A stretch of 64,000 bases of DNA, taken from positions 496,001 through 560,000 of the forward strand of contig NZ_VKKZ01000019.1 of the NCBI RefSeq assembly GCF_008271745.1. Reading direction: 5' to 3'. The position numbers were made by a program, and so were the translations under genes. This document shows positions 1-64,000 of the stretch, piece by piece. How positions within the stretch are numbered: the first letter of the stretch is position 1; each line of letters starts with the position of its first letter. The notes beneath the pieces were generated by a model that was not told the DNA's origin, searched no databases, and saw only the letters and a program-made list of their open reading frames with translations. This DNA comes from Rufibacter glacialis (GTDB taxonomy: Bacteria > Bacteroidota > Bacteroidia > Cytophagales > Hymenobacteraceae).

Positions 1-90
1 ATCCGCCTTCAGGCCGGCGACATCCTTATCCTGCTGGGTTCTCGCGCCCAGATGAAGCGTTTCGCGCAGCTATTCTACACTGAAGAGTAA
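1..90 (+). CDS. C-terminal end of an RCK/TrkA-C type protein (partial)
   Basis: Only the last 29 codons are in the window, ending in TAA at 88-90. The residues visible (IRLQAGDILILLGSRAQMKR, then FAQLFYTEE) resemble the end of a TrkA-C/RCK-C regulatory domain, in which an L-x-x-GD-x-L-h-h-hG strand precedes a short helix. Such domains close monovalent-cation:proton antiporters and potassium channels and sense ligand or nucleotide in the cytoplasm. The gene body lies upstream of the window, so the transporter type cannot be told. It could also be a stand-alone TrkA protein. Confidence 0.5.
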   Translation: MRLQAGDILILLGSRAQMKRFAQLFYTEE

Positions 91-329
91 AAGAGGGGAT
101 AGGAGAAGGGGCTTCGGCTTGTAGAAGGAGCGCTTTGTCACCCGTTCCTGTTTAGGGGAGCTTTTCAGCAAAGCAGCAGAAAAACAGGAGCTGGTTTGAG
201 TTACTTTCGTGAAAACAACGCTGGAAAAGCTGGTGCCCAGGAGCAGAACCCTGCCAAACGACCCGAGCAAAAGATGCCAGAAAGAACAGGGACCGTTTAC
301 GGGCTGCTTTCTGGGTAGTAAGGGGCAAA

Positions 330-740
330 TTATGCGCTTTTACGGTTTAACCACTCCAAGGCATCCATGTGGTGCGTGAAATACCCCACCTCTGGGTACC
401 CGTGTTTGGCTGGAATCACGCCCGGAACTTCCGCGTTCGGGTTCAGAACGTGGGCAATGCGGGCTACTCCTAAATCTGCTACTTTAAAATTCCAATCTGC
501 TTCTGTTAATTCGAACAAGATAGCAGAAGGGCCATGGAAGAGTTTTTGGGTGTCATCTAAAATAGCGGTACACGGATAGCTTCGCAGCAATTGCAAGACC
601 CCTTCCCGTACCTCCTTAATGCTTTCTTCTGAGGCGGTACCCTGCCAGATGAGGTTAAGCAATTGATTTGACTTAATATACCGGACCACGCAGTACCTGC
701 GCCCCAGGCTATTGGTAAAGTGTAGATAGGTAGGGTCCAT
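330..740 (-). CDS. STAS/SpoIIAA-like small protein, function unknown
   Basis: A 136-aa soluble protein with alternating strands and helices, no signal peptide and no membrane segment. The pattern (a central ILDDTQK strand-turn, a preceding helix EESIKEVREGVLQLLR, and a late FTHHMDALEWL helix) resembles the STAS/SEC14-like fold of short Bacteroidota proteins, but I recognise no family with certainty. The frame stays open upstream to a TTG at 812, but that codon lies inside a TACCTTTG -7 box at 810-817. I therefore place the start at the ATG at 740, with an ATG at 770 as the alternative. It is monocistronic, between the RCK protein and ribBA. Confidence 0.6.
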   Translation of the reverse strand: MDPTYLHFTNSLGRRYCVVRYIKSNQLLNLIWQGTASEESIKEVREGVLQLLRSYPCTAILDDTQKLFHGPSAILFELTEADWNFKVADLGVARIAHVLNPNAEVPGVIPAKHGYPEVGYFTHHMDALEWLNRKSA

Positions 741-809
741 GTGCTTCTTGTTGCGCTCCTGTAAGGGCATATAAAAGACTTGAGCGCATTGAACGCAAAA
801 ATCTTGCCG

Positions 810-817
810 CAAAGGTA
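810..817 (-). promoter_or_regulatory. -7 promoter box (TACCTTTG) of the STAS-like gene
   Basis: Exact match to the Bacteroidota -7 consensus TAnnTTTG, about 70 nt upstream of the chosen start. No clear TTG-type -33 element is seen at the usual ~20-nt distance. Confidence 0.45.
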
Positions 818-978
818 ATGAATATATCTAAGCGTGGTTGTTTGGCAGGCCCAAAAGAGCGGTTGGCGCCTTCGCCTGGCAAGGCAGCGAATTTGCAGGG
901 GCAGCGGCGTTCAGAACCAGTGGGCAAGAGGTAAACGAGCGGGAGCGGCAGACAGCGCAGAATCCTTTAGAAATCCGC

Positions 979-986
979 TATCTTTG
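979..986 (+). promoter_or_regulatory. -7 promoter box (TATCTTTG) of ribBA
   Basis: Exact TAnnTTTG match, 74 nt upstream of the ribBA ATG. The leader of about 65-70 nt is too short for an FMN riboswitch, and I see no such fold. Confidence 0.5.
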
Positions 987-1060
987 TGTTTTCAAAGGCA
1001 GAAGAGTCCCTTTACGGGGAATAAGGCATTTGGCTGGTCTGCCTGCATTAGATACATACC

Positions 1061-2263
1061 ATGTTAGATAGAATAGAAGACGCAATAGAAGATATAAGAG
1101 CCGGTAAAGTAGTGATTGTGGTAGACGATGATGACCGCGAGAACGAAGGCGACTTTATCTGCGCCGCGGAGAAAATAACTCCCGAGATTGTCAATTTCAT
1201 GGCTACCCACGGCCGGGGCCTTATCTGCGCCCCGTTGACCGAGGAGCGCTGCGATGAACTGGGGCTGGAACTGATGGTAGGCCGCAACACCGCCCTCCAC
1301 GCCACACCGTTCACCGTGTCCGTTGATTTACTGGGCCACGGCTGTACCACGGGTATTTCGGCCTCTGACCGGGCCAAGACCATCCTGGCTTTGGCAGACC
1401 CCAAGACCGACCCCGCTTCTCTGGGCAAACCCGGCCATATTTTCCCGTTGCGCGCCCGCAAGGAAGGCGTGATCAGGAGAGCCGGCCATACCGAGGCAGC
1501 CGTAGACCTGGCCCAACTGGCCGGATTAGCTCCTGCCGGGGTGCTGGTAGAGATCATGAACGAAGACGGTACCATGGCCCGCATGCCGGACTTGGAGAAA
1601 GTGGCAGAACGCTTCGGCCTCAAGCTTATTTCTATCAAAGACCTGATCACCTACCGCCTGCAGAAGGAAAGCCTCATTGACCGTGAAATTGCCGTAGAGC
1701 TGCCCACCGACTGGGGTAACTTTGACCTGTACGCCTACACCCAGCGCAGCAACAACGCCAAGCACCTGGCCCTGGTAAAAGGCACCTGGGAAGAAGGCGA
1801 GCCTGTGCTGGTGCGCGTGCACTCTTCTTGTGTCACCGGAGACATCTTCGGCTCTTGCCGCTGTGACTGCGGCCCGCAACTGCACAAGGCCATGGAAATG
1901 ATTGAGAAAGCCGGCAAGGGCGTGATCGTGTACATGAACCAGGAGGGCAGAGGCATTGGCCTTCTGAATAAACTCAAAGCCTACAAACTGCAGGAACAAG
2001 GCCTGGACACCGTAGAAGCCAATCTGCAACTGGGCTTTGGCACCGATGAGCGGGATTACGGCGTAGGTGCCCAGATTCTTAGAGACCTGGGGGTAACCAA
2101 AATGCGGCTCCTTTCCAACAATCCGCGCAAACGGACGGGCTTGATTGGCTATGGCCTGCAGATTGTGGAGCAGGTGCCCATTGAGATCATTCCCAATGAG
2201 CACAACCAGCGGTACCTCACCACCAAACGAGATAAACTGGGGCACACCATCCTGAAAAAATAA
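1061..2263 (+). CDS. ribBA: Bifunctional DHBP synthase / GTP cyclohydrolase II
   Basis: A 400-aa cytoplasmic enzyme making both riboflavin precursors. The N-terminal half (about 1-200) converts ribulose 5-phosphate to 3,4-dihydroxy-2-butanone 4-phosphate. The C-terminal half opens the GTP imidazole ring to give the pyrimidine precursor. The acidic DHBP synthase loop [10 protein letters not shown] is at 22-31, with [10 protein letters not shown] at 50-59. In the cyclohydrolase half, the zinc cysteines C257, C268 and C270 lie in a C-x10-C-x-C pattern, followed by NQEGRGIGL and LLSNNPRK. Length is normal for the fused form. The ATG lies 74 nt after a -7 box, and the gene ends in its own strong hairpin. 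No other rib gene is adjacent. Confidence 0.97.
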
Positions 2264-2301
2264 AGCAAAAAGGCAGAAGGTTTCTTCTGCCTTTTTGCTT
2301 T
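2262..2301 (+). terminator. Terminator hairpin after ribBA
   Basis: A perfect 17-bp stem (AAAGCAAAAAGGCAGAA paired with its complement) around a 6-nt loop begins in the ribBA stop codon. The stem itself ends in a T-rich tract. Confidence 0.85.
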
Positions 2302-2514
2302 AAAAGACCAAAATCTGTAGTACCTTCTCTTCTCTCTCGGTCAATTGTACTTGCGCTAGAGTCTGTATAAAAACTGCGCCTCAAACCGCTTGTCTGCTGC
2401 ACTTTAATACCGTTGCCTGCGTTATGGATGTACTAATAACAAGACAACCTTCTCTGGTTTTTTGAAGTATATTTTTTTAAGAACTGTATATTACTTTTAG
2501 AAGAGGACTGCAAC

Positions 2515-3222
2515 ATGAAGACGATGGTAAGCAAAGCGTGTGGCCTTTTAGTTGTACTGGTAATCTGGGCAACCCATGCCATGGCCCAATCTTCTGGTCT
2601 GGTAGATGAATGGCCCATGGGCCGGGTCTACCTGGCTACGGGTGATTCCATCAGTGGGAAAATCACCTACCACAGATCAGAAGACCTGGTTCGGATTCTT
2701 AAGCCCGATGGGTCAGTGGTGGCGTATGCCCCAGTAGCAGTGCGCGGCTTTGAGGCCATTGACAACGAAGGGCGTTACCGCCGGGTGTTTGTGACCCAGC
2801 GCTGGAACTTCGGGAACGACTACAGCGATTTTCTGGCGCCCGCTTTCTTTGAACAGATTGTGATTGGGAAGTACGGCTTGCTCAAGCGTGAGACCATGAC
2901 CCGCCGTGACATTAGCCGTGACCCCATGTACCGGAACCCCTATTACCCCTACGGGTACGGAGGCTACCCCATGGGTGGGCCCATGTACGTAGACCAGCGC
3001 CTGGAGAACTTCTTCATCCTGCTCCCCAACGGCAAAGTGAAAGAGCTTCGGAACGTGAAAAAAGACCTGGAACTGATCTATGGCAAGAAAAGCGGCGCCA
3101 TGAAGGAATACGTGCGGCAGAACAAACTCAAGTACACCAGCCTGCCAGACCTGGCCAAGATTGTGAGTTACCTGGGTGCCATCTCGCAGCCTGAGGTGAA
3201 GACCACATCTGTTGATTTATAG
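2515..3222 (+). CDS. Secreted protein of unknown function
   Basis: A 235-aa protein with a clear Sec signal peptide (KAC, then the hydrophobic run GLLVVLVIWA; likely cleavage after ATHAMA at about residue 24). The mature part starts with a GKITYHRSEDLVRI-like beta segment that recurs in Bacteroidota periplasmic proteins of unknown role. A low-complexity YRNPYYPYGYGGYPMGGPMY segment at about 139-160 follows, then a basic C-terminal helical part (VKKDLELIYGKKSG). There are no catalytic motifs or lipobox. It stands alone between ribBA and a convergent ABC exporter operon. I do not recognise a named family. Confidence 0.75.
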   Translation: MKTMVSKACGLLVVLVIWATHAMAQSSGLVDEWPMGRVYLATGDSISGKITYHRSEDLVRILKPDGSVVAYAPVAVRGFEAIDNEGRYRRVFVTQRWNFGNDYSDFLAPAFFEQIVIGKYGLLKRETMTRRDISRDPMYRNPYYPYGYGGYPMGGPMYVDQRLENFFILLPNGKVKELRNVKKDLELIYGKKSGAMKEYVRQNKLKYTSLPDLAKIVSYLGAISQPEVKTTSVDL

Positions 3223-3261
3223 GCATCTGCTCCACGTTTGCCCACCTGCATTTCCCCCCTA

Positions 3262-3305
3262 TAACAGAACGCCCCGCTAATGTAAGTTAGCGGGGCGTTC
3301 TGTTA
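3262..3305. terminator. Bidirectional terminator hairpin
   Basis: A 19-bp perfect stem (TAACAGAACGCCCCGCTAA and its complement) with a 6-nt loop lies between the convergent secreted-protein gene and the ABC permease gene. There is no long T run, so it may work by stem strength or as a 3' end stabiliser. Confidence 0.65.
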
Positions 3306-3357
3306 CGGGCTAAGATAGTTTTAGACCTGATTTATGGAAAAGGCCCCAAAACATACT

Positions 3358-4128
3358 TTATAAGTCCCTGGACCGCAGCAGCTGATAAGAAAGAAACCCG
3401 AAAAGGCCGATGTACAGCACCGCCGGCACCAAGGCCTGCCCAGGGGTAAGAAAGTCGGTGATGCCCAGCATGAGTTGCTCTAGCTCACTGTGGGGGTTAG
3501 GTGTTAAGGCCGACAGGGCTTTCATAGGGAAATACTTGTCTATGGTATCTGGCGTCTGCCATTGGATAAGCCGCTCCAGCACCAGGGTATACGCCAGGAA
3601 GACCATGATGGCCAACCCGGTTTTCCTGACCCAAAACGCCACCAGCATGGCCAGCGCCATGTATCCCATCACCTGCACCAGGTAGTAGAAAATGTATTGG
3701 GCCTCCGTGAACATAGAGGCAGCGCCTTCTTTGCTGTGGTAGAGGCCAAACCCCATCCCCAGCAGGAAAACGTACCCCGCCAGCAATAAAGCCAACAGCA
3801 GAATAACAGAAGCCTTACTCTGCACCACGTCTGCCCTGGAGTACCCGTCAATCACCTGTTGCCGCAGGGTCCGGAAGGTATATTCGTCAGAAACCAGGAT
3901 GATGATCAGGATGCCCGGGATCAGGTTCAGGTAACTGGAGACATACGTCAGGTGCATCCAGAGCTTGGGGAACTGGTACAACTCGGCACCTGCCATCTGG
4001 CCGTTGACCATGACGTTGCCGCGGGCGTAGAAGAAGACGAACAGCAGGGCGGCTTGCAACAGCAGCAGTACCCAGAACGTGGAATAAGGCAGTAACTTAC
4101 GGAGTTCTATGCGAAGTAGGGAGGTCAT
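3358..4128 (-). CDS. ABC-2 type transporter permease
   Basis: A 256-aa integral membrane protein with about six hydrophobic segments (for example WVLLLLQAALLFVFFYA near 19-35, LIPGILIIILV near 70 and VPAVLYIGLFGFLSYQLL near the end). The cytoplasmic segment SDEYTFRTLRQQVIDGYSR matches the hallmark pattern of ABC-2 permeases of the NatB/CcmB-like kind. It should form the membrane part of an exporter with the ATPase encoded just upstream, whose stop codon it overlaps by 4 nt (ATGA), implying translational coupling. Substrate is unknown. Confidence 0.88.
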   Translation of the reverse strand: MTSLLRIELRKLLPYSTFWVLLLLQAALLFVFFYARGNVMVNGQMAGAELYQFPKLWMHLTYVSSYLNLIPGILIIILVSDEYTFRTLRQQVIDGYSRADVVQSKASVILLLALLLAGYVFLLGMGFGLYHSKEGAASMFTEAQYIFYYLVQVMGYMALAMLVAFWVRKTGLAIMVFLAYTLVLERLIQWQTPDTIDKYFPMKALSALTPNPHSELEQLMLGITDFLTPGQALVPAVLYIGLFGFLSYQLLRSRDL

Positions 4129-5027
4129 GCGTGATCGGCTTTAATGATTTCCAGGAACTGGCTTTCCAAGCTTTTCTTGCGCACCACCAACTGCCCCAAG
4201 GCAATACCCTGGGCGAAGAAGGCGCGGTTGAGTTCTGAACTGTCTACGCCATTTTGCAGCGTTACCTGTATTTGCTGGTCTGTTAAGCGGGCCTCCGCCA
4301 CAAAGGGCAGGGCAAGGGCCGTCTGGAGCAGGGTTTCTAAAGGAGCACCTCCATTCAGGAAAACCAGGTCGTTGGTGGCCAGAATAGAAGAAACCGGTCC
4401 CTGGGCTTTGAGTTTCCCGTTGCGCAACACGGCCATGTGGGTGCAGACTTTCTCTACCTCATCCAGCAGATGGCTCGCCAAGACGATGGTTTTGCCCTGT
4501 GAGGCAATGTGGAGGATCAACCGGCGCACCTCGGCAATGCCCTCGGGGTCTAAGCCGTTGGTGGGTTCATCCAGGACCAGCACCTCGGGGTCACCCAGCA
4601 AAGCGGCACCAATGGCCAGCCGTTGCTTCATGCCCAGGGAATAGCCCTTGAACTTGTCTCCCCGGCGGTTGCCTAAGCCCACCGTCTGCAATGCTTCGCC
4701 CACGCGGGCAGGGGCTACCCCTTTCACCTCGGCCGTGAGCCGCAGGTTTTCTTCACCGGTAAGGTAGGGGTAAAAGTTAGGGGTCTCCAGCAGCGCCCCA
4801 ATGCGGCGTTTCGTGCTTTTGGAAAGGGGCTGCCCAAACCACCGGAACGTGCCGGCGCTGGCGTTGATCACATCCAGGACAATGCCCAAGGTGGTGGTTT
4901 TTCCGCTGCCGTTGGGACCTAACAGGCCATAAATGCTGCCCTGAGGTACGTTGAGGCTCACTTGGTCCAGGGCCTGCACCGCGCCGTAGCGTTTGCTGAT
5001 GCCCTGAATCTCTAATATATCTGCCAA
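4125..5027 (-). CDS. ABC transporter ATP-binding protein
   Basis: A 300-aa cytoplasmic ATPase of the ABC-2 (CcmA/NatA-like) class. Walker A is GPNGSGKTT at 37-45, the signature is YSLGMKQR, Walker B is VLVLDEPTNGLD and the switch His is in ASHLL. A ~90-residue C-terminal extension is typical of this class. The start is a TTG: the frame has no in-frame ATG before the conserved first strand, and an exact TAGCTTTG -7 box lies 29 nt upstream. It forms an operon with the permease. All catalytic residues are intact, in contrast to the ABC protein at 53.9 kb. Confidence 0.92.
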   Translation of the reverse strand: MADILEIQGISKRYGAVQALDQVSLNVPQGSIYGLLGPNGSGKTTTLGIVLDVINASAGTFRWFGQPLSKSTKRRIGALLETPNFYPYLTGEENLRLTAEVKGVAPARVGEALQTVGLGNRRGDKFKGYSLGMKQRLAIGAALLGDPEVLVLDEPTNGLDPEGIAEVRRLILHIASQGKTIVLASHLLDEVEKVCTHMAVLRNGKLKAQGPVSSILATNDLVFLNGGAPLETLLQTALALPFVAEARLTDQQIQVTLQNGVDSSELNRAFFAQGIALGQLVVRKKSLESQFLEIIKADHA

Positions 5028-5055
5028 TTTGGTCTTGCTTGAAAGTGGTGGATTA

Positions 5056-5063
5056 CAAAGCTA
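5056..5063 (-). promoter_or_regulatory. -7 promoter box (TAGCTTTG) of the ABC-2 operon
   Basis: Exact TAnnTTTG match giving a predicted leader of about 20 nt before the TTG start. Confidence 0.5.
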
Positions 5064-5148
5064 GGAGGAATTGGCAGAAAAGCGAGCGAAAGGAAACTTG
5101 GTAGTTTGGTTTAGGGGCGTTTACCACCCGGATTTGCGGAAATACCCC

Positions 5149-5184
5149 AAAACAAAAGCCCCTGGGGGCAAGGGCTTTTGTTTT
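5149..5184 (-). terminator. Terminator of the blaI-M56 operon
   Basis: A 13-bp stem (AAAACAAAAGCCC and complement) overlaps the stop codon of the M56 gene and is A/T rich on its outer edge. Confidence 0.65.
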
Positions 5185-6877
5185 AGTTTTTAGGTTTGGG
5201 AGCCGGTTGGGGCAGCGGCAGATCATGGATGGGCGGAGGGGGCGGGGAGGCCGGCAGTTTCCCGTATTTTTTCTCTGCCGCCTTGTAACCGGCCTCAGAC
5301 TTAGGGAAAACCTCATTCGTGCCTGATTTCAAGACCACGTGGAAGCTGTTCTCTGTCCAGTAGATGTGGTTCACCGTAGGGTTCCGTTTCAGGAAATCCT
5401 GGTAGTCTGGTGGTAGGTTTTTCGCTTCCTGCCTTTTGATCACAGGCGGCGAAAACTTCTTTTTAACGACAGGCGGGAATAACTTTTCCTCCTGGCTAGT
5501 GGAAACCCCCACTTTGGCTCTGACGGGCGGAGGCGGTGCTGGCAGCGGGCCATATTTCTTCTCCAAAGCCGCTACACCCGCCGGGGATTGGTCAAATGTC
5601 TCTATTTCTCCGTTTTTCAAGAGAACATAGAAGGTATCCTCTGAACCGGTGAAGCCTTTCACGCTAGGGTTGCGCTCCAGAAATTCCTTCGGCCAATCTT
5701 TTCTGAAAGGCGGTGGCGGAGGGGGTGGGGCCATAGCTGCTTCTGGGGCTAAGGGGGCCGCTGCAGGAACGGGCGGGGGCGGAGGGGGGCCAGGCAGGGC
5801 GCCGTATTTCTTCTCGGCTTGGGCTATTCCCTCTGGGGTGCTGGCGTATTGCTCCGTTTCTCCGGATTTAAGGTACACCTGAATGGCCTGGCCGCTCCAG
5901 GTGATTCTTTTCACCGCAGGATTCCGCTTCAGGAAGGCCTCATAGTGGTCCTGGGTAGGCACCGTTTGAAGCGAATTCTCCTGCGGCAGGATTCCTCCTA
6001 ACTCGGAGCTGGTGCCGGCAATGCCATGGCAGGCAATCAAACCGGAAAACAACAGGGGCAATACGGCCAGAAAACGGACTTTCTGGGCTTGGGCGGAAGG
6101 GGCTTTATTCATCATCTTGATTCGGTGTTTTAAAGATGGAAAACTGAAAGAAGTGGTAAAGGAAAGGGGCGAAACTCCGGCCGTATGCAGCAGCGAAAAT
6201 TGATACTGTTTCCGATCAATGCCGGCTTCCAGGGTCCGTTGATCGGTGAGGAACTCCAGGTTCTGCTTCAACGATTTGCGCAACAGCCACACCGCCGGGT
6301 TAAACCAGTTGAAAAGCGTGGTTATCTCTATGAGCAGGATGTCCAGGGTATGCCATTCCCGTACGTGCGTGTGCTCATGCTGCAGGATAGGCAACCAATC
6401 TTTCTGCGGGTGCTGCCGTGGGTTGAAGTAGATGGCCTTCCCGAAGGAGAACGGCGCTAACCTAGCCTGCACCTCGCGGTACTTGATGCCCTGGTAAGAG
6501 GCGCGATCCGCCTTCCGGTGAATGGCGTACAAAGAGGCCATCTGTAGTAAGAACCGGCAGACCATCACGCCCGCCCCCAGCCAGAAAAGCACCACCGGAA
6601 TGAGCCAGACATCAAACCCTTGTTCTGCCGGGGCTACCGGTAAAGGCATCTGCCAGTAAGGAGCAAAGTTCTGGACGGTCTGGTAAAGCTGCTGTTTCTC
6701 TTCCAGCAGAGAGGCCAAATCCACGAGCGGCAACAGACCCGAGAGCAGCAGCCCTGAAACCAGGAAAAGACGGTTGAGCCGGTAAAACGTGGTCTGCCGT
6801 AACACCAACTGGTAGGTGGCATAGAAGAGGGTGAGGCCCACGTTGACTTGGAGGAGATACAGGAGGAGGGCTGGCAT
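5183..6877 (-). CDS. M56 (BlaR1/MecR1-like) membrane metallopeptidase with three C-terminal repeat modules
   Basis: A 564-aa sensor-protease. Three N-terminal membrane segments precede a cytoplasmic M56 domain with the zinc motif HEHTH at 167-171 and a downstream NWFNPAVWLLRK helix. A fourth membrane segment lies at about 268-283. M56 proteins cleave a paired BlaI repressor when a signal is sensed. The exported part is not a penicillin-binding domain but three copies of a ~55-residue module (about 312-367, 396-452 and 492-548). Each reads FLxRNPxVK ... LKxG ... AEKKYGxLP and ends in a polyproline run. The ATG at 6877 follows the blaI stop by 1 nt; an upstream TTG at 6901 would overlap blaI and is less likely. 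The signal sensed is unknown. Confidence 0.88.
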   Translation of the reverse strand: MPALLLYLLQVNVGLTLFYATYQLVLRQTTFYRLNRLFLVSGLLLSGLLPLVDLASLLEEKQQLYQTVQNFAPYWQMPLPVAPAEQGFDVWLIPVVLFWLGAGVMVCRFLLQMASLYAIHRKADRASYQGIKYREVQARLAPFSFGKAIYFNPRQHPQKDWLPILQHEHTHVREWHTLDILLIEITTLFNWFNPAVWLLRKSLKQNLEFLTDQRTLEAGIDRKQYQFSLLHTAGVSPLSFTTSFSFPSLKHRIKMMNKAPSAQAQKVRFLAVLPLLFSGLIACHGIAGTSSELGGILPQENSLQTVPTQDHYEAFLKRNPAVKRITWSGQAIQVYLKSGETEQYASTPEGIAQAEKKYGALPGPPPPPPVPAAAPLAPEAAMAPPPPPPPFRKDWPKEFLERNPSVKGFTGSEDTFYVLLKNGEIETFDQSPAGVAALEKKYGPLPAPPPPVRAKVGVSTSQEEKLFPPVVKKKFSPPVIKRQEAKNLPPDYQDFLKRNPTVNHIYWTENSFHVVLKSGTNEVFPKSEAGYKAAEKKYGKLPASPPPPPIHDLPLPQPAPKPKN

Positions 6878-6878
6878 C

Positions 6879-7244
6879 TTATTCGGGCTTTTGGTTTTCA
6901 ATCATGTCCATGATCTCTTTCAACTCTTGGGGGCTCAGCTGTTTCTCCTTCACGAAGAAGGCCACCAGCTCTTTGTAGGAGTTCTGGAAATAATCGCCCA
7001 CAAACCCCTTCATGAATTTCTTCTTGTATTCCGCAGCCTTGATGAGGGGAGAATAGCGGTAAGTATTTCCCAAGCGTTCGGCCTGCACAAAGTCTTTCTT
7101 CTCCAGGTTCTTCACCGTGGACGCCAAGGTGGTGTAAGGCGGCTTGGGTTCCGGTAGCTTCTCCAGAAAGTCTTTGATGAAGCCGCCCCCGGTTTCCCAG
7201 ATGACCTGCATGGCGTCTTCCTCTTGTTGGGTTAGTTTCTCCAT
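6879..7244 (-). CDS. BlaI/MecI/CopY-family transcriptional repressor
   Basis: A 121-aa winged-helix repressor, normal length for the family. The N-terminal segment LTQQEEDAMQVIWETGG, the recognition-helix region PPYTTLASTVKNLEKKDFV and the C-terminal dimerisation helices (YKKKFMKGFVGDYF, ELKEIMDMIE) are typical. It heads a two-gene operon with the M56 protease, which is expected to inactivate it. Two palindromes just upstream are its likely autoregulatory operators. Confidence 0.93.
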   Translation of the reverse strand: MEKLTQQEEDAMQVIWETGGGFIKDFLEKLPEPKPPYTTLASTVKNLEKKDFVQAERLGNTYRYSPLIKAAEYKKKFMKGFVGDYFQNSYKELVAFFVKEKQLSPQELKEIMDMIENQKPE

Positions 7245-7256
7245 GTTGTCCTTTAT

Positions 7257-7291
7257 TTACGATGTCTTCGTAATTCTACGAAAAATTCGTA
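7257..7291 (-). promoter_or_regulatory. Tandem palindromic operators upstream of blaI
   Basis: Site 1 (7257-7273) is TTACGA-N5-TCGTAA. Site 2 (7277-7291) is TACGA-N5-TCGTA. The centres are 19 bp apart, close to two helical turns. They lie 12-47 nt upstream of the blaI start. BlaI-family repressors bind paired dyads at their own promoters, so autoregulation is a strong inference. Confidence 0.7.
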
Positions 7292-7319
7292 ATAAAGTGT
7301 GTATCAGGTAGGAAATATT

Positions 7320-7379
7320 TTCCGCTAAGTAAAAAAAGCCTTTCCCGGAGCAGGAAAAGGCTTTTTTTACTTAGCGGAA
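7320..7379. terminator. Long hairpin upstream of the blaI promoter
   Basis: A near-perfect ~26-bp stem (arms start with TTCCGCTAAG and end with CTTAGCGGAA, one bulge) carries T7 and A7 tracts. It would insulate the blaI promoter from readthrough. No gene stop lies immediately next to it. Confidence 0.5.
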
Positions 7380-7760
7380 TAATGGATTCGATTGGCTACA
7401 TCATCCTTAATAGATCATTCTTATTTGTCCATTGCCCATACTTGTTTTCACACCCAAATTGTCATCCTGAAAGGATCTTGTGACCAACTAGAAAGGCCTT
7501 GGCTCTTGCGCCTTTACCGTTCGCCCACAAGATCCTTTCAGGATGACAGAAGGAGGAGAGGCAATTGAAGCAAAATTGGCAATAGAGGTAACTGGGGCAA
7601 TTGACGGGAAAAGGCTACGGAGAAGCGAGCGGCGGCTTGAACCCTTGGAGATAAAGCCCACAAAAACAAGGCCTAGCACCTGCCACCGCCTAAAAAAGGC
7701 CATTATTGACTTCAGTAAAGCCTGCAAAAAGCAAGTCCTAGGAAAAGCGTTAAGAACCAC
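7380..7760. other. Non-coding stretch between blaI and the M14 gene
   Basis: Holds one copy of the 88-bp palindromic element (7461-7547). The remaining ~210 bp up to the M14 terminator shows no gene, promoter match or repeat that I can support. Confidence 0.6.
7461..7547. repeat. Palindromic element A, copy 1
   Basis: Two perfect 22-bp inverted arms (GTCATCCTGAAAGGATCTTG plus TG, and the complement) flank a 43-nt centre. Related copies are at 23540-23627 and 25261-25347. Confidence 0.9.
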
Positions 7761-7808
7761 ACATGGATTTAGGGGCTGTTTTATTGAAAACAGCCCCTAA
7801 ATCCATGT
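7761..7808 (-). terminator. Terminator hairpin of the M14 peptidase gene
   Basis: A perfect 22-bp stem with a 4-nt loop abuts the stop codon. The loop-proximal core CTGTTTT/AAAACAG places it in the shared hairpin family of this window. Confidence 0.8.
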
Positions 7809-9563
7809 CTATTGCACCGGAAGCGCACCTCCTTGCCAGCGGGCTACCGGGTAGCGCAGGTGCGTGTTCTCATAATGGGGCGTGTGACGGTACACAAAGT
7901 TCAGTTGCGCCTGTGCGCTTTTGGCCAGAGCCGGATCTTTGGCTTTGGCTTCTTCCAGGGCGGCTTTCAGTTTAGGGTCTTTCCGGAGGTATTCGGCGGC
8001 CAGGTCTTCAAATACATAGGCAGAGAAGTATTCTTTCTGCCCCAGAATGGAGTCGAAGAAGTTCCAGGCAAAATAAGAGTCGGGGGCCTGCGGTTCCAGG
8101 GTTTCCACCAGAAAGCGGTTGCTCACCTGGTTCAGGTACACCACGTAGTCACCGGCGAAGTACTGGATAGGCTGCTGTACTTTTTTCACCTGTACCTCGG
8201 TGTGCAGGTAGTGCCCCTCATAAGGGCGTTGACCGGTTTTGTAGTCGGTGATGTAGTAGGTCTCGGGGGTGAGCACAGTGTCTCTGGTCAGGCGCTTCAG
8301 TTCCACCTGGTTCTGCCGCAGGCGTTCAATGACCTGGCTCCAGGCTTGCGGGATCAGGTAGGCCACCGGTTTCGTGACCGTGAGGGTAGGGCGGAAGGTG
8401 TCAAAGAACTTCACCGGGCGGGTAAAGGGGGCGTTGCGGTCATAGTACAGGCGCTCCAGACCGCTTACCTCACTGGGTTTGTACTTGGCCTCGTAGCCTT
8501 TGAACTTAATGATTTCTACCTGCGTGGTGTCAGGTGCCCAGTTCAGCACGAACTCCTGTTGGGTGAGCAAGGCGGCGCGGTCTTTCCGGCGGGCTTCCTG
8601 AATGGCCTTGCCGTTTTTGGCGGTATAGTCCAGGAACTCCAGCATGAGGTCATAGGTAGAAGCTACCCGCTTGTCAAAGGACTTGAGCATGTGCGTCTCC
8701 GGAATGAACCCCAGGGTCTGGAACAGGGTGGTGTAGCCGCTCGCATAACGCGGTAAATCGGCGAAGCCGAAGATGCCAGTCTCCGGGGTCTCGCCGCGAG
8801 AGTTCACGTACGGCACCAGGGGCCATTTGCGTTTCTCCATGCCTTTGTACAGCGCCGGCAGCATCTGCTGCTTTAAAAGGGTGCCCAAGGCCCCGCCCAG
8901 CTTGTTGTGCTGCGTGGGAATGAGCGTCATGGTGTATTGGTAGTCGGCGCCGTTGCTGGTGTGGTTGTCCACGAACACCTCAGGGTCCCAGGTGCGGAAA
9001 ATGGTGGCGAAAGTCTGGGCATTTTTCGAGTCTTCCTTGATGAAATCGCGGTTCAGGTCCAGATTTCTAGAATTGCCCCGGAAACCGTAGCTCACAGGGC
9101 CATTCTGGTTTGTGCGGGTATGGCTGTTGCGGTTCAAAGCGCCGCCTATGTTGTAAATGGGAATGATGACCAGCACCACGTGGTCCAGCTGCTTCTTCAG
9201 CTTTTTATCCTGCATCAGGTCGCGGGCCAGCATCATGGTAGCGTCAATGCCTTCGGGCTCGCCCGGATGGATGCCGTTCTGCACCAGCAGCACCGTCTTG
9301 CCTTTGCGGTGGAGGGAAACCGGGTCAAAGTCGCCGTCGGTGGAAAGCACCACGGTATGCAAGGGTTTCCCGGCATCGGTGGTGCCAATGGGCGTCATTT
9401 TGATTTCAGGGTACGCTTCATCTAACCGCTGGTAATAGGAGATGCACTCCTGGTAGGTGGCGGTTTGGGTGCGGTTGCTTTTCTCGTAAGGGGTTTTCCA
9501 GTCGGGTGTAGCCGGGCCAGCGGAAAGCAGCGCGCCCAGAAAGGTGAGCAAGGGAAGGAACAT
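7809..9563 (-). CDS. Secreted M14-family zinc carboxypeptidase
   Basis: A 584-aa exported protein with an N-terminal hydrophobic signal (MFLPLLTFLGALLSAG). The peptidase domain (about 30-330) carries the zinc pair in NGIHPGEPEGID (HxxE), the substrate-binding segment SRNLDLNRDF and the third zinc ligand in DNHTSNGADYQ. The remaining ~250 residues have no motif I know and end WQGGALPVQ. Members of this Bacteroidota group probably trim peptides in the periplasm. Single gene with its own terminator. The carboxypeptidase class is clear; the substrate is not. Confidence 0.88.
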   Translation of the reverse strand: MFLPLLTFLGALLSAGPATPDWKTPYEKSNRTQTATYQECISYYQRLDEAYPEIKMTPIGTTDAGKPLHTVVLSTDGDFDPVSLHRKGKTVLLVQNGIHPGEPEGIDATMMLARDLMQDKKLKKQLDHVVLVIIPIYNIGGALNRNSHTRTNQNGPVSYGFRGNSRNLDLNRDFIKEDSKNAQTFATIFRTWDPEVFVDNHTSNGADYQYTMTLIPTQHNKLGGALGTLLKQQMLPALYKGMEKRKWPLVPYVNSRGETPETGIFGFADLPRYASGYTTLFQTLGFIPETHMLKSFDKRVASTYDLMLEFLDYTAKNGKAIQEARRKDRAALLTQQEFVLNWAPDTTQVEIIKFKGYEAKYKPSEVSGLERLYYDRNAPFTRPVKFFDTFRPTLTVTKPVAYLIPQAWSQVIERLRQNQVELKRLTRDTVLTPETYYITDYKTGQRPYEGHYLHTEVQVKKVQQPIQYFAGDYVVYLNQVSNRFLVETLEPQAPDSYFAWNFFDSILGQKEYFSAYVFEDLAAEYLRKDPKLKAALEEAKAKDPALAKSAQAQLNFVYRHTPHYENTHLRYPVARWQGGALPVQ

Positions 9564-9854
9564 GGTGGTGGGTCTTGTAATGAGCCGGTAATGTTAGCTA
9601 TTCTGGAGGGGAATGTAAAGGAATAATGGTGGGTGGATGAGACCAGGCATTGCCTTGTCTCACGTTTGCAGATGAAAAGGCCTTTCCTCTGGATGAGTCG
9701 CGAAGGATGGCGTGTGATTACGCAATTGGGCGTCTGCCTCTCCTTGCCGTTTCTTTCGTTGATGGACAGTTTTGTGCATGCGGTATGCTGTTCCCTTGGG
9801 TTGTCCGCTTTTTTCATGGGTGCAAGTACGGCTCTTTGCATAGCTGCCGCTAAG

Positions 9855-9988
9855 CGCTCACGGCCGTGAGGCCCCGTCTTCCCCTCTCGCACTGCCCTTT
9901 CGGCCTGAACTGACTGTTCCTCTTAGAAGAGGTTTATTTAGGGCCAAAAGCGAGGCGCGCTCGGGAAAGACTGGAATGGGCAATGCGT
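9855..9988 (+). repeat. Compound repeat C, copy 1 (partial)
   Basis: The 55-bp block 9855-9909 and the ~47-bp block 9941-9987 match 37589-37724 almost exactly, and match the reverse complement of 27227-27352. The ~30 bp between the blocks differs between copies. Confidence 0.85.
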
Positions 9989-10003
9989 GAGCAGGTTGTA
10001 ATA

Positions 10004-10034
10004 GACCTCACAGGTTTTCAAAACCTGTGAGGTC
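10004..10034. repeat. Perfect 31-bp palindrome
   Basis: GACCTCACAGGTTTT, a central C, then the exact complement. It is at no gene end and lies just past repeat C copy 1. Confidence 0.8.
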
Positions 10035-10146
10035 TTGGCTTCCCTGACGTAAGGCTTCAACTTAGCTTCTATGAACCGTGGTTAAAGCTAAAGAAAGGGT
10101 TCTGAGCAAAGAAGGGGCTCAAGGAAAAAGCGTGATACCGGGAATT

Positions 10147-10259
10147 CCCTCTCCCCTGGGGAGAGGGTTAGGGTGAGGGGCTGCGGGCATTCAAGGCAAA
10201 GGCTTTTCCAGGTAGGAACCTACTCCCCCTCATCCTAGCCTTTTCCCTGAGGGAGAAGG
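10147..10259. repeat. Imperfect inverted repeat, C/T-rich arms
   Basis: The left arm (10147-10180, itself folding as CCCTCTCCCC-TGGGGAGAGGG) is repeated in inverted, diverged form at 10223-10259. A looser relative of the polypurine/polypyrimidine arm occurs near 37870. Confidence 0.55.
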
Positions 10260-10491
10260 AACGGCGTGCTTCCGTTTGAGGACTGGTTTACTGAAGGGAG
10301 CCGGAAAACGCGTGACCGCCAAAAAAATGCAGACTCCAGCTATGCCGGGAAGTCTGTGGTTTCCCTTGCTGCCCTGCAGCGGGAACGGGAACCGAAGAGC
10401 TTGGCTTTTTCACTGTTTCAAGGCTGTTTATCGTTTATCAAAAAAGAGCCTTGGAACGGTGTTGAAGAACCTTTCTTTACAAGGCAAGGAG

Positions 10492-10929
10492 TTACGCCAT
10501 GTCCCTTTTCCTGTCGCGGAACATGCCTTCATCCAGGCTGTAGCGGCCGGGGCCGATGAAGTAGAGGCTGAGAAAAAGGATGGCTGCTTCCAAGGCGTGC
10601 GAGTAGCCGCCAAAGCCGTCGCCGGCTACCATGTGCCGGAGGGCAGCCATGATCATAGTGACCAGCAGAAGCAGGGTGATGGGCCTGAAAAGGAAGCCCA
10701 GCATCAGGAACAAACCGCCTACCGTCTCGGCGAATGCGGCCATAAACCCAAAGAACGCCGCCCCGGAGGTAATGCCCACCACTGACATGGCACTGCCAAC
10801 CTGCTCCCACTTTTCCATGCCGCCCGTCATCTTGGGCCAACCATGCACAATGAACATAAACCCGATGCCCAGGCGGAGGATCAGCAGCCCTATGTGCTGG
10901 TGAGGATACAGATTGCGGAGAAAGCTCAT
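10492..10929 (-). CDS. DoxX-family membrane protein
   Basis: A 145-aa protein with four membrane helices (IGLLILRLGIGFMFIVHGWP near 13-32, GFMAAFAETVGGLFLMLGFL, ITLLLLVTMIMAAL, AAILFLSLYFIGPG). The R-h-GhGhhFhxHGxxK pattern and the E in AETVGG are the DoxX signature. DoxX proteins are linked to redox and thiol homeostasis, but a precise activity is not established. Monocistronic and flanked by repeats upstream and a lipoprotein gene downstream. The start ATG at 10929 places the first helix at the usual distance. Confidence 0.88.
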   Translation of the reverse strand: MSFLRNLYPHQHIGLLILRLGIGFMFIVHGWPKMTGGMEKWEQVGSAMSVVGITSGAAFFGFMAAFAETVGGLFLMLGFLFRPITLLLLVTMIMAALRHMVAGDGFGGYSHALEAAILFLSLYFIGPGRYSLDEGMFRDRKRDMA

Positions 10930-11181
10930 GGTTGTATTGAAAAAGTTGGAAGGTGATGTTTCACTTTACGGAAATTACGAAAGAACGGCGCAAGCCTTCC
11001 CGTCTGGGGTTCTTCCTGCTGATAGCTTTTGGTTTGTCTTCTTTTTGTATGGCTTTTCACCCTTTACTTCTTTAAAAGAGGGCAGCCGTTCGCGCAGCAG
11101 GTTCAAAAAGAAGCGGCGTACCGTGCAAAGGCACGCCTCTTCTGTTTTCGGCCTTCATTTCCGGAAACGCCTGTAAAAAGG

Positions 11182-11898
11182 TTAGTAAAGCATGATGCTG
11201 GTGACGGGGGTGGTGGCAGGGATGTCTTTCACCTTCAGGCTGCCCCAGCGGGTAGAAGGTATTTGGCGCATATCCAGCACGAAACTGATCTTGTCCACCT
11301 CTGAGATGGCCACAAAAATGCCCTCGCCGGTACCCACCCGGGTGATATTGAAATGGTTTTTGACCTCGCCAAACGTGCTCCCAATGCCCACGCCGGCTGA
11401 GCTCTTAAAGGCGGGGTTCAGGACCGTGATGCGCGATACTTTGCAGGCGGTGCCGTTGCATTGCTGTTCTACGCGCAGGTCTGGCCGGCGGCGCTCCCCA
11501 AGCACTTCATAGGCTTTGGTGGTGGTGCCCTCCAGGGTATGGTCTATTTCCTGGAGCTTCTGGGTTCCGTAGGCCTGTTTCAGCTCTTCTATGGGCATCC
11601 CTATTTTCACGCGGCCCGCCTGGCCCTTCTGCAAGGTCAGGTTAAAGAGCGGGTTGTCTGCGGAGGGCGGGGTGGAAGCGGTAGAGGGGGCACCGGGCAG
11701 CGGTTCTTCAGACATGGGCTCTGCCGGGGCAGGGGTGGGGCCATCAGGGCTTTGCGCCGGGGCTTCTGTGGCCTCGGGGGCCACCTCCTCAGCGGCTTCT
11801 TCCAATTGCACCTCGGTGTTGTCTTTCACGGCAGCGGTGTCTTGCTTGCAGGCGGCCAGCGCCAGGAGGGCACCAAACAGGAAAGCGGATTTCTTCAT
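11182..11898 (-). CDS. Lipoprotein of unknown function
   Basis: A 238-aa protein with a lipoprotein signal (MKKSAFLFGALLALAAC, lipobox LAAC with Cys17). An acidic, proline-rich linker at about 25-80 (EEAAEEVAPEATEAPAQSP) leads to a globular domain of about 150 residues. The domain starts LTLQKGQAGRVKIGMPIEEL, which resembles the SmpA/OmlA-like opening of proteins anchored to the outer membrane inner face; that is inference only. It lies just upstream of surE on the opposite strand. Confidence 0.75.
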   Translation of the reverse strand: MKKSAFLFGALLALAACKQDTAAVKDNTEVQLEEAAEEVAPEATEAPAQSPDGPTPAPAEPMSEEPLPGAPSTASTPPSADNPLFNLTLQKGQAGRVKIGMPIEELKQAYGTQKLQEIDHTLEGTTTKAYEVLGERRRPDLRVEQQCNGTACKVSRITVLNPAFKSSAGVGIGSTFGEVKNHFNITRVGTGEGIFVAISEVDKISFVLDMRQIPSTRWGSLKVKDIPATTPVTSIMLY

Positions 11899-12036
11899 GG
11901 CTATAAAGGTTTTAGCACGGCATAGGTACGGTTTCCTGGGGCTTAACGCAAGCGTTTGGCCTAAGTTGCGGTGCTTCTAATTTGGCCGCGGGCCGTATAC
12001 AAGCTAAATTGCCGCCGAACTTAGAAATTGATCACG

Positions 12037-12870
12037 ATGAAGAAAAAGCCCTTGATTTTAGTGTCCAATGATGACGGAATCACTGCGCCGGGGATTCATA
12101 CCCTGGTGAAGGTGATGCAGCGGATAGGAGAGGTAGTGGTAGTGGCGCCAGATGGTCCTCAATCAGGAATGGGGCATGCCATCACCATCGGGAACACCCT
12201 CCGGTTAGACCGGTCATTGGTCTTTGCCGAAGTGGAATCATACGAGTGCTCCGGAACCCCCGCTGACTGCGTGAAACTGGCCAAGCACCACATCCTGAAA
12301 GACCGCAAGCCGGACTTGGTGGTGAGCGGGATCAACCATGGCTCCAACTCCAGCATCAGCGTGCTGTATTCCGGTACCATGTCGGCAGCCATAGAGGCGG
12401 CCATTGAAGGCTTACCCGCCATCGGGTTCTCGCTCTGCGACTACGGCCATGACATAGATTTCTCCCACACGGAGGAGTACGTGGAACTGATCACCCGGCA
12501 GGCGCTGGAGCACGGCATTCCGGCAGGTGTGGCCCTGAACGTGAATTTCCCTAAGAAATCAAACGAACCCATTGCCGGGGTAAAAGTTTGCCGGCAAGCG
12601 GTGGCTAAGTGGGAAGAGGAGTTTGACGAGCGCCTGGACCCCCGGGGCCGCGTGTACTTCTGGCTTACCGGCAACTTTGTGAACTATGACAAAGGCGAAG
12701 ACACTGATGAAGCGGCCCTGGCCCAGAACTACGTGTCTGTTGTGCCCTGCCAGTTTGATATGACCGCCCACCACACCATTGGCCTGCTCAACAACGACTG
12801 GGATCTGAACCCAGGGGCCCAGGCACCGGCCGCCTCTAAGACCCTGGAAAGCGGCCGCAGCGAAGGATAA
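12037..12870 (+). CDS. surE: 5'/3'-nucleotidase SurE
   Basis: A 277-aa cytoplasmic metal-dependent phosphatase acting on nucleoside monophosphates, linked to stress survival. The N-terminal ILVSNDDGITAPGI motif (metal ligands D12, D13) and SGINHGSNSSISVLYSGTM are diagnostic, as is ECSGTPADCVKLA. The start ATG at 12037 is preferred over an in-frame TTG at 12028. The C-terminal tail after HHTIGLLNNDWDLN is short and low-complexity. Single gene with a strong terminator. Confidence 0.96.
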   Translation: MKKKPLILVSNDDGITAPGIHTLVKVMQRIGEVVVVAPDGPQSGMGHAITIGNTLRLDRSLVFAEVESYECSGTPADCVKLAKHHILKDRKPDLVVSGINHGSNSSISVLYSGTMSAAIEAAIEGLPAIGFSLCDYGHDIDFSHTEEYVELITRQALEHGIPAGVALNVNFPKKSNEPIAGVKVCRQAVAKWEEEFDERLDPRGRVYFWLTGNFVNYDKGEDTDEAALAQNYVSVVPCQFDMTAHHTIGLLNNDWDLNPGAQAPAASKTLESGRSEG

Positions 12871-12895
12871 ACCACGTTTAAAGCCTATTTAAACC

Positions 12896-12936
12896 AAAAG
12901 AGCCTGAAACCGCACAGCGTTTTCAGGCTCTTTTTT
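12896..12936 (+). terminator. surE terminator
   Basis: A 14-bp stem AAAAGAGCCTGAAA and complement, followed by a T6 run. Confidence 0.88.
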
Positions 12937-13042
12937 GAGACCAAGGGGCAAAATAGTCTCCTTAAGCCAAGCCTTACCGGCAGCACCTGGGGTAAGGCTA
13001 GGTTGAAACAGACGCTATGCCTTAAAGGCGCAAGAGAAGTTG

Positions 13043-13330
13043 TTAGGCGATCTTCTTCTTGTCAAAGCTTTGGAACGGGCCGTACTGGGCTTTCTTGATG
13101 GTGATGCCCGCTACGCGCAGCTGCACCTCTACCGGAGCCAGCTTTTTGGTGAAGTCAGAGGAAATCACTTTCCCGTAAAAGGCTTTGGCCTCTTTGGAGG
13201 CACCTTTTTCAAAAGAATGGGTAGAGAGCTGCTTGGTGATGGGTTTGCCTGGAATTACTTGGTACGACGTGGTCACTACCTGGTACGAAGGCATAAAGGG
13301 TTTGATAGCTTTCTTGAGTAGACGTTTCAT
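13043..13330 (-). CDS. Small basic protein, unknown
   Basis: A 95-aa lysine-rich soluble protein (MKRLLKKAIKPFMPSYQVVT at the start, FQSFDKKKIA at the end) with a central helix FEKGASKEAKAFYGKVI and a strand VEVQLRVAGITI. No signal peptide, cysteines or known motif. Codon use looks like its neighbours and the frame fills the space between the surE terminator and an AT-rich upstream region, so it is probably real. I do not recognise a family. Confidence 0.6.
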   Translation of the reverse strand: MKRLLKKAIKPFMPSYQVVTTSYQVIPGKPITKQLSTHSFEKGASKEAKAFYGKVISSDFTKKLAPVEVQLRVAGITIKKAQYGPFQSFDKKKIA

Positions 13331-13744
13331 GCAATAGTGCTGTTTAATAAAGGGGTTAGAGGCGGTATGAACAAATATAATCCTTCTTTTTTCATCTTTC
13401 CTAATTAGCTTTTCCTTCTTTGTGAAATAAAATGGTTATTTCTTGATGCTATCACTTTAGTAAGAACTTGGTTTAGCTTGCTGGGTTAAGGTGAAGGTGG
13501 CTAAGGTGAAGTATAAGGTGTTATACTGCTATTTTACCTAAATAAGAAGTAAAGCAGAAAACTGTACTATTTTGATGGATTGGTCTGGATGGTCTAACGC
13601 AGTTCCTTGTATTTTAATTCAATCAAGAAAGGATGATCAGCTTGGCAAGCCCTCAACGTAAGATGAAAAAGGGCCTCCCTTTCCCGAAAAAGGCCTAAAA
13701 TAGGAATTAGGGTTCTATTGCCAGCGGCTAAAAAAAAGGCGGGC
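13331..13744. other. Non-coding stretch, AT-rich
   Basis: About 400 bp of lower G+C sequence between the small basic gene and the S8 protease terminators. I see no gene, clear promoter box or repeat, apart from a weak AAGGCC..GGCCTT pairing near 13670-13700. Confidence 0.5.
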
Positions 13745-13783
13745 GCCAAGCCTTCAGGTAAAGCCCTTTCCTGAAGGCTTGGC
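13745..13783. terminator. Distal hairpin after the S8 protease gene
   Basis: A 14-bp stem GCCAAGCCTTCAGG and complement, without a T run. Second of two hairpins downstream of the protease. Confidence 0.5.
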
Positions 13784-13795
13784 TCCCTGAATAAG

Positions 13796-13835
13796 AAAAG
13801 GCGCTGCCCGGCACGAAACCTAGGCAGCGCCTTCT
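13796..13835 (-). terminator. Proximal terminator of the S8 protease gene
   Basis: An 11-13-bp stem (AAGGCGCTGCC and complement), followed in the gene direction by a T-rich stretch. Confidence 0.6.
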
Positions 13836-13865
13836 GTTGAGGGATAAGGAAAGCTTGGACGGAGC

Positions 13866-15533
13866 TTAACTCTTGGCTTTTTTCTGGTTCACCTGCTTTT
13901 CAGCTAACAGCAGGGCATTATAAGCGTTAACGAAGCCCCCGGTCACCGAGAGGTCAGACAGCTTTACCTTCTTTCGGGCTTCCGTCTCAGAGGCTGGTGA
14001 AAGAGCCGTTTCTTTGGGGTACACCACCACCGATTTCAGCAGTACCTCCTTTAACTCTGAGGCGGTCAGCTCTGGGTAATAAGACCACACCAAGGCCGCC
14101 ACTCCACTTACTACCGGGGTAGAGAAACTGGTGCCGTCCATCTTGGCGTATTTGTTGCCCGGGGCCAAAGACACAATGTCTACGCCTGGGGCGAAGAGGT
14201 CTACCGTCTGTTTGCCGTAGTTGGAGAAAGGAGCCACCAGGTCTTTGCCCAGCGTTCTGGAGGTAGCACCCACCTCAATCCAGCTCCTGATCTGCGCGCC
14301 ATCTCCCAGCACCCGGGTAGGGAAATGCGGCACCTGGTCATTGTTGGAGGCCTCGTTGCCGGCGGCGTGCACCAGCAGCACATTCTTGGACTCAGCATAC
14401 TTCACGGCCTCGTCTACAAACGCCTTCTGGGGCGAGAAACCTTTCCCGAAACTCATGTTGATGATATGGGCGCCGTTGTCTACCGCGTATCGAATAGCCA
14501 GGGCGATGTCTTTGTCATATTCATCGCCTTCGGGTACCGCCCGCAGGGCCATGATCTGCACGTTCTCAGCGATGCCGTCAATGCCCAGGTTGTTGCCGCG
14601 CAAGCCGGCAATGAGGCCAGACACGGGGGTGCCATGGGTAGGCCGGGGACCCGCCACATCGTTGTTGCCGTATTTGGTGTCAGAAATTACCTCTGGGTTG
14701 TCCGCAATCACGGTGCGCGGGTTGAAGGCCAGGTTCAGGTGTTTCTCCAGGAAGGTGTCTGTATATTCCTTGTATTTCTGGAACGCTTCTACCGTAAGCC
14801 CCTGGTTGAATCTGCCCAGGTACCAGGCCCGCGCCTTCATCACGTTCTCGTCTGGAGTGGAGATTTTCTGCACGTCCTGCACGGTGAAGTCTTTGGTTTT
14901 CAGGTGCGCTGCCAATACGTCCTGCACCTGGTTCAGGACCTGTTCAAAGGCGGCCAGGGTTTCTTTGGTCTGTTGGTGTTTGGCCAGTTCCTTTTCATAG
15001 GTCTGCTTGCTGCGCAGGTAGGTTTTGTACTCCGGTTGCTGGGCCAGGGGAACCTCAGAGATAGCATTCACGTGCTGGTACACGGGGGCCAGCTTGCGCA
15101 AGAGGCGCACGTACTCATAGGTTTCATACCGGATGTTTTCGCCCTGGGCGTTGCCTAAAAAGCCCCAGCCGTGCACGTCGTCTACGTAGCCATTCTGGTC
15201 GTCGTCCTGGCCATTGCCCGCCACTTCTTTCTTGTTAACCCAGATCCGCCCTTTGAGGTCTTCATGGAAAATGTCAATGCCGCTGTCTATCACGGCCACC
15301 ACAATGGTTTTCTTGGGTTTTTTATTACCCAGCAGTTCTTTGTAGGCGCGGTTCACGCCCGTGCCCTGTACTTTGTCTTGCACGGGGTCCAGGTTGTACC
15401 AGTTCACGTAAGCGGGGTCAAAGGCCGCCACCGAAGGCACCGGGTCTTCCTGCGCAAACACCGGGAAAACCGATAACCCTGCCAGCAGAAGACTGGCCGA
15501 TGTTCTTAAAATATAGCGATAGGGGATTTTCAT
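13866..15533 (-). CDS. Subtilisin-like (S8) serine protease, exported
   Basis: A 555-aa protease with a signal peptide (LLLAGLSVFPVFAQ). The catalytic triad is visible: Asp in VVAVIDSGIDIFHEDL, His in RPTHGTPVSGLIAG and Ser in MDGTSFSTPVVSGVAAL. The oxyanion Asn is in HAAGNEASNND. A ~150-residue helical, charged insert separates Asp from His, larger than in classical subtilisins, as in many Bacteroidota cell-surface S8 proteins. There is no C-terminal sorting domain, so it is probably periplasmic or outer-membrane associated. Its substrate is unknown. Confidence 0.92.
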   Translation of the reverse strand: MKIPYRYILRTSASLLLAGLSVFPVFAQEDPVPSVAAFDPAYVNWYNLDPVQDKVQGTGVNRAYKELLGNKKPKKTIVVAVIDSGIDIFHEDLKGRIWVNKKEVAGNGQDDDQNGYVDDVHGWGFLGNAQGENIRYETYEYVRLLRKLAPVYQHVNAISEVPLAQQPEYKTYLRSKQTYEKELAKHQQTKETLAAFEQVLNQVQDVLAAHLKTKDFTVQDVQKISTPDENVMKARAWYLGRFNQGLTVEAFQKYKEYTDTFLEKHLNLAFNPRTVIADNPEVISDTKYGNNDVAGPRPTHGTPVSGLIAGLRGNNLGIDGIAENVQIMALRAVPEGDEYDKDIALAIRYAVDNGAHIINMSFGKGFSPQKAFVDEAVKYAESKNVLLVHAAGNEASNNDQVPHFPTRVLGDGAQIRSWIEVGATSRTLGKDLVAPFSNYGKQTVDLFAPGVDIVSLAPGNKYAKMDGTSFSTPVVSGVAALVWSYYPELTASELKEVLLKSVVVYPKETALSPASETEARKKVKLSDLSVTGGFVNAYNALLLAEKQVNQKKAKS

Positions 15534-15675
15534 AGCGTGTCAGGGGCAAAAACCATTCCATTCCCTGCCAAGGAGAAAGGGAGAGTTTTAAGTCAAAGGA
15601 AAAGTTCTTTCTGAAAAGGTACGTATTTTTTGGGAGACCGGCCTTTCTGCGGGCCCTTCATTTGTTTGTGACCAT

Positions 15676-15716
15676 TCCCTTTTGGGGCTTGTTTTATAAA
15701 AATAAGCCCAAAAGGG
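15676..15716. repeat. Hairpin-family palindrome in a divergent promoter region
   Basis: Arms TCCCTTTTGGGGCTTGTTTT and a near-complement with one bulge. It lies between the divergent S8 and ABC-F genes, so it is not at a gene end. Confidence 0.65.
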
Positions 15717-15822
15717 AGCCAATCTGCTGCCCCTGGTGTTGCGCTGGTTTCGCCAAGGGTTTGTTCCTGAATAATCCTTCTGCTGAGGAGGTTGGAATTC
15801 GAAGCAATCGGGGAAATCCTAG

Positions 15823-15830
15823 TATCTTTG
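15823..15830 (+). promoter_or_regulatory. -7 promoter box (TATCTTTG) of the ABC-F gene
   Basis: Exact TAnnTTTG, 20 nt before the ATG. It fixes the start at 15851 rather than the longer open frame upstream. Confidence 0.6.
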
Positions 15831-15850
15831 CGGTCTTATTTAGAAAAAAC

Positions 15851-17497
15851 ATGATATCAGTTGACTCGGTCGCTGTTGAATTCAACGGCGCGGCTCTTTT
15901 CAGTAACATCACCTTTAACATCAATGAAACCGACCGGATCGCCCTCATGGGCAAGAACGGGGCGGGAAAGTCTACCCTCCTCAAGATCATTGCGGGCGTG
16001 AACAAACCCACCAGAGGCAAGGTCTCGGCGCCCAAGGATGCTGTGATCGCCTACCTGCCACAGCACCTGCTCACAAAAGATGAGAGTACGGTGTTTGAGG
16101 AGGCTTCTAAGGCGTTCGGGCAGATTCTGGAGATGAAACGGCAGATGGAGGAACTGAACACCCAGCTGGAAACCCGCACCGACTATGAATCTGATGCCTA
16201 CATGAAGCTCATTGAGGACGTGTCTGAGCTCAGTGAGAAATACTACTCCATTGAGGAAATCAACTTTGACGCCGAGGTGGAGAAAACCCTCCTGGGCCTT
16301 GGTTTCCTGCGGACAGACTTTACCCGCTCCACCAGCGAGTTCTCGGGTGGGTGGCGGATGCGCATTGAGCTGGCCAAGATCCTGTTGCAGAAACCGGATC
16401 TGATTCTGCTGGATGAGCCCACGAACCACCTGGACATTGAATCAGTGCAGTGGCTGGAGGATTTCCTGCTGAACAACGCCAAGGCCGTGATTGTGATCTC
16501 GCACGACAAGGCCTTCGTAGACAACATCACCAACCGCACCATTGAGGTGACCATGGGCCGTATCTACGACTACAAGGTGCCTTACAGCCAATACCTGCAG
16601 CTGCGCAAAGAACGCCGCGAGCAGCAGCAGCGCCAGTTTGACGACCAACAGAAAGAGATTGCCGATATTCAGGCGTTTATTGACCGTTTCAAGGGAACTT
16701 ACTCTAAAACGCTGCAGGTGCAGTCGCGGGTGAAGATGCTGGAGAAGATTGAGATCATTCAGGTAGATGAGGTAGACACCTCGGCGCTGAACCTCAAATT
16801 CCCGCCCGCCCCGCGCTCCGGCAACTACCCGGTCATTGTAGAGGAACTCACTAAAAAGTACGGCGACCACACGGTGTTCAAAGATGCATCTTTGACCATT
16901 GAGCGGGGCGAGAAGATAGCCTTTGTGGGCAAGAACGGCGAAGGGAAGTCTACGCTCATCAAAGCCATCATGGGCGAGATTGACTACGAAGGAAAACTGC
17001 AACTGGGCCACAACTCCATGATCGGTTACTTCGCGCAGAACCAGGCTTCCCTCTTAGACGAAGACCTGACCGTGTTCCAGACCATTGACCAGATTGCCGT
17101 TGGCGACATGCGCACCCGCATCAAAGACATTCTGGGCGCCTTCATGTTCGGTGGCGATACCGTGGAGAAGAAGGTGAAGATGCTGTCCGGTGGCGAAAAG
17201 ACCCGTCTGCCCATGATCAAGCTGCTCCTACAACCGGTGAACCTGCTCATTCTTGATGAGCCCACGAACCACCTGGACATCAAAACCAAGGACATCCTGA
17301 AAGATGCGCTCAAGGCCTTTGACGGCACGCTGATCTTAGTATCCCACGACCGCGACTTCCTGGACGGGCTTGCAACCAAAGTGTTTGAGTTCGGGAATAA
17401 GCGCATCAAGGAGCATTTTGAGGACATCAACGGTTTCCTGCGTAACAAGAAAATGGAAAACCTCCGCGAGATTGAGCGCAAGACGGTGACCAGCTAG
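15851..17497 (+). CDS. ABC-F family ATPase (ribosome-associated type)
   Basis: A 548-aa soluble protein with two ABC domains and no membrane segment. The first has ALMGKNGAGKSTLLKIIAG, SGGWRMRIELAK and LILLDEPTNHLD; the second has VGKNGEGKSTLIKAI, LSGGEKTRLPMIK and LLILDEPTNHLD. The linker of about 80 charged residues between them (REQQQRQFDDQQKEIADIQ) is the P-site-tRNA-interaction motif region. ABC-F proteins bind the ribosomal E site and relieve stalling, or in some cases give antibiotic protection. This domain set best fits the housekeeping YbiT/Uup-like group. The start is set by the -7 box 20 nt upstream. Confidence 0.92.
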   Translation: MISVDSVAVEFNGAALFSNITFNINETDRIALMGKNGAGKSTLLKIIAGVNKPTRGKVSAPKDAVIAYLPQHLLTKDESTVFEEASKAFGQILEMKRQMEELNTQLETRTDYESDAYMKLIEDVSELSEKYYSIEEINFDAEVEKTLLGLGFLRTDFTRSTSEFSGGWRMRIELAKILLQKPDLILLDEPTNHLDIESVQWLEDFLLNNAKAVIVISHDKAFVDNITNRTIEVTMGRIYDYKVPYSQYLQLRKERREQQQRQFDDQQKEIADIQAFIDRFKGTYSKTLQVQSRVKMLEKIEIIQVDEVDTSALNLKFPPAPRSGNYPVIVEELTKKYGDHTVFKDASLTIERGEKIAFVGKNGEGKSTLIKAIMGEIDYEGKLQLGHNSMIGYFAQNQASLLDEDLTVFQTIDQIAVGDMRTRIKDILGAFMFGGDTVEKKVKMLSGGEKTRLPMIKLLLQPVNLLILDEPTNHLDIKTKDILKDALKAFDGTLILVSHDRDFLDGLATKVFEFGNKRIKEHFEDINGFLRNKKMENLREIERKTVTS

Positions 17498-17517
17498 ATT
17501 GGCCGCTTTTGGATATT

Positions 17518-17556
17518 AAAAATCCCCACTGCCTCTAAAGGTTGGTGGGGATTTTT
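17518..17556 (+). terminator. ABC-F gene terminator
   Basis: A 12-bp stem AAAAATCCCCAC and complement, 15-nt loop, then a T-rich run. Confidence 0.8.
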
Positions 17557-17569
17557 GTTTTGATAGGTG

Positions 17570-17733
17570 TAGCGGCGTTACACTGTAACGCCGTGGTTCC
17601 ATGAAACAGAAAAGTCTCCACCAAAACAGACTGTTTTCCGGAGCAATAATGGATTCCTAATGGCAACCACCTTAACGTCATTTAAAACGACTCTGCTGCG
17701 TAGAGCCACGGCGTTACGGTGTAACGCCGCTAC
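17570..17733. repeat. Upstream REP pair (REPIN-like)
   Basis: Two REP palindromes in opposite orientation. REP B1 (17570-17596) is TAGCGGCGTTACAC then TGTAACGCCGTGG; REP B2 (17706-17733) is its inverted partner ending GCCGCTA. About 109 bp separate them, and they sit just before the RAYT gene. Confidence 0.85.
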
Positions 17734-17830
17734 ATTTTGCCTTTATTAGGTGGTTTCAAGAAAATGGGCTAAAGGAAGAATCCAGCGGGAGCGGTGTTCG
17801 TTTAAGGATATTGGAGCTGTTAAAACCAGT

Positions 17831-18418
17831 ATGGGAAGATATGACGCCTTCAGTAAAAAGAACCGCCGCCTCACGGGATATGATTACCGGATGGAAGGGC
17901 TTTATTTCATTACCATCTGTACCCAAGACCGTTGCCCATTTTTTGGTGAGGTGAAAAATGGAATAATGGAGCTATCTGATGAAGGGACTATAGCCCATGA
18001 ATATTGGTTGGAGATAGAACAGCATTGGCCTCGGGTTTTTCTTGGTGAATTTGTCATCATGCCAAACCATGTGCACGGGATAATTGGATTGGAGGGGGAA
18101 GATAATTTGAAAACCAAGGCCCTTTCCTTGATCGACGGAGATTCGGCGTTACAGTGTAAGGCCGCTACGGGCCTTTATAATGGTAAGAACGAATCCATGG
18201 CGAATTTATCGCCGAAGGCAGGTTCTCTCTCCAGGATTATAGGTTCTTATAAGGCGGCTTGTACCAAAATGATCAGGGGCGTGAGCACAATGCCTTTTGG
18301 TTGGCAAGCCCGCTACCATGACCGCATCATCAGAAATCAGCGCGAGCTGGTGCATATAGAGCAGTACATTCTATCCAACCCCACCAAATGGCAGGAAGAT
18401 AAGTTCTACCAACCGTAG
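17831..18418 (+). CDS. REP-associated tyrosine transposase (RAYT, Y1/TnpA-REP type)
   Basis: A 195-aa single-strand DNA nuclease of the HUH superfamily. The conserved opening YDYRMEGLYFITICTQDR, the metal-binding HxH in MPNHVHGII (H80, H82) and the catalytic tyrosine in IEQYILSNPTKW (Y179) are all present. RAYTs process REP hairpins as ssDNA. It is flanked on both sides by pairs of inverted REP palindromes, and a further REP copy lies inside the frame (18143-18168, residues ~105-113, in the variable linker between HUH and the SLSRIIGSYK helix). The stop codon TAG at 18416 is the first three bases of the next REP. The start ATG at 17831 gives the usual N-terminus; an upstream GTG at 17750 adds unrelated residues. 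Confidence 0.92.
   Translation: MGRYDAFSKKNRRLTGYDYRMEGLYFITICTQDRCPFFGEVKNGIMELSDEGTIAHEYWLEIEQHWPRVFLGEFVIMPNHVHGIIGLEGEDNLKTKALSLIDGDSALQCKAATGLYNGKNESMANLSPKAGSLSRIIGSYKAACTKMIRGVSTMPFGWQARYHDRIIRNQRELVHIEQYILSNPTKWQEDKFYQP
18143..18168 (-). repeat. REP copy B3 inside the RAYT coding sequence
   Basis: CGGCGTTACAGTGTAAGGCC and GCTAC: one mismatch to the other copies, read in frame as part of the linker. Confidence 0.85.
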
Positions 18419-18574
18419 CGGCGTTACACTGTAACGCCGTGGTTCTACGGAGCAACAAAGGCCTCGTCTAATTGAACCTCTATTTGCAAGGATCTTTTTT
18501 CCACGGATATCGGTTCGTTCTGGTAGAGGCTTCTAGTTTCATGGAGCCCCGGCGTTACAGTGTAACGCCGCTAC
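18416..18574. repeat. Downstream REP pair (REPIN-like)
   Basis: REP B4 (18416-18442) is identical to B1 and starts with the RAYT stop codon. REP B5 (18549-18574) is its inverted partner. The pair spans 159 bp against 164 bp for the upstream pair. Confidence 0.85.
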
Positions 18575-18615
18575 ATTCTAATGCCTACCAGTTTTCTAGA
18601 CCCTTCCAAAAACAG

Positions 18616-18649
18616 AAATCCCCGTTGCCAAGTGACAACGGGGATTTTT
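18616..18649. terminator. Terminator between RAYT and the BNR protein gene
   Basis: Stem AAATCCCCGTTG and complement, 8-9 nt loop, T-rich end. It serves convergent genes. Confidence 0.75.
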
Positions 18650-18672
18650 GACCTGTTTTTCTAAAAACCAGC

Positions 18673-21600
18673 CTACAGCACTGGCTTACTTTTCTCGTCT
18701 TTAAACACGCTCAGTGCCGCAGACTGCACCTTCTGCCGGAAACCGGCCCAGGAGGTGGAGAAGAAGCTGTTCACTTTGGTTACAGCACCCTGCGTGAGGG
18801 TGGCGGCTTGTTCTACCAGCTGCGTCTCTGTTTGCGTGATAGGCTCCGTGCGGCTGGAAAGATACGTGCGGGCTTCCTGCAGTTTAGAGAGCGGCGTGAG
18901 TTGGTTCAGACGGCCGTAGCCCTGGCGGGAGAGTTGTTGCCCCTGGATCATTTCACGGTAGGTTTTGATGGAATCCTGCATGGCTTTGATGCTGCGCTGT
19001 AGGTCGGCTTTTTCTTTGCCGCTGGCTAATTTCAGTTGGGAATTGATGGCCTCGGTGGCATCTGACGCTTCCTGCAGGCGGTCTAACACAGCGGTTAATT
19101 CCTGGGTGTTTTTGTTTAAACGCTCCTGAAGCGCGCGCCGCGCGATCATGTTCTCTTTCTGGAAGGGGAAACGAGGATCAGCCTTCACCGTCACCAGCGT
19201 AGAGTCTTTGTGGCCGGCGTACTGCATCACCAGTTTGTAAGTGCCTGGCAACACCGGATTGCCCGCTGGCTCACCGCCGCCGCCTCCGCCTCGTTGGCCC
19301 CGGTTGCCGCCTGGTTGGCGGATGCCGCGCTCGGTCAGGTTCCAGGACATCCGCTGGAAGCCCAGGGTTGAATCTGGGAGTTGGCGCAGGGTGCGGATCA
19401 GGTTGTTTTGCGCGTCAAATACCCGCAGGGTGAGGGAATCTGCCTTTATGCGAGCTACGGGAGAGAGGGCGGCTGTGTCACGGGCGGGCAAAGAGGTAGC
19501 CATTCTGTCGCCGGTCTCTTTGTTGAGTTCTGTGGCCGGCATTTTCTTTTTAGGAACTGCTTTTCTGGCGGGAGCCGGGGTGGGTGTAGAGGCCTTCGGT
19601 TTCAGATAATAGGTGACCGTAGCTCCGGCGGGTTTGTTGGCCGCCTGGTAGAGGTTGTCGGCCTCTGAGCCGTAACCTGGGGCCGAAGCGTAGCTGGCTA
19701 GATACGCTTCGGCGGGCTCAAACACTGCCAGCGGTTTCTGCAAGGCTTTGCCGCCGGTAGCCGCCAATTGGCGCAGCGGCCTGATGTTGTCCAGCACATA
19801 CACAGCGCGGCCGAAGGTGCCGATCACTAGGTCAGCTTCCCGTTCCTGAATAGCCAAGTCCATGACCGGCACAGAAGGTAATCCCTGAGTCCACTGGGTC
19901 CAGTCTTTGCCGTCGTTGATGCTCACCCAAAGGCCATGCTCGGTGCCGGTGAACAACAGGTTGGGCTGGGCTGGGTCTTGAATGAATGACAAGGCATACC
20001 CCCGTACCTTCTTGCCGTCTACCAGCCTGGTCCAGGTTTTGCCAAAATCAACGGTGCGGTACACGTACGGGCTGAAATCCTGCCCGAAGCGGTAGTGGTT
20101 GGCCACCACAAAGGCCTCGCCGGCCCGGTGGCGCGAGGCGGTGATCTGCGGAATCCAGGCTTCGGCCGGGAGGCCGGGCAGGCGGTCGCGCAGGTTCGTC
20201 CAGCTTTTGCCGCCGTCGCGGGTGAGTTGCACGTGTCCGTCATCGGTGCCTACCCAGATCACGCCTTTCTCCAGGGAACTGGGCGCAATGGTGAGAATGG
20301 TGTTGTGGTTTTCGGCGGAGGTGATGTCTAGGCTAAGGCCGCCGCTTTCCTGCTGTTTCTGCTGGGCAGGGTTGTTGCGGGTCAGGTCTGGGGAGATGGT
20401 CTGCCAGGTGAGGCCTTCGTCTGCGGATTGGTGCAGGTACTGGCTGGCGTAGAAGATCCCGTTCTTATTGAACGGATCCAGGGCAATGGCGGCGTTCCAG
20501 TTGAAGCGCAACTTCGTCTTCAAGTCCGGGGACGTAGGCTTGGCAATGTAAGACCGGCCGGTTTCTTTGTCATACCGCACCAGGTTTCCGCCCTGCGACA
20601 TGGCGTAGCCAAAGCGGGCATCCTCGGGGTCTGGCACCACGTCAAAGCCGTCACCGCCCTGTACGGTCTGCCAGTAGTAATTGCGGAGGCCGCCGCGGGT
20701 GAAGGTGTAGGCCGGCCCGGTCCAGGAGCCGTTGTCCTGCAGGCCACCGTACACGTTGTAGGGTACCTCATTGTCTACGTTGATGTGGTAGAACTGCCCA
20801 AAGGGTAAAGCCTCTGGGAAACTCCAGGTTTTGCCCCGGTCGCGGCTGATGGCCAGGCCGCCGTCATTCCCGTCCAGGATCAGGTTGGGGTTCTCGGGGT
20901 GAATCCAGAGGGCCTGGTGGTCAGCGTGCACGGCGTCCATGGAGGCGGTCACGTGGAAGGTCTTGCCACCGTCTTCGCTCACCGACAGGGGCTGGTAGAG
21001 CATGTACAGGCGGTTCTCGTTCTTGGGGTCTACGTAGATCTCATTGAAGTAAAAGGCCCGGTTGGTCACAATGGAAGGATCTTCGGTCACCTTAGTCCAT
21101 TTCTCGCCGCCGTCGTCTGAGCGGTACAAGCCGTTCTTGGTGGCCTCCACCAACGCGTAGATGCGGCTGGGCATGCTGCGGCTCTGCGCCAAGCCTAACC
21201 GTCCTAAGTTCCCGGCTGGCAAGCCATCAGCCGCGCCTTTCTTGCGCCAGGTCTTGCCACCGTCATAGGTGATGTACAGCCCGGAACCCGGCCCGCCCGA
21301 GGTGAAATCCCAGGCAGTGCGCTTGTGCTCCCACATGGCCACCACCAGTTTGTTCGGGTTGCTGGGGTCCATGACCATCTCGGCCACGCCCGATTTCTCA
21401 TTCGTGAACAGCACGCGCTCCCAACTCTTCCCTCCGTTGACCGTTTTGTACAAGCCGCGTTCTGGGTGCTCGCCAAAAGGCAAGCCAATCACCCCGGCGT
21501 AGACCACATCTGGGTTAGAAGGGTCAATAAGGATGCGGTGGATGTTGAAGCTCTTGTCCAGGCCCAGGTGCTTCCAGGTGCGACCACCGTCTATGCTTTT

Positions 21601-21969
21601 GTAGATGCCGTTGCCCATGTTCACCGAGTTGCGGGGATTGCCCTCGCCGGTTCCTACCCACACCACGCTGGGGTTGCTTTGCTGCACGGCAATGGCCCCG
21701 ATGTTGATATTGGGCTGTTCGTCAAAGACGGGCGTGAACGTAGTGCCGCCGTTCTCGCTTTTCCAGACACCGCCCGAGGCCGCGCCTACGTACATGATGT
21801 CTGGGTTGCTGACCACAGCGTCAATGGCCGTGACCCTACCACTCATCACCCCCGGGCCAATGCTGCGGGCTTTCATCTGGTTGAAATGGTTCATGGGCAG
21901 CGTCTGAGCTTGCGCCTGCCCCAGCGCCAATATGGAAAGGCATAAAAACGTAGGTAGTTGTTTTATCAT
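18673..21969 (-). CDS. Large secreted BNR/sortilin-type beta-propeller protein
   Basis: A 1098-aa exported protein; the signal peptide is MIKQLPTFLCLSILALGQAQ and the start is the ATG at 21969, since the frame upstream lacks signal features. At least ten Asp-box (BNR) repeats of the S-x-D-x-G-x-T-W type are seen (SENGGTTF, SIDGGRTW, TVNGGKSW, TYDGGKTW, SEDGGKTF, SRDRGKTW, TRDGGKSW and so on) over residues ~45-740, indicating one or two beta-propellers as in VPS10/sortilin-like domains. A C-terminal part with a PRFPFQKENMIARR segment and long helices (about 960-1098) follows. Members are often annotated as glycosyl hydrolases, but I see no catalytic evidence. No T9SS sorting tail is evident. 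Confidence 0.88.
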   Translation of the reverse strand: MIKQLPTFLCLSILALGQAQAQTLPMNHFNQMKARSIGPGVMSGRVTAIDAVVSNPDIMYVGAASGGVWKSENGGTTFTPVFDEQPNINIGAIAVQQSNPSVVWVGTGEGNPRNSVNMGNGIYKSIDGGRTWKHLGLDKSFNIHRILIDPSNPDVVYAGVIGLPFGEHPERGLYKTVNGGKSWERVLFTNEKSGVAEMVMDPSNPNKLVVAMWEHKRTAWDFTSGGPGSGLYITYDGGKTWRKKGAADGLPAGNLGRLGLAQSRSMPSRIYALVEATKNGLYRSDDGGEKWTKVTEDPSIVTNRAFYFNEIYVDPKNENRLYMLYQPLSVSEDGGKTFHVTASMDAVHADHQALWIHPENPNLILDGNDGGLAISRDRGKTWSFPEALPFGQFYHINVDNEVPYNVYGGLQDNGSWTGPAYTFTRGGLRNYYWQTVQGGDGFDVVPDPEDARFGYAMSQGGNLVRYDKETGRSYIAKPTSPDLKTKLRFNWNAAIALDPFNKNGIFYASQYLHQSADEGLTWQTISPDLTRNNPAQQKQQESGGLSLDITSAENHNTILTIAPSSLEKGVIWVGTDDGHVQLTRDGGKSWTNLRDRLPGLPAEAWIPQITASRHRAGEAFVVANHYRFGQDFSPYVYRTVDFGKTWTRLVDGKKVRGYALSFIQDPAQPNLLFTGTEHGLWVSINDGKDWTQWTQGLPSVPVMDLAIQEREADLVIGTFGRAVYVLDNIRPLRQLAATGGKALQKPLAVFEPAEAYLASYASAPGYGSEADNLYQAANKPAGATVTYYLKPKASTPTPAPARKAVPKKKMPATELNKETGDRMATSLPARDTAALSPVARIKADSLTLRVFDAQNNLIRTLRQLPDSTLGFQRMSWNLTERGIRQPGGNRGQRGGGGGGEPAGNPVLPGTYKLVMQYAGHKDSTLVTVKADPRFPFQKENMIARRALQERLNKNTQELTAVLDRLQEASDATEAINSQLKLASGKEKADLQRSIKAMQDSIKTYREMIQGQQLSRQGYGRLNQLTPLSKLQEARTYLSSRTEPITQTETQLVEQAATLTQGAVTKVNSFFSTSWAGFRQKVQSAALSVFKDEKSKPVL

Positions 21970-22287
21970 AAACGAGGTGGGTAGTTTGTATGGGTGAGTT
22001 TGGTTCTCTAAATGTAAGGAATGAACGGCAGGATTGGAAGAAGCAAAGAAGGAACTTCGATTTTGGCCTGTTTTTAGAAAAACAGGCCCCAAACTACCTA
22101 GAATGGCCGTATGATTTACGACGGCAAAGATCACCTTGAAATTATTCCCTGTAAAGGGTGGGGTTTACCGCTTGTTTTTGAAAAAGCACCCAGAAACCAA
22201 CTGTGGAAAAACAAAAACCCACCGCTAATTTTCTGTACCTTCCACATATTTGTACTCTCAATATATTATTTCCAGAGAAACCACTCC
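21970..22287. other. Divergent intergenic region (318 bp)
   Basis: Lies between the BNR protein (-) and DUF1028 (+) genes. It holds one hairpin-family palindrome (22061-22093). No exact TAnnTTTG box is found for either gene. Confidence 0.5.
22061..22093. repeat. Hairpin-family palindrome in a divergent region
   Basis: TTTTGGCCTGTTTTT and a near-complement around AGA. It is not at any gene end. Confidence 0.6.
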
Positions 22288-23283
22288 ATGAAAAAGCTTC
22301 TTATTCTGCTGGGCCTGGGTGCTTGGGTAGTGGCCCAACCGGCCGCGGCCCAGGTGTACACACCCCAGGAACCCCTAGCCCATACCTATTCCATTGTCGC
22401 CCGAGACCCTAAAACCGGGGAGATGGCGGTGGCCGTGCAAAGCCACTGGTTTTCAGTGGGCACGGCGGTGAGTTGGGGCGAAGCCGGCGTGGGGGTAGTG
22501 GCCACGCAATCGTTCACGAATAAATCCTTCGGGCCCCGCGGGTTGGCTTTGATGAAGCAAGGCAAGACTGCTGAGGAAACCCTGAAGATCCTGCTCTCTA
22601 ATGATGCTGGCCGCGACGTGCGCCAGGTGGCCATCTTAGATGCCAAAGGTGGGGTAGCCACCCATACCGGTAAGAAGTGCATCATGTACGCGGGGCACAT
22701 CACGGGCAAAGACTTCTCGGTGCAGGCCAACATGATGCTCACCGAGGGCGTATGGCCGGCCATGGCCAAAGCCTTTGAACAGAACGCCCACCTTCCGTTG
22801 GCAGAGCGGATGCTGGCCGTATTGGATGCCGCTGAAGCCCAGGGCGGAGACATCCGGGGCAAACAATCAGCGGCCCTGCTGGTGGTGCCCGGCAAAAGCA
22901 AGAAAGAACCCTGGAATGAACGCCTGGTAGACCTTCGGGTAGATGACCATGAGGCGCCATTAAAAGAACTACGCCGGTTGCTCACCGTGCAACGCGCCTA
23001 TGAACACATGAACAACGGTGACCTGGCCGTGGAGAAAAACGACATGCCGCTGGCCATGAAGGAATACAGCGCCGCCAAAAGACTGCAACCCGACAACCTG
23101 GAGATGCAGTACTGGCACGGCATCACCCTAGCCAATAACGGCAACCTGGAGGAAGCCCTCAAAATTCTACAGCCCGTATTCAAGGCAGACAAAAACTGGC
23201 GTACCTTAACGGAGCGCCTTCCGCCGGTGGGCTTGCTCACCGTTTCTGCTGCAGATTTGAAAAGGATTTTGGAGTTGAAGTAA
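22288..23283 (+). CDS. DUF1028 protein (Ntn-hydrolase-like) with C-terminal TPR-like helices
   Basis: A 331-aa exported protein; signal peptide MKKLLILLGLGAWVVAQPAA with likely cleavage after AAAQ. The DUF1028 domain starts HTYSIVARDPKTGEMAVAVQ, with GVVATQSFTN and VQANMMLTEGVW following as in the family, which has an Ntn-hydrolase-like fold of unknown activity. Residues ~235-320 (YEHMNNGDLAVEKNDMPLAM, then LEMQYWHGITLANNGNLEEA) look like two tetratricopeptide units. The start is the ATG before the signal peptide, not the longer frame from 22111. Confidence 0.88.
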   Translation: MKKLLILLGLGAWVVAQPAAAQVYTPQEPLAHTYSIVARDPKTGEMAVAVQSHWFSVGTAVSWGEAGVGVVATQSFTNKSFGPRGLALMKQGKTAEETLKILLSNDAGRDVRQVAILDAKGGVATHTGKKCIMYAGHITGKDFSVQANMMLTEGVWPAMAKAFEQNAHLPLAERMLAVLDAAEAQGGDIRGKQSAALLVVPGKSKKEPWNERLVDLRVDDHEAPLKELRRLLTVQRAYEHMNNGDLAVEKNDMPLAMKEYSAAKRLQPDNLEMQYWHGITLANNGNLEEALKILQPVFKADKNWRTLTERLPPVGLLTVSAADLKRILELK

Positions 23284-23802
23284 ATGTGGAATTGAAGTGA
23301 AACCAAAGAGCTTGTTGTGTTCTCACATAACTCTAAGGTCTCTTTGTGTCCTCCCTTCGTTTCTATCGCTTATTGTCTACTGCTATCTATTTTCTCACAA
23401 TTGGTGGCTTCTTATATGATGGGCTACTCTTCTCAATTGATTTCTTTAGGCAATGGCTGCTATGATTCAATTGCTTCCTTCTTTCTGCTGCCGCCGTTTT
23501 TTTGTCGTTCAGCTTTTTAGGTGCTCCTACTTTCTTTTTGTCATCCTGAAAGGATCTTGGTAGCGAACGGTAACCTCGCCAACACAACTGTCTATCTAGT
23601 TTGCCCACAAGATCCTTTCAGGTTGACAACAAGGGAGAGAGCAGATGATAATAACGAAGTGGGTATGATAACAGTTGGGCGGGAGATAGAATGACAAAAG
23701 AGGAGAGATACTTTTGCCTTTCCCATAATTCTATTTTCTAGTATTTCGGTTTCTGCCGTCTGTGTCGTAAATCGCGACTTAGATAATCCCAACCTAACCA
23801 AC
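23284..23802. other. Non-coding stretch with palindromic element A
   Basis: About 520 bp between the DUF1028 and M28 genes. Only element A copy 2 is recognisable; no terminator hairpin or exact -7 box is seen. Confidence 0.5.
23540..23627. repeat. Palindromic element A, copy 2
   Basis: The left arm 23540-23559 matches copy 1. The right arm 23606-23627 has one change (GGTTGAC for GGATGAC). The GCGAACGGTAA in the centre is the reverse complement of the centre motif in copies 1 and 3, so this copy lies in the other orientation. Confidence 0.88.
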
Positions 23803-25188
23803 ATGCTTCGCTCCCTAAAGAAACTTACCCTGGCGGGTCTGCTCTGCCTCCCGCTGGCGGCCAGTGCCCAGAACCAAGATTCCCTACACATCCGCAAGAT
23901 CTATGACCTGGCCCTCACCCAGGGGCAGAGCTATGAACAATTGAGGTACCTCACCAGCCGCATTGGCGCCCGGTTGAGCGGTTCCCCGCAGGCCGCTGCG
24001 GCCGTGGAATGGGCCCGCCAGGAAATGGATAAAATGGGCTTGGACCGCGTGTACCTGCAAGAAGTGATGGTGCCGCATTGGGTGCGCGGCGACAAAGAAT
24101 ACGCGGCCATTGTGAACTCCAAGATCACGCCTACCCGGGAGGTGAATGTGCTGGCCCTGGGAGGCTCGGTGGCTACGCCGGCTAACGGCCTCACCGCCGA
24201 GGTGGTGGAGGTGCAAAGCATTGACGAACTCAAAAAGCTGGGCAAGAAAAAAGTACAAGGCAAGATTGTCTTCTTCAACCGGCCCTTTGACCAAACCCAT
24301 ATCATTACCGGCCATGCCTACCGCGGGGCGGTAGACCAGCGCTCCAGCGGTCCTTCAGAGGCCGGTAAACTGGGCGCCGTCGCGGTGGTGGTGCGGTCCA
24401 TGGCCTCCAATACCGATGATTTCCCGCACACCGGCGGCCTACGCTACGCGGATGGCGCTCCCAGGATTCCGGCCGTAGCCATCAGTACCAAAGGTGCCGA
24501 TGTTTTAAGTAAATTGCTGAAAGAAGACGATAAACTGCAGTTCCACCTGCGCATGAACCCACAGTGGCTCCCAGACGTGCTCAGCTATAACGTGATCGGT
24601 GAAATCAAAGGCTCTGAGAAACCCGACGAGATCATTGTAGTAGGCGGCCACCTGGACAGTTGGGACATTGGCGAGGGCGCCCATGACGACGGCACCGGCT
24701 GTGTGCAGTCCATGGAGGTGCTGCGCCTGATGCGCTCGATGGGCTACAAACCCAAACGCACCATCAGGGCGGTAATGTTCATGAACGAGGAAAACGGCCT
24801 GCGCGGCGGCACCAAGTACGCGGAGGTGGCCAAGAAACAGGGCGAGAAACACATTGCCGCCATTGAGTCTGATGCCGGTGGGTTCACGCCCCGCGGGTTC
24901 GGGATTGCCACCACCACCGAGGCCACTTTCCAGAAAGCCCTTTCCTGGAAAGACCTGCTGGCTCCCTACGGCCTGCACGACATTGACCGCAACGGCGGTG
25001 GCGCCGACATTGGCCCGCTCAAGGATGACCGTGTGGCTTTGATTGGTTTCAGGCCAGACTCTCAGCGCTATTTTGACATCCACCACACCGCCAACGACAC
25101 CTTTGACAAAGTAAACCGCCGCGAGTTGGAATTAGGCGGCGCCTCTATGGCCGCGCTCGTGTACCTGATTGACAAATATGGGTTGTGA
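23803..25188 (+). CDS. Secreted M28-family zinc aminopeptidase/carboxypeptidase
   Basis: A 461-aa exported enzyme (signal peptide LTLAGLLCLPLAASAQ). A PA-like insert at about 120-240 splits the N-terminal region. Zinc and catalytic residues are visible in VGGHLDSWDIGEGAHDDGTG (His and bridging Asp), FMNEENGLRGG (Glu pair), IESDAGG (Asp) and DIHHTANDTFD (His). This set matches the carboxypeptidase Q/PGCP-like branch of M28, which hydrolyses dipeptides or N-terminal residues in the periplasm. Single gene with a terminator and element A copies on both sides. Confidence 0.92.
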   Translation: MLRSLKKLTLAGLLCLPLAASAQNQDSLHIRKIYDLALTQGQSYEQLRYLTSRIGARLSGSPQAAAAVEWARQEMDKMGLDRVYLQEVMVPHWVRGDKEYAAIVNSKITPTREVNVLALGGSVATPANGLTAEVVEVQSIDELKKLGKKKVQGKIVFFNRPFDQTHIITGHAYRGAVDQRSSGPSEAGKLGAVAVVVRSMASNTDDFPHTGGLRYADGAPRIPAVAISTKGADVLSKLLKEDDKLQFHLRMNPQWLPDVLSYNVIGEIKGSEKPDEIIVVGGHLDSWDIGEGAHDDGTGCVQSMEVLRLMRSMGYKPKRTIRAVMFMNEENGLRGGTKYAEVAKKQGEKHIAAIESDAGGFTPRGFGIATTTEATFQKALSWKDLLAPYGLHDIDRNGGGADIGPLKDDRVALIGFRPDSQRYFDIHHTANDTFDKVNRRELELGGASMAALVYLIDKYGL

Positions 25189-25210
25189 TAGAATTAGCCC
25201 TTTTAAGGAA

Positions 25211-25241
25211 TAGCCTGTGATGAACGTCACAGGCTTTTTTT
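25211..25241 (+). terminator. M28 gene terminator
   Basis: Stem AGCCTGTGA and complement, 6-nt loop, then T7. Confidence 0.88.
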
Positions 25242-25260
25242 CTTCCTCAGCCTCTTACCT

Positions 25261-25347
25261 GTCATCTTGGAAAGATCTTGTGGGCGTACTAGAATAGCAT
25301 TTACCACAGCGCTATTACCGTTCGCCCACAAGATCCTTTCAAGATGA
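25261..25347. repeat. Palindromic element A, copy 3
   Basis: Arms 25261-25286 and 25322-25347. At the position where copy 1 has CCTGA/TCAGG, this copy has CTTG-/CAAG, that is, both arms changed together. Confidence 0.88.
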
Positions 25348-25476
25348 CAATCAAAGAGGGAACAAATGCTCCTTCTCCGGATGACCCTTTCCCTAGCCTT
25401 TTTCAGGAAACGGCGGTAAAACAGAACCAGCTTAGACAAGCACTGCCTACGCGCAGGAAATTTCCCAGGCAACCCG

Positions 25477-25484
25477 TACCTTTG
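25477..25484 (+). promoter_or_regulatory. -7 promoter box (TACCTTTG) of the GT9 gene
   Basis: Exact TAnnTTTG, 22 nt before the GTG start. Confidence 0.55.
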
Positions 25485-25506
25485 CGCGGCAACAAACGGA
25501 AGGCGC

Positions 25507-26526
25507 GTGAAAAAAATCCTCATTATCCGGTTCTCCTCCATTGGCGATATTGTGCTTACCACCCCGGTTATCCGGTGCGTGAAAGAACAGGTGCCCGGGG
25601 CCGAGGTTCATTTCTGCACGAAGGCCGCTTTCCGGAATATCATCGCCAGCAACCCCTACGTGGACAAGGTCTTTTGCTTGGAGGATTCCCTCAAAGAGCT
25701 GGTCACGCAGCTCAAGGCCGAGAACTATGACCTGGTGCTGGACCTGCACCACAACCTGCGTACCCGCCTTATCAAAGTCCAACTAGGCCGTCCGCACCGA
25801 AGCTTCAACAAGCTCAACTACCGCAAATGGCTCTTGGTGAAGTTCAAGATCAACCGTATGCCTGATGTACACATTGTGGACCGGTACCTGGCTACTGCGG
25901 AATCCCTGGGAGTGAAGAACGATGGTCAGGGTTTGGATTATTTCATTCCGGAGAAAGACGAGGTAAACGTAAACACGCTTCCTGAACCGCATCAAAAAGG
26001 ATACTACGCCATAGCCATCGGGGCGCAGCATTATACCAAGCGGTTGCCCGTTGACCGTTTGATTGAATTGTGCCAGAAAATAAACGGCCCCATTGTGCTG
26101 CTAGGCGGCAAAGAAGATGCGCCGGTGGCCCACCTGATAGAGACCTACTTCACCTCTGAGCCTTATTTTTCAAAAACTTCCCCTTACCCGGATAACCAGA
26201 CCCGTATCTATAACGCCTGCGGCCAATACAACCTGAACGGCTCTGCCTCTCTGGTGCGGCAGGCGCAGGCCGTCTTCAGCCATGATACCGGACTCATGCA
26301 CATTGCCGCGGCCTTCCAGAAGAAGATCTACAGTATCTGGGGCAACACGGTGCCCGAATTTGGGATGTACCCTTACACCGCTGATTACGAGGTGATGGAA
26401 GTAAAAAATCTGTACTGCCGGCCCTGCTCCAAGATTGGCTATTCCAAATGCCCGCAAAGGCACTTCCGGTGCATGCGCGAAATCCAATTCGATTTCCAGT
26501 TGCCGGTGGTGGCACCTCAAAAGTAG
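25507..26526 (+). CDS. Glycosyltransferase family 9 (heptosyltransferase-like)
   Basis: A 339-aa cytoplasmic or membrane-associated GT-B enzyme that adds a sugar, classically ADP-heptose, to the LPS inner core. The opening KKILIIRFSSIGDIVLTTPV is the family signature. The C-terminal donor domain shows IVLLGGKEDAPV and FSHDTGLMHIAAAF. A cysteine-rich tail (CRPCSKIGYSKCPQRHFRCM) is typical of Bacteroidota members. The start is GTG at 25507, supported by the -7 box 22 nt upstream and by the fact that it yields the canonical N-terminus. Confidence 0.93.
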   Translation: MKKILIIRFSSIGDIVLTTPVIRCVKEQVPGAEVHFCTKAAFRNIIASNPYVDKVFCLEDSLKELVTQLKAENYDLVLDLHHNLRTRLIKVQLGRPHRSFNKLNYRKWLLVKFKINRMPDVHIVDRYLATAESLGVKNDGQGLDYFIPEKDEVNVNTLPEPHQKGYYAIAIGAQHYTKRLPVDRLIELCQKINGPIVLLGGKEDAPVAHLIETYFTSEPYFSKTSPYPDNQTRIYNACGQYNLNGSASLVRQAQAVFSHDTGLMHIAAAFQKKIYSIWGNTVPEFGMYPYTADYEVMEVKNLYCRPCSKIGYSKCPQRHFRCMREIQFDFQLPVVAPQK

Positions 26527-26603
26527 CTAGGCGCCAGAGACCGTTTGTTTTTAGCCTGTTTTCAGGGAAAGACGTAGAAAAGGGCATACCAATTCTTCAA
26601 GCT

Positions 26604-26852
26604 ATGGCTGCCAAACCCCTTCTGTACGGTGCTGACTGGTGCAAAAAGACCATTGCCATTCAGGACTACTTCAAGACGCACAACGTTTCTTACGACTACA
26701 TCAACGTTGAGAAAAGCGATGAAGCCATGCAAGCCATCCAGGACATGAACCGCGGCAGAGTGCGGTTCCCCATGGTGGTGGTAGGAGAGCAGAAACCCTT
26801 GAAAAACCCTTCACCGGAAGAACTGGACGCAGCCTTGGCCGAAGCCAATTAA
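26604..26852 (+). CDS. Glutaredoxin-like protein
   Basis: An 82-aa thioredoxin-fold protein. The active-site segment ADWCKKT has a single cysteine in a CxxT arrangement rather than CxxC, and the cis-proline strand VRFPMVVVG follows at the right distance. The NVEKSDEAMQAIQDMNRGR helix matches NrdH/glutaredoxin-3-like proteins. A single-Cys site suggests monothiol chemistry (glutathione or low-molecular-weight thiol exchange, or deglutathionylation). The ATG at 26604 gives the standard short N-terminus; the open frame from 26448 runs through the GT9 gene and is not real. Confidence 0.85.
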   Translation: MAAKPLLYGADWCKKTIAIQDYFKTHNVSYDYINVEKSDEAMQAIQDMNRGRVRFPMVVVGEQKPLKNPSPEELDAALAEAN

Positions 26853-27490
26853 AAGGCATGGGCTATAGTTTTGGGCAACTTAGGTGAAAACCCGCTGGAA
26901 ATAGTACGTGTGGTTGTCTGATCGAAAGAAGGATTGGTGGGCTTTCATACGTGTGGTCCCACTGGTGTCAACCTCCACTTCGCCTTATCAGAGGGTTATC
27001 AGCTAAAGAAAAGACCACCCGTTGCAGAGGAAGTTTATAAAAAACAGTCTTCAACCGATATTGGCCTAGACACTCGTAGGACCTCCGGACACTACGAGGT
27101 CTTTTGAGCTGGCGGTAATGCGTGGCGGGAGGAATGTGTGAAAGCAAAAAGGAGGCCATGCGTAAAGAGACAAGGCGGTGCCGTTGTCTCTACAGGGTTC
27201 TCCTTACCGTTTATGCTACTTTCCCCTGTTCCAGTCTTTCCCGAGCGCGCCTCGCTTTTGGCCATAGAAAGGCAGCAGCTAAAAGAAAAGAACAGTCCAG
27301 GCCGAAAGGGCAGTGCGAGAGGGGAAGACGGGGCCTCGCGGCCGTGAGCGCTCGGAGGGCAGCTATGTAACAACAAAGCATAAGGGCCTCGCCAACAGCC
27401 GCCGCCACGCCAGCCATGGCAAAAGGCGTGCACCACAGGTTTTCAGAGAAAACATCCTTTCCAAAAACACTCCATAAAACAAAAATAAGA
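26853..27490. other. Repeat-rich non-coding island (~640 bp)
   Basis: Contains compound repeat C copy 2 (27066-27403). The segment 26853-27065 shows only weak direct similarity (TACGTGTGGT twice, near 26905 and 26948). No supportable gene. Confidence 0.55.
27066..27403 (-). repeat. Compound repeat C, copy 2 (inverted)
   Basis: Reverse-complement relative of 37549-38003. Shared blocks in order: a CTCGTAGTGT...TACGAGTGTC hairpin (27069-27109), a GAGACAAGGCGGTGCC block (27159-27193), the G/C-rich core (27227-27352) and an outer block AACAAAGCATAAGGGCCTCG (27373-27400 region). Confidence 0.8.
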
Positions 27491-27535
27491 AAAGCGTTTG
27501 AGGCCTGTTTATCTAAAACAGGCCTCAAACGCTTT
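27491..27535 (-). terminator. serS terminator hairpin
   Basis: Stem AAAGCGTTTGAGGCCTGTTT and complement, 3-5 nt loop, 34 nt after the stop. Hairpin family with the CTGTTT core. Confidence 0.8.
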
Positions 27536-27568
27536 AAGTCAATAGCAAGGAAATGGAAGAGATATCCC

Positions 27569-28846
27569 TTATCTAGTGATCATCTCAAACCCAGTATACG
27601 CATGCAGCGCATTCGGTATTTTGATACCTTCCGGAGTCTGGTTGTTCTCAAGCAAGGCCGCCACAATACGCGGCAAAGCTAGGGCGCTGCCGTTCAAGGT
27701 ATGAAGCAACTGAGGCTTACCGCCTTCGGTGCGCTGTCGCAATTTCAACCTGTTGGCTTGGTACGTTTCAAAGTTGCTGCAAGAACTTACCTCCAGCCAA
27801 CGGCCTTGCGCGGCAGAGTACACTTCCATGTCATAGGTGAGGGCAGAGGTGAAGCCCATATCGCCGCCGCAGAGCCGAAGCACGCGGTAGGGGAGTTCCA
27901 GTTTCTGCAGCAATCCTTGGATGTAGAGGCTCATTTCCTCTAAGGCTTCATAGGATTTTTCCGGTGCCTGAATCTGTACAATCTCCACTTTGTCAAACTG
28001 GTGCAGGCGGTTCAGGCCCCGCACGTCGGCACCCCAGGAACCTGCCTCGCGCCGGAAGCAAGGGGTGTAGCCCACGTGTTTGATGGGGAGTTTTCCTTCC
28101 GCGATGATCTCGTCACGGTACAAGTTGGTGATGGGCACCTCGGCGGTGGGGATCAGGTACAGGTTGTCCGCGGTGGCGTGGTACATCTGGCCCTCTTTGT
28201 CGGGGAGTTGGCCGGTGCCGTACCCAGAGGCCTCGTTCACCATAATGGGCGGCTGCACCTCTGCATACCCGGCTTGGAGGGCTTCTTCCAGAAAGAAGTT
28301 GATAAGCGCGCGCTGCAGACGGGCACCCTGGCCTTTGTACACTGGAAATCCCGCCCCGGTGATCTTATTGCCCAGTTCAAAGTCAATAATATCATATTGC
28401 TTGATGAGCTCCCAGTGCGGTTGGGCATCTTCCGGCAAAGCCGGGATAGTACCATGCTCCAACACCACTTCATTGTCCTCAGCGGAACGGCCGGCGGGCA
28501 CGCTGCTGTGCGGGATATTGGGTAATTTATAGAGGGCCTGCTGCAGGGCCTGCTCCAGGTTCTGTACTTCCTCGTCCAGCGCCTTGGTTTTCAGCTTCAG
28601 TTCAGCAGTTTCACTTTTTAAAGCCTCTGCCTGCTCTTTCTGGCCGTTTTTCATTAGGCCGCCAATTTCCTTGGCCAGGGCGTTGGCGCGGCCTAAAAGT
28701 TCATCGCGCTCCGTTTGCAGGGACCGCCGCTGCTGGTCCAGATCCAGCAGAGATTGTACTTCCTGGGCCGCGTTAGGAAAGTTCCTTTTCTGTAAGCCGG
28801 CTAAAACAAGATCGGTTTGCTCGCGTAAAACGGGTATCTGTAACAT
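27569..28846 (-). CDS. serS: Seryl-tRNA synthetase
   Basis: A 425-aa class II aminoacyl-tRNA synthetase charging tRNA-Ser (and tRNA-Sec where present). The N-terminal ~110 residues form the tRNA-binding antiparallel coiled coil (LLDLDQQRRSLQTERDELL ... LKLKTKALDEEVQNLEQAL). Motif regions include LIPTAEVPITNLYRDE, CFRREAGSWGADVRGLNRLH (motif 2) and the C-terminal LNGSALALPRIVAALLENNQ (motif 3). Full length. Divergent from rho, with a promoter box 23 nt upstream. Confidence 0.97.
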   Translation of the reverse strand: MLQIPVLREQTDLVLAGLQKRNFPNAAQEVQSLLDLDQQRRSLQTERDELLGRANALAKEIGGLMKNGQKEQAEALKSETAELKLKTKALDEEVQNLEQALQQALYKLPNIPHSSVPAGRSAEDNEVVLEHGTIPALPEDAQPHWELIKQYDIIDFELGNKITGAGFPVYKGQGARLQRALINFFLEEALQAGYAEVQPPIMVNEASGYGTGQLPDKEGQMYHATADNLYLIPTAEVPITNLYRDEIIAEGKLPIKHVGYTPCFRREAGSWGADVRGLNRLHQFDKVEIVQIQAPEKSYEALEEMSLYIQGLLQKLELPYRVLRLCGGDMGFTSALTYDMEVYSAAQGRWLEVSSCSNFETYQANRLKLRQRTEGGKPQLLHTLNGSALALPRIVAALLENNQTPEGIKIPNALHAYTGFEMITR

Positions 28847-28868
28847 GGTGCGTCTGTTTATCTGTCCG

Positions 28869-28901
28869 CAAAAATAGAATATTTTAAATAGGCTGCGGCA
28901 A
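28869..28901 (-). promoter_or_regulatory. serS promoter (TTG, 22 nt, TATTTTTG)
   Basis: Exact -7 box at 28869-28876 and a TTG at 28899-28901 as a possible -33 element, on the minus strand. Confidence 0.5.
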
Positions 28902-29124
28902 CAGATACTTTTTTATAAGAATTTGTGTAACTTTATATATAAAATCACTCGTATTGCTTGGTAATTAGAACGAGGCTGTCTAACATTGCAGTACATTTTC
29001 TGAACGACCGCCATCCGGGTTCTTCATTACGTCTTACACACCAATTTTTCCTGTTTTTATCCGTCTGCCCGTTGCGCTCTGCAACTGCTATGCATTTAAA
29101 CCGAATAGCTAATTCATTCTATTT

Positions 29125-31083
29125 ATGTACAACATTGACGAGTTGAAAGATTCTCTTCTTTCAGAACTCAAAGAGATTGCTGAAAACCTCGGCGTCACCA
29201 ACTTTAAGAAGCTCAGCAAGCAGGACCTGATTTACAAAATCCTGGATCAGCAGGCCGTTACCCCCCTTGAAAATCTCCCCAAGAAATATAAAAAAGCGTC
29301 ACGGAAGGCAGACGAGCAGGACTCTGCTCCCGTAGCAGTGGAAGAAGCACCGGCCCTGGAGGCCCCCGTAGCCGAGGCAGTGAATGCGCCCGTAGCCCCT
29401 GTACAAGAGTCTCTGGTGTTTGAGCCAGCTCCCGTACCGGATGCTCCGGCCCCCGCTCCAGCCCCGGCCCGTGCGGCCAGAACAGCGCCTGAACGCCCCG
29501 CCAGAGCAGAACGTGCCCCGGCCGCTGCACGCGAAGACCGGCAGCGTGCTCCCCGCGCCTTGCGGGAAGATGTAAGGGAAAGAGAGCAAGCCCGCGTAGA
29601 ACCCCGTGAGCCGCGTGAGAACCGTCCGCAGCCCCGCGAGTTCCAGCCGCGTGAACCCCGCGAAAATACGGCGCCCAGAGAAGCCAGAGAGCAAAGGGAA
29701 CCCCGCGAGCAGAGAGAATTCCAGCCAAGAGAGAACGTGGCCAGAGAGCCCCGTGAGCAGCGCGAGCCAAGGGAAAACCAACCAAGAGAAAACCAACCCC
29801 GCGAAAACCAGCCCCGCGAGCCAAGAGAAAACCAGAACCAGAACCGCGAACCCCGCGAGAATGGACCCAACTGGCAGAACCGCCGCGAGCAGAACCCTCC
29901 GCAGAATACAAACCAGAACCAGAACCGGGCCCAGCAGCAGAACAACAACGCCAACAACATGCGTGAGTTTGATGGGGTAATCGCTAATGAGGGCGTGCTG
30001 GAACTGATGCAAGATGGTTACGGCTTTTTGCGTTCGGCCCACTACCATTACCTGGCCAGCCCAGATGATATCTATGTGTCTCCGTCGCAGATCAAATTGT
30101 TTGGCCTGAAAACCGGCGATACCGTGAAAGGAACCGTGCGGGCCCCCAAAGAAGGCGAGAAATATTTCGCGTTGCTGAAGGTGGACTCTGTGAACGGACG
30201 CACCACCGAGGAAATCAGGGACCGGATTCCGTTCCAGCATTTAACGCCTCTTTTCCCGGAAGAGCGCCTGAAACTGACCACCCGCTCCAGCCAATACTCC
30301 ACCCGCATCATGGACCTGTTCGCCCCCATAGGGAAAGGACAGCGTGGTTTGATCGTGGCCCAGCCGAAAACCGGTAAAACGGTTCTCTTGAAAGAGATCG
30401 CGAACGCCATCACCGAGAACCACCCCGAAGTGTACCTCATGATCCTGTTGATTGATGAGCGCCCCGAGGAGGTAACCGACATGGCCCGCAGCGTGAAAGC
30501 CGAGGTGATTGCCTCTACCTTTGACGAGCAAGCCGAGCGCCACGTGAAAATCTCCAGCATTGTGCTGGACAAAGCCAAGCGTATGGTAGAGTGCGGACAT
30601 GATGTGGTAATTCTACTGGATTCTATCACTCGTCTGGCCCGGGCTTATAACACGGTGGTTCCTTCTTCCGGTAAAATCCTATCGGGTGGGGTAGATGCCA
30701 ACGCGTTGCACAAGCCTAAGCGTTTCTTCGGGGCGGCCCGTAACGTGGAGAATGGCGGCTCGTTGACCATCATTGCCACGGCCTTGATTGACACTGGCTC
30801 TAAAATGGATGAGGTGATCTTCGAGGAATTCAAAGGAACCGGTAACATGGAACTTCAGCTGGATCGTAAACTCGCGAACAAGCGCGTGTACCCTGCTATT
30901 GATGTTCCTGCGTCTGGTACCCGCCGCGAGGACCTGCTCATGGACCGCGACGAACTCAGCCGTGTCTGGATCCTGCGTAAATTCATGTCTGACATGAACT
31001 CAGTAGAGGCCATGGAATTCCTGAAAGACCGCATGAAAGGCACCAAAGACAATGACGAATTCCTGATCTCCATGAACAGCTAG
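29125..31083 (+). CDS. rho: Transcription termination factor Rho with a long disordered insert
   Basis: A 652-aa RNA-dependent helicase, about 230 residues longer than typical Rho. The N-terminal helical domain ([33 protein letters not shown]) is followed at about 60-280 by a low-complexity region. That region is first Ala/Pro/Glu rich, then tandem PRE/REQ/ENQ units ([17 protein letters not shown]), then N/Q-rich. The RNA-binding CSD ([16 protein letters not shown]) and the ATPase core ([39 protein letters not shown], the Q-loop [11 protein letters not shown]) are intact. Rho of Bacteroides also carries a disordered insert, reported there to drive condensate formation. A ~190-nt A/T-rich leader precedes the ATG, with only a weak -7 match (TAACTTTA, 28928). 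Confidence 0.97.
29302..29964 (+). repeat. Low-complexity coding repeat in rho (PRE/REQ/NQ-rich)
   Basis: Encodes the disordered insert. Degenerate short tandem units (CGCGAG / CCAAGAGAA / AACCA) repeat through 29600-29960 with many synonymous changes, so selection on amino-acid composition is more likely than recent slippage. Confidence 0.75.
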
Positions 31084-31097
31084 TTTTGTAGAGACGC

Positions 31098-31129
31098 AAG
31101 ACACAAGACGTAAGACATAAGACACAAGA
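31098..31129. repeat. Heptanucleotide array H1 (AAGACNN)
   Basis: Units AAGACAC, AAGACGT, AAGACAT, AAGACAC and AAGA follow without gaps, 15 nt after the rho stop. Confidence 0.85.
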
Positions 31130-31146
31130 TTCATTCTGTGTTGCAG

Positions 31147-31190
31147 AAACGGGAATGCCCCGCAGATTTCTCTGCGGGGCATTCCCGTTT
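31147..31190 (+). terminator. rho terminator
   Basis: A perfect 20-bp stem (AAACGGGAATGCCCCGCAGA and complement), 4-nt loop, then T5. Confidence 0.88.
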
Positions 31191-31313
31191 TTAAGATATT
31201 TCTTGTTTTATGGCTGTTTTTAAGGAAGAGGGCGCAAATCGCTTTGATTGTATCTTCTGGCAGGGGCTTAGAGACTAGCGCCAGTGGAAATTGTTGTTAT
31301 CCTGGCCACCAGC

Positions 31314-31362
31314 AATCAACAACTAACAACTAACAATCAACAACCAACAACTAGCAACCAAG
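31314..31362. repeat. Heptanucleotide array H2 (AANNAAC)
   Basis: Seven units in perfect period: AATCAAC, AACTAAC, AACTAAC, AATCAAC, AACCAAC, AACTAGC, AACCAAG. It ends exactly against the stop codon of the next gene (minus strand). Confidence 0.88.
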
Positions 31363-31971
31363 TTACCCGCCAAAGCTACCGTAGCGCACCGCTTTTTTCT
31401 TCTCTGGGTCATATACGAGCAGCCGCCCGTCCTCTTTGCCCAGCAGGTACTTGAACCCAATGGCTTTGGGATTGGCTTGGATGCGTTTCCAAGTGGTTTC
31501 GTTCACGAACGAGGCCTGCACGGGGGCATTGGGTGCAATGGCGGGGGCTACAAAGTCAGTGGGCTGCACAAACTCGTCCATGCGTTTAAGAATGTAGGCC
31601 TCCCGCTCAGAGACAGTAGGGGTGGTGGGGCTGGGTACCTCGTTGACCATACTAGCCTCCAGATCAGCGGCCGGAAAGTTCTCTTCGTAGATTTCCTGCC
31701 CGTCTTGGGTGGTGATGGTGAATTCTACCTCGCCCTTGGCTATGGAATGGCCGTGCAGGGCCAGCCGGAAATAATCAGGTGCCTGGTCAGAGGAGAAGGG
31801 GTGCGTGCGCTGGACTATGTGCTGCACGGGCAGCTTCACCATGGGTTTGGTTTTCCCGTTTTTTTGGGAGGCGGAGGTCTTGGCGGACGAGGAAGTAGTA
31901 GTTTCTTCAGAAGGAGAAGATTGGCAACTGAACAGGAAGGCCAGTACCGCTACCCAAAAGATTTTCAACAT
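31363..31971 (-). CDS. Lipoprotein of unknown function
   Basis: A 202-aa protein with a lipoprotein signal (MLKIFWVAVLAFLFSC, Cys16), a Ser/Thr/Lys-rich linker (PSEETTTSSSAKTSASQKNG) and a globular domain (FRLALHGHSIAKGEVEFTIT). The last part, starting near TTWKRIQANPKAIGFKYLLG, is rich in aromatic and basic residues. The start ATG at 31971 is chosen because it opens directly into the signal; the upstream ATG/GTG adds hydrophilic residues. No family recognised. It may be co-transcribed with the UbiA/methyltransferase pair upstream (60 nt away). Confidence 0.75.
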   Translation of the reverse strand: MLKIFWVAVLAFLFSCQSSPSEETTTSSSAKTSASQKNGKTKPMVKLPVQHIVQRTHPFSSDQAPDYFRLALHGHSIAKGEVEFTITTQDGQEIYEENFPAADLEASMVNEVPSPTTPTVSEREAYILKRMDEFVQPTDFVAPAIAPNAPVQASFVNETTWKRIQANPKAIGFKYLLGKEDGRLLVYDPEKKKAVRYGSFGG

Positions 31972-32031
31972 GTTTTCAGAGAATTGGCCTAAAAACGATG
32001 TACGTGCTAGGCCAGTCATAGTTCGCGTATC

Positions 32032-32913
32032 TTAGGTTTTCCAGAGCTGCCACAGCAACATCAAGCCAAAGGAGAAGCTCATGCACAGGGAAGACACCTT
32101 GTTCATGCGCATGGTATTCTCAAAGTTAGCCGCCGAAGGATTCTGCCGCACCTTTAGTAGCCATTGACTGAAAACCAGCAGTACCGGTCCGGTGCCCAGC
32201 AAGAAGATAAAGCCGTGTAACAGCTCCTGGCGCAGCCAATAGGTGTACAGCAGCACCGCGGTTGCCAGAAGTAAACTGCAGGCGGCAAAGAGAAAGGTGC
32301 CCCACAGGCCCAGTTTCAGACTCAGGGTCTGATCGCCGCGCCGGGCATCTTCCTGGTGCTGGTAGACCTGCGTGAGCGGGTAAGAACCGCAAAGGAAGAG
32401 GGAACTCACCAGCGCCAACAACAGGTTGTTCCGGCTGGTGAGGATGTCTTCGGCGGTGCCGATGCCCACTTGCACCATCACAAACGTGAAAGCCCCCTGG
32501 AAAACCACCACCACCACGGTGCTCAGAATGGGGTATTTTTTCAGCCTGATGCCCTGGTAACTATAGGCTTTTGACACCAGCAGATACGCCAGCACCATTC
32601 CCGCGAAAAGCCAGGAAAGCAGCAAAGAGAAGGCCACCGCCAGAAAATCGAAGGCCAGCACGAGCCAATAGAGCGTCTGGGTGACCTTGGGCGGATGTTT
32701 GAGGCCGCCAATACTGCCCTCGTCCCGGTCATAGTAAGAGTTGTAGCCGTTGCTGGCCGGGTACACCAGCACATGCAAAATCAGGAACACCGCCAAGGCT
32801 TTCCAGGGAGAGACTTCCGGAGCCGCGCTGAGGGCAAACCAGAAAATGGGCATCAGGAACAGCGAGAAAGGGATGCGGAGCAGACGCCAGGCATCACGCC
32901 AGGAGGTGTTCAT
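32032..32913 (-). CDS. UbiA-family prenyltransferase
   Basis: A 293-aa polytopic membrane enzyme with about eight helices. The first acidic motif is NGYNSYYDRDEG (NxxxDxxxD-like) and the second is VYQHQEDARRGDQT (DxxxD). These bind Mg-prenyl diphosphate in UbiA enzymes, which attach an isoprenoid chain to an aromatic or other acceptor. It is not a close MenA/UbiA/COX10 match by eye. The gene follows the methyltransferase after 9 nt, so the two probably act on one lipid product. Confidence 0.87.
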   Translation of the reverse strand: MNTSWRDAWRLLRIPFSLFLMPIFWFALSAAPEVSPWKALAVFLILHVLVYPASNGYNSYYDRDEGSIGGLKHPPKVTQTLYWLVLAFDFLAVAFSLLLSWLFAGMVLAYLLVSKAYSYQGIRLKKYPILSTVVVVVFQGAFTFVMVQVGIGTAEDILTSRNNLLLALVSSLFLCGSYPLTQVYQHQEDARRGDQTLSLKLGLWGTFLFAACSLLLATAVLLYTYWLRQELLHGFIFLLGTGPVLLVFSQWLLKVRQNPSAANFENTMRMNKVSSLCMSFSFGLMLLWQLWKT

Positions 32914-32922
32914 AGAAGTGAT

Positions 32923-33705
32923 TTACGAAGGGTAGCCTACTAAATAGATGACGCCGGTGCCGCTCCAGTGCCGGGCCCGGCCAATGTGCCAGGTGTAGTG
33001 CGGGGCCTGCACCGCAGCAGTGAGTTTCTCCAGGTGCTCCGGGGTGTACAACCTGAACAGGGAAACGGTGCCGTCCCAGATGGTGCCCAACGGAATAAGC
33101 GGTACTAGGTACGTATAGAAGAGGCGGCTCCAGGTGAAGGGCCTGATAAAAGGCGTGAGCAGCAAAATAGCCCAAGGGAACACCAGCCATACCAGCAATA
33201 GCTCATACCACCGCTTGCCGGCGCCCTCAAACACGGCAATGCCCTGGTTCTGCCGCACGGCATCAGCTAAGATAGCAGTGGCCGTTTGGGGTCTGAAATG
33301 ATGAAACGCGGAGAAAACGGTCCGGAAACCGGTGAGCGAATCGGGTACGGCCGTGGCATCTACGGGCGTTTCCTCAAACCGGAGCGCGCCCTTGGTCTGT
33401 TCTGCCAGAAACCGGTAGGCCTCCACGTTGGGGAATTTATCGGTGAGGGTGATGGTGAAGCGCTGGCCCGCCTGTTGCTCCAGTTCCTGCCATACCTGCT
33501 GAATGCCGCCCCCGGCGCCTGAGCAAAGGTCTACCAGTTGCGTCTGGCGGGTATGGGCCAGCCCTTTGAGCAGGAGCGGTACCACGGGTTTGTAGATGCC
33601 CAGCGCCGTGATCATGAACCGCAGCACGTCCATCATGCCCTGCCGCACCACGTGCGGGAACCAAGCCTGGTCTTCCAGTTCAAACAGGTGCAGACGGAAT
33701 CTCAT
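32923..33705 (-). CDS. SAM-dependent methyltransferase with C-terminal membrane segments
   Basis: A 260-aa class I methyltransferase. The SAM-binding motif I is LVDLCSGAGGGIQ at about 57-69, followed by an acidic strand end (ITLTDKFPN) and a FRTVFSAFHHFRP motif typical of C-methylating enzymes. Two hydrophobic segments (LLLVWLVFPWAILLLTPFI and LFYTYLVPLIPLGTIW) suggest that it sits on the membrane, fitting a lipid substrate. First gene of a two-gene unit with UbiA. Confidence 0.82.
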   Translation of the reverse strand: MRFRLHLFELEDQAWFPHVVRQGMMDVLRFMITALGIYKPVVPLLLKGLAHTRQTQLVDLCSGAGGGIQQVWQELEQQAGQRFTITLTDKFPNVEAYRFLAEQTKGALRFEETPVDATAVPDSLTGFRTVFSAFHHFRPQTATAILADAVRQNQGIAVFEGAGKRWYELLLVWLVFPWAILLLTPFIRPFTWSRLFYTYLVPLIPLGTIWDGTVSLFRLYTPEHLEKLTAAVQAPHYTWHIGRARHWSGTGVIYLVGYPS

Positions 33706-33871
33706 AGAAGCAGGAAAAGGGTACGTGGGTTAATACTACGCTTTTGGAAAACAAGGCGCAAACGAAAAGCCAAGCCAGCTTTAGGATTATGGCAGGCAAG
33801 GCGGAACCAAGGCAAAAAATAACCCACTCAAAGCTGTTTGAGTGGGTTATCGCTTTTCTGAGAAGTAGGGC

Positions 33872-34297
33872 TTATTCGGCCTTCAGGGTAAGGGTAGAGC
33901 CGTCTGGGGCCTGTAACTTCAGGTCATCCTCGTCTAATTCAGACACGGTGAAGTTCTCGCTCACGTTGTTGTTGGCATAGGTAAGGCTCAGGGTCTTGTT
34001 AGGGGCGCTGTATGTCCAGGTACCGTTGGCCGACTGGCTTTCTGAGGTCTGGGTGAAGTTTCCGTTGGCGAAAAACTGGATCTGCTCCTGTTTCTCCTCT
34101 GAAGTGAGCTTGTCTTTTTCGCCGGCGGCGGTAGTTTCTTTGCTGGCTTTCCAGATCTTGCTGGTGGTCCCGGAAATCATCTGGGAATCTCCCCCGGTTT
34201 CTGCCTTCTTGTTGCAGCTGAAGGAGAAAGCGCTTAGCCACACCAGGCAAACGAGCGTGAGCAGACGGGTGGCCGGAGATACAATTTGCATTTTCAT
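33872..34297 (-). CDS. Lipocalin-like lipoprotein, unknown
   Basis: A 141-aa protein with a lipoprotein signal (LLTLVCLVWLSAFSFSC, lipobox FSFSC). The rest reads ISGTTSKIWKASKETTAAG, NGNFTQTSESQSANGTWTY and LSLTYANNNVSENFTVSELD, that is, a short beta-rich lipocalin-like domain common in Bacteroidota secretomes. A TAAGTTTG box lies at 34393-34400 on the minus strand. Ligand unknown. Confidence 0.75.
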   Translation of the reverse strand: MKMQIVSPATRLLTLVCLVWLSAFSFSCNKKAETGGDSQMISGTTSKIWKASKETTAAGEKDKLTSEEKQEQIQFFANGNFTQTSESQSANGTWTYSAPNKTLSLTYANNNVSENFTVSELDEDDLKLQAPDGSTLTLKAE

Positions 34298-34392
34298 AGT
34301 CGTAATGGTTTGGTTCAGGTTCCTACGTATCCACTGTAGGCGGATTCCGTTTTCATACGTGGGTTTTTACGGACAGTTCTATTAAAAATTAA

Positions 34393-34400
34393 CAAACTTA
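34393..34400 (-). promoter_or_regulatory. Possible -7 box (TAAGTTTG) of the lipocalin-like gene
   Basis: Exact TAnnTTTG, about 95 nt before the start; no -33 match seen. Confidence 0.35.
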
Positions 34401-34484
34401 TACTCAAGGGGTGCGTAAGAATTAGCTTGTATACCAGTTCACTTGCAATGATTGGGGAAATACAGGTAACCAAAAAATACAACT

Positions 34485-34784
34485 ATGGGACTATTTGACT
34501 TTTTAAAGAAAGGGGAGGAGAAACCGGTTCAGAAACCGGCGGCTCAACCCGCTGCCAAGCCTGCGGCCCCGGCACAGCCTGCCGCAGCGCAACCCGCCGC
34601 TGCTCCCCAGCAGCCCGCCTATGACACCTATACCGTGAAAAGCGGTGATTCACTTTCAAAGATCGCCAAGAACTTTTACGGGGATGCCCAACAGTGGCAC
34701 AAGATCCACCAGGCCAACTTAGACAAGATCAAAGACCCAGATCTGATTGACGTGGGTTGGGTCTTGAAAATACCCAAGGCCTAA
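34485..34784 (+). CDS. Cytoplasmic LysM-domain protein
   Basis: A 99-aa protein. A short N-terminus MGLFDFLKKG is followed by an Ala/Pro/Gln linker (about 15-45) and one LysM domain (YTVKSGDSLSKIAKNFYGDA to VLKIPKA). There is no signal peptide, as in the YgaU/Kbp-type LysM proteins, which bind potassium or act in the cytoplasm, rather than peptidoglycan binders. Kbp has a BON domain that is missing here, so the likeness is only partial. Confidence 0.88.
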   Translation: MGLFDFLKKGEEKPVQKPAAQPAAKPAAPAQPAAAQPAAAPQQPAYDTYTVKSGDSLSKIAKNFYGDAQQWHKIHQANLDKIKDPDLIDVGWVLKIPKA

Positions 34785-34813
34785 GCAAGTGCTTGTTTAG
34801 TTTGTTTGTTGAG

Positions 34814-34842
34814 GAAAGAGCCGGGTTGTCCCTGGCTCTTTC
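34814..34842 (+). terminator. LysM gene terminator
   Basis: Stem GAAAGAGCC and complement, followed by TTTTT. Confidence 0.7.
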
Positions 34843-34864
34843 TTTTTGGCCTCTTTTTATGAAA

Positions 34865-34916
34865 AACTCCCCTAAACGGGAACGGCAGTTGGCTGCTTTT
34901 CCAGTTTAGGGGAGTT
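34865..34916 (-). terminator. Terminator hairpin of the GNAT gene
   Basis: A 13-bp stem AACTCCCCTAAAC and complement around an inner small hairpin. It lies between convergent genes. Confidence 0.6.
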
Positions 34917-34943
34917 GGGTCACGGAGCAAAGAAGGCAGGGTT

Positions 34944-35207
34944 CTACTTCGGGTTTCGCTCCAGGTAACTGGCTACTGCCTGGCAGGTGGCCCGCACCTC
35001 TAGCCCTTTAGAAGCGGCGTAATCCAGGCCATGTTTGATGAGTTGGTCAGCGTACCCCTTGCCGCGGTGTTCTTCTTCAATGAAGGTGTGCTGGAAATCA
35101 ATGGTGTCCTCATCTGGCAAGGCATAGGCCAGCTCCCCTATATCTTCGTTCTCCAGCAGAGCGGTAAACTGCTGGGCTTCCTGGTCATGTTGAAAATCTA
35201 AGTTCAT
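34944..35207 (-). CDS. Small GNAT-fold acetyltransferase (YjdJ-like)
   Basis: An 87-aa minimal GNAT protein. The acetyl-CoA-binding segment EEEHRGKGYADQLIKHGLDY is intact, preceded by IDFQHTFI and followed by the last strand EVRATCQAVASYLERNP. This short type lacks the N-terminal GNAT strands and has no known substrate. Single gene. Confidence 0.88.
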   Translation of the reverse strand: MNLDFQHDQEAQQFTALLENEDIGELAYALPDEDTIDFQHTFIEEEHRGKGYADQLIKHGLDYAASKGLEVRATCQAVASYLERNPK

Positions 35208-35343
35208 GGTGTCAACGGTTAAGTACGGTGCAAGGGCCTCTTCTAGAGAAACCAGTTCTATTGCTTACTTGTCCGGGCTTAAAAGGTTGACGCCGCGTAC
35301 CGTTTGCCACCCCGCCTTCTTTTTGGTTGGGAAGAAATAAGCC

Positions 35344-35371
35344 AAAAAAAGGGGCCTACAAGGCCCCTTTG
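35344..35371 (-). terminator. acs terminator
   Basis: Stem TCAAAGGGGCC(TTGTA)GGCCCCTTT, then T4 in the acs direction; overlaps the stop region. Confidence 0.8.
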
Positions 35372-37254
35372 ATAATCTCATCTACAATGGGTGGGTCTAG
35401 CAAGGTGCTGGTATCCCCCAGGTTGGAGGTTTCCCCCTCGGCCACTTTCCGCAGAATGCGGCGCATGATTTTCCCTGACCGGGTCTTGGGCAGGCCACTC
35501 ACAATCTGGATCTTGTCTGGCTTGGCTATTTTGCCTATCTGGTCTACCACCGTTTCAATCACCTCGGCCCGCAGGTGCTCAGGGCTTTGGGGGGCCTCAT
35601 CACCGCAGACCACAAAGGCGTAGATGCCCTGGCCTTTCACGTCGTGCGGGTACCCTACCACGGCACTTTCCACTATGTGCTTGTTTTGGTTGATGGCGTT
35701 CTCAATTTCGGCGGTGCCGAAGCGGTGGCCCGATACGTTGATCACGTCATCTACCCGCCCAATAATGCGCCACAGGCCGTTGGCATCGCGCTTGGCGCCG
35801 TCACCGGTAAAGTACAGGTTCTTATAGGCACTGAAATAGCTTTGGCGGCACCGTTCGTGGTCGCCGTAGGTTGTCCTGATCATGCCGGGCCAAGGGAACT
35901 TCATGCACAGGTAGCCTTCCTGCTCGTTCTCGGTGATCTCTTCGCCGGCCTGGTCTATCAGAATGGGCTGCACACCCGGCAGCGGGAAGGCCGCATGTCC
36001 AGGTTTGGTAGGCGTCACGTTGGCCAGTGAACTGAGCATGATGCCGCCCGTCTCAGTTTGCCACCACGTATCCACCACCGGGCAACGCTCTTTGCCCACG
36101 TGGATGTGGTACCAATGCCAGGCCTCTTCGTTAATTGGTTCGCCCACTGAGCCCAGCACCTTCAAGGAATCCAGACTATAAGACAGTACATGGTCCAGGC
36201 CTGATGCCATCAACGACCTGATGGCCGTAGGAGCGGTGTAGAAGATGTTGACCCCGAACTTGTCTATCACCTGCCAGAAGCGGCCCGCATCTGGGAACGA
36301 AGGCACGCCTTCAAATAGGAGCGTGGTGGCCCCGGAAAGCAGCGGCCCATATAGCAGGTACGAGTGCCCGGTTACCCAGCCAATATCAGCGGTGCACCAG
36401 TAGATGTCGCTTTCTTCGTACTGGAACACGTTCCGGAAGGTGTAGTCTGTGTTGACCATATAGCCACCGCAGGTGTGCACCACGCCTTTGGGTTTGCCCG
36501 TGGAGCCGGAGGTGTAAAGTATGAAGAGCAGGTCTTCGGAATCCATTTCCTCTGCGGGGCAGTTTTTGTCTACGTGCTGAAGTTCTTCATGGTACCAGAC
36601 GTCACGGCCTTCTACCATGTTCACGGCCCAGCCCACACGGTCTACCACCACCACTTTTTCCACGGTGGGGCAGGTCTCCAGGGCTTCGTCTACCACGCGT
36701 TTCACCGGTATCTGTTTAGGGCCACGGTTCAGGCCGTCTGAGGTAAGCACTACTTTGGCCTCAGCGTCATTGATGCGGTCGGCCATGGCGGTATGGGAGA
36801 AACCCGCGAAGATCACGGAATGGACGGCCCCAATGCGGGCGCAGGCCAGCACACTGAACGCCAGTTCCGGGATCATGGGCATGTAAATGCACACACGGTC
36901 GCCTTTCTTCACGCCGTTGCGCTTGAGGATATTGGCCATCTGGCACACTTTCTCATGCAATTCACGGTACGTGAACCGGATAAAGCGCTCTTTGGGGTCA
37001 TTGGGCTCCCAGATCAACGCCAGTTTATTGCCGCGGGTGGCCAGGTGCCGGTCCAGGCAGTTCTCGGTGATGTTCAGTTTGCCGTTGACAAACCATTTCA
37101 CCTTTGGTTCCTCAAAATTCCAGTCAAGTACCTGGTCCCACTTTTTGCGCCACGTGAAATTCTCGGCGATGCCAGCCCAGAATTCCTCTGGCTGTTCTAC
37201 ACTTCTCTGGTAGGTTTCCTGGTACTCTTCAAAAGATTTTATGCGGTAATCCAT
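35356..37254 (-). CDS. acs: Acetyl-CoA synthetase (acetate--CoA ligase)
   Basis: A 632-aa cytoplasmic AMP-forming enzyme converting acetate, ATP and CoA to acetyl-CoA. The P-loop-like motif is LYTSGSTGKPKGVVHT, the adenylate-binding motif is VDTWWQTETGG and the hinge is YFTGDGAKRD. The C-terminal PKTRSGKIMRRILR contains the catalytic lysine that is controlled by acetylation in Acs enzymes. Full length. A promoter with -33 and near-consensus -7 boxes lies 27-56 nt upstream. The acetate permease genes lie further upstream on the same strand, separated by a repeat island. Confidence 0.97.
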   Translation of the reverse strand: MDYRIKSFEEYQETYQRSVEQPEEFWAGIAENFTWRKKWDQVLDWNFEEPKVKWFVNGKLNITENCLDRHLATRGNKLALIWEPNDPKERFIRFTYRELHEKVCQMANILKRNGVKKGDRVCIYMPMIPELAFSVLACARIGAVHSVIFAGFSHTAMADRINDAEAKVVLTSDGLNRGPKQIPVKRVVDEALETCPTVEKVVVVDRVGWAVNMVEGRDVWYHEELQHVDKNCPAEEMDSEDLLFILYTSGSTGKPKGVVHTCGGYMVNTDYTFRNVFQYEESDIYWCTADIGWVTGHSYLLYGPLLSGATTLLFEGVPSFPDAGRFWQVIDKFGVNIFYTAPTAIRSLMASGLDHVLSYSLDSLKVLGSVGEPINEEAWHWYHIHVGKERCPVVDTWWQTETGGIMLSSLANVTPTKPGHAAFPLPGVQPILIDQAGEEITENEQEGYLCMKFPWPGMIRTTYGDHERCRQSYFSAYKNLYFTGDGAKRDANGLWRIIGRVDDVINVSGHRFGTAEIENAINQNKHIVESAVVGYPHDVKGQGIYAFVVCGDEAPQSPEHLRAEVIETVVDQIGKIAKPDKIQIVSGLPKTRSGKIMRRILRKVAEGETSNLGDTSTLLDPPIVDEIIKGAL

Positions 37255-37280
37255 GTGTTTGTTAGGTGGGTTTGGAGGCC

Positions 37281-37310
37281 TAAATATAGAAGTTCTGCGG
37301 AAGGAGCCAA
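37281..37310 (-). promoter_or_regulatory. acs promoter (TTG, 19 nt, TATATTTA)
   Basis: -7 box at 37281-37288 (one mismatch to TAnnTTTG), -33 TTG at 37308-37310, spacing 19 nt. It implies that acs is transcribed independently of actP. Confidence 0.45.
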
Positions 37311-37475
37311 GATTTAAAGCTATCTATTCCGTTTTTACCGGGTTTTGGCGAAAACACCCCTTAAATAAGACCGCTTCGGCTAGGAAAAGTATAACGGTGT
37401 GGGTTATGGGGCCGGGCGGCCTTTGATGCCGTTGCCAAAATTTATGATGGCTTTTGAGTACCGCTTGGTGTTGTG

Positions 37476-37530
37476 GAGCATGCTTTTTGCCGTTGCTGAC
37501 TGAATGAGCACATGCTTTATGCCGTTGCTG
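37476..37530. repeat. Degenerate direct repeats with GCCGTTGCTG core
   Basis: 37476-37498 and 37506-37530 share GAGCA..ATGCTTT.TGCCGTTGCTG. A third weaker copy of the core (GATGCCGTTGCC) is at 37425-37436. Confidence 0.7.
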
Positions 37531-37548
37531 GCGTAGTGGTTGTCTGAT

Positions 37549-38003
37549 GCGAGGCCCTTATGCTTTGTTGTTGCATGGCTGCCCTCTGTGCGCTCACGGC
37601 CGCGAGGCCCCGTCTTCCCCTCTCGCACTGCCCTTTCGGCCTGAAGGGTCTATTGCTCTTAGTTATCGTCTATCTAGGGCCAAAAGCGAGGCGCGCTCGG
37701 GAAAGACTGGAATGGGCAATGCGAGAGAAGTTAATAACAGAACATCGTAGAGACAATGGCACCGCCTTGTCTCTCACGCATTGCCATCTTTCGCTCCCCC
37801 GCAGGCCTTGTCTCTCACGCATTGCCATCTTTCGGTCCCCCGCAGGCCTTGTCTCCCACGCATTCCAGATATTCCCCCTTTGAAGGGGGCGAAGGGGAAT
37901 GTTTACACTTTCTAATTACCCCTTCCCTTGGCTCGGTCTCCTGCCGGCAAACCGCCTACTCAAAGGACCTCGTAGTGTGCGCAGCTCCTACGAGTGTCTG
38001 TGC
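37549..38003 (+). repeat. Compound repeat C, copy 3 (longest)
   Basis: Outer block GCGAGGCCCTTATGCTTTGT, G/C-rich core 37589-37724, GAGACAATGGCACCGCC block 37747-37780, tandem 41-mers, then the CTCGTAGTGT...TACGAGTGTC hairpin at 37960-38003. Same block order as the inverted copy at 27066-27403. Confidence 0.82.
37764..37866 (+). repeat. 41-bp tandem repeat, 2.5 copies
   Basis: Units at 37764-37804 and 37805-37845 differ by one base; a third half-unit is at 37846-37866. Each starts GCCTTGTCTC and ends CCCCCGCAG. Confidence 0.9.
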
Positions 38004-38014
38004 CTATTCCCTTT

Positions 38015-38064
38015 AAAACGCGTTTGGAGGCTACTTCCTGAAAAATAGCCTCCAAACACGTTTT
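38015..38064 (-). terminator. actP terminator hairpin
   Basis: Stem AAAACGCGTTTGGAGGCTA and near-complement (one mismatch), 7-12 nt loop, 15 nt after the stop codon. Member of the hairpin family. Confidence 0.75.
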
Positions 38065-38078
38065 GATAAGATCAAACC

Positions 38079-39650
38079 TTACTCGGCGCCCACCCCCAGG
38101 TAGGTGCGCAGTTTCTCCGACTCAAACTTGGCGGCGGCGGCGGGTTCAGGCTGCAGCAGGGAAACCACGATCCCCATCAGGAAGGCCCCGGACATGGAGA
38201 CCAGCGCCGGGTTCTTGAGGGGGAAAATAGCCTCCTCGTAGCCCATGATGTCTACCATGATAGTAGGGCTCAACACAATCAGAACCAAAGACAGAATAGC
38301 GCCCGTGGCGATGCTCCAGACGGCACCCTTGGTAGTGAAGCGTTTCCAGATGATAGACATGAGCAGCGCCGGGAAGTTGGCGCTGGCAGCAATGGAGAAG
38401 GCCAGTCCCACCATAAAGGCCACATTCTGGCCCTTGAACACCAAGCCCAGCAAAATTGAAAGAATGCCCAGGGCCACGGTGGCGCGCCGGGCTACCTTCA
38501 TCTCGCCTTTCTCGTCAGACACCCCCTTCTTGAACACGTGCACGTACAGGTCATGCGATATGCTGGAAGCCCCAGACAAAGTCAGGCCGGCCACCACGGC
38601 CAGGATCGTGGCGAAGGCCACCGCGGCAATAAAGCCCAGGAAGGCTGTACCGCCGGTTTGTTCGGCCAGTAAGAGAGCGGCCATGTTTCCGCCTTTGTCA
38701 ATGGCCTCAATGGAAGGCTTGCCCACCAGTGCCATGGCCGAGAACCCGATCAAAAAGGTGAGCAGGTAAAAATACCCAATAAAGCCCGTGGCCACGAATA
38801 CCGACTTGCGGGCAGCCTTGGCATCAGGCACGGTGTAGAAACGCATGAGGATGTGCGGCAAGCCGGCCGTGCCCAGCATGAGCGCCAAGCCTAAAGAAAG
38901 GGCGTCAAACGGGTTGGTGATATACCCGCCCGGCGACAGCATTTCCTGTCCGTAGGTGGTGCTGACGTTCTCCAGAAGGGCAGCCGGGCTAAAGCCGAAT
39001 TTGGCCAGCGACAGCAGCACCAGTACCGTGGCTCCGCTCAACAGCAACACCGCCTTGATGATCTGGACCCAGGTAGTAGCAATCATGCCCCCAAACAAGA
39101 CGTACAGCGTCATCACAATGCCCACTACCACCACGGCAATCTCGTATTCCAGCCCGAAAAGGGTTTTAATCAAGCCCCCGGCGCCCACCATCTGGGCAAT
39201 GAGGTAAAAGGCGATCGTCATCAGGGAACCCACCGAGGAAACGATCCGGATGGGGCGTTGCCGCAGCCGGAACGCCACCACATCCGCGAAGGTGTACTTG
39301 CCCAGGTTCCGCAGGGGTTCGGCAATCAGGAACATGATGAGCGGCCAGCCCACCAGAAACCCGATGGAGTAGATGAGCCCGTCATACCCCTTGGTGGCCA
39401 CCATGCCCGCAATGCCTAGGAAAGAGGCGGCGCTCATGTAATCACCGGCCAGGGCCAGGCCGTTCTGGAAGCCCGAGATACTGCGGCCCGCGGCATAGAA
39501 TTCAGAGCCGGTTTTGGTTTTCTTAGCCGCCCAGTAGGTAATGTACAGGGTGACGGCCACAAACAGGAAGAACATGCCAATGGAAACCGGGTTGGCCGTA
39601 CCCAACGAGGAGGTGGTGGGAGTGGCCTGAAGCAGGAGAGACAAGTACAT
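38079..39650 (-). CDS. actP: Sodium:acetate symporter (SSS family, ActP-like)
   Basis: A 523-aa permease of the sodium:solute symporter family with about 13 membrane helices. The segments [20 protein letters not shown] and [13 protein letters not shown] and the late [17 protein letters not shown] are characteristic of the ActP branch, which imports acetate and short monocarboxylates. It follows the DUF485 gene by 39 nt on the same strand, as yjcH precedes actP in Proteobacteria. Co-function with acs is therefore a firm inference, even though acs lies ~825 bp further on. Confidence 0.92.
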
Positions 39651-39689
39651 GAAGCGTTTGTTGTAGGTTGGTGAGAGAAGGAGGAAGGA

Positions 39690-39998
39690 CTAGGAGATTT
39701 TGTTTTTGAGATTTTCCACGGCGGTATCATAGTGGTTGTTCGCCCAGAAAACATAGATGCCTGTCAAAACCCAGGCAAACAGGATGATGCCCAAGCCAAT
39801 GGGAATGGCCAGCGTGGTGTATTCCCCTATCCTGGTAGCCAGCACTTGTTTGTTGAAGGCCACCAGCAGCAGAAACCCAAAATAGACGATCAACATGGTG
39901 CAGGTGAGCACCAGCGAAACCGACCAGCGTTTTTTGACCAGTCTTTTGAAATCAGGGCTTTCCAGAATCTCATGGGGCGTTTGCAAAGGTTGGTTCAT
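39690..39998 (-). CDS. DUF485 membrane protein (YjcH-like)
   Basis: A 102-aa protein with two membrane helices (LVLTCTMLIVYFGFLLLVAF and AIPIGLGIILFAWVLTGIYV) and the family motifs SPDFKRLVKKRWSVSL and FWANNHYD. DUF485 proteins are encoded immediately before acetate symporters and are thought to assist them, though their exact role is unproven. First gene of the actP operon. Confidence 0.92.
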   Translation of the reverse strand: MNQPLQTPHEILESPDFKRLVKKRWSVSLVLTCTMLIVYFGFLLLVAFNKQVLATRIGEYTTLAIPIGLGIILFAWVLTGIYVFWANNHYDTAVENLKNKIS

Positions 39999-40292
39999 GG
40001 TGTTCTGTTGGTTAGTTCAGTTGATGTTGAAAGAGCGAATATTAGATTTTTTGGCTGCTGAATATAAGAATATAATCCTTGATGCCTCCTTTTGTGCCAA
40101 AAATTTGTGTGCAGGAGAAAGAAGGTAGCCGGATAAAAAGGTTTAGCAGGGTCTTGAAAGGCCTGCCAACGCTAAACGATTTGATAAAACAGAATTGGGA
40201 GGAACTAGGCAACAAATCCAATGAAGAGGAGAACAAGTCTTTAAAGAAAAGGAGTACCTTGCCTTCTCGTCTCTCCGTCAGAACCAAGAGGT

Positions 40293-41219
40293 ATGTCGCA
40301 CGTTGCCCAAAGAAAATTCACCCATTGTCCTAACTGCCAGTACACCTTTAAAGAAGTTGATAACTACTGCGCCAGGTGCGGACAGGAAAACCATGATTTC
40401 CGTTTACCGGCGGGACACCTGTTTCTGGAGCTGCTGGAGAATACCCTGCATTTTGACACCAAGTTTTTCACAACGGTAAAGTACCTGCTGTTGAAACCCG
40501 GCAAACTCACTGAGGAATTCATAGGGAACCGGCGCGCTTCTTATGTTCCCCCTTTTCGGTTGTATGTTTTCATCAGTTTCTTTTTCTTCCTCATCTTGTC
40601 TTTCGCGGTGGGGGGCTCAGAAAGCAGCGCTCCCGGTGAGCCGGGGGTTTTCTCTGGCCAAACCCTGGACGCCCATGGAAACAGGGTGCGCACCATGTTC
40701 TTCGGCCTTATTGTCTATGATCTGGAAGCTAAAAATGATAGAGCCGGTGGCCTTACCCAAGGGCAGCCAGAAAAGAAAGGTAAGTTTCACCAGTTCATGG
40801 AGCGGCAGGAGGCCAAGTGGTTGCAGAAAAGTGATGCCGAGGTAGACCAGAAGATCTTGAAAACCATCTCCATGCTTATGTTCTTCCTGATGCCACTGTT
40901 CGCCCTTATCCTGAAAGGGTTTCACCTAAGACAGAAGAAGTTTTACATAGAACACCTGATCTTTTCCATCCATGTACATTGCTTTGTCTTTATCCTTCTT
41001 TCCTTGGTCGCGCTTTTAGGGAACTGGCTGCAAGTGGAACTGCTGGTTAAGTTAGCTTTTGCCGTAATGTTTGTATATCTGTTCGTGGCCCTGCGACGGG
41101 TGTTCCATGAAAAGGTACTTACGGCTTTCATGAAAACCCTGTTGGTACATGCCACTTATTTGATGGTACTGGTGTTCTCGTTGGCTCTGGCGCTGTTCGT
41201 GAATTACACGCTCGCCTGA
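40293..41219 (+). CDS. DUF3667 membrane protein with zinc ribbon
   Basis: A 308-aa protein. An N-terminal zinc ribbon (HCPNCQYTFKEVDNYCARCG, two CxxC pairs) is followed by the family signature LLENTLHFDTKFFTTVKYLL and KPGKLTEEFIGNRRASYVPP. Five or so membrane helices follow (RLYVFISFFFFLILSFAVGG; MLMFFLMPLFALILKGF; three more at the C-terminus). A charged loop of about 75 residues separates helices 1 and 2. DUF3667 is restricted largely to Bacteroidota and has no known function. The start is at 40293, just upstream of the zinc ribbon. Confidence 0.9.
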   Translation: MSHVAQRKFTHCPNCQYTFKEVDNYCARCGQENHDFRLPAGHLFLELLENTLHFDTKFFTTVKYLLLKPGKLTEEFIGNRRASYVPPFRLYVFISFFFFLILSFAVGGSESSAPGEPGVFSGQTLDAHGNRVRTMFFGLIVYDLEAKNDRAGGLTQGQPEKKGKFHQFMERQEAKWLQKSDAEVDQKILKTISMLMFFLMPLFALILKGFHLRQKKFYIEHLIFSIHVHCFVFILLSLVALLGNWLQVELLVKLAFAVMFVYLFVALRRVFHEKVLTAFMKTLLVHATYLMVLVFSLALALFVNYTLA

Positions 41220-41342
41220 TCTAGAGCATGAAAGTCCTTTGCCTGAGTTGTGGCAGGTAGGGGCAATTTGTTCAGGAAGGAAAAAGAATTTTTTGCCTTC
41301 TTTGCCTGTTTAGTAGTGAGAATTAATAAAAAGAGTGAATCC

Positions 41343-41942
41343 ATGCTCATTGCGAACCATAGCGGAAAATTACTGGAGGTAGGCCTGGACGAAGCCGGCC
41401 GTGGGTGCCTGGCCGGGCCGGTGGTGGCCGGTGCCGTAGTGCTGCCCCAAGACTATTTTCACCCTTTGCTCACGGATTCAAAGTTACTGACTGCCAAGCA
41501 ACGGGAGCAGCTGCGCGAAGAAATCTGCCGCGAAGCGCTCTTTTGGGCCGTGGCCGAGGTAAGTCCGCAGGAAATAGACGAAATCAACATCCTCAACGCC
41601 TCTTTTCTGGCCATGCACCGCGCTACAGACGGTCTGGCTATCTCGCCGGAATACCTGTTGGTAGATGGCAACCGGTTTACCCCTTACAAAGAGGTGCCAC
41701 ATGCTTGCATGGTCAAAGGTGACAGCCGGTTCTATAACATAGCAGCAGCTTCTGTGCTGGCCAAGACCCACCGAGACCAACTGATGCATGACCTGGCCAG
41801 CCATTTTCCGGCGTATAAGTGGGAGCAGAACGCCGGTTACCCCACCAAGGCCCATAGAACCGCTATCAGGGAGTACGGCGTCTCTCCCCACCACCGGCTT
41901 ACGTTCCGGCTATTACCAGACCTGGCAGCCTTGGAACTCTAG
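41343..41942 (+). CDS. rnhB: Ribonuclease HII
   Basis: A 199-aa nuclease that cuts the RNA strand of RNA-DNA hybrids and excises misincorporated ribonucleotides. The signature [20 protein letters not shown] holds the first Asp-Glu pair (D16, E17); [22 protein letters not shown] and VDGNRF carry further conserved residues, and [10 protein letters not shown] is also diagnostic. The ATG at 41343 is used; the frame is open to 41250 but that part lacks family similarity. Single gene. Confidence 0.96.
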
Positions 41943-41977
41943 TACCTGGTGACCAGGCCATGGGCGGGAAAGGAATG

Positions 41978-42044
41978 AAAAAGCCGCGAGGCGTTTTGGG
42001 GTTGTTTTGATAACAACGGTGCCAAAACGCCTCGCGGCTTTTTT
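41978..42044. terminator. Terminator between rnhB and the response regulator gene
   Basis: A long stem (AAAAAGCCGCGAGGCGTTTTG and complement with a small internal bulge) carrying the GTTGTTTT core, with A5 and T6 edges. It serves convergent genes. Confidence 0.85.
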
Positions 42045-42061
42045 AAATGGGGGCGGGTGCT

Positions 42062-42505
42062 TTATTGAGGTTTCAGTTTCAGGAGGTCTAAAAAGAGGCT
42101 GAAGCTGTCCAGACTGGAGGCGCCGTCGTTGAAAGTGTCAAAGGTGAGGGGTTTTACAATATAACCGCTTACCCGCAGGTTCTGGGCCGCATGGCGGTCA
42201 GAGTCCTCACTGGACGTGGTCATGATGAACACATTCATATGGGAAAGGAACGGGTCATGGCGCAGTTCCGTCAGGAACTCGATCCCGTTCATCTTGGGCA
42301 TGTTGATATCTAGCAGGATGATGTTGGGCAATGGATCCAGTTTGGTCACACCTGGCTCTCCCCGAAGCATGGCCAGGGCCTCGCGTCCGTTTTTGGCTTT
42401 GTGAAGGGGCACCATTACCTTGATTTTCCTCAACTCCCGTTCCACACTCATGGCGTCAAGGTAATCGTCTTCCACTAACAAAATACTGGCTTGCGAATCA
42501 CTCAT
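42062..42505 (-). CDS. Response regulator, single receiver domain (Rcp1/CheY-like)
   Basis: A 147-aa protein consisting of one receiver domain. The acidic pair is in LLVEDDYLDAMSV, the phospho-acceptor D66 is in NIILLDINMPKMNG, the Thr is in IMTTSSED and the Lys in YIVKP. Without an output domain it probably shuttles phosphate or acts by protein contact, like the regulators paired with phytochrome-type kinases. It lies 44 nt after the histidine kinase gene on the same strand and is its likely partner. Confidence 0.95.
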   Translation of the reverse strand: MSDSQASILLVEDDYLDAMSVERELRKIKVMVPLHKAKNGREALAMLRGEPGVTKLDPLPNIILLDINMPKMNGIEFLTELRHDPFLSHMNVFIMTTSSEDSDRHAAQNLRVSGYIVKPLTFDTFNDGASSLDSFSLFLDLLKLKPQ

Positions 42506-42549
42506 AATTACTTGTTTAGGTACTGATCAAATTCAAAGATAAAAGGAAA

Positions 42550-44043
42550 TCAGGCTTCAGCCAACTTAACCTTGGGCCAGGTGAAGGTGAAAGCGGAGCC
42601 TTTGCCTACCGTAGAGGTAACCTTGATGGTGCCTCCGTTGCGGGAAATGATCTTTTTCACAATGGCCAGGCCCACCCCGGTGCTTTCCACGGCATCACGC
42701 TCCTGTAAAGTCTGGAACAGCACGAAAATGCGGTCATGGTACTCTTCCTCAATACCGGGGCCGTCATCTGCCACGGAGAACTCATGCATGTCTTCGTGCT
42801 CTGCATAGGAAATCACCACGTTGCCCGTGGTGGCATGGTGGTACTTGATGGCGTTGCTGAGCAGGTTAGAAAAAACCTGTTGCAGTTCCACTTTGGCTGC
42901 CTCTACGTGGGGCAACCGCTCAGGGAGGTGGATTTCAAAGCCAGCAGGAGGGTTGATCATGTCAATGACCTCATGGAGCAGGGCCTGCACGTCTACCATT
43001 TCCTCTTTCAGGTGGGAACGCCCAATGCGGGCCAGGGCCAGAATACCGTTGATGAGGTTCTCCATGCGGTGCACCCGTACGCGCATCATCATGAGGTATT
43101 CCTGAATGTGCGAGGGCAGTTCTTTGCCCATGTCTTCCTCTACCCAGCGCGAGGCGTTCTCAATGCCGCGCAGCGGGGCCTTCAGGTCATGTGATACCAC
43201 GTAGGCGAATTGGTCCAGTTCCTTGTTCTTGCTGTCCAGCTCCGTGAAGGTCTTGTCAATGGTGGAAGACATGCGATTAAGGGATTCTGAGAGGCGGGTG
43301 AGTTCGTCGTTGGCGTCATCTTCAATCTGGATTTTATACTCCCCGTAGGAGATCTGGTCTGCGAGGCTCACCATTTTCATGATGCGGCGCGAGATGAGGC
43401 GCGTGATGTAGTAGGCCCAGCCCAAACCCAGCAGCACCGAGAAAATAGTTAAGGTGGTAGAGATACGGCGGGTGTCTGCGATACTTTTCTCCAGGCGCCC
43501 TTTCCGTTTTTCCCGAACCTCATACTCAATGCTGTTGAAGGCCTTGAAATACACCCGCATCTGGTCAGTGATGCGTTTGCCTTCCTCGTTCAAGACCAGA
43601 AAACCATGTTCCAGGGCCGTGATGCCTCTGCTTTCTATGCCGTCTGCCACCTCTTTCCGTTTTTCTGAGATGAGGAGCTCGGCGAACTCGTTGCGCCATT
43701 TGTAGTGCAACGCTTCAATCTGTTTGATGCGGCGGAACTGCTCAGGCTTTTCCCGCATGTACTCCTTGAGCAGGTTGAACTGGCTGGGTAAAAGCTCATC
43801 TGCGGAGAAATAAGGCTCCAGGAACGTTTCATTGCCGGTTAAGAGAAAGCCCCGCATCCCCGTTTCCATGTCAATGAGGCTGCGTTGCAGCGAGGCCGAG
43901 GTACGGGTGATGTTCTGCGAGTCAGTGACGAAGTTGGAGTTGGCGATCACGTCTTCAGAAAGACGGTAGTTGACAATGGCCACTGAGGTGAACAGAAAGG
44001 AAATCAGAACAAAGCCGGCAAAGAGCTTGGTAGAGAGATTCAT
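42550..44043 (-). CDS. CHASE3-HAMP sensor histidine kinase
   Basis: A 497-aa inner-membrane kinase. TM1 is at 7-24, followed by a periplasmic CHASE3 domain (LQRSLIDMETGMRGFLLTGN at about 52-71), TM2 at 197-214, HAMP, then a HisKA domain with H285 in FAYVVSHDLKAPLRG. The N box is NLLSNAIKYHH, the G1 box DDGPGIEEEY and the G2 box STGVGLAIVKKI. The SHDLKAPLRG form is that of phytochrome-like kinases partnered with single-domain regulators, matching the gene just downstream. The signal is unknown. Confidence 0.95.
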   Translation of the reverse strand: MNLSTKLFAGFVLISFLFTSVAIVNYRLSEDVIANSNFVTDSQNITRTSASLQRSLIDMETGMRGFLLTGNETFLEPYFSADELLPSQFNLLKEYMREKPEQFRRIKQIEALHYKWRNEFAELLISEKRKEVADGIESRGITALEHGFLVLNEEGKRITDQMRVYFKAFNSIEYEVREKRKGRLEKSIADTRRISTTLTIFSVLLGLGWAYYITRLISRRIMKMVSLADQISYGEYKIQIEDDANDELTRLSESLNRMSSTIDKTFTELDSKNKELDQFAYVVSHDLKAPLRGIENASRWVEEDMGKELPSHIQEYLMMMRVRVHRMENLINGILALARIGRSHLKEEMVDVQALLHEVIDMINPPAGFEIHLPERLPHVEAAKVELQQVFSNLLSNAIKYHHATTGNVVISYAEHEDMHEFSVADDGPGIEEEYHDRIFVLFQTLQERDAVESTGVGLAIVKKIISRNGGTIKVTSTVGKGSAFTFTWPKVKLAEA

Positions 44044-44154
44044 GTGGTGCGCGCTAAAGAGGGCAAAGGCTGCCGCTCTGGGTAAAGACAGAAACCGCTA
44101 ATCTGGCCAATGTCATGGCAAGGCGGCTGGGCAAAAATAAGGGTTTCTCGGTAT

Positions 44155-44769
44155 TTACCCTGATAAAGACTGGTGCGTAAATTCTTCCAGGTGCGCCTGG
44201 CCCAAAGGGGTGGCGCAGCCGCGTAAATAATAAATGACCACTATCTTGAACAATTCCTGGTACCCGTACCCCAAGGCGGGAAAGAGGTGGGGGTTCAGCA
44301 GCCCGTACAGTTGGTTGATGAAGAGGCGTACCACCATTTCCGGCGGAAGGTCTCTTTGCAGATAACCCAGTTCTATGCTTTTGGCCAGCAGCGGCTCCAG
44401 GTACTCTTGGGAGAGGGTGCGCATGAATACCTCCAGGCGGGCCCAGGACCGGGGATAGTACTGCCGCAGGTCCTGCACAAACTCAGGGCTGAACGAGTGG
44501 ACCTCTTCCACGCTCAATTGCAGCAACTGTAAAAAAGCCTGTAGCGGGTGTTCCGCCTCCTGCATGACTAAGTCCACCTCTGCCTGGCGCACCAAAAGAG
44601 AATGGTGGATGCAGAGCTGAACCAGTTCCTTTTTGGTAGCCGCCAGGCCCTGTAAGGTTCCCCGCGAGATTTCCAGGGTCTCCAGCAACTCCTCAAGAGA
44701 CACTTCCTGAATGCCGCGTCGCTCAAAGATTACCAAAGCCTCATCCAGAATGGTCTCCTTAAAATTCAT
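44155..44769 (-). CDS. TetR/AcrR-family transcriptional regulator
   Basis: A 204-aa protein. The N-terminal HTH (MNFKETILDEALVIFERRGI, then VSLEELLETLEISRGTLQGL) is a slightly unusual TetR DNA-binding domain: the common YYHF after the recognition helix is replaced by LAATKKELV. The helical C-terminal domain would bind a ligand. The ATG at 44769 is used; the longer frame to 45039 adds a segment unlike the family. It is divergent from gcvT, with 361 bp between them. Target unknown. Confidence 0.8.
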   Translation of the reverse strand: MNFKETILDEALVIFERRGIQEVSLEELLETLEISRGTLQGLAATKKELVQLCIHHSLLVRQAEVDLVMQEAEHPLQAFLQLLQLSVEEVHSFSPEFVQDLRQYYPRSWARLEVFMRTLSQEYLEPLLAKSIELGYLQRDLPPEMVVRLFINQLYGLLNPHLFPALGYGYQELFKIVVIYYLRGCATPLGQAHLEEFTHQSLSG

Positions 44770-45061
44770 ATCAGGCTGCGTAATGGTAAAATCGCCCCAG
44801 TCCTTGCCCGCCTTTTTAGCCCGGCCTGAAACTAAAAGACCAACGCCTTCATAGGAAAAGAGGCAAGGGAAGTGCAAACTGCTGAATACGGCAGAATCTT
44901 TAGCTGAGTTTTTAACCGAGCCAAGGTAAAATTGAAGTGTTAGAAGAAAGTTTCCGTATTGGCCCAAGTAGTACCGGGCAACTACAACAGGCTCGCCACT
45001 GGCAGGTACCAGGTACACCTTAAAAACAGGGCGGGGCAAAGCCAGGGCGCAGGCGAATAGG
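44770..45061. other. Intergenic region between TetR (-) and gcvT (+)
   Basis: About 290 bp without recognisable genes, repeats or an exact -7 box for the TetR gene. The gcvT promoter follows at 45062. Confidence 0.45.
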
Positions 45062-45092
45062 TTTAGAAAGCCACTTGAATTTCCTACTTTTG
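45062..45092 (+). promoter_or_regulatory. gcvT promoter (TTTA, 19 nt, TACTTTTG)
   Basis: Exact TAnnTTTG -7 box at 45085-45092, 38 nt before the ATG, with TTTA at 45062-45065 as the -33 element. No glycine riboswitch fold fits in the remaining short leader. Confidence 0.6.
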
Positions 45093-45130
45093 CCTTTCTT
45101 ACACCTGATTTCCAAAATAACTGTTTTTAT

Positions 45131-46225
45131 ATGGAATTAAAGAAAATAGCCCTGAATGACGTGCATGAGGCCTTAGGCGCGAAGATGGTGCCTTTTGCCG
45201 GCTATAACATGCCCGTGCGCTACAGTTCAGATTTGGAGGAGCACCACACCGTTAGAAAAGCCGTGGGCATATTTGACGTGTCGCATATGGGCGAGTTTCT
45301 GGTTTCCGGCCCCAAAGCCCTGGACCTGATCCAGCGCGTGACCACCAATGACGCTTCTAAGTTAACTCCCGGTAAGATCCAGTATTCGTGCCTGCCCAAT
45401 AACGAGGGCGGTATTGTAGATGACCTGTTGGTGTATTGCCTGGCCCCTGAGGAGTACATGCTGGTGGTGAATGCCTCTAACATTGAAAAAGACTGGAACT
45501 GGATCAGCCAGTTCAACACCGAAGGCGCGGAGCTCAAGAACATCTCTGATGACCTGTCTCTGTTTGCCGTGCAAGGCCCTAAAGCCGCTGATGCCCTGCA
45601 AAGCCTGACACCGGTTGACTTGAAAGACATGGTGTACTACACCTTTGACAAAGGCACCTTCGCGGGCCAGCCAGACGTGATCATCTCGGCCACCGGCTAC
45701 ACCGGCGCAGGCGGATTTGAAATCTACGTGCCCAATGAAAGCGCCAAAGAAGTGTTCCAGAAGATCATGGAAGGCGGCGCCGAATTCGGCATCAAACCTA
45801 TTGGACTGGGTGCCCGCGATACGCTTCGTCTGGAGATGGGCTACTGCCTCTACGGCAATGACATCACGGATACCACCTCTCCGTTTGAGGCGGGTCTGGG
45901 CTGGATCACCAAGTTCAACAAAGACTTCACCAATGCCCAGAACCTGAAAGCCCAGAAAGAGCAAGGCGTGAGCCGCAAGCTGATTGGGTTTGAGATGATG
46001 GAGCAAGGCATTCCGCGCAGCCACTATGAGATTGTGAACGCAGAGGGCGCCACCATTGGCGAGGTCACCTCCGGCACCATGTCTCCTTCATTGGGCAAAG
46101 GCGTTGGCTTGGGCTATCTGCAGAACGAGTACACAGCCCCCGGCACTGATATCTTCATCAAAGTACGGAACAAGCAACTCAAAGCCCAGGTGGTGAAACC
46201 GCCGTTTTACAAACCAACCGTTTAA
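45131..46225 (+). CDS. gcvT: Aminomethyltransferase (glycine cleavage T protein)
   Basis: A 364-aa cytoplasmic enzyme that releases ammonia from the aminomethyl-lipoyl H protein and passes the methylene group to tetrahydrofolate. Conserved segments: [68 protein letters not shown] and [19 protein letters not shown]. Normal length. The other gcv genes are not in the window. It is followed by heptanucleotide arrays and a hairpin. Confidence 0.97.
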
Positions 46226-46246
46226 AAAGTTCTGAGTCAATGCAAA

Positions 46247-46281
46247 GAGTCCTGAGTCTTGAGTTCTGAGTCTTGAGTTAG
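46247..46281 (+). repeat. Heptanucleotide array H3 (GAGTNNT)
   Basis: Units GAGTCCT, GAGTCTT, GAGTTCT, GAGTCTT and GAGTTAG in perfect period, ~20 nt after the gcvT stop. Confidence 0.88.
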
Positions 46282-46317
46282 AATACGCAAGGCCAACAGA
46301 TTTCAGAACCTAGTCTG

Positions 46318-46356
46318 GCGTTTGCCGGCTGTTTTCCAAAAACAGCCGGCAAACGC
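46318..46356 (+). terminator. gcvT terminator hairpin
   Basis: A perfect 18-bp stem GCGTTTGCCGGCTGTTTT with a 3-nt loop. Hairpin-family member lying between arrays H3 and H4. Confidence 0.75.
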
Positions 46357-46447
46357 TTACTTTTTAGACCAACTCATAAGACTAACTCCCTGTTTTTTTC
46401 ATACCTCCAAGACATTCACCTACCCCAAGACTCTTGACTCCTACCTT

Positions 46448-46480
46448 AACTCAGGACTCAGAACTCAAGACTCAGAACTC
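46448..46480 (-). repeat. Heptanucleotide array H4 (inverted relative of H3)
   Basis: Units AACTCAG, GACTCAG, AACTCAA, GACTCAG and AACTC: complementary in type to H3. Ends 5 nt before the comB start codon. Confidence 0.88.
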
Positions 46481-46485
46481 TTTTT

Positions 46486-47193
46486 ATGCCTTCAATAGAC
46501 GTTTGCTTCAGCCCGGCGCTGTTGCCTTTGTATGATTTAACCGGAAAGATTGCCGTGGCGGTAGATGTGCTGCGCGCTACTTCCAGCATGGTGACCGCTT
46601 TGTCCCATGGCATTACCCATATTGCGCCCGTCAGTGAACTGGAAGCCTGCCGCGCGTACCGTGACCAAGGCTATCTGGTGGCCGCCGAGCGCGACGGAGT
46701 CAAAGCCGAGGGATTTGACCTGGGCAACTCGCCGTTTCATTACCTGGAAGAAGACCGCACCGGCCGCCTGCTGGCCATCACCACCACCAATGGCACCCAG
46801 GCTATCCGCTTGTCAAGCGGGGCAGATGAGGTGCTGGTGGGCGCGTTCCTGAACGTGGGCGCCGTAGCAGATTATGTGCGCCGGGCCGGAAAAGACGTGG
46901 TGGTGGTCTGCGCGGGTTGGAAAGGAGTATTTAACCTGGAAGATACCCTGTTTGCCGGGTGCCTGGCTGAACGGCTGGCAGGGGATTTCACCCTGAACCA
47001 TGACGCCACGCTGGCGGCCTACCATTTGTACCAAACCGCCAAAGCCGATATGCTGGGTTTCCTGTCCCAGTCTTCGCACGTGCAGCGCCTGGAACGGTTG
47101 CACATCCAGAAAGACATTGAATTCTGCCTGCAGGAAGACACCTACACCGTGGTGCCCGTGCTCAAAGGCGATTTCCTGGTACCGGCAGAGTAG
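46486..47193 (+). CDS. comB: 2-phosphosulfolactate phosphatase family protein (ComB)
   Basis: A 235-aa cytoplasmic Mg-dependent phosphatase. Family motifs: AVDVLRATSSM, AERDGVKAEGFDLGNSPF, TTTNGTQAIR and VCAGWKGVFNLEDTLFAGCL. ComB removes phosphate from 2-phosphosulfolactate on the route to coenzyme M or sulfolactate. In Bacteroidota it may instead serve sulfonate (for example sulfonolipid-related) metabolism, which is inference. The 5' region is a heptanucleotide array reaching to within 5 nt of the ATG. Confidence 0.9.
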   Translation: MPSIDVCFSPALLPLYDLTGKIAVAVDVLRATSSMVTALSHGITHIAPVSELEACRAYRDQGYLVAAERDGVKAEGFDLGNSPFHYLEEDRTGRLLAITTTNGTQAIRLSSGADEVLVGAFLNVGAVADYVRRAGKDVVVVCAGWKGVFNLEDTLFAGCLAERLAGDFTLNHDATLAAYHLYQTAKADMLGFLSQSSHVQRLERLHIQKDIEFCLQEDTYTVVPVLKGDFLVPAE

Positions 47194-47215
47194 TCAAGCC
47201 CTGGTAGCAAAAGGC

Positions 47216-47263
47216 AATCCCGTTTGGGAGGTGTTTTCACAGAAACGCCTCCCAAACGGGATT
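47216..47263. terminator. Terminator between comB and the MazG-like gene
   Basis: Stem AATCCCGTTTGGGAGGTGTTT and near-complement with a 3-4 nt loop. Hairpin-family member between convergent genes. Confidence 0.78.
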
Positions 47264-47327
47264 GTTATTTTTAGGTGGCTTACTCATTAGGTCAGAAGAA
47301 GCAGGCCATTTCTCTTGGTTTTCGGGC

Positions 47328-47654
47328 TTACCTCAGTTTGGGGTTGTTCTGGTGGCGGTCTTTGTCGCGGGAGGTGCGTTTCTCCATCCCTTTGGCAAAG
47401 GCCTCGGTGAGGTTGACGCCCGTCTGGTTCGCCAGCGCGATGAGCACAAACAACACATCGGCCATCTCAGCCCCCAGGTCCACGTCCTCGTCGCTTTTCT
47501 TGAACGACTGGTCGCCGTACCGGCGGGCAATGATGCGGGCTACTTCGCCCACTTCCTCGGTGAGAATGGCCAGGTTGGTCAGCTCAGAGAAATACCGCAC
47601 GCCCACGTCTTTGATCCAGGTGTCTACGGTCTGTTGGGCTTCTTCTAGGGTCAT
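47328..47654 (-). CDS. MazG-like nucleotide pyrophosphohydrolase
   Basis: A 108-aa all-alpha NTP pyrophosphatase. The metal-binding EExxE is in ILTEEVGEVARIIARRYG and the second acidic pair in LGAEMADVLFVLIALAN, matching the short MazG/RS21-C6-like class that hydrolyses non-canonical dNTPs to monophosphates. It lies next to dtd and the toxin-antitoxin genes but is a separate unit. Confidence 0.9.
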   Translation of the reverse strand: MTLEEAQQTVDTWIKDVGVRYFSELTNLAILTEEVGEVARIIARRYGDQSFKKSDEDVDLGAEMADVLFVLIALANQTGVNLTEAFAKGMEKRTSRDKDRHQNNPKLR

Positions 47655-47739
47655 GTTTTAATGGGCTAATTTGGAAATGTGCTAATGGGGTAATGAAAAA
47701 TATTTAAGTGATTTAAATCTGGTTAGATGTAGACGTGAC

Positions 47740-48195
47740 TTACTCACCTACCATGGACAGGATTTTCCTGATTATATTTTCTGATATTCTAAAGTTGGTC
47801 TGCTGCACTTGATTTAGAACTGGTGAAAGCTTTCCTATGTGTCCCTGCTGCTTGGCCTTAACTAAAATTCCCAAGCTGCCAGTTATTTTCAGGTCAAGCG
47901 ATTTGGCGACTTTCCTTGCTTTCAAGTCATCAAGTGCTAGCAATGGGTGGGGCAAATCGAAAGCCAGAGCGATGGCGCTTGATTCCCCTTTTCCTAACAC
48001 CTGCGCTAGCGTTTGTTGAAGTGCCTTGTTATCTGGTTCTTTTATTTGTGTCCAATCAGGTAAGGCTTCCCCAAATTCTTCTGCAATCTCAGGGGTAACA
48101 TAGATGCTGGAGTAGCAATCCCTAAGTAACGCCAGTCTCTTTATCTTTGAGAAAAGGATTAAGCAACTTGTATCACAAATGACCAGATCAGGCAT
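47740..48195 (-). CDS. DUF3368 PIN-like toxin
   Basis: A 151-aa PIN-fold RNase-like protein. Acidic residues expected for metal binding are seen in VICDTSCLILFSK, LGKGESSAIALA and LALDDLKARKVA. DUF3368 proteins are paired with UPF0175 antitoxins. Its ATG lies within the antitoxin gene (8-nt overlap), so translation is coupled and antitoxin is made first. All active-site residues look intact. Confidence 0.9.
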   Translation of the reverse strand: MPDLVICDTSCLILFSKIKRLALLRDCYSSIYVTPEIAEEFGEALPDWTQIKEPDNKALQQTLAQVLGKGESSAIALAFDLPHPLLALDDLKARKVAKSLDLKITGSLGILVKAKQQGHIGKLSPVLNQVQQTNFRISENIIRKILSMVGE

Positions 48196-48415
48196 TGGCT
48201 ATGTCTGATAAAAGGTCTTCGTCTGATTTACTGAATAGAGAAAACCCATACCTACCCATTACCTCTATGAAAGCTCTTTTGGAAAGTCCGGTTAATTCAG
48301 CGGCTTGCCCCAGGGAGAGTTTTTCTCTTTCATACAATTCCCCGGCTAAAAGGATTTTCAGTTCGAGTTCGTTTATATCCAAACTCTCTGGCAATGTTAA
48401 GCTTACTGTCCGCAT
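48188..48415 (-). CDS. UPF0175 antitoxin
   Basis: A 75-aa protein with an N-terminal strand (VSLTLPESLDI) and a helix-turn-helix-like part (KLSLGQAAELTGLSKRAFIE, then VMGRYGFSLFSKSDEDLL), as in UPF0175 DNA-binding antitoxins that neutralise DUF3368/PIN toxins and repress their own operon. First gene of the pair. The upstream 90 nt is A/T rich with no exact -7 box. Confidence 0.9.
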   Translation of the reverse strand: MRTVSLTLPESLDINELELKILLAGELYEREKLSLGQAAELTGLSKRAFIEVMGRYGFSLFSKSDEDLLSDIANA

Positions 48416-48509
48416 AGTTGATTATTGTTATAAACTCACCTTTAAGCATAACCGGTTGTTAGCGTCTTTTGTTGCTTTGGCGTAGGCCCAACAACTACTA
48501 ATCACCACG

Positions 48510-48962
48510 CTACTCACGGTTTTGCGAGTCAATGGTGATGGTGACCGGGCCATCGTTCACCAAGGCCATCTTCATGTCGGCGCCGAAGGTACCGGTGGGC
48601 ACGGGTTTCCCCAGTTCTTTTTCCAAAACCTGGTGAAACTGCTCGTACAGCGGAATGGCCACGGCGGGCGGGGCGGCGTTGATGTAGGAGGGGCGGTTGC
48701 CTTTCTTGGTGAGGGCGTAGAGCGTGAACTGACTGATGAGCAGAATGCCGCCGGCCACGTCCTGCACACTCAGGTTCATCTTGTCCTCGGCATCAGAGAA
48801 AATCCGGAGCTGCACCAGCTTTTTGGCGGTCCAGGAAAGGTCTTCGGGGGTATCAGTGGCGGTGAAACCGGCCAGCACCAGCAGGCCTTGCTCTATTTGT
48901 CCGGTAACGGTTCCTTCAATGGTCACAGATGCCTGAGACACCCGCTGGATCACTACGCGCAT
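48510..48962 (-). CDS. dtd: D-aminoacyl-tRNA deacylase
   Basis: A 150-aa cytoplasmic proofreading enzyme that hydrolyses D-amino acids (and Gly mischarged on tRNA-Ala). MRVVIQRVSQASVTIEG, the active-site LLISQFTLYA and the cross-subunit NDGPVTITID motifs are all present. Full length, ATG start. Single gene. Confidence 0.96.
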   Translation of the reverse strand: MRVVIQRVSQASVTIEGTVTGQIEQGLLVLAGFTATDTPEDLSWTAKKLVQLRIFSDAEDKMNLSVQDVAGGILLISQFTLYALTKKGNRPSYINAAPPAVAIPLYEQFHQVLEKELGKPVPTGTFGADMKMALVNDGPVTITIDSQNRE

Positions 48963-49167
48963 ACATCAAAAATTAGGAAGAAAGAGCTATCGCTGATGGA
49001 GGAGGGTTTTCAGGAAAAGAGGTTCAAAACCCATTCCCTCCTTCCTTCAATCACTCCTCCACTCACTCAGAAAGAGGGCAAGATAAAAAGAAAAGCGGCA
49101 CCCGGAGCCGTTTATGGCACATTCTTCAAATTCTAGACCCAGAACGCTGAAGCGGTGGTTTTTCCGT

Positions 49168-49175
49168 TATTTTTG
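49168..49175 (+). promoter_or_regulatory. -7 promoter box (TATTTTTG) of the 901-aa protein gene
   Basis: Exact TAnnTTTG overlapping an upstream GTG, 20 nt before the ATG. It rules out the GTG as the start. Confidence 0.6.
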
Positions 49176-49195
49176 TGCTTCCTAACCCTTCAAGG

Positions 49196-51901
49196 ATGCC
49201 GAAAAAGACGATTTACTGGCTGTGCGGTGTTTTAGTGCTCATGGCGCTGGGCTTCTATGGGTTTTCTAAATGGACGGAGGCCCGCGAGAAGGTGAGCCTC
49301 TGGACGTTGGTTCCAGACGATGCCGTTTTTGTAGTGGAAACGAACAACGCCCCCCGGTTCCTGGATCACCTGCGGCAAACGGATCTTTGGTCTACGGTGT
49401 CACAGATACCTTATGTGCTGCGGTTAGATGACCAGATAGCGCTGCTGGATAGCCTTTCCACCGGCCGTTCCCCTTTGCGCAGCTTCCTGGCCAAGAAAAA
49501 CGTGCTTCTCTCGCTGCACGTGCTGGGCCGCTCAGAATATGATTTGATTTATTACGTGCCCGTGAACACCGTGGCCCAACACCGCTACATCCGTACGCTG
49601 GTGGAGAACCTGGGCAAGACCGGCGAGTACCGCCAGGAAATCCGCGACTACCAGGGCTTCCAGGTCACGGACATCACCCACCAGACCTCCAACGACAACC
49701 TTTCCTATTTCAGTTACCACAACAACCTGGTGATAAGCCAAAGCCCGGTGCTGGTGGAAGAGGTGATCAGGAAGATCAACCGCGGGCAGCTGGAGTCGCC
49801 GGCCAAGGAGTACAAGAACACGAACTACCTGAGCCAGCCTGATGTGTACGCCAACGTATTCATCAACTACCAGCAACTCCCCGATTTACTGGGTGTTTTC
49901 CTGAAAAAGGACCTGCAAGACGATGTCAACCTGCTCAGCAGCCTTTGCCGCAGCAGCCTGCTGGAACTCAAGCTGGACAACAACCGGCTTTTCCTGAATG
50001 GCTTCTCTTACCCAGAAACGATGGAGGGGTCTTTGTACAGCCGCCTCAAGGGGCAACCCGCCCGGCCGTTCCACCTGCGGGAGGTGATTCCGTTGCGGGC
50101 GGCGGTGGTGCTGCACATGGGCTTGGACAAGATGAACACCCTGCGCAAAGAGCCCGGCACCACCCAGAACTCCTACCTTGATTCGCTCTCCGGTTCCTTT
50201 GCCGGTGAGCTGGGTTTGTGCTACCTGGAGGCCTATGACACCAAGACCAGCCCTGAGAAAATCCTGTTCGCGCAGACGGCTAATCCTAAATTGACCCAGC
50301 AGATGCTGAACCGCCTGCAACCCGGCCAGACCGCAGGCACCCAGGAAAAGCACGGCCAGAACATCATCCGGTTGCTGACCGCCCGTGAACTGCCGCAACA
50401 ACTGTTTGGGGAGCTCTTCAAAGGCTTTGAGCAAACCTACTACACCACCTTGGGCAATTATGTCCTGTTCACCGATGACGTGGCCACCATGCGCGCCTTG
50501 CTCACTGAAGTAGAGGAAGGCAAGGTCTGGGGCAAGTCGGCGGCACTGGAACCGCTGCTCCATGAGTCGCAGCAGGAAGACAACGTGGGCCTGTTCATCA
50601 ATACCAGCCACGCCTGGAACCTGCTGTTGCGGTCCATGAGCCCCCAGAAGCAGGGTAGCCTGGTCAGGAACAGCAGCATTGTGAAGAAATTCAACTTTTT
50701 GAGTGTGCAGTTCAGCGCGGCCAAGGACCAGTATTACACCAGCATCGTGCTGCGGCACCAGGAGGAATCGTCGGTGAAGACGGTGATTGCGCGGCAAGGC
50801 ATCCGGCGCGAGGAACGGTTTGACTTCAAGAGCCGGCTTATTTCGCCCCCGTTCCTGACCCGCTTCCCCGTGGACAACAGTGATGAGGTGGTGGTACAGG
50901 ACTCCGCGCTGGTGCTCTACGGCATTGGGGCAGAGCAGGGGCGCCGCAACTGGACCGATACCCTTGCTGCCCGCGTGGTGGGACCGGTGCAACAGCTTCG
51001 CCATGGCGCAGACAAGCGCCTCAAATATTTCTTTGCCACGTCCAACAAGATCCACTGCCTGGATAAAAACGGGAACGAGGAAGAGAACTTCCCCTTCACG
51101 CTGGGTGATTCGCTGCGGCTGCAACGCCTGACCGTGTTTGACTATGACAAAACCGGCGACTACCGCCTGGTAGCGGATGATAACCTAGGCAACGTCTTTA
51201 TCCTGGACACGCAGGGGAACATGCAGTCCGGTTGGTCGCCCATGCGCTTGGATGGCCGTCTGGCCGCCCCGCCCCAGCACGTGAAGGTGAACGGCCGCAA
51301 TGTGTTGCTCATGGTGCTGGAGAACGGGTTCATCCACGCCTTCGGGACCCAGGGCGAGCCCTATCCCGGTTTCCCCATCAACCTGAATGCCAACCTCCGG
51401 TCGGGGCTTTTCCCTAAGTTGGGCATCTCGTTCCGGCGCTCCGTTTTTACCACCGTTACCCAAAACGGGGAGGTAATCACCTTTGACCTGACCGGCGAGA
51501 TCACCAAGCGGGAGCAACTGCTGCGCCCAGATCGGCGCAGTACTTTTCAGCTGGTGCCAGAGGCGGGCGGCAAATCTTATATCATTGCCCGCACAGACCC
51601 AGGCCGGGTAGCCTTGTTTGGGCAAGACGGGAAGCTTCTGCTAGACCGAAGGTTTGTCACTTCCTCGGCTAAGGAAGTGCAGTATTTCCATTTCGGGGGA
51701 GACCGCAAGCTGTACGTGATCTGGGAGGCTGGGCCCCGCAAGGCCTACCTGTTTGATGTGCATGCCAAGCCGCTGGGGGAGGACCCCATCCAAACCAGTT
51801 TCCCGGTGGAGGTGCGCTATAATGAGGTGCAGAACCAGTTCTCTATTTTCTCCACCCATCACCAAACCCTGAAGAAGACCCTGGTGCAGGGGCGCGATTG
51901 A
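49196..51901 (+). CDS. Membrane-anchored 901-aa protein of unknown function
   Basis: An N-terminal anchor (TIYWLCGVLVLMALGFYGFS at about 4-23) is followed by a large exported region. Residues ~35-560 (LVPDDAVFVVETNNAPRFLD onward) resemble DUF3352-like proteins of Bacteroidota, seen as repeated alpha/beta modules. Residues ~600-880 show beta-propeller-like strands with KIHCLDKNGNEEENFPFTL, GNVFILDTQGNMQSG and FIHAFGTQGEPYPGFPINL, that is, PQQ/WD-like blades. No enzyme motif. Monocistronic. Its role could be structural or in envelope assembly; this is not supported further. Confidence 0.75.
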   Translation: MPKKTIYWLCGVLVLMALGFYGFSKWTEAREKVSLWTLVPDDAVFVVETNNAPRFLDHLRQTDLWSTVSQIPYVLRLDDQIALLDSLSTGRSPLRSFLAKKNVLLSLHVLGRSEYDLIYYVPVNTVAQHRYIRTLVENLGKTGEYRQEIRDYQGFQVTDITHQTSNDNLSYFSYHNNLVISQSPVLVEEVIRKINRGQLESPAKEYKNTNYLSQPDVYANVFINYQQLPDLLGVFLKKDLQDDVNLLSSLCRSSLLELKLDNNRLFLNGFSYPETMEGSLYSRLKGQPARPFHLREVIPLRAAVVLHMGLDKMNTLRKEPGTTQNSYLDSLSGSFAGELGLCYLEAYDTKTSPEKILFAQTANPKLTQQMLNRLQPGQTAGTQEKHGQNIIRLLTARELPQQLFGELFKGFEQTYYTTLGNYVLFTDDVATMRALLTEVEEGKVWGKSAALEPLLHESQQEDNVGLFINTSHAWNLLLRSMSPQKQGSLVRNSSIVKKFNFLSVQFSAAKDQYYTSIVLRHQEESSVKTVIARQGIRREERFDFKSRLISPPFLTRFPVDNSDEVVVQDSALVLYGIGAEQGRRNWTDTLAARVVGPVQQLRHGADKRLKYFFATSNKIHCLDKNGNEEENFPFTLGDSLRLQRLTVFDYDKTGDYRLVADDNLGNVFILDTQGNMQSGWSPMRLDGRLAAPPQHVKVNGRNVLLMVLENGFIHAFGTQGEPYPGFPINLNANLRSGLFPKLGISFRRSVFTTVTQNGEVITFDLTGEITKREQLLRPDRRSTFQLVPEAGGKSYIIARTDPGRVALFGQDGKLLLDRRFVTSSAKEVQYFHFGGDRKLYVIWEAGPRKAYLFDVHAKPLGEDPIQTSFPVEVRYNEVQNQFSIFSTHHQTLKKTLVQGRD

Positions 51902-52081
51902 TCTCTCTGCCTGTCCAACCCCAGCGGCAGGCCTTGCTTATGGGATAAGGAACTCTCTGGAACTGAAAGGAAGATCTAACAAAAGGAGGGCGAAAACAAG
52001 GTTTAGCCTGCTTGGAGCCAGCTTTTTAGGTATAGGGGAGCCCGCACCAAAAAAAAAGAGATAAATTTTTCTGGTGGATAT

Positions 52082-52093
52082 ATGTATATACAT
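52082..52093. promoter_or_regulatory. Perfect 12-bp palindrome ATGTATATACAT upstream of the YceI gene
   Basis: Centred about 17 nt upstream of the -7 box at 52104, that is, over the expected spacer/-33 region. A possible operator; the factor is unknown. Confidence 0.4.
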
Positions 52094-52103
52094 TAATTGT
52101 TTA

Positions 52104-52111
52104 TACATTTG
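52104..52111 (+). promoter_or_regulatory. -7 promoter box (TACATTTG) of the YceI gene
   Basis: Exact TAnnTTTG, 29 nt before the ATG. Confidence 0.55.
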
Positions 52112-52140
52112 CATCAGTTAAACATTACCTCACAAAGAAA

Positions 52141-52734
52141 ATGAAAGTAAGAAACACCGTATTAGCCGCGCTGGTAGCGCTGGTTACATTCGCCTTCGCC
52201 GGAAAAGGCGTTGACTACAAAGTGGTAAAAGACCAGTCTAAAGTAAACTGGAGAGGCACCAAAGTAACTGGTGAGCACGCGGGGGCCATCAACATAGCCG
52301 ATGGCAAACTGACCAGCGATGGCAAGAACATCTTGGGTGGAACCTTCACTATTGACATGAGCTCCATCACAGTTACTGACATCACCGATCCTAAAGCAAA
52401 CGGAGATCTGGTAGGTCACCTGAAGTCAGATGATTTCTTCGGAACTGCCAAATACCCTACTTCTACCTTGGTATTGACCAAAGTAACGCCTACCAAAACC
52501 AAGGGCCAGTACCTGGTGAATGGTGACCTGACCATCAAAGGCATCAAGAAACCGATTTCTTTCCCTGCTACCATCACGCATGCGGGCAACCAGATCAAAG
52601 CCAAAGCTTTGGTGAAAGTAGACAGAACCAAATATGACATCAAATACGGTTCCGGTAGCTTCTTTGACAACCTGGGTGACAAAGCCATCAACAACGAATT
52701 CGATCTGAATATCAATTTAGTAGCTCAGAAATAA
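52141..52734 (+). CDS. YceI-family periplasmic protein
   Basis: A 197-aa exported protein with a signal peptide (VLAALVALVTFAFAG). The rest is the YceI lipocalin-like beta barrel: SKVNWRGTKVTGEHAGAINI, LGGTFTIDMSSITVTDI, GHLKSDDFFGTAKYPTSTL and VNGDLTIKGIKKPISFPATI. Family members bind isoprenoid or quinone-like lipids, and some are stress or base induced. Single gene with its own terminator. Its promoter spacer carries a perfect palindrome, so regulation is likely. Confidence 0.93.
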   Translation: MKVRNTVLAALVALVTFAFAGKGVDYKVVKDQSKVNWRGTKVTGEHAGAINIADGKLTSDGKNILGGTFTIDMSSITVTDITDPKANGDLVGHLKSDDFFGTAKYPTSTLVLTKVTPTKTKGQYLVNGDLTIKGIKKPISFPATITHAGNQIKAKALVKVDRTKYDIKYGSGSFFDNLGDKAINNEFDLNINLVAQK

Positions 52735-52756
52735 GCTTTCCTTTTTCATAGTGATT

Positions 52757-52800
52757 TGTCCTGCAGACGGCCTGAAAGCTGTTTGCAGGACATTTTGTTT
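52757..52800 (+). terminator. YceI gene terminator
   Basis: Stem TGTCCTGCA and complement, 18-nt loop, then TTTTGTTTT. Confidence 0.7.
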
Positions 52801-53150
52801 TAAGGGTTTCTGGGTTCTAAAATCCTGCCAGGGTTTAACGCGCTGGGCTAATGGGTGCCTCTGGTTTTCAGCCTGTTTTTTGAGAATCGTACTATTTCTG
52901 GTTCCTGGTCTTTGCCACCTAGGTTCCTGTTTCTCCCTTATGGCTCCATTGCGGTGTTACCTCCCTTATGATCCTTAGAGAGGTTTTTTTCAGTTTTTGT
53001 CACTAGTAGGGTAGAGGAGACGCTTAGCAATGAAGGTGGCGGCGCATCCCGTGGTGGCAGTGAGATTTCCCTTGCCTTTTAGACCCTGATAATAACCAGT
53101 TGGGTTTTGAGGCTATTTTTTCAAAAAACCTCCTTTTTCTGAACTTTAGT
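52801..53150. other. Non-coding stretch before the export operon
   Basis: About 350 bp without a gene I can support. It includes one unpaired hairpin-family arm (AGCCTGTTTT near 52868) and a weak GAGG..CCTC pairing near 53108-53132. Confidence 0.45.
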
Positions 53151-53206
53151 AACAGTATCTGTATTGTGTGCAATAGTATTACTATTAACTTTGATGGTAA
53201 TAGTAT
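53151..53206 (+). promoter_or_regulatory. Promoter and operator of the TetR-ABC-HlyD-TolC operon
   Basis: -33 TTG at 53164-53166 and -7 TAACTTTG at 53186-53193, spacing 19 nt. The dyad AATAGTATTACTATT (53172-53186) fills the spacer and touches the -7 box. Related sequences AACAGTATCTGTATT (53151-53165) and AATAGTATTTAT (53199-53210) flank it. Such an arrangement is classical for autorepression by the TetR protein encoded 31 nt downstream. Confidence 0.7.
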
Positions 53207-53236
53207 TTATCCTCCACCGGGAGTTTATCAAAGCCC

Positions 53237-53941
53237 ATGAGCACGACCATAAAGATCCAGTTAAACGAAAAGCTATTCCTGCGCGATCCAGAGCAGACCG
53301 AGTTAGGGCGGACCATCTTCAAGGAAAGCATCCGGTTGATAGATGACCTGGGTTTTGAGCACTTCACCTTTAAAAAGCTGGCCCAGCAGATCTCCTCCAC
53401 GGAGGCCTCCATTTACCGGTATTTTGAAAACAAGCATAAGTTGCTGCTGTACCTGGTGTCATGGTACTGGAACTGGCTGGATTACCGCATCAGCTACCAA
53501 ACCCACAACGTCTCAGATGCCACCCAAAAGCTGAAGACCTTCATCGCCATTTTGGCGGAGCATGAAATGGCCAAGCCCTTGGGTACTGACATAGACGTAA
53601 ATGCGTTGGGGCGCATTGTGATCATGGAAGCTTCCAAGGCTTACCTTACCAAAGAGGTGGACAGCAATAACCAGGACGGGCTGTTCCAGGACTATAAAAA
53701 CCTGTGCCACAAGATGGCTTTGGTGGTGTTGGAGGTAAACCCTCGTTATCCTTTTCCGCATGCCCTGGTGAGCACCCTCTTTGAGACCGCCCGCAAACAA
53801 ATGTTCTTTGCCCAGCACCTGCCTTCCCTCACCGAGGTGAAAGTAGCCGGCCACGGGCACAACAGCCTCGCTGATTTCCTGAACCACCTGGCATTCACAT
53901 TGGTTGGCCATGTGCCGGAAACCCTTGAAACTACCCGTTGA
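53237..53941 (+). CDS. TetR/AcrR-family regulator of the export operon
   Basis: A 234-aa repressor. The N-terminal HTH shows ESIRLIDDLGFEHFTFKKLA and QQISSTEASIYRYFENKHKL, a near-canonical TetR recognition helix (SIYRYF for the usual xxYYHF). The ligand domain is helical (LKTFIAILAEHEMAKPLG and so on), rich in aromatics. It is the first gene of a four-gene unit, 5 nt before the ABC gene, and the dyads in its promoter suggest autoregulation. The inducer is unknown. Confidence 0.92.
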   Translation: MSTTIKIQLNEKLFLRDPEQTELGRTIFKESIRLIDDLGFEHFTFKKLAQQISSTEASIYRYFENKHKLLLYLVSWYWNWLDYRISYQTHNVSDATQKLKTFIAILAEHEMAKPLGTDIDVNALGRIVIMEASKAYLTKEVDSNNQDGLFQDYKNLCHKMALVVLEVNPRYPFPHALVSTLFETARKQMFFAQHLPSLTEVKVAGHGHNSLADFLNHLAFTLVGHVPETLETTR

Positions 53942-53946
53942 ATTGT

Positions 53947-55671
53947 ATGGCTACTGATAAAACAACTGCCCCCACTCCCTTCCAGCGCCTGCTGGAGTTG
54001 CTTGGCTCTGAGCGGAAGGTGATTACCTACATCTACCTGTATGCTATTTTCTCTGGGCTGGTGAGCCTGTCCCTGCCCTTGGGCATCCAGAGCCTTATTG
54101 GCTTTGTCTCCGGCGGGCAACTGGTGACCTCCGTCTCCGTCCTGATTTTCTTCATTGTGCTGGGTGTGGTGATCGTGGGCGGCCTGCAGGTGATGCAGCT
54201 TTCGTTGGTGGAGCATATCCAGCAGCGCATCTTCGCTACCAAGGCTTTCCAGTTTACCACCCATCTCACCAAAATAAAGGGGAATCAGCTGGCGGCCCAT
54301 AACCTGCCCGAGATGATGAACCGATTCTTTGACGTGGTTTCCCTGCAGAAAGGGCTGGCGAAGATCCTCACTGATTTCTCGGCGGCGGCCATCCAGATCG
54401 TTTTCGGGCTGATCCTGCTCTCGTTCTACCATTCCTACTTCATCTTCTTTGGGCTAGTGCTGATGGCGCTGCTGGTGCTCATGTTGCGGCTTACCAGCCC
54501 CAAGGGCATGCGGACCAGCCTGGAGGAGTCAAAATATAAATACCGCCTGGTGCATTGGCTCGAAGAGATGGCGCGCAGTATTCCGGTTTTCAAATCGGCC
54601 TCGCATGAGAAGCTTTCCCTGACCAAGACAGATGCCTACACCAGCGGATACCTAAAAGCCAGAGACGCCCACTTCAAGGTCCTGATCTCGCAGTACATCG
54701 GTTTTGTGGGGTTCAAGACCGTGATCACGGCCGGGCTGCTGCTGCTGGGTAGCCTGCTGCTGGTAAACCGGGAGATCAACCTGGGCCAGTTTGTAGCCTC
54801 AGAGATCATCATCATCCTTATCATCAACGCCGTAGAGAAGCTGCTGGTCAAGCTGGATGTGGTGTATGATGTGCTCACCAGCCTGGAGAAACTTGGAGGC
54901 GTGACGGATCTGCCCATGGAAGAAAACCGGGATCAGGCCCAGGTGGCGCCCACCTTCGCCCAAGGGGTGACCCTGCAGGTGCGGGACTTGGCCTTTAGGT
55001 ACGCAGGTTCCGCGAAACCTGCCTTGCAAGGGGTGAACCTGAGCGTGGGGGCTGGGGAGAAGGTGGGGCTGGCGGGTGCCGAGGAAGCCGGCCGGTCTAC
55101 TTTGCTGCAGGTGCTGGCGGGCATTCTGCCTGAGTATGAAGGCACCGTTGTCGTCAACGGCTTGTCTTTGCGGGACTATAACCCCGAGGCCCTGCAAGAG
55201 CAGATAGGCTTTTACCTGCTGCCCAGCTTCCTGTTTGAGGGTTCCATTCTGGAGAACATCACCATGGGGCAGCCTGAGGTGAACCTGGAAGGCGTGTTGT
55301 GGGCTTTGGAGGCCGTGGAGCTGTCTGATTACGTGCACGCGCAGCCGGAGGGGCTCTACACCCTGCTCCGCAGCCATTCCCCCAACATTCCGGCGGGTAT
55401 CTCCCAGCGCCTGGCCCTGGCCCGCAGCATTGCCCGCCGACCTAAACTGTTGCTGCTGGATAATTTTCTACCGGCGGTGAACAAGGCCTTGCGGGAGCGC
55501 ATTGGCCGCCGTCTGCTGGCGGCGGAAATGCCTTGGACGGTGGTGGTTCTTTCCCAGGATCCGGCCATTCTGCGGCTTTGCCACCGGGTGGTGTTGCTGG
55601 AAAATGGCCAGGTGCAGCGGGAAGTGGCAGGAAAAGAAGTAACGGTAGAAGAATTACACTTTCTGGTATAA
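53947..55671 (+). CDS. ABC exporter half-transporter with a degenerate (pseudo-ATPase) nucleotide-binding domain
   Basis: A 574-aa membrane protein. Five to six helices (about 25-310) form an ABC type-1 exporter fold, and an NBD-like domain occupies ~340-574. The domain keeps the aromatic A-loop (FRYAGSAKPALQGV) and overall strand pattern but has lost each catalytic motif. Walker A is GAEEAGRST (377-385), with Arg383 for Lys. The Q-loop Gln is Leu425, and the signature is IPAGI (481-485) for LSGGQ. Walker B is LLLLDN with Asn506 for Glu, the D-loop is PAVN, and the H-loop His is Gln537. There is no N-terminal peptidase domain. The frame is intact with normal codon use, so it is not a decaying gene. 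It probably serves as the inner-membrane part of a HlyD/TolC system; how it is energised is unknown. Confidence 0.9.
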   Translation: MATDKTTAPTPFQRLLELLGSERKVITYIYLYAIFSGLVSLSLPLGIQSLIGFVSGGQLVTSVSVLIFFIVLGVVIVGGLQVMQLSLVEHIQQRIFATKAFQFTTHLTKIKGNQLAAHNLPEMMNRFFDVVSLQKGLAKILTDFSAAAIQIVFGLILLSFYHSYFIFFGLVLMALLVLMLRLTSPKGMRTSLEESKYKYRLVHWLEEMARSIPVFKSASHEKLSLTKTDAYTSGYLKARDAHFKVLISQYIGFVGFKTVITAGLLLLGSLLLVNREINLGQFVASEIIIILIINAVEKLLVKLDVVYDVLTSLEKLGGVTDLPMEENRDQAQVAPTFAQGVTLQVRDLAFRYAGSAKPALQGVNLSVGAGEKVGLAGAEEAGRSTLLQVLAGILPEYEGTVVVNGLSLRDYNPEALQEQIGFYLLPSFLFEGSILENITMGQPEVNLEGVLWALEAVELSDYVHAQPEGLYTLLRSHSPNIPAGISQRLALARSIARRPKLLLLDNFLPAVNKALRERIGRRLLAAEMPWTVVVLSQDPAILRLCHRVVLLENGQVQREVAGKEVTVEELHFLV

Positions 55672-55674
55672 AAA

Positions 55675-57051
55675 ATGGCAAAGCAACCGCAACCCCAGGC
55701 TGTTCCCCAGGCCTGGGAACAGTTTGATTCCTTCCGGCTCTTAAGCAAGCCCCGCCTGGCCAAGGTGATGGCCTACTGGTGCATCGGTTTGTTTGGGCTG
55801 CTGTTCGTGGCTTCCTGGTTTCCCTGGACCCAGAACATCCGCTCGGCCGGTTCTGTGACCACCCTGCAGCCGCAGGACCGCCCGCAAACGGTGCAGAGCA
55901 CCATTGCCGGGCGCATTGAGCAGTGGCGCGTGCAGGAAGGGCAAACCGTCAAGAAAGGCGATACCCTGGTGACCTTGTCAGAGGTGAAGGAGAAATACTT
56001 TGACCCCCAACTGCTGGCCCGTATAGGCGAACAACTTGAAGCCAAGGAAGGAAGCCTGCAAGCCAACCAGGAGAAAGCCGATGCGCTGAATGCCCAGATT
56101 GCCGCCTTGCAGGAGGGGCTGCAGTTCTCGCTGCAGAAAGCCCGAAACAAGATAAGCCAGGCCCGCCTGAAGATACAGAGTGACAGCGCTGATCTGGTGG
56201 CCATCACGGCGGAATACGCCGTTGCCGAAGCCCAGTATGCCCGCCAGGAAAAGCTTTTCCAGCAGGGCCTGAAATCCCTGACCGAACTGGAGAGCCGCCG
56301 CCTGAAATTCCAGGAGATGCAGGCCAAACGGCAGAGCATGCAGAACAAGCTCAGCATCAGCCGCAATGAGCAGCAGAATGCCCGTCTGGAGCTTTCTTCC
56401 CTTAACGCCGAGTATCAGGACAAAATCTCCAAAGCCCGCTCTGACCTGAACGCCACTCTGGCCTACCTGAATGATACCCGCGGCGAAATCTCCAAGGTGC
56501 GCAATGAGTACGCCAACACCCAGATCCGGAATTCTTTCTACCAGATTACCGCCCCACAGGACGGGGTGGTGGTGCGCACCCTCAAAGCCGGAATTGGCGA
56601 AACCATGAAGGAAGGCGAGGTCTTGTGCAGCATCATGCCCTCCAATCCGGCCTTGGCCGTGCAACTGTACGTGGACCCCATGGACATTCCGCTGCTGGAC
56701 GTAGGCCGCAACGTGCGGCTGCAATTTGAAGGCTGGCCCGCCCTGGTTTTCTCCGGCTGGCCGAACGTAGGGTTTGGGACCTTTGGGGGAAAAGTGGCCG
56801 TGATTGACAACCTGGACAGCCAGGGCAAATACCGCATTCTGGTGGTGCCAGACCCGCAGGATACGCCGTGGCCCCAGGCCATCCGGATGGGGTCTGGGGC
56901 CTATGGCTGGGCCATGCTCAACGACGTGCCCATCTGGTATGAACTGTGGCGGCAGATGAACGCTTTCCCGCCAGACTATCTGGGGGCCGGCGAAAAGGCT
57001 GCCAAGGAAGGGAAAGAAGCCAAAACGGGTACAGAAGGAGGCGACAAATGA
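55675..57051 (+). CDS. HlyD-family periplasmic adaptor
   Basis: A 458-aa membrane fusion protein. One TM at about 32-51 (VMAYWCIGLFGLLFVASWFP) is followed by a split biotinyl-lipoyl domain (TIAGRIEQWRVQEGQTVKKG and, after the hairpin, ITAPQDGVVVRTLKAGIGET) and a coiled-coil hairpin of about 190 residues (115-300; LESRRLKFQEMQAKRQSMQN). A beta-barrel segment comes next. It would bridge the ABC protein and the TolC-like channel. The start is 3 nt after the ABC stop. The C-terminal tail GEKAAKEGKEAKTGTEGGDK is charged and low-complexity. Confidence 0.93.
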   Translation: MAKQPQPQAVPQAWEQFDSFRLLSKPRLAKVMAYWCIGLFGLLFVASWFPWTQNIRSAGSVTTLQPQDRPQTVQSTIAGRIEQWRVQEGQTVKKGDTLVTLSEVKEKYFDPQLLARIGEQLEAKEGSLQANQEKADALNAQIAALQEGLQFSLQKARNKISQARLKIQSDSADLVAITAEYAVAEAQYARQEKLFQQGLKSLTELESRRLKFQEMQAKRQSMQNKLSISRNEQQNARLELSSLNAEYQDKISKARSDLNATLAYLNDTRGEISKVRNEYANTQIRNSFYQITAPQDGVVVRTLKAGIGETMKEGEVLCSIMPSNPALAVQLYVDPMDIPLLDVGRNVRLQFEGWPALVFSGWPNVGFGTFGGKVAVIDNLDSQGKYRILVVPDPQDTPWPQAIRMGSGAYGWAMLNDVPIWYELWRQMNAFPPDYLGAGEKAAKEGKEAKTGTEGGDK

Positions 57052-58496
57052 GGTACAGGAATCGGTTGACGGGATGGGTAGCGGGTAGTTTTCTGCTCCT
57101 CCTGGCCCACGTGTCTGCCGCGGCCGACAGTACCGCGGTTTTGACCATCCAGGACCTGCTGGGCAAGGTGGCCGCGCACCATCCAGTGGTGCGGCAGGCG
57201 CAACTGCTCCCAGAGCAGGCCCGGCAGGAGATCCGCATGGCCCGGGGCGCTTTTGACCCGGTGTTGGGCTCCAAGTACTACAGCAAGGAATATGAGGGGA
57301 AAAACTACTATTCCCTCTGGGACAATGTGCTGAAAGTACCCCTTTGGGTAGGGGAGCTAAAAGCGGGCTATGAGCGCAACCGCGGGGCCTATGTGAACCC
57401 GGAAAACACCACGCCCTCGCAGGGACTCCATTACGTGGGTATTTCCGTGCCCCTGGCCCAGGGCTTGCTGCTAGACGAACGGCGAGCCACCCTGTTGCAG
57501 GCGAAACAGGCCCAAGAGATGGCCGAGGCGGACCGCGTAAAAACGATTAATAAGTTGCTCTTTGAGGCAGCCAAAGCCTATTGGGACTGGGCCTACGCCC
57601 ACCAACGGTGGCAGTTGCTGGACCAGGGCTTACAGCTGGCCCAGGTCCGGCTGCAGGCCGTGCGGGAGCGGGTGCGGCAGGGCGATTTAGCCGCCATTGA
57701 CTCCGTGGAAGCCGTGATGGAAGTGCAGAACCGGCAGGCCATGATTCAGCAGGCCCTTACGGAAAACCAGAACGCGGCGCTGCTGGTCTCCAATTTTCTA
57801 TGGACTCAAGATACCACGCCGCTGGAGATTCCCGCCGGGGTGTGGCCTTCCCTGCTGGGAACGGAGGTGCAGTCCCTTTCTCCGACTGACCTGGCCGCCC
57901 TGCGCACCAACGCCCAGGAGCGCCATCCGGAGGTGGCTAAACTACAGGCCAAGGCCAGGCAACTGGACGTGGAGCGGCGGTTTGGGCAGAACAAACTTTG
58001 GCCCAAGCTCAATTTGGAATACAACCTCCTTGGCCCTGGGAACGCCTGGGGCAACCGGTGGTTGGAAGGGGGCTACGCGGCCAATAACTACAAGGTGGGG
58101 GCTAGTTTCAGCCTGCCGGTGTTCCTGCGCCAGGAGCGGGGCAAGCTGCAGGTGACCCGGTTGAAGCTGAACGCCACCCGGCTGGACCTGCAGCAGACCA
58201 CCCGGGAAAACGTGAACCTGGTGCAGGCGGCGTTCAACGAGCGCCAGCAGCTGGAAGGCCAGATCACGCTTCAGGAGCAAATCATTCAAAACAGCAATCT
58301 TCTGCGCAACGGGGAGCAGCAGCGGTTTGAGAACGGCGAAAGCTCCCTGTTTCTGCTAAACACCCGGGAAATGAACCTGCTTACCCAACAGCTGAAACTC
58401 TTTGAACTAAAGGCCAAGTACGGCAAAGCAAAATATTACCTCCAGTGGGCCGCCGGAGAGCTGCGGGCAGAATCAGCGGGGGAAATCCCGCGTTAA
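57048..58496 (+). CDS. TolC-family outer-membrane channel
   Basis: A 482-aa exported protein (signal peptide LTGWVAGSFLLLLAHVSAAA). Its two-fold repeated helical hairpins are typical of TolC/OEP proteins: FEAAKAYWDWAYAHQRWQLL then QARLQAVRERV-like helices, AAIDSVEAVMEVQNRQAM, and NGESSLFLLNTREMNLLTQQ at the end of the second repeat. It forms the outer-membrane exit of the tripartite system. ATGA overlap of 4 nt with the adaptor stop indicates translational coupling. The frame upstream to 56946 lies inside the adaptor gene and is not used. Confidence 0.92.
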   Translation: MRYRNRLTGWVAGSFLLLLAHVSAAADSTAVLTIQDLLGKVAAHHPVVRQAQLLPEQARQEIRMARGAFDPVLGSKYYSKEYEGKNYYSLWDNVLKVPLWVGELKAGYERNRGAYVNPENTTPSQGLHYVGISVPLAQGLLLDERRATLLQAKQAQEMAEADRVKTINKLLFEAAKAYWDWAYAHQRWQLLDQGLQLAQVRLQAVRERVRQGDLAAIDSVEAVMEVQNRQAMIQQALTENQNAALLVSNFLWTQDTTPLEIPAGVWPSLLGTEVQSLSPTDLAALRTNAQERHPEVAKLQAKARQLDVERRFGQNKLWPKLNLEYNLLGPGNAWGNRWLEGGYAANNYKVGASFSLPVFLRQERGKLQVTRLKLNATRLDLQQTTRENVNLVQAAFNERQQLEGQITLQEQIIQNSNLLRNGEQQRFENGESSLFLLNTREMNLLTQQLKLFELKAKYGKAKYYLQWAAGELRAESAGEIPR

Positions 58497-58560
58497 CCGC
58501 GGCCCCAGAAGTCGGCTTAATCAGATAGGTTTTGTAGCGAGATCTCAAGGCAGGCTGAAT

Positions 58561-58587
58561 TATGCCTGTTTTTCTGAAAACAGGCTA
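58561..58587 (+). terminator. Hairpin after the TolC gene
   Basis: TATGCCTGTTTTT, CTG, AAAACAGGCTA: a hairpin-family member 65 nt after the stop. Confidence 0.55.
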
Positions 58588-58718
58588 TAAAAGTCTCTGC
58601 CATCTTGCGGAACCTGTACTCTCTTGGTTTCCTCCTGTTCCCTGGGCCACCAAACGGAAAAAGGGATCACCTGTTGATTGGAGTGCATGAAAGTAGGCTC
58701 CTGTTTGGTTTCAGGGCG

Positions 58719-59837
58719 TTAGGAAAGCCAGCCTTTGCGGTAGAAGTAGTAGACCATGCCAGACACTACCAGCGCCATGAAGCCCAGCAGGGTCACGTAG
58801 CCGTATGGTTGGTACAGCTCCGGCATGTTGAGGGGATTGATGCCGCCTTTGGGGTTCTCGCGGGAGAAGTTCATGCCGTAAAGCCCCACAATGAAACTCA
58901 ACGGAATGAAGATGGTGGAGATGATGGTCAATACCTTCATCACCTCGTTCATGCGGTTGCTCACGTTAGAAAGGTACAGGTCGGTGAGGCTGCTGGTGGT
59001 TTCTTTGTAGTTGTCTATCAGGTCAATGAGCTGAATAGCGTGGTCGTACATGTCTTTGAAGTAGATCTTCAGCTCATGCGGCACGGAGTTTTCCTCCATG
59101 CGCAGGATCTCGTTGATCTTGTCCCGTTCGGGCCAGATTATGCGGCGTATCTTCACTACCTCCCGTTTCAGGTCCAGGATCTTGCTCAGCAACTGCTTGC
59201 TGGGGCTCTCAAAGAGACAATCTTCTAACTCTTCGGCGTATTCGCCCAACTGCGCCATGGCCGGGAAATAATGGTCCAGGACCACATCCAGCATGGCGTA
59301 GGCCAGGTACATGGAGGGTTTCTTCCGGATGGCGCCCTTGCCGGATTTGATCCGCTCGCGCAGCGGGTCAAGGCAGTCTTCATAATCGCTCTGGAAGGTG
59401 AGTACGTAGTTGGGACCGGTGAAGAGGGATAGTTGGTCATCGTCCAACTCATGCTGCGGGGTGAAGGCGATCATGCGCGAGACAATGAACAGGCGGTTGT
59501 GCTCTTCCTCCACTTTGGGACGTTGGTAGTCATTGACCACATCTTCCATCTGCAGCGGATGGATATGGAAATCCTTCATCATGCACTCCAACAAGGACAC
59601 GTTGCCGTAACCGCGTACGTCTATCCAATGCCGGGCCTCGGGGGCACCCATAAACGCCTGCAGGAGTTCATCATAGGTGGCAAATTCCCTTGTTTCGTAG
59701 TATTCATCATCAAAAGAAACCAGAAAGAGGCGGGGCGGCAGGGCATCTGCAGAAACCGACAGATGCCCTGGTTTCTGGCCCACTTTCCGATCCAGGATTT
59801 TCTTGGTAGGTTGTTTCACCGTTGGAAGGATGCGCAT
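58719..59837 (-). CDS. corA: CorA-type magnesium/cobalt channel
   Basis: A 372-aa pentameric channel subunit. A large cytoplasmic alpha/beta funnel domain is followed by two C-terminal membrane helices, the first ending in the family-defining GMN motif (IVGLYGMNF); the loop RENPKGGINPLNMPELY connects to the second helix and the basic tail YRKGWLS. The acidic-helical stalk (LGEYAEELEDCLFESPSKQL) is as expected. Single gene. Confidence 0.96.
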   Translation of the reverse strand: MRILPTVKQPTKKILDRKVGQKPGHLSVSADALPPRLFLVSFDDEYYETREFATYDELLQAFMGAPEARHWIDVRGYGNVSLLECMMKDFHIHPLQMEDVVNDYQRPKVEEEHNRLFIVSRMIAFTPQHELDDDQLSLFTGPNYVLTFQSDYEDCLDPLRERIKSGKGAIRKKPSMYLAYAMLDVVLDHYFPAMAQLGEYAEELEDCLFESPSKQLLSKILDLKREVVKIRRIIWPERDKINEILRMEENSVPHELKIYFKDMYDHAIQLIDLIDNYKETTSSLTDLYLSNVSNRMNEVMKVLTIISTIFIPLSFIVGLYGMNFSRENPKGGINPLNMPELYQPYGYVTLLGFMALVVSGMVYYFYRKGWLS

Positions 59838-59966
59838 GGGTGGTAAGGTGCTAGTGGAAGAATGGGCCCGTAAGGCTCGCTGGGAGCAAAGGTTTGAAAA
59901 TATGGAATGTCTGTTTAGCGGCTGTTTTTCCTTAAACCCAGGAAAAAGGCGCCGTTGACTGCCGTA

Positions 59967-60563
59967 TTAAGACGCCAAAAGTTGCCCGTTTTTCTGAAAA
60001 AGGGCCTCAATCTGCGGAGCCAAACCGGTACGCACTTCTACGGTGAGGCGGCAATCTACGTTGAAGTCTTGCTGGCGCACGGGCAGGTCAAAATCCTTCA
60101 CTACTTTCATGACCTCGTTCATCTGCTCATAGCCAAACTGCACGGTAATGAACGTGGTCTCATGACGCTCTTCCACCTCCGCCAGCGCCAGAGCTTCCGC
60201 AGTAGCGGTTTTATAGGCATAGATCAGGCCTCCCACGCCCAGCTTGGTCCCCCCGAAGTACCGGATCACCACCACCAGCACGTTGCTCAACTCAGCTGAC
60301 CTGATCTGGCCTAAGATTGGATCACCCGCGGAGTGGTTCGGTTCCCCGTCGTCGTTGGCGCGGTACGTGGCTTTGTCTGCGCCTAATAAGTAGGCGTAAC
60401 AATGGTGGCGGGCGTCAAAATACTCTTTCCGGAGGGCCTGCAGAATCTCCTTCACCTCCTCTTCAGAGCGCACCGGGTACGCCTTAGCGATGAATTTGCT
60501 GCCTTTCTCTTTGTAGAGCCCTTCTGTGGGCCCGGCGATGGTGCGGTAGGTGTCCTCCCTCAT
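59967..60563 (-). CDS. yigZ: IMPACT/YigZ-family protein
   Basis: A 198-aa two-domain protein. The N-terminal domain has the family signature (GSKFIAKAYPVRSEEEVKEI, HHCYAYLLG, NDDGEPNHSAGDPIL, VVVIRYFGGTKLGVGGLIYA). The C-terminal ferredoxin-like domain is TTFITVQFGYEQMNEVMKVV. IMPACT proteins influence translation control in eukaryotes; the bacterial role is unclear. The ATG at 60563 is only 6 nt from an exact -7 box, so the transcript may be almost leaderless. The longer frame to 61064 runs antisense to the next gene and is false. Confidence 0.9.
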   Translation of the reverse strand: MREDTYRTIAGPTEGLYKEKGSKFIAKAYPVRSEEEVKEILQALRKEYFDARHHCYAYLLGADKATYRANDDGEPNHSAGDPILGQIRSAELSNVLVVVIRYFGGTKLGVGGLIYAYKTATAEALALAEVEERHETTFITVQFGYEQMNEVMKVVKDFDLPVRQQDFNVDCRLTVEVRTGLAPQIEALFQKNGQLLAS

Positions 60564-60569
60564 GGAAAG

Positions 60570-60577
60570 CAAAAGTA
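60570..60577 (-). promoter_or_regulatory. -7 promoter box (TACTTTTG) of yigZ
   Basis: Exact TAnnTTTG ending 6 nt before the ATG; it predicts a leader of 0-3 nt. Confidence 0.5.
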
Positions 60578-60723
60578 CGAAACGAAACAGATTCCCTAGG
60601 TTGGCTTTTCGGCTCGTTATTAGAAATCTGGTGGGAAATGGTGTAGTGTCTCCCCTGTCTTGATTACTTGAGTGCCCTTGGTCAAGAATCAGAATTGCCC
60701 GTCTTTGCGTACCTTCGCGCATC

Positions 60724-61125
60724 ATGTTGCCAACAGAACCGTACCTGCTTTCCTTTTTGCACCTGCCGGATGCCGGTGACACGTTGATCTCCACCCAGGA
60801 TGCTAACGGTCTCCCGTTTGCCGCGCAGCGCGTTTTCTGGGTGTATGCCTCTGCGCAGGGAACCGAGCGGGGCGGGCACGCCCACCGGACCACGCAGGAA
60901 CTGCTGGTGGTGGTGCAGGGTAGCGTACAGGTGGAAACAGAGACGGCGCAGGGAACCCAAACCTTTGAGTTGACTTCCGCCACGCAGGGACTGTACATTC
61001 CGCCTTTCTGTTGGATTTCTGTGTATCCCTCCCCCAACGCGATCCTCTGCTGCATGACCTCCACCGTTTTTGACGAGGCAGACTATATCAGAGAATACGC
61101 TCAGTTCAAACGCCTGATCCAGTAG
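60724..61125 (+). CDS. FdtA/QdtA-like sugar 3,4-ketoisomerase (cupin)
   Basis: A 133-aa cupin. The active-site motif ERGGHAHRTTQELLVVVQG contains the two catalytic histidines (H52, H54) of dTDP-4-oxo-6-deoxyglucose 3,4-isomerases, and the second cupin motif TQGLYIPPFCW follows. These enzymes make the 3-keto sugar that a DegT aminotransferase then aminates. Here the DegT gene lies two genes downstream. A TACCTTCG (one mismatch to the -7 consensus) is 6 nt from the ATG. FdtA versus QdtA specificity cannot be told by eye. Confidence 0.88.
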   Translation: MLPTEPYLLSFLHLPDAGDTLISTQDANGLPFAAQRVFWVYASAQGTERGGHAHRTTQELLVVVQGSVQVETETAQGTQTFELTSATQGLYIPPFCWISVYPSPNAILCCMTSTVFDEADYIREYAQFKRLIQ

Positions 61126-61129
61126 CCGC

Positions 61130-62104
61130 ATGCAATTAGGGGATAAGTATGAAGGAAAATGCCTAGCCACCGCGGAGGAGATGGCGGCCCTGCCTCCTTT
61201 TTCCTTTGAGGTGTTCCTGTACCTCCAGCCCCGGCATGTGGCCTTGCAGGTGGGGCCTTGCTGGCGGCTGTTTGTGTTGCTAAATACCCATACCGGGCAC
61301 ATAGACGCTTTGGCGCATTTCTTTACAGAGGAGAAGACGGCGTATTCCCCTTGGCGGGCGCCGTTTGGCGGACTGCAGGTAGCACCGGACGTGCCTGCCC
61401 AAACAGCCCTGGCGTTTTTACAGTACTTTCACCAAAACCTTCAAGAAACCGGGATTACTGAGATCAGATGGCTGCAATGCCCTGATGCTTACGCCTTGGG
61501 TTCAAACCAATTCCTGCGCGCCGCCCTGCCCAATTTGGGCTACCGCCTCTTATATGACCAGCGGAACCACCATGTGCCGGTGACCAATACTGCATTTGCG
61601 GTTCAGGCCCACCCCTCCCTTAAAAGAAGGCTAGCCAAAAGCGAAAAAGCGGGTTTTTTCTTCCAGCAGGAATCCGGGGCTTCTCTGCCCGAGGCTTACG
61701 CCTTTTTGAAAGAGTGCCGTCAGGAAAAGCAGAAACCCTTGTCCTTGTCCTTACCGCAGCTTACCCGGTATTTTGAGAAGTTCCCCGAGCACTACCTGCT
61801 TTTCACCGTGCGCCAAAAACAGGAACTAGCGGCGGTGGGCGTAGCGGTACTTATCTCGTCAAAGATCATGAACCACCTGTATCCGGCTAGTCCGCGACGG
61901 TTCAACGCTTATAGCCCATCTGTGCTGTTGAATGCCGGGTTGTACGCCTATTGCCAGGAGCACCACATTCCGGTCTTGGATTTAGGCGTGTCTGCGCCAC
62001 CAGACGAGACCGAAGAAGACTACCAAGGCCTCTTCACCTTCAAAAGCCGGCTGGGAGGGGTAGAATCCTGGAAACCTACCTTTCTTTGGCGGGAGGGAGA
62101 ATAA
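61130..62104 (+). CDS. GNAT/FemAB-like acyltransferase (predicted)
   Basis: A 324-aa soluble protein. The C-terminal half has the FemAB/GNAT-like pattern (HPSLKRRLAKSEKAGFFFQQ, ELAAVGVAVLISSKIMNHLY, NAYSPSVLLNAGLYAYCQEH, DLGVSAP), as in peptidoglycan- or sugar-modifying acyltransferases. The N-terminal half is a related but weaker domain. The ATG lies 4 nt after the ketoisomerase stop, so it is co-transcribed. The natural inference is N-acylation of the amino sugar made by its neighbours, replacing the hexapeptide acetyltransferase (FdtC/QdtC) usual in such loci. Confidence 0.7.
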   Translation: MQLGDKYEGKCLATAEEMAALPPFSFEVFLYLQPRHVALQVGPCWRLFVLLNTHTGHIDALAHFFTEEKTAYSPWRAPFGGLQVAPDVPAQTALAFLQYFHQNLQETGITEIRWLQCPDAYALGSNQFLRAALPNLGYRLLYDQRNHHVPVTNTAFAVQAHPSLKRRLAKSEKAGFFFQQESGASLPEAYAFLKECRQEKQKPLSLSLPQLTRYFEKFPEHYLLFTVRQKQELAAVGVAVLISSKIMNHLYPASPRRFNAYSPSVLLNAGLYAYCQEHHIPVLDLGVSAPPDETEEDYQGLFTFKSRLGGVESWKPTFLWREGE

Positions 62105-62237
62105 TCTTCACGGGAAAATACACGTCTTTAGTTTTTTCATGAACTCAATTTAGCTGGTGTTTTTAGTAAAGGGCGCCTAAACAAGGAAAGGGAATGCCCT
62201 CTGCTCCCGCACCGTATCCTTTCCCAATTCTGTGCGT

Positions 62238-62245
62238 TAGCTTTG
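62238..62245 (+). promoter_or_regulatory. -7 promoter box (TAGCTTTG) before the DegT gene
   Basis: Exact TAnnTTTG, 56 nt before the chosen ATG. It suggests an additional promoter inside the sugar gene cluster and excludes the far-upstream ATG at 62194. Confidence 0.5.
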
Positions 62246-62301
62246 CGGCTCGCTTTTCCAACCGCTACCTTGCACTTTCCTTTGTCCTGAATCTCTTGCC
62301 C

Positions 62302-63426
62302 ATGCTGTCAGATCCTAAAATGCAGGTTCCCTTTTTTACCTTCCGCGAATTCCCGGCGGGCCTTCAGCAACGGGTAGAGGAGGCCCTCCTAACAGAACTT
62401 CGGAAAAACCATTTGGTTTTGGGTCCGGCGGTGGCGCAGTTTGAAGAAGAATTCGGGCGGTATCTGGGCGGGGGAGAAGTGATTGGCGTGGGCAACGGGT
62501 ATGATGCGCTGGTGCTGTGCCTGCGCGCCTTAGGCATTGGGCCCGGCCATGAGGTGGTGGTGCCCGCCAACGGCTACATTGCCACCATCAACGCCGTGCA
62601 ACAGGTAGGGGCCAAACCCGTCTTCGCCGAACCTGACCCACAGACCTATAACCTCACGGCCACCTCTGTGTTGCCGGTCATCACACCTAAGACAAAAGTC
62701 ATATTGCCCATCCATTTGTACGGCCAAAGCTGCGAGCTGAATGATTTGCTGGACTTATGCCAAAGCCATGATTTTGAGTTGGTAGAGGATTTCGCACAGG
62801 CGCAGGGAACTCTGTATGCCGGTCAGCCCGTAGGCACCTTCGGGAAAGTGAACGCCACCAGTTTTTACCCTACCAAGAACCTGGGCGCCGTGGGCGACGG
62901 CGGAGCAGTGGTGACGCAAGATGCCGCCATAGCCCACTGGGTGCGGCAATACCATAACTATGGCCAGTCCAGGCGCTACGAGTACGCGCAGGCTGGCATC
63001 AACTCAAGGCTAGACTCATTGCAGGCAGCTGTATTGACCGTGAAGCTCGTCCACTTGCCGGACTTTAATGCGGAACGCAAACGCCTGGCCAGCATCTATC
63101 AGCAAGCCTTGGCAGACGTGGGAGATCTCTGTTTGCCTTCTACCTCCCCGGCTGCCACGGATCATATTTACCACCTGTACGTGGTCCGAACGAGCCAGCG
63201 CGATGCCTTGCAGCAGTTCCTCCAAGAGAAAGGTATTCAGACCCTGGTGCATTATCCGGTACCGCCGCACTTGCAGCCGGCGTACCAGCACCTGGGATAC
63301 CGCCCCGGTGATTTTCCTCTTACTGAGGAACTAGCCACCACCAGCCTAAGCCTGCCGCTTTTCCCGGGCATGACCGAACCGGAGCAGGCGTACGTGGTGG
63401 AGGAAATAACAGCGTTCTTCAGTTAG
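62302..63426 (+). CDS. DegT/DnrJ/EryC1/StrS-family sugar aminotransferase
   Basis: A 374-aa PLP enzyme. The Schiff-base lysine is K192 in SFYPTKNLGAVGDGGAVVT, with LVEDFAQAQG (Asp for the pyridine nitrogen) and GVGNGYDALVLCLRAL upstream, and GINSRLDSLQAAVL downstream. It transfers an amino group to a nucleotide-keto-sugar; with the FdtA-like isomerase it would give a 3-amino-3,6-dideoxy hexose. The start at 62302 (MLSDPKM) is preferred; an ATG 18 nt on (62320) is the alternative. Confidence 0.92.
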   Translation: MLSDPKMQVPFFTFREFPAGLQQRVEEALLTELRKNHLVLGPAVAQFEEEFGRYLGGGEVIGVGNGYDALVLCLRALGIGPGHEVVVPANGYIATINAVQQVGAKPVFAEPDPQTYNLTATSVLPVITPKTKVILPIHLYGQSCELNDLLDLCQSHDFELVEDFAQAQGTLYAGQPVGTFGKVNATSFYPTKNLGAVGDGGAVVTQDAAIAHWVRQYHNYGQSRRYEYAQAGINSRLDSLQAAVLTVKLVHLPDFNAERKRLASIYQQALADVGDLCLPSTSPAATDHIYHLYVVRTSQRDALQQFLQEKGIQTLVHYPVPPHLQPAYQHLGYRPGDFPLTEELATTSLSLPLFPGMTEPEQAYVVEEITAFFS

Positions 63427-63555
63427 GACAGACCTGCTCCACCCAACTTTTGTTTAACGGCCATTCTTAGGAAAGAAGGCTTAAATCCCCCGGCGGGAGA
63501 AGCAGCCATCTGGGTGCTCAACCCGTATTGTCCTATTTTCTTTGTAGTTTGCAAC

Positions 63556-64000
63556 ATGGCGCGAAAGCAGCACTTGCGGCAATTTTTGGGTAATTCTGTC
63601 TGGTCTGGGCTTTCCACGGTGGCGCGGGCGGGCAGTGCCCTGGTGGTGAACAAGTTGTTTGCGGTGTATTATGGACCGCAGGGAATCACGCTCTTGGCGC
63701 ACTTTCAGAACCTTATCGCGCTATTGACCACGCTTCCCAACAGCGGCATCAACGTGGGGCTCATCCGGCACCTGGCCCAGCATGAACCCCAGAGCCAGCA
63801 GTATCGGGCTTATTTCTGGATTGGCCTGTTATTGAACGCCGCCACCTTTCTGGCCGCGCTTGGGGCTATTGCCCTTTTCCCTGCTTTTTTCCTAGAAAGG
63901 TTTGCCAATGACCTGCTTCCGCAGACCAGTATATCAACCCTAGGGATTTTACTGGGCCTGTTCGTGCTGCTTCTCTTGCAGTTGTTCTGGCTGGCGGTGT
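63556..64000 (+). CDS. Wzx-like polysaccharide flippase (partial, runs off the window)
   Basis: The frame opens at the ATG at 63556 and is still open at the window end (148 codons). The start MARKQHLRQFLGNSVWSGLS, then AGSALVVNKLFAVYYGPQGI and IALLTTLPNSGINVGLIRHL, matches the N-terminus of WzxE/O-antigen translocases of the MOP superfamily, with membrane helices at about 15-35, 45-60, 85-110 and 125-145. It follows the amino-sugar genes, as in O-antigen or enterobacterial-common-antigen-like loci, and would flip the lipid-linked unit to the periplasm. Confidence 0.82.
   Translation, partial: MARKQHLRQFLGNSVWSGLSTVARAGSALVVNKLFAVYYGPQGITLLAHFQNLIALLTTLPNSGINVGLIRHLAQHEPQSQQYRAYFWIGLLLNAATFLAALGAIALFPAFFLERFANDLLPQTSISTLGILLGLFVLLLLQLFWLAV

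What the first reader, a model, noticed from the sequence alone, without database searches (positions are those of the whole stretch)
53146..58590. Tripartite export operon built around a pseudo-ATPase ABC protein
Seen: TetR, ABC, HlyD and TolC genes packed with 5-nt, 3-nt and -4-nt junctions. The ABC protein has an intact frame, but Walker A Lys is Arg383, Walker B Glu is Asn506, LSGGQ is IPAGI, the Q-loop Gln is Leu425 and the H-loop His is Gln537. Known: type I exporters need these residues, and in heterodimeric exporters only one site is degenerate. Inference: this half-transporter cannot hydrolyse ATP alone. It either pairs with an active ABC subunit encoded elsewhere, or the system is a scaffold, a gated channel or an exporter with another energy source.
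Basis: partly seen in the sequence, partly recalled or inferred. Interest (0 to 1): 0.82.

Follow-up and report, generated by a model that had tools for sequence, protein, structure and literature searches.

The report
Export pump losing its ATP motor
A bacterial export operon is built on a membrane pump whose ATP-burning part looks dead here and is missing altogether in related species, yet the rest of the machine is kept, so it probably runs on some other energy source.

Summary
Window 53237-58496 (Rufibacter-like genome, Bacteroidota) holds TetR, ABC, HlyD and TolC genes, and the ABC protein lacks the Walker A Lys, Walker B Glu, signature, Q-loop Gln and H-loop His. It is not a decaying allele: none of 129 NBD-bearing relatives in its clade keeps more than two of these five hallmarks, and the usual conservation is reversed (NBD more identical than TMD in 2 of 8385 pairs, against 424 of 435 in a canonical control). 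It is one group on two trees. In it the stretch at and just after coupling helix 2 relaxes most, though coupling helix 1 does not. Best reading: a HlyB-like tripartite exporter that no longer hydrolyses ATP, perhaps driven by ion-motive force like engineered NBD-less LmrA and MsbA. Energy source and substrate are inferred, not shown.

The parts
53172..53186 (+). candidate TetR operator AATAGTATTACTATT (7-bp inverted repeat, 1-nt spacer)
   Evidence: ATAGTANTNCTAT exact upstream of 50 of 110 TetR genes (80 of 110 with <=1 mismatch) against 0 and 10 of 1857 random stretches; the pattern was drawn from some of these same loci; only exact RATAGTAWTRCTATYA site in the 5.3 Mb genome
53237..53941 (+). 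TetR-family regulator, 234 aa
   Evidence: Pfam TetR_N 28.9 bits
53947..55671 (+). ABC-exporter-like inner-membrane protein, 574 aa, with pseudo-ATPase NBD
   Evidence: AlphaFold model pLDDT 83.9, pTM 0.72; Foldseek to TmrAB, PCAT1 core and HlyB, TMq 0.87-0.90
53947..54936 (+). TMD (residues 1-330), the conserved part of the family
   Evidence: Pfam ABC_membrane; more identical than the NBD in nearly all pairs
54580..54597 (+). coupling helix 2 (residues 212-217, with F215)
   Evidence: short helix 212-217 in the model, its role recalled from other ABC exporters; F215 is F in 91 of 91 NBD-bearing and 5 of 26 NBD-less rows
54802..54804 (+). E286, acidic residue in the predicted TM6, conserved with and without an NBD
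   Evidence: 130 of 131 clade-B, 12 of 12 TMD-only, 23 of 24 deep-clade rows
54961..55668 (+). degenerate NBD (residues 339-574)
55075..55101 (+). Walker A GAEEAGRST, Lys replaced by R383
55219..55221 (+). Q-loop position, L425
55387..55401 (+). signature position, IPAGI 481-485
55447..55467 (+). Walker B LLLLDNF, Glu replaced by N506
55555..55557 (+). H-loop position, Q537
55675..57051 (+). HlyD-family periplasmic adaptor, 458 aa
   Evidence: Pfam HlyD_3 43.6 bits; NCBIfam type_I_hlyD 118.6 bits, below its cut-off of 208.65
57048..58496 (+). TolC-family outer-membrane channel, 482 aa
   Evidence: Pfam OEP 119.8 bits (on the longer frame 56946-58496)

Best explanation
The operon encodes a trans-envelope exporter of the HlyB/HlyD/TolC type whose inner-membrane part descends from an ABC exporter but no longer hydrolyses ATP. 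Shown by sequence: catalytic residues are lost across the clade, the TMD, HlyD and TolC are kept, and one clade has discarded the NBD while keeping the operon. Inferred: the TMD dimer with HlyD and TolC is a complete transporter; the NBD that remains in the window is a docked structural or regulatory remnant; transport is driven by ion-motive force, with conserved charged TMD residues (E286 in TM6, also D308, K298, K315) as coupling candidates. TetR is inferred to repress the operon from the palindrome at 53172-53186 until a ligand, perhaps the exported compound, releases it.
For: Clade-wide loss: 129 clade-B NBDs keep 0 (11), 1 (100) or 2 (18) of five hallmarks; of the 120 best database homologs 17, 101 and 2 keep 0, 1 and 2. 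Reversed conservation: mean TMD identity 54.5%, NBD 36.0%, NBD the more identical in 2 of 8385 pairs, against 424 of 435 pairs of a canonical exporter of the same order. Selected: Rufibacter-group dN/dS 0.003-0.10 (TMD), 0.04-0.31 (NBD), 28 pairs, dS often above 1. NBD loss: 6 of 100 listed phylum matches and the best 55 order-level matches (counted by eye, list cut) are TMD-only frames. In 26 of 26 examined the aligned start of HlyD lies 52-134 nt after the TMD stop and no NBD shares the frame, and TMD, HlyD and TolC are all present. TMD-only dN/dS 0.03-0.23 in 31 close pairs. TMD-only is one group on the TMD tree and on the HlyD tree (SH-aLRT 99; quick trees), nested among degenerate members. 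Coupling helix 2 and the residues after it relax most when the NBD is gone. In genus g2 (inferred to be Hymenobacter) 22 of 39 genomes score as TMD-only, 12 as NBD form, none as both, 5 as neither (frame length seen for 5 of the 12; Fisher p 1.6e-6, not corrected for relatedness). The TMD-only model folds like PCAT1 and HlyB in the HlyB/HlyD complex (TMq 0.86). Precedent: truncated LmrA-MD and MsbA-MD described as ion-coupled ethidium transporters (passages of PMC6155054; PMC4979069).
Against: No experiment. Walker A Lys is kept in 118 of 129 clade-B NBDs and the NBD is under purifying selection, so it still does something and many relatives may bind nucleotide. Coupling helix 1 (101-120) did not relax in TMD-only forms (entropy 1.00 against 1.43), and positions outside coupling helix 2, such as 183, 204 and 207, relaxed too. 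In the MsbA paper a full-length protein with the Walker A Lys deleted gave no ethidium efflux in cells although the NBD-less form did, so the precedent fits the NBD-less clade better than the window protein; MsbA-MD was also weaker than full-length MsbA. The LmrA carboxylate E314 lies 74 residues before K388 (taken as the Walker A Lys, recalled), nearer to D308 than to E286, so the match is loose. Hymenobacter tibetensis has both forms. A canonical ABC half-transporter lies three genes after TolC in 3 of 26 TMD-only loci. A passive conduit would leave the same record.
Confidence: 0.58

Rival explanations
1. An active ABC half-transporter or a shared stand-alone ATPase encoded elsewhere pairs with this protein, and supplies the NBD to the TMD-only forms, so the exporter is still ATP-driven.
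For: Many other ABC matches in the genome (49 to ABC_tran). F215 of coupling helix 2 is invariant in 91 NBD-bearing rows. Coupling helix 1 stays conserved in TMD-only forms. In L199, L200 and L203 (all genus g2) a canonical half-transporter, 62-63% identical to L082 of the window's genome, lies three genes after TolC; in L086 and L208 (genus g10) a canonical 282-aa ATPase lies one or two genes after TolC.
Against: No second similar ABC gene in the flanks of 78 of 80 named loci (L063 and L080 have one). Around the TMD-only operons an NBD-bearing gene was labelled in 5 of 26 loci, and of two unlike kinds. Signature and Walker B, H-loop and Q-loop residues are lost in the same chain, so neither site of a heterodimer would be canonical. 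Coupling helix 2 relaxes in TMD-only forms. A distant partner gene was not tested genome-wide.
Confidence: 0.19
2. The protein is a passive conduit or scaffold gated by nucleotide or ligand: NBD-bearing forms bind ATP without hydrolysing it and gate the HlyD-TolC channel, as SUR and CFTR use ABC domains for gating.
For: Walker A Lys kept in 118 of 129 clade-B NBDs; the NBD fold is maintained with dN/dS below 1.
Against: 8 of 8 Rufibacter-group copies have Arg in place of that Lys, one relative has no recognisable P-loop (L141), and the NBD-less clade dispenses with the domain, so nucleotide gating cannot be the shared mechanism. A passive gated conduit remains possible.
Confidence: 0.18
3. The operon is decaying in this genome (pseudogene in progress).
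For: All five hallmarks lost in the window copy.
Against: Intact frames, dN/dS well below 1, the same losses through the clade, conserved gene order and operator.
Confidence: 0.03

Closest known systems
Type I secretion system, HlyB/HlyD/TolC, and PCAT-type exporters
   Same: Three-part gene set; TMD fold (TMq 0.86 to HlyB in 8dck for the NBD-less form; 0.90 for the window protein); HlyD and TolC family partners.
   Different: No intact catalytic site in the window or its clade; NBD missing in one clade; NCBIfam type I secretion models are hit far below their cut-offs (164.9 against 693.1 bits for LssB).
Heterodimeric ABC exporters with one degenerate site (TmrAB, TM287/288, TAP, PatAB)
   Same: Fold (TmrAB, TM287/288 and TAP) and loss of the catalytic Glu, named as the hallmark of a degenerate site in the abstract shown for PMC7544095 (listing only).
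   Different: There one site stays active and the degenerate half keeps a usable signature (recalled); here all five hallmarks go in one chain and no partner gene lies beside it in most loci.
LmrA-MD and MsbA-MD, engineered NBD-less ABC exporters
   Same: TMD without NBD described as an ion-coupled exporter that needs charged membrane residues (PMC6155054 passages; PMC4979069 passages).
   Different: Those are laboratory truncations of active ATPases; here the truncation is natural, widespread and tied to HlyD and TolC. Transport is not shown here.
MFS or RND tripartite pumps such as EmrAB-TolC
   Same: Ion-driven inner-membrane pump joined to a HlyD-like adaptor and TolC (recalled).
   Different: The inner-membrane protein here has an ABC exporter TMD fold.

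Membership tests
ATP-driven ABC exporter / type I secretion system | ABC exporter TMD fold | tested here: met
   Pfam ABC_membrane and Foldseek
ATP-driven ABC exporter / type I secretion system | catalytically competent NBD (Walker A Lys, Walker B Glu, signature, Q-loop, H-loop) | tested here: not met
   0 of 5 hallmarks in the window; at most 2 of 5 in 129 relatives; no NBD in frame in 26 of 26 TMD-only loci
ATP-driven ABC exporter / type I secretion system | HlyD-type adaptor and TolC-type channel encoded alongside | tested here: met
   HlyD in 80 of 80 and TolC in 79 of 80 named loci; the miss, L055, is a short locus
ATP-driven ABC exporter / type I secretion system | ATP hydrolysis powering export | not testable with these tools
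   needs purified protein
heterodimeric exporter with one degenerate site | partner ABC half encoded next to it or co-conserved | tested here: inconclusive
   not beside it: no second ABC in the flanks of 78 of 80 loci, but 3 of 26 TMD-only loci have a canonical half three genes after TolC; co-conservation elsewhere in the genome not tested
heterodimeric exporter with one degenerate site | signature retained in the chain that lost Walker B Glu (recalled rule) | tested here: not met
   IPAGI in the window; no canonical-like signature in any of the 120 best homologs
ion-coupled NBD-less ABC transporter (LmrA-MD, MsbA-MD) | TMD functions without an NBD | tested here: inconclusive
   NBD-less forms exist, are widespread and under purifying selection; transport not measured; the window protein still has its NBD
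ion-coupled NBD-less ABC transporter (LmrA-MD, MsbA-MD) | membrane-embedded acidic residues needed for ion coupling | tested here: inconclusive
   E286 in the predicted TM6 near-invariant; role unknown

The most novel reading that the evidence does not exclude
An ABC exporter lineage has turned in nature into an ion-motive-force-driven trans-envelope exporter: its ATPase first lost catalysis, then in one lineage the whole nucleotide-binding domain, while the TMD, adaptor and outer-membrane channel stayed under strong selection. That would be a natural ATP-free 'ABC' transporter and a way for a primary pump to become a secondary one.
Probability: 0.33. Interest if true: 0.92.

Novelty: new variant of a known kind. 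Interest (0 to 1): 0.8.

Why it matters
Whether ABC exporter membrane domains can carry out ion-coupled transport without their ATPase has rested, in the papers seen here, on laboratory truncations of LmrA and MsbA. This family offers a natural series (partly canonical NBD, dead NBD, no NBD) with related TMD, adaptor and channel, so the question becomes testable by comparing members. It also suggests that names such as 'peptidase domain-containing ABC transporter' mislead for many Bacteroidota proteins.

Tried and rejected
Decaying allele: rejected. Second ABC gene in the operon: not found in 78 of 80 named loci; an ABC-like ORF upstream in L153 proved to be UvrA-like; the ATPase after TolC in L086 and L208 is a canonical stand-alone one. 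Regulon search for the TetR operator to find a substrate: one exact site in the own genome; second sites in G355 and G068 lay by genes of other kinds, judged by eye; L224, fetched around a one-mismatch site in the own genome, was not examined. The N-terminal extension of members of about 690-840 aa had no Pfam match above a cut-off; a degenerate C39-like domain is a guess by eye. E286 as the exact equivalent of LmrA E314: not supported by spacing. Rows dropped before counts: L158 (split or partial frame) and control L166 (misaligned). Of the 100 phylum matches, 80 were fetched and read; that search scored three candidates per genome, the order search up to seven, and the printed match list is cut. 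Literature: nine answered searches listed no paper on a natural NBD-less or family-wide pseudo-ATPase ABC exporter of Bacteroidota; the library is open-access only, so this is weak evidence of absence.
Full report
What is there. The window lies in a Rufibacter-like genome (G000, 5.3 Mb; named relatives of the ABC protein are Rufibacter at 69-81% and Nibribacter at 74-76%). A TetR regulator (53237-53941), an ABC-exporter-like protein (53947-55671), a HlyD-family adaptor (55675-57051) and a TolC-family channel (57048-58496) are packed with +5, +3 and -4 nt junctions. The protein is modelled as a full half-transporter (pLDDT 83.9, pTM 0.72) and resembles HlyB, PCAT1 and TmrAB.

It is a family trait. 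Of the 120 best database homologs none has a canonical-like signature, 102 have the Walker A Lys, 1 the Walker B Glu, 1 the H-loop His and 1 the Q-loop Gln. In 80 named Bacteroidota loci (the best 80 of 483 confirmed) HlyD is found in 80, TolC in 79 and a TetR homolog in 66. Of 392 genomes sampled across the phylum 99 hold a member at E <= 1e-60; of 292 in the order, 245 at E <= 1e-50. I fetched 80 of the 100 phylum matches. With L158 dropped, named and unnamed loci together give 129 NBD-bearing members of the window's clade (B) plus the window, 24 of a deeper clade (A) and 6 without an NBD. In clade B the number of intact hallmarks (Walker A Lys, Q-loop Gln, S-x-G-Q/E signature, Walker B Glu, H-loop His) is 0 in 11, 1 in 100 and 2 in 18; the one most often kept is the Walker A Lys (118 of 129). 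Clade A keeps 1 to 4 (4 in 5 members, never 5), mainly Walker A Lys (24 of 24), Walker B Glu (22) and H-loop His (18). The 8 Rufibacter-group copies keep none. Six canonical proteins of the same genome keep 5 (five) or 4 (one). So a gradient runs from partly canonical to dead.

The constraint has moved to the membrane domain. In 30 orthologs of a canonical MsbA-like exporter of the same order the NBD is the more identical domain in 424 of 435 pairs (72.1% against 62.4%). In clade B it is so in 2 of 8385 pairs (36.0% against 54.5%), in clade A in 70 of 276 (41.2% against 48.6%). dN/dS among 8 Rufibacter-group genes is 0.003-0.10 for the TMD and 0.04-0.31 for the NBD (28 pairs, many with dS above 1, so rough). 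The NBD evolves faster but is not free.

One clade has no NBD. Six phylum matches were TMD-only, each a protein of 332-339 aa before HlyD and TolC. A database search with one of them listed its 120 best hits, 316-356 aa long, many from named Hymenobacter species (1824 hits in all). The order-level search put 55 TMD-only frames (334-394 aa, 53 genomes, counted by eye; the list is cut, so at least 55) at its top. In the 26 loci read in detail the aligned start of HlyD lies 52-134 nt after the TMD stop and no NBD shares the frame; TMD, HlyD and TolC are present in 26 of 26. Purifying selection holds (dN/dS 0.03-0.23, 31 close pairs). On trees of the TMD (117 rows, 12 TMD-only) and of HlyD (78 rows, 13 TMD-only) the TMD-only rows form one group with SH-aLRT 99; both are quick trees without bootstrap. 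On the TMD tree its sister L114 has a degenerate NBD, so the simplest history is one loss within the degenerate clade. In genus g2 (inferred to be Hymenobacter, since the G166 protein is 86% identical to one of H. cellulosivorans) 22 of 39 sampled genomes have the TMD-only form, 12 score as the NBD form (frame length seen for 5 of these), none as both, 5 as neither at the threshold used; H. tibetensis, however, has both.

Is an ATPase supplied in trans? If so, the coupling helices should stay conserved. Comparing 19 TMD-only with 34 NBD-bearing sequences thinned at 80% identity, the stretch 214-223 (second half of coupling helix 2 and just after) shows the largest relaxation of 314 nine-residue windows, and again at three other thinning thresholds. 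Position 215 is the most relaxed residue: Phe in 91 of 91 NBD-bearing and 5 of 26 TMD-only rows. Against this, coupling helix 1 (101-120) is not relaxed (entropy 1.00 against 1.43), and a stretch of TM4 (179-188) and single residues such as 183, 204 and 207 relaxed too. That helix 212-217 is the one that docks the NBD is taken from other ABC exporters (recalled), not from a dimer model. Near the TMD-only operons no other gene family occurs in more than 7 of 26 loci (that one, c4, looks like an RND pump by eye). ABC genes were labelled near 5: a canonical 611-619 aa half-transporter, ortholog-like to L082 of the window's genome, in three g2 loci, and a canonical 282-aa ATPase in two g10 loci. 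So an absent NBD is the better reading, but a partner in trans is not excluded.

Regulation. A palindrome (ATAGTANTNCTAT, chosen after looking at 18 of these upstream regions) lies upstream of 50 of 110 TetR genes exactly and of 80 with at most one mismatch, against 0 and 10 of 1857 random stretches (the window's locus is counted twice in the 110). It is at 53172-53186 in the window and is the only exact 16-base site in the genome. Eight of the 26 TMD-only loci have a TetR gene; all 8 have the site, 7 exactly and L213 with one mismatch. So where TetR adjoins it, the NBD-less version has the same operator.

How it may work. The passages seen describe NBD-less LmrA-MD as an ethidium-proton symporter with a TM6 carboxylate needed for proton-coupled transport (PMC6155054), and NBD-less MsbA-MD as exporting ethidium with a pH gradient, less efficiently than the whole protein (PMC4979069). 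In the latter, full-length MsbA with the Walker A Lys deleted gave no efflux in cells, so a dead NBD is not the same as no NBD. The TMD here has residues conserved in nearly all clade-B and all 12 TMD-only rows, among them E286 in the predicted TM6 (130 of 131, 12 of 12, clade A 23 of 24), D308, K298, K315, E89, E194, K198 and H242; in the solved relative ComA the position aligned to E286 is Asn. I infer an ion-driven exporter with HlyD and TolC as conduit. Not shown: substrate, direction, ion, or activity at all. The main alternatives are a passive gated conduit and an ATPase in trans.

Novelty. Nine answered literature searches in an open-access library found the laboratory truncations but no natural NBD-less or family-wide pseudo-ATPase ABC exporter. 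I class it as a new variant of a known kind: built like a tripartite exporter, but failing the tested sequence requirements of an ATP-driven ABC exporter.

Noticed in passing
53172-53186: TetR operator palindrome, shared upstream of this operon across several families of Bacteroidota and the only exact site in the genome.
   Followed up: yes
L141:4115-5773: A relative (G045) keeps an NBD-length tail with no recognisable P-loop, perhaps an intermediate between dead and missing NBD.
   Followed up: partly
L149:1794-4115, L097:4651-7149, L114:1967-4153: Several members carry an N-terminal extension of about 150-260 aa without a Pfam match above a cut-off, possibly a degenerate C39-like domain (by eye).
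   Followed up: partly
P0046 and P0138 (Hymenobacter tibetensis): One species has both the 576-aa NBD-bearing and the 337-aa NBD-less form, both with a longest contig of 5736710 bases.
   Followed up: no
L018, L042, L053, L060, L064, L068, L069: Seven clade-B members have His at the H-loop position although signature and Walker B Glu are lost; retained or regained is unclear.
   Followed up: no
L090, L091, L202, L205, L210, L213, L216: A gene that looks like an RND pump (cluster c4) lies near the NBD-less operon in 7 of 26 loci; in L210 and L213 it stands with a HlyD-like gene next to the divergent TetR.
   Followed up: no
L199:986-2833, L200:419-2278, L203:745-2580: A canonical ABC half-transporter 62-63% identical to L082 of the window's genome lies three genes after TolC of the NBD-less operon; a candidate partner to test.
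   Followed up: partly
P0163, P0201: NBD-less proteins filed under Microvirga and Janthinobacterium names among Hymenobacter sequences; probably mislabelled records.
   Followed up: no
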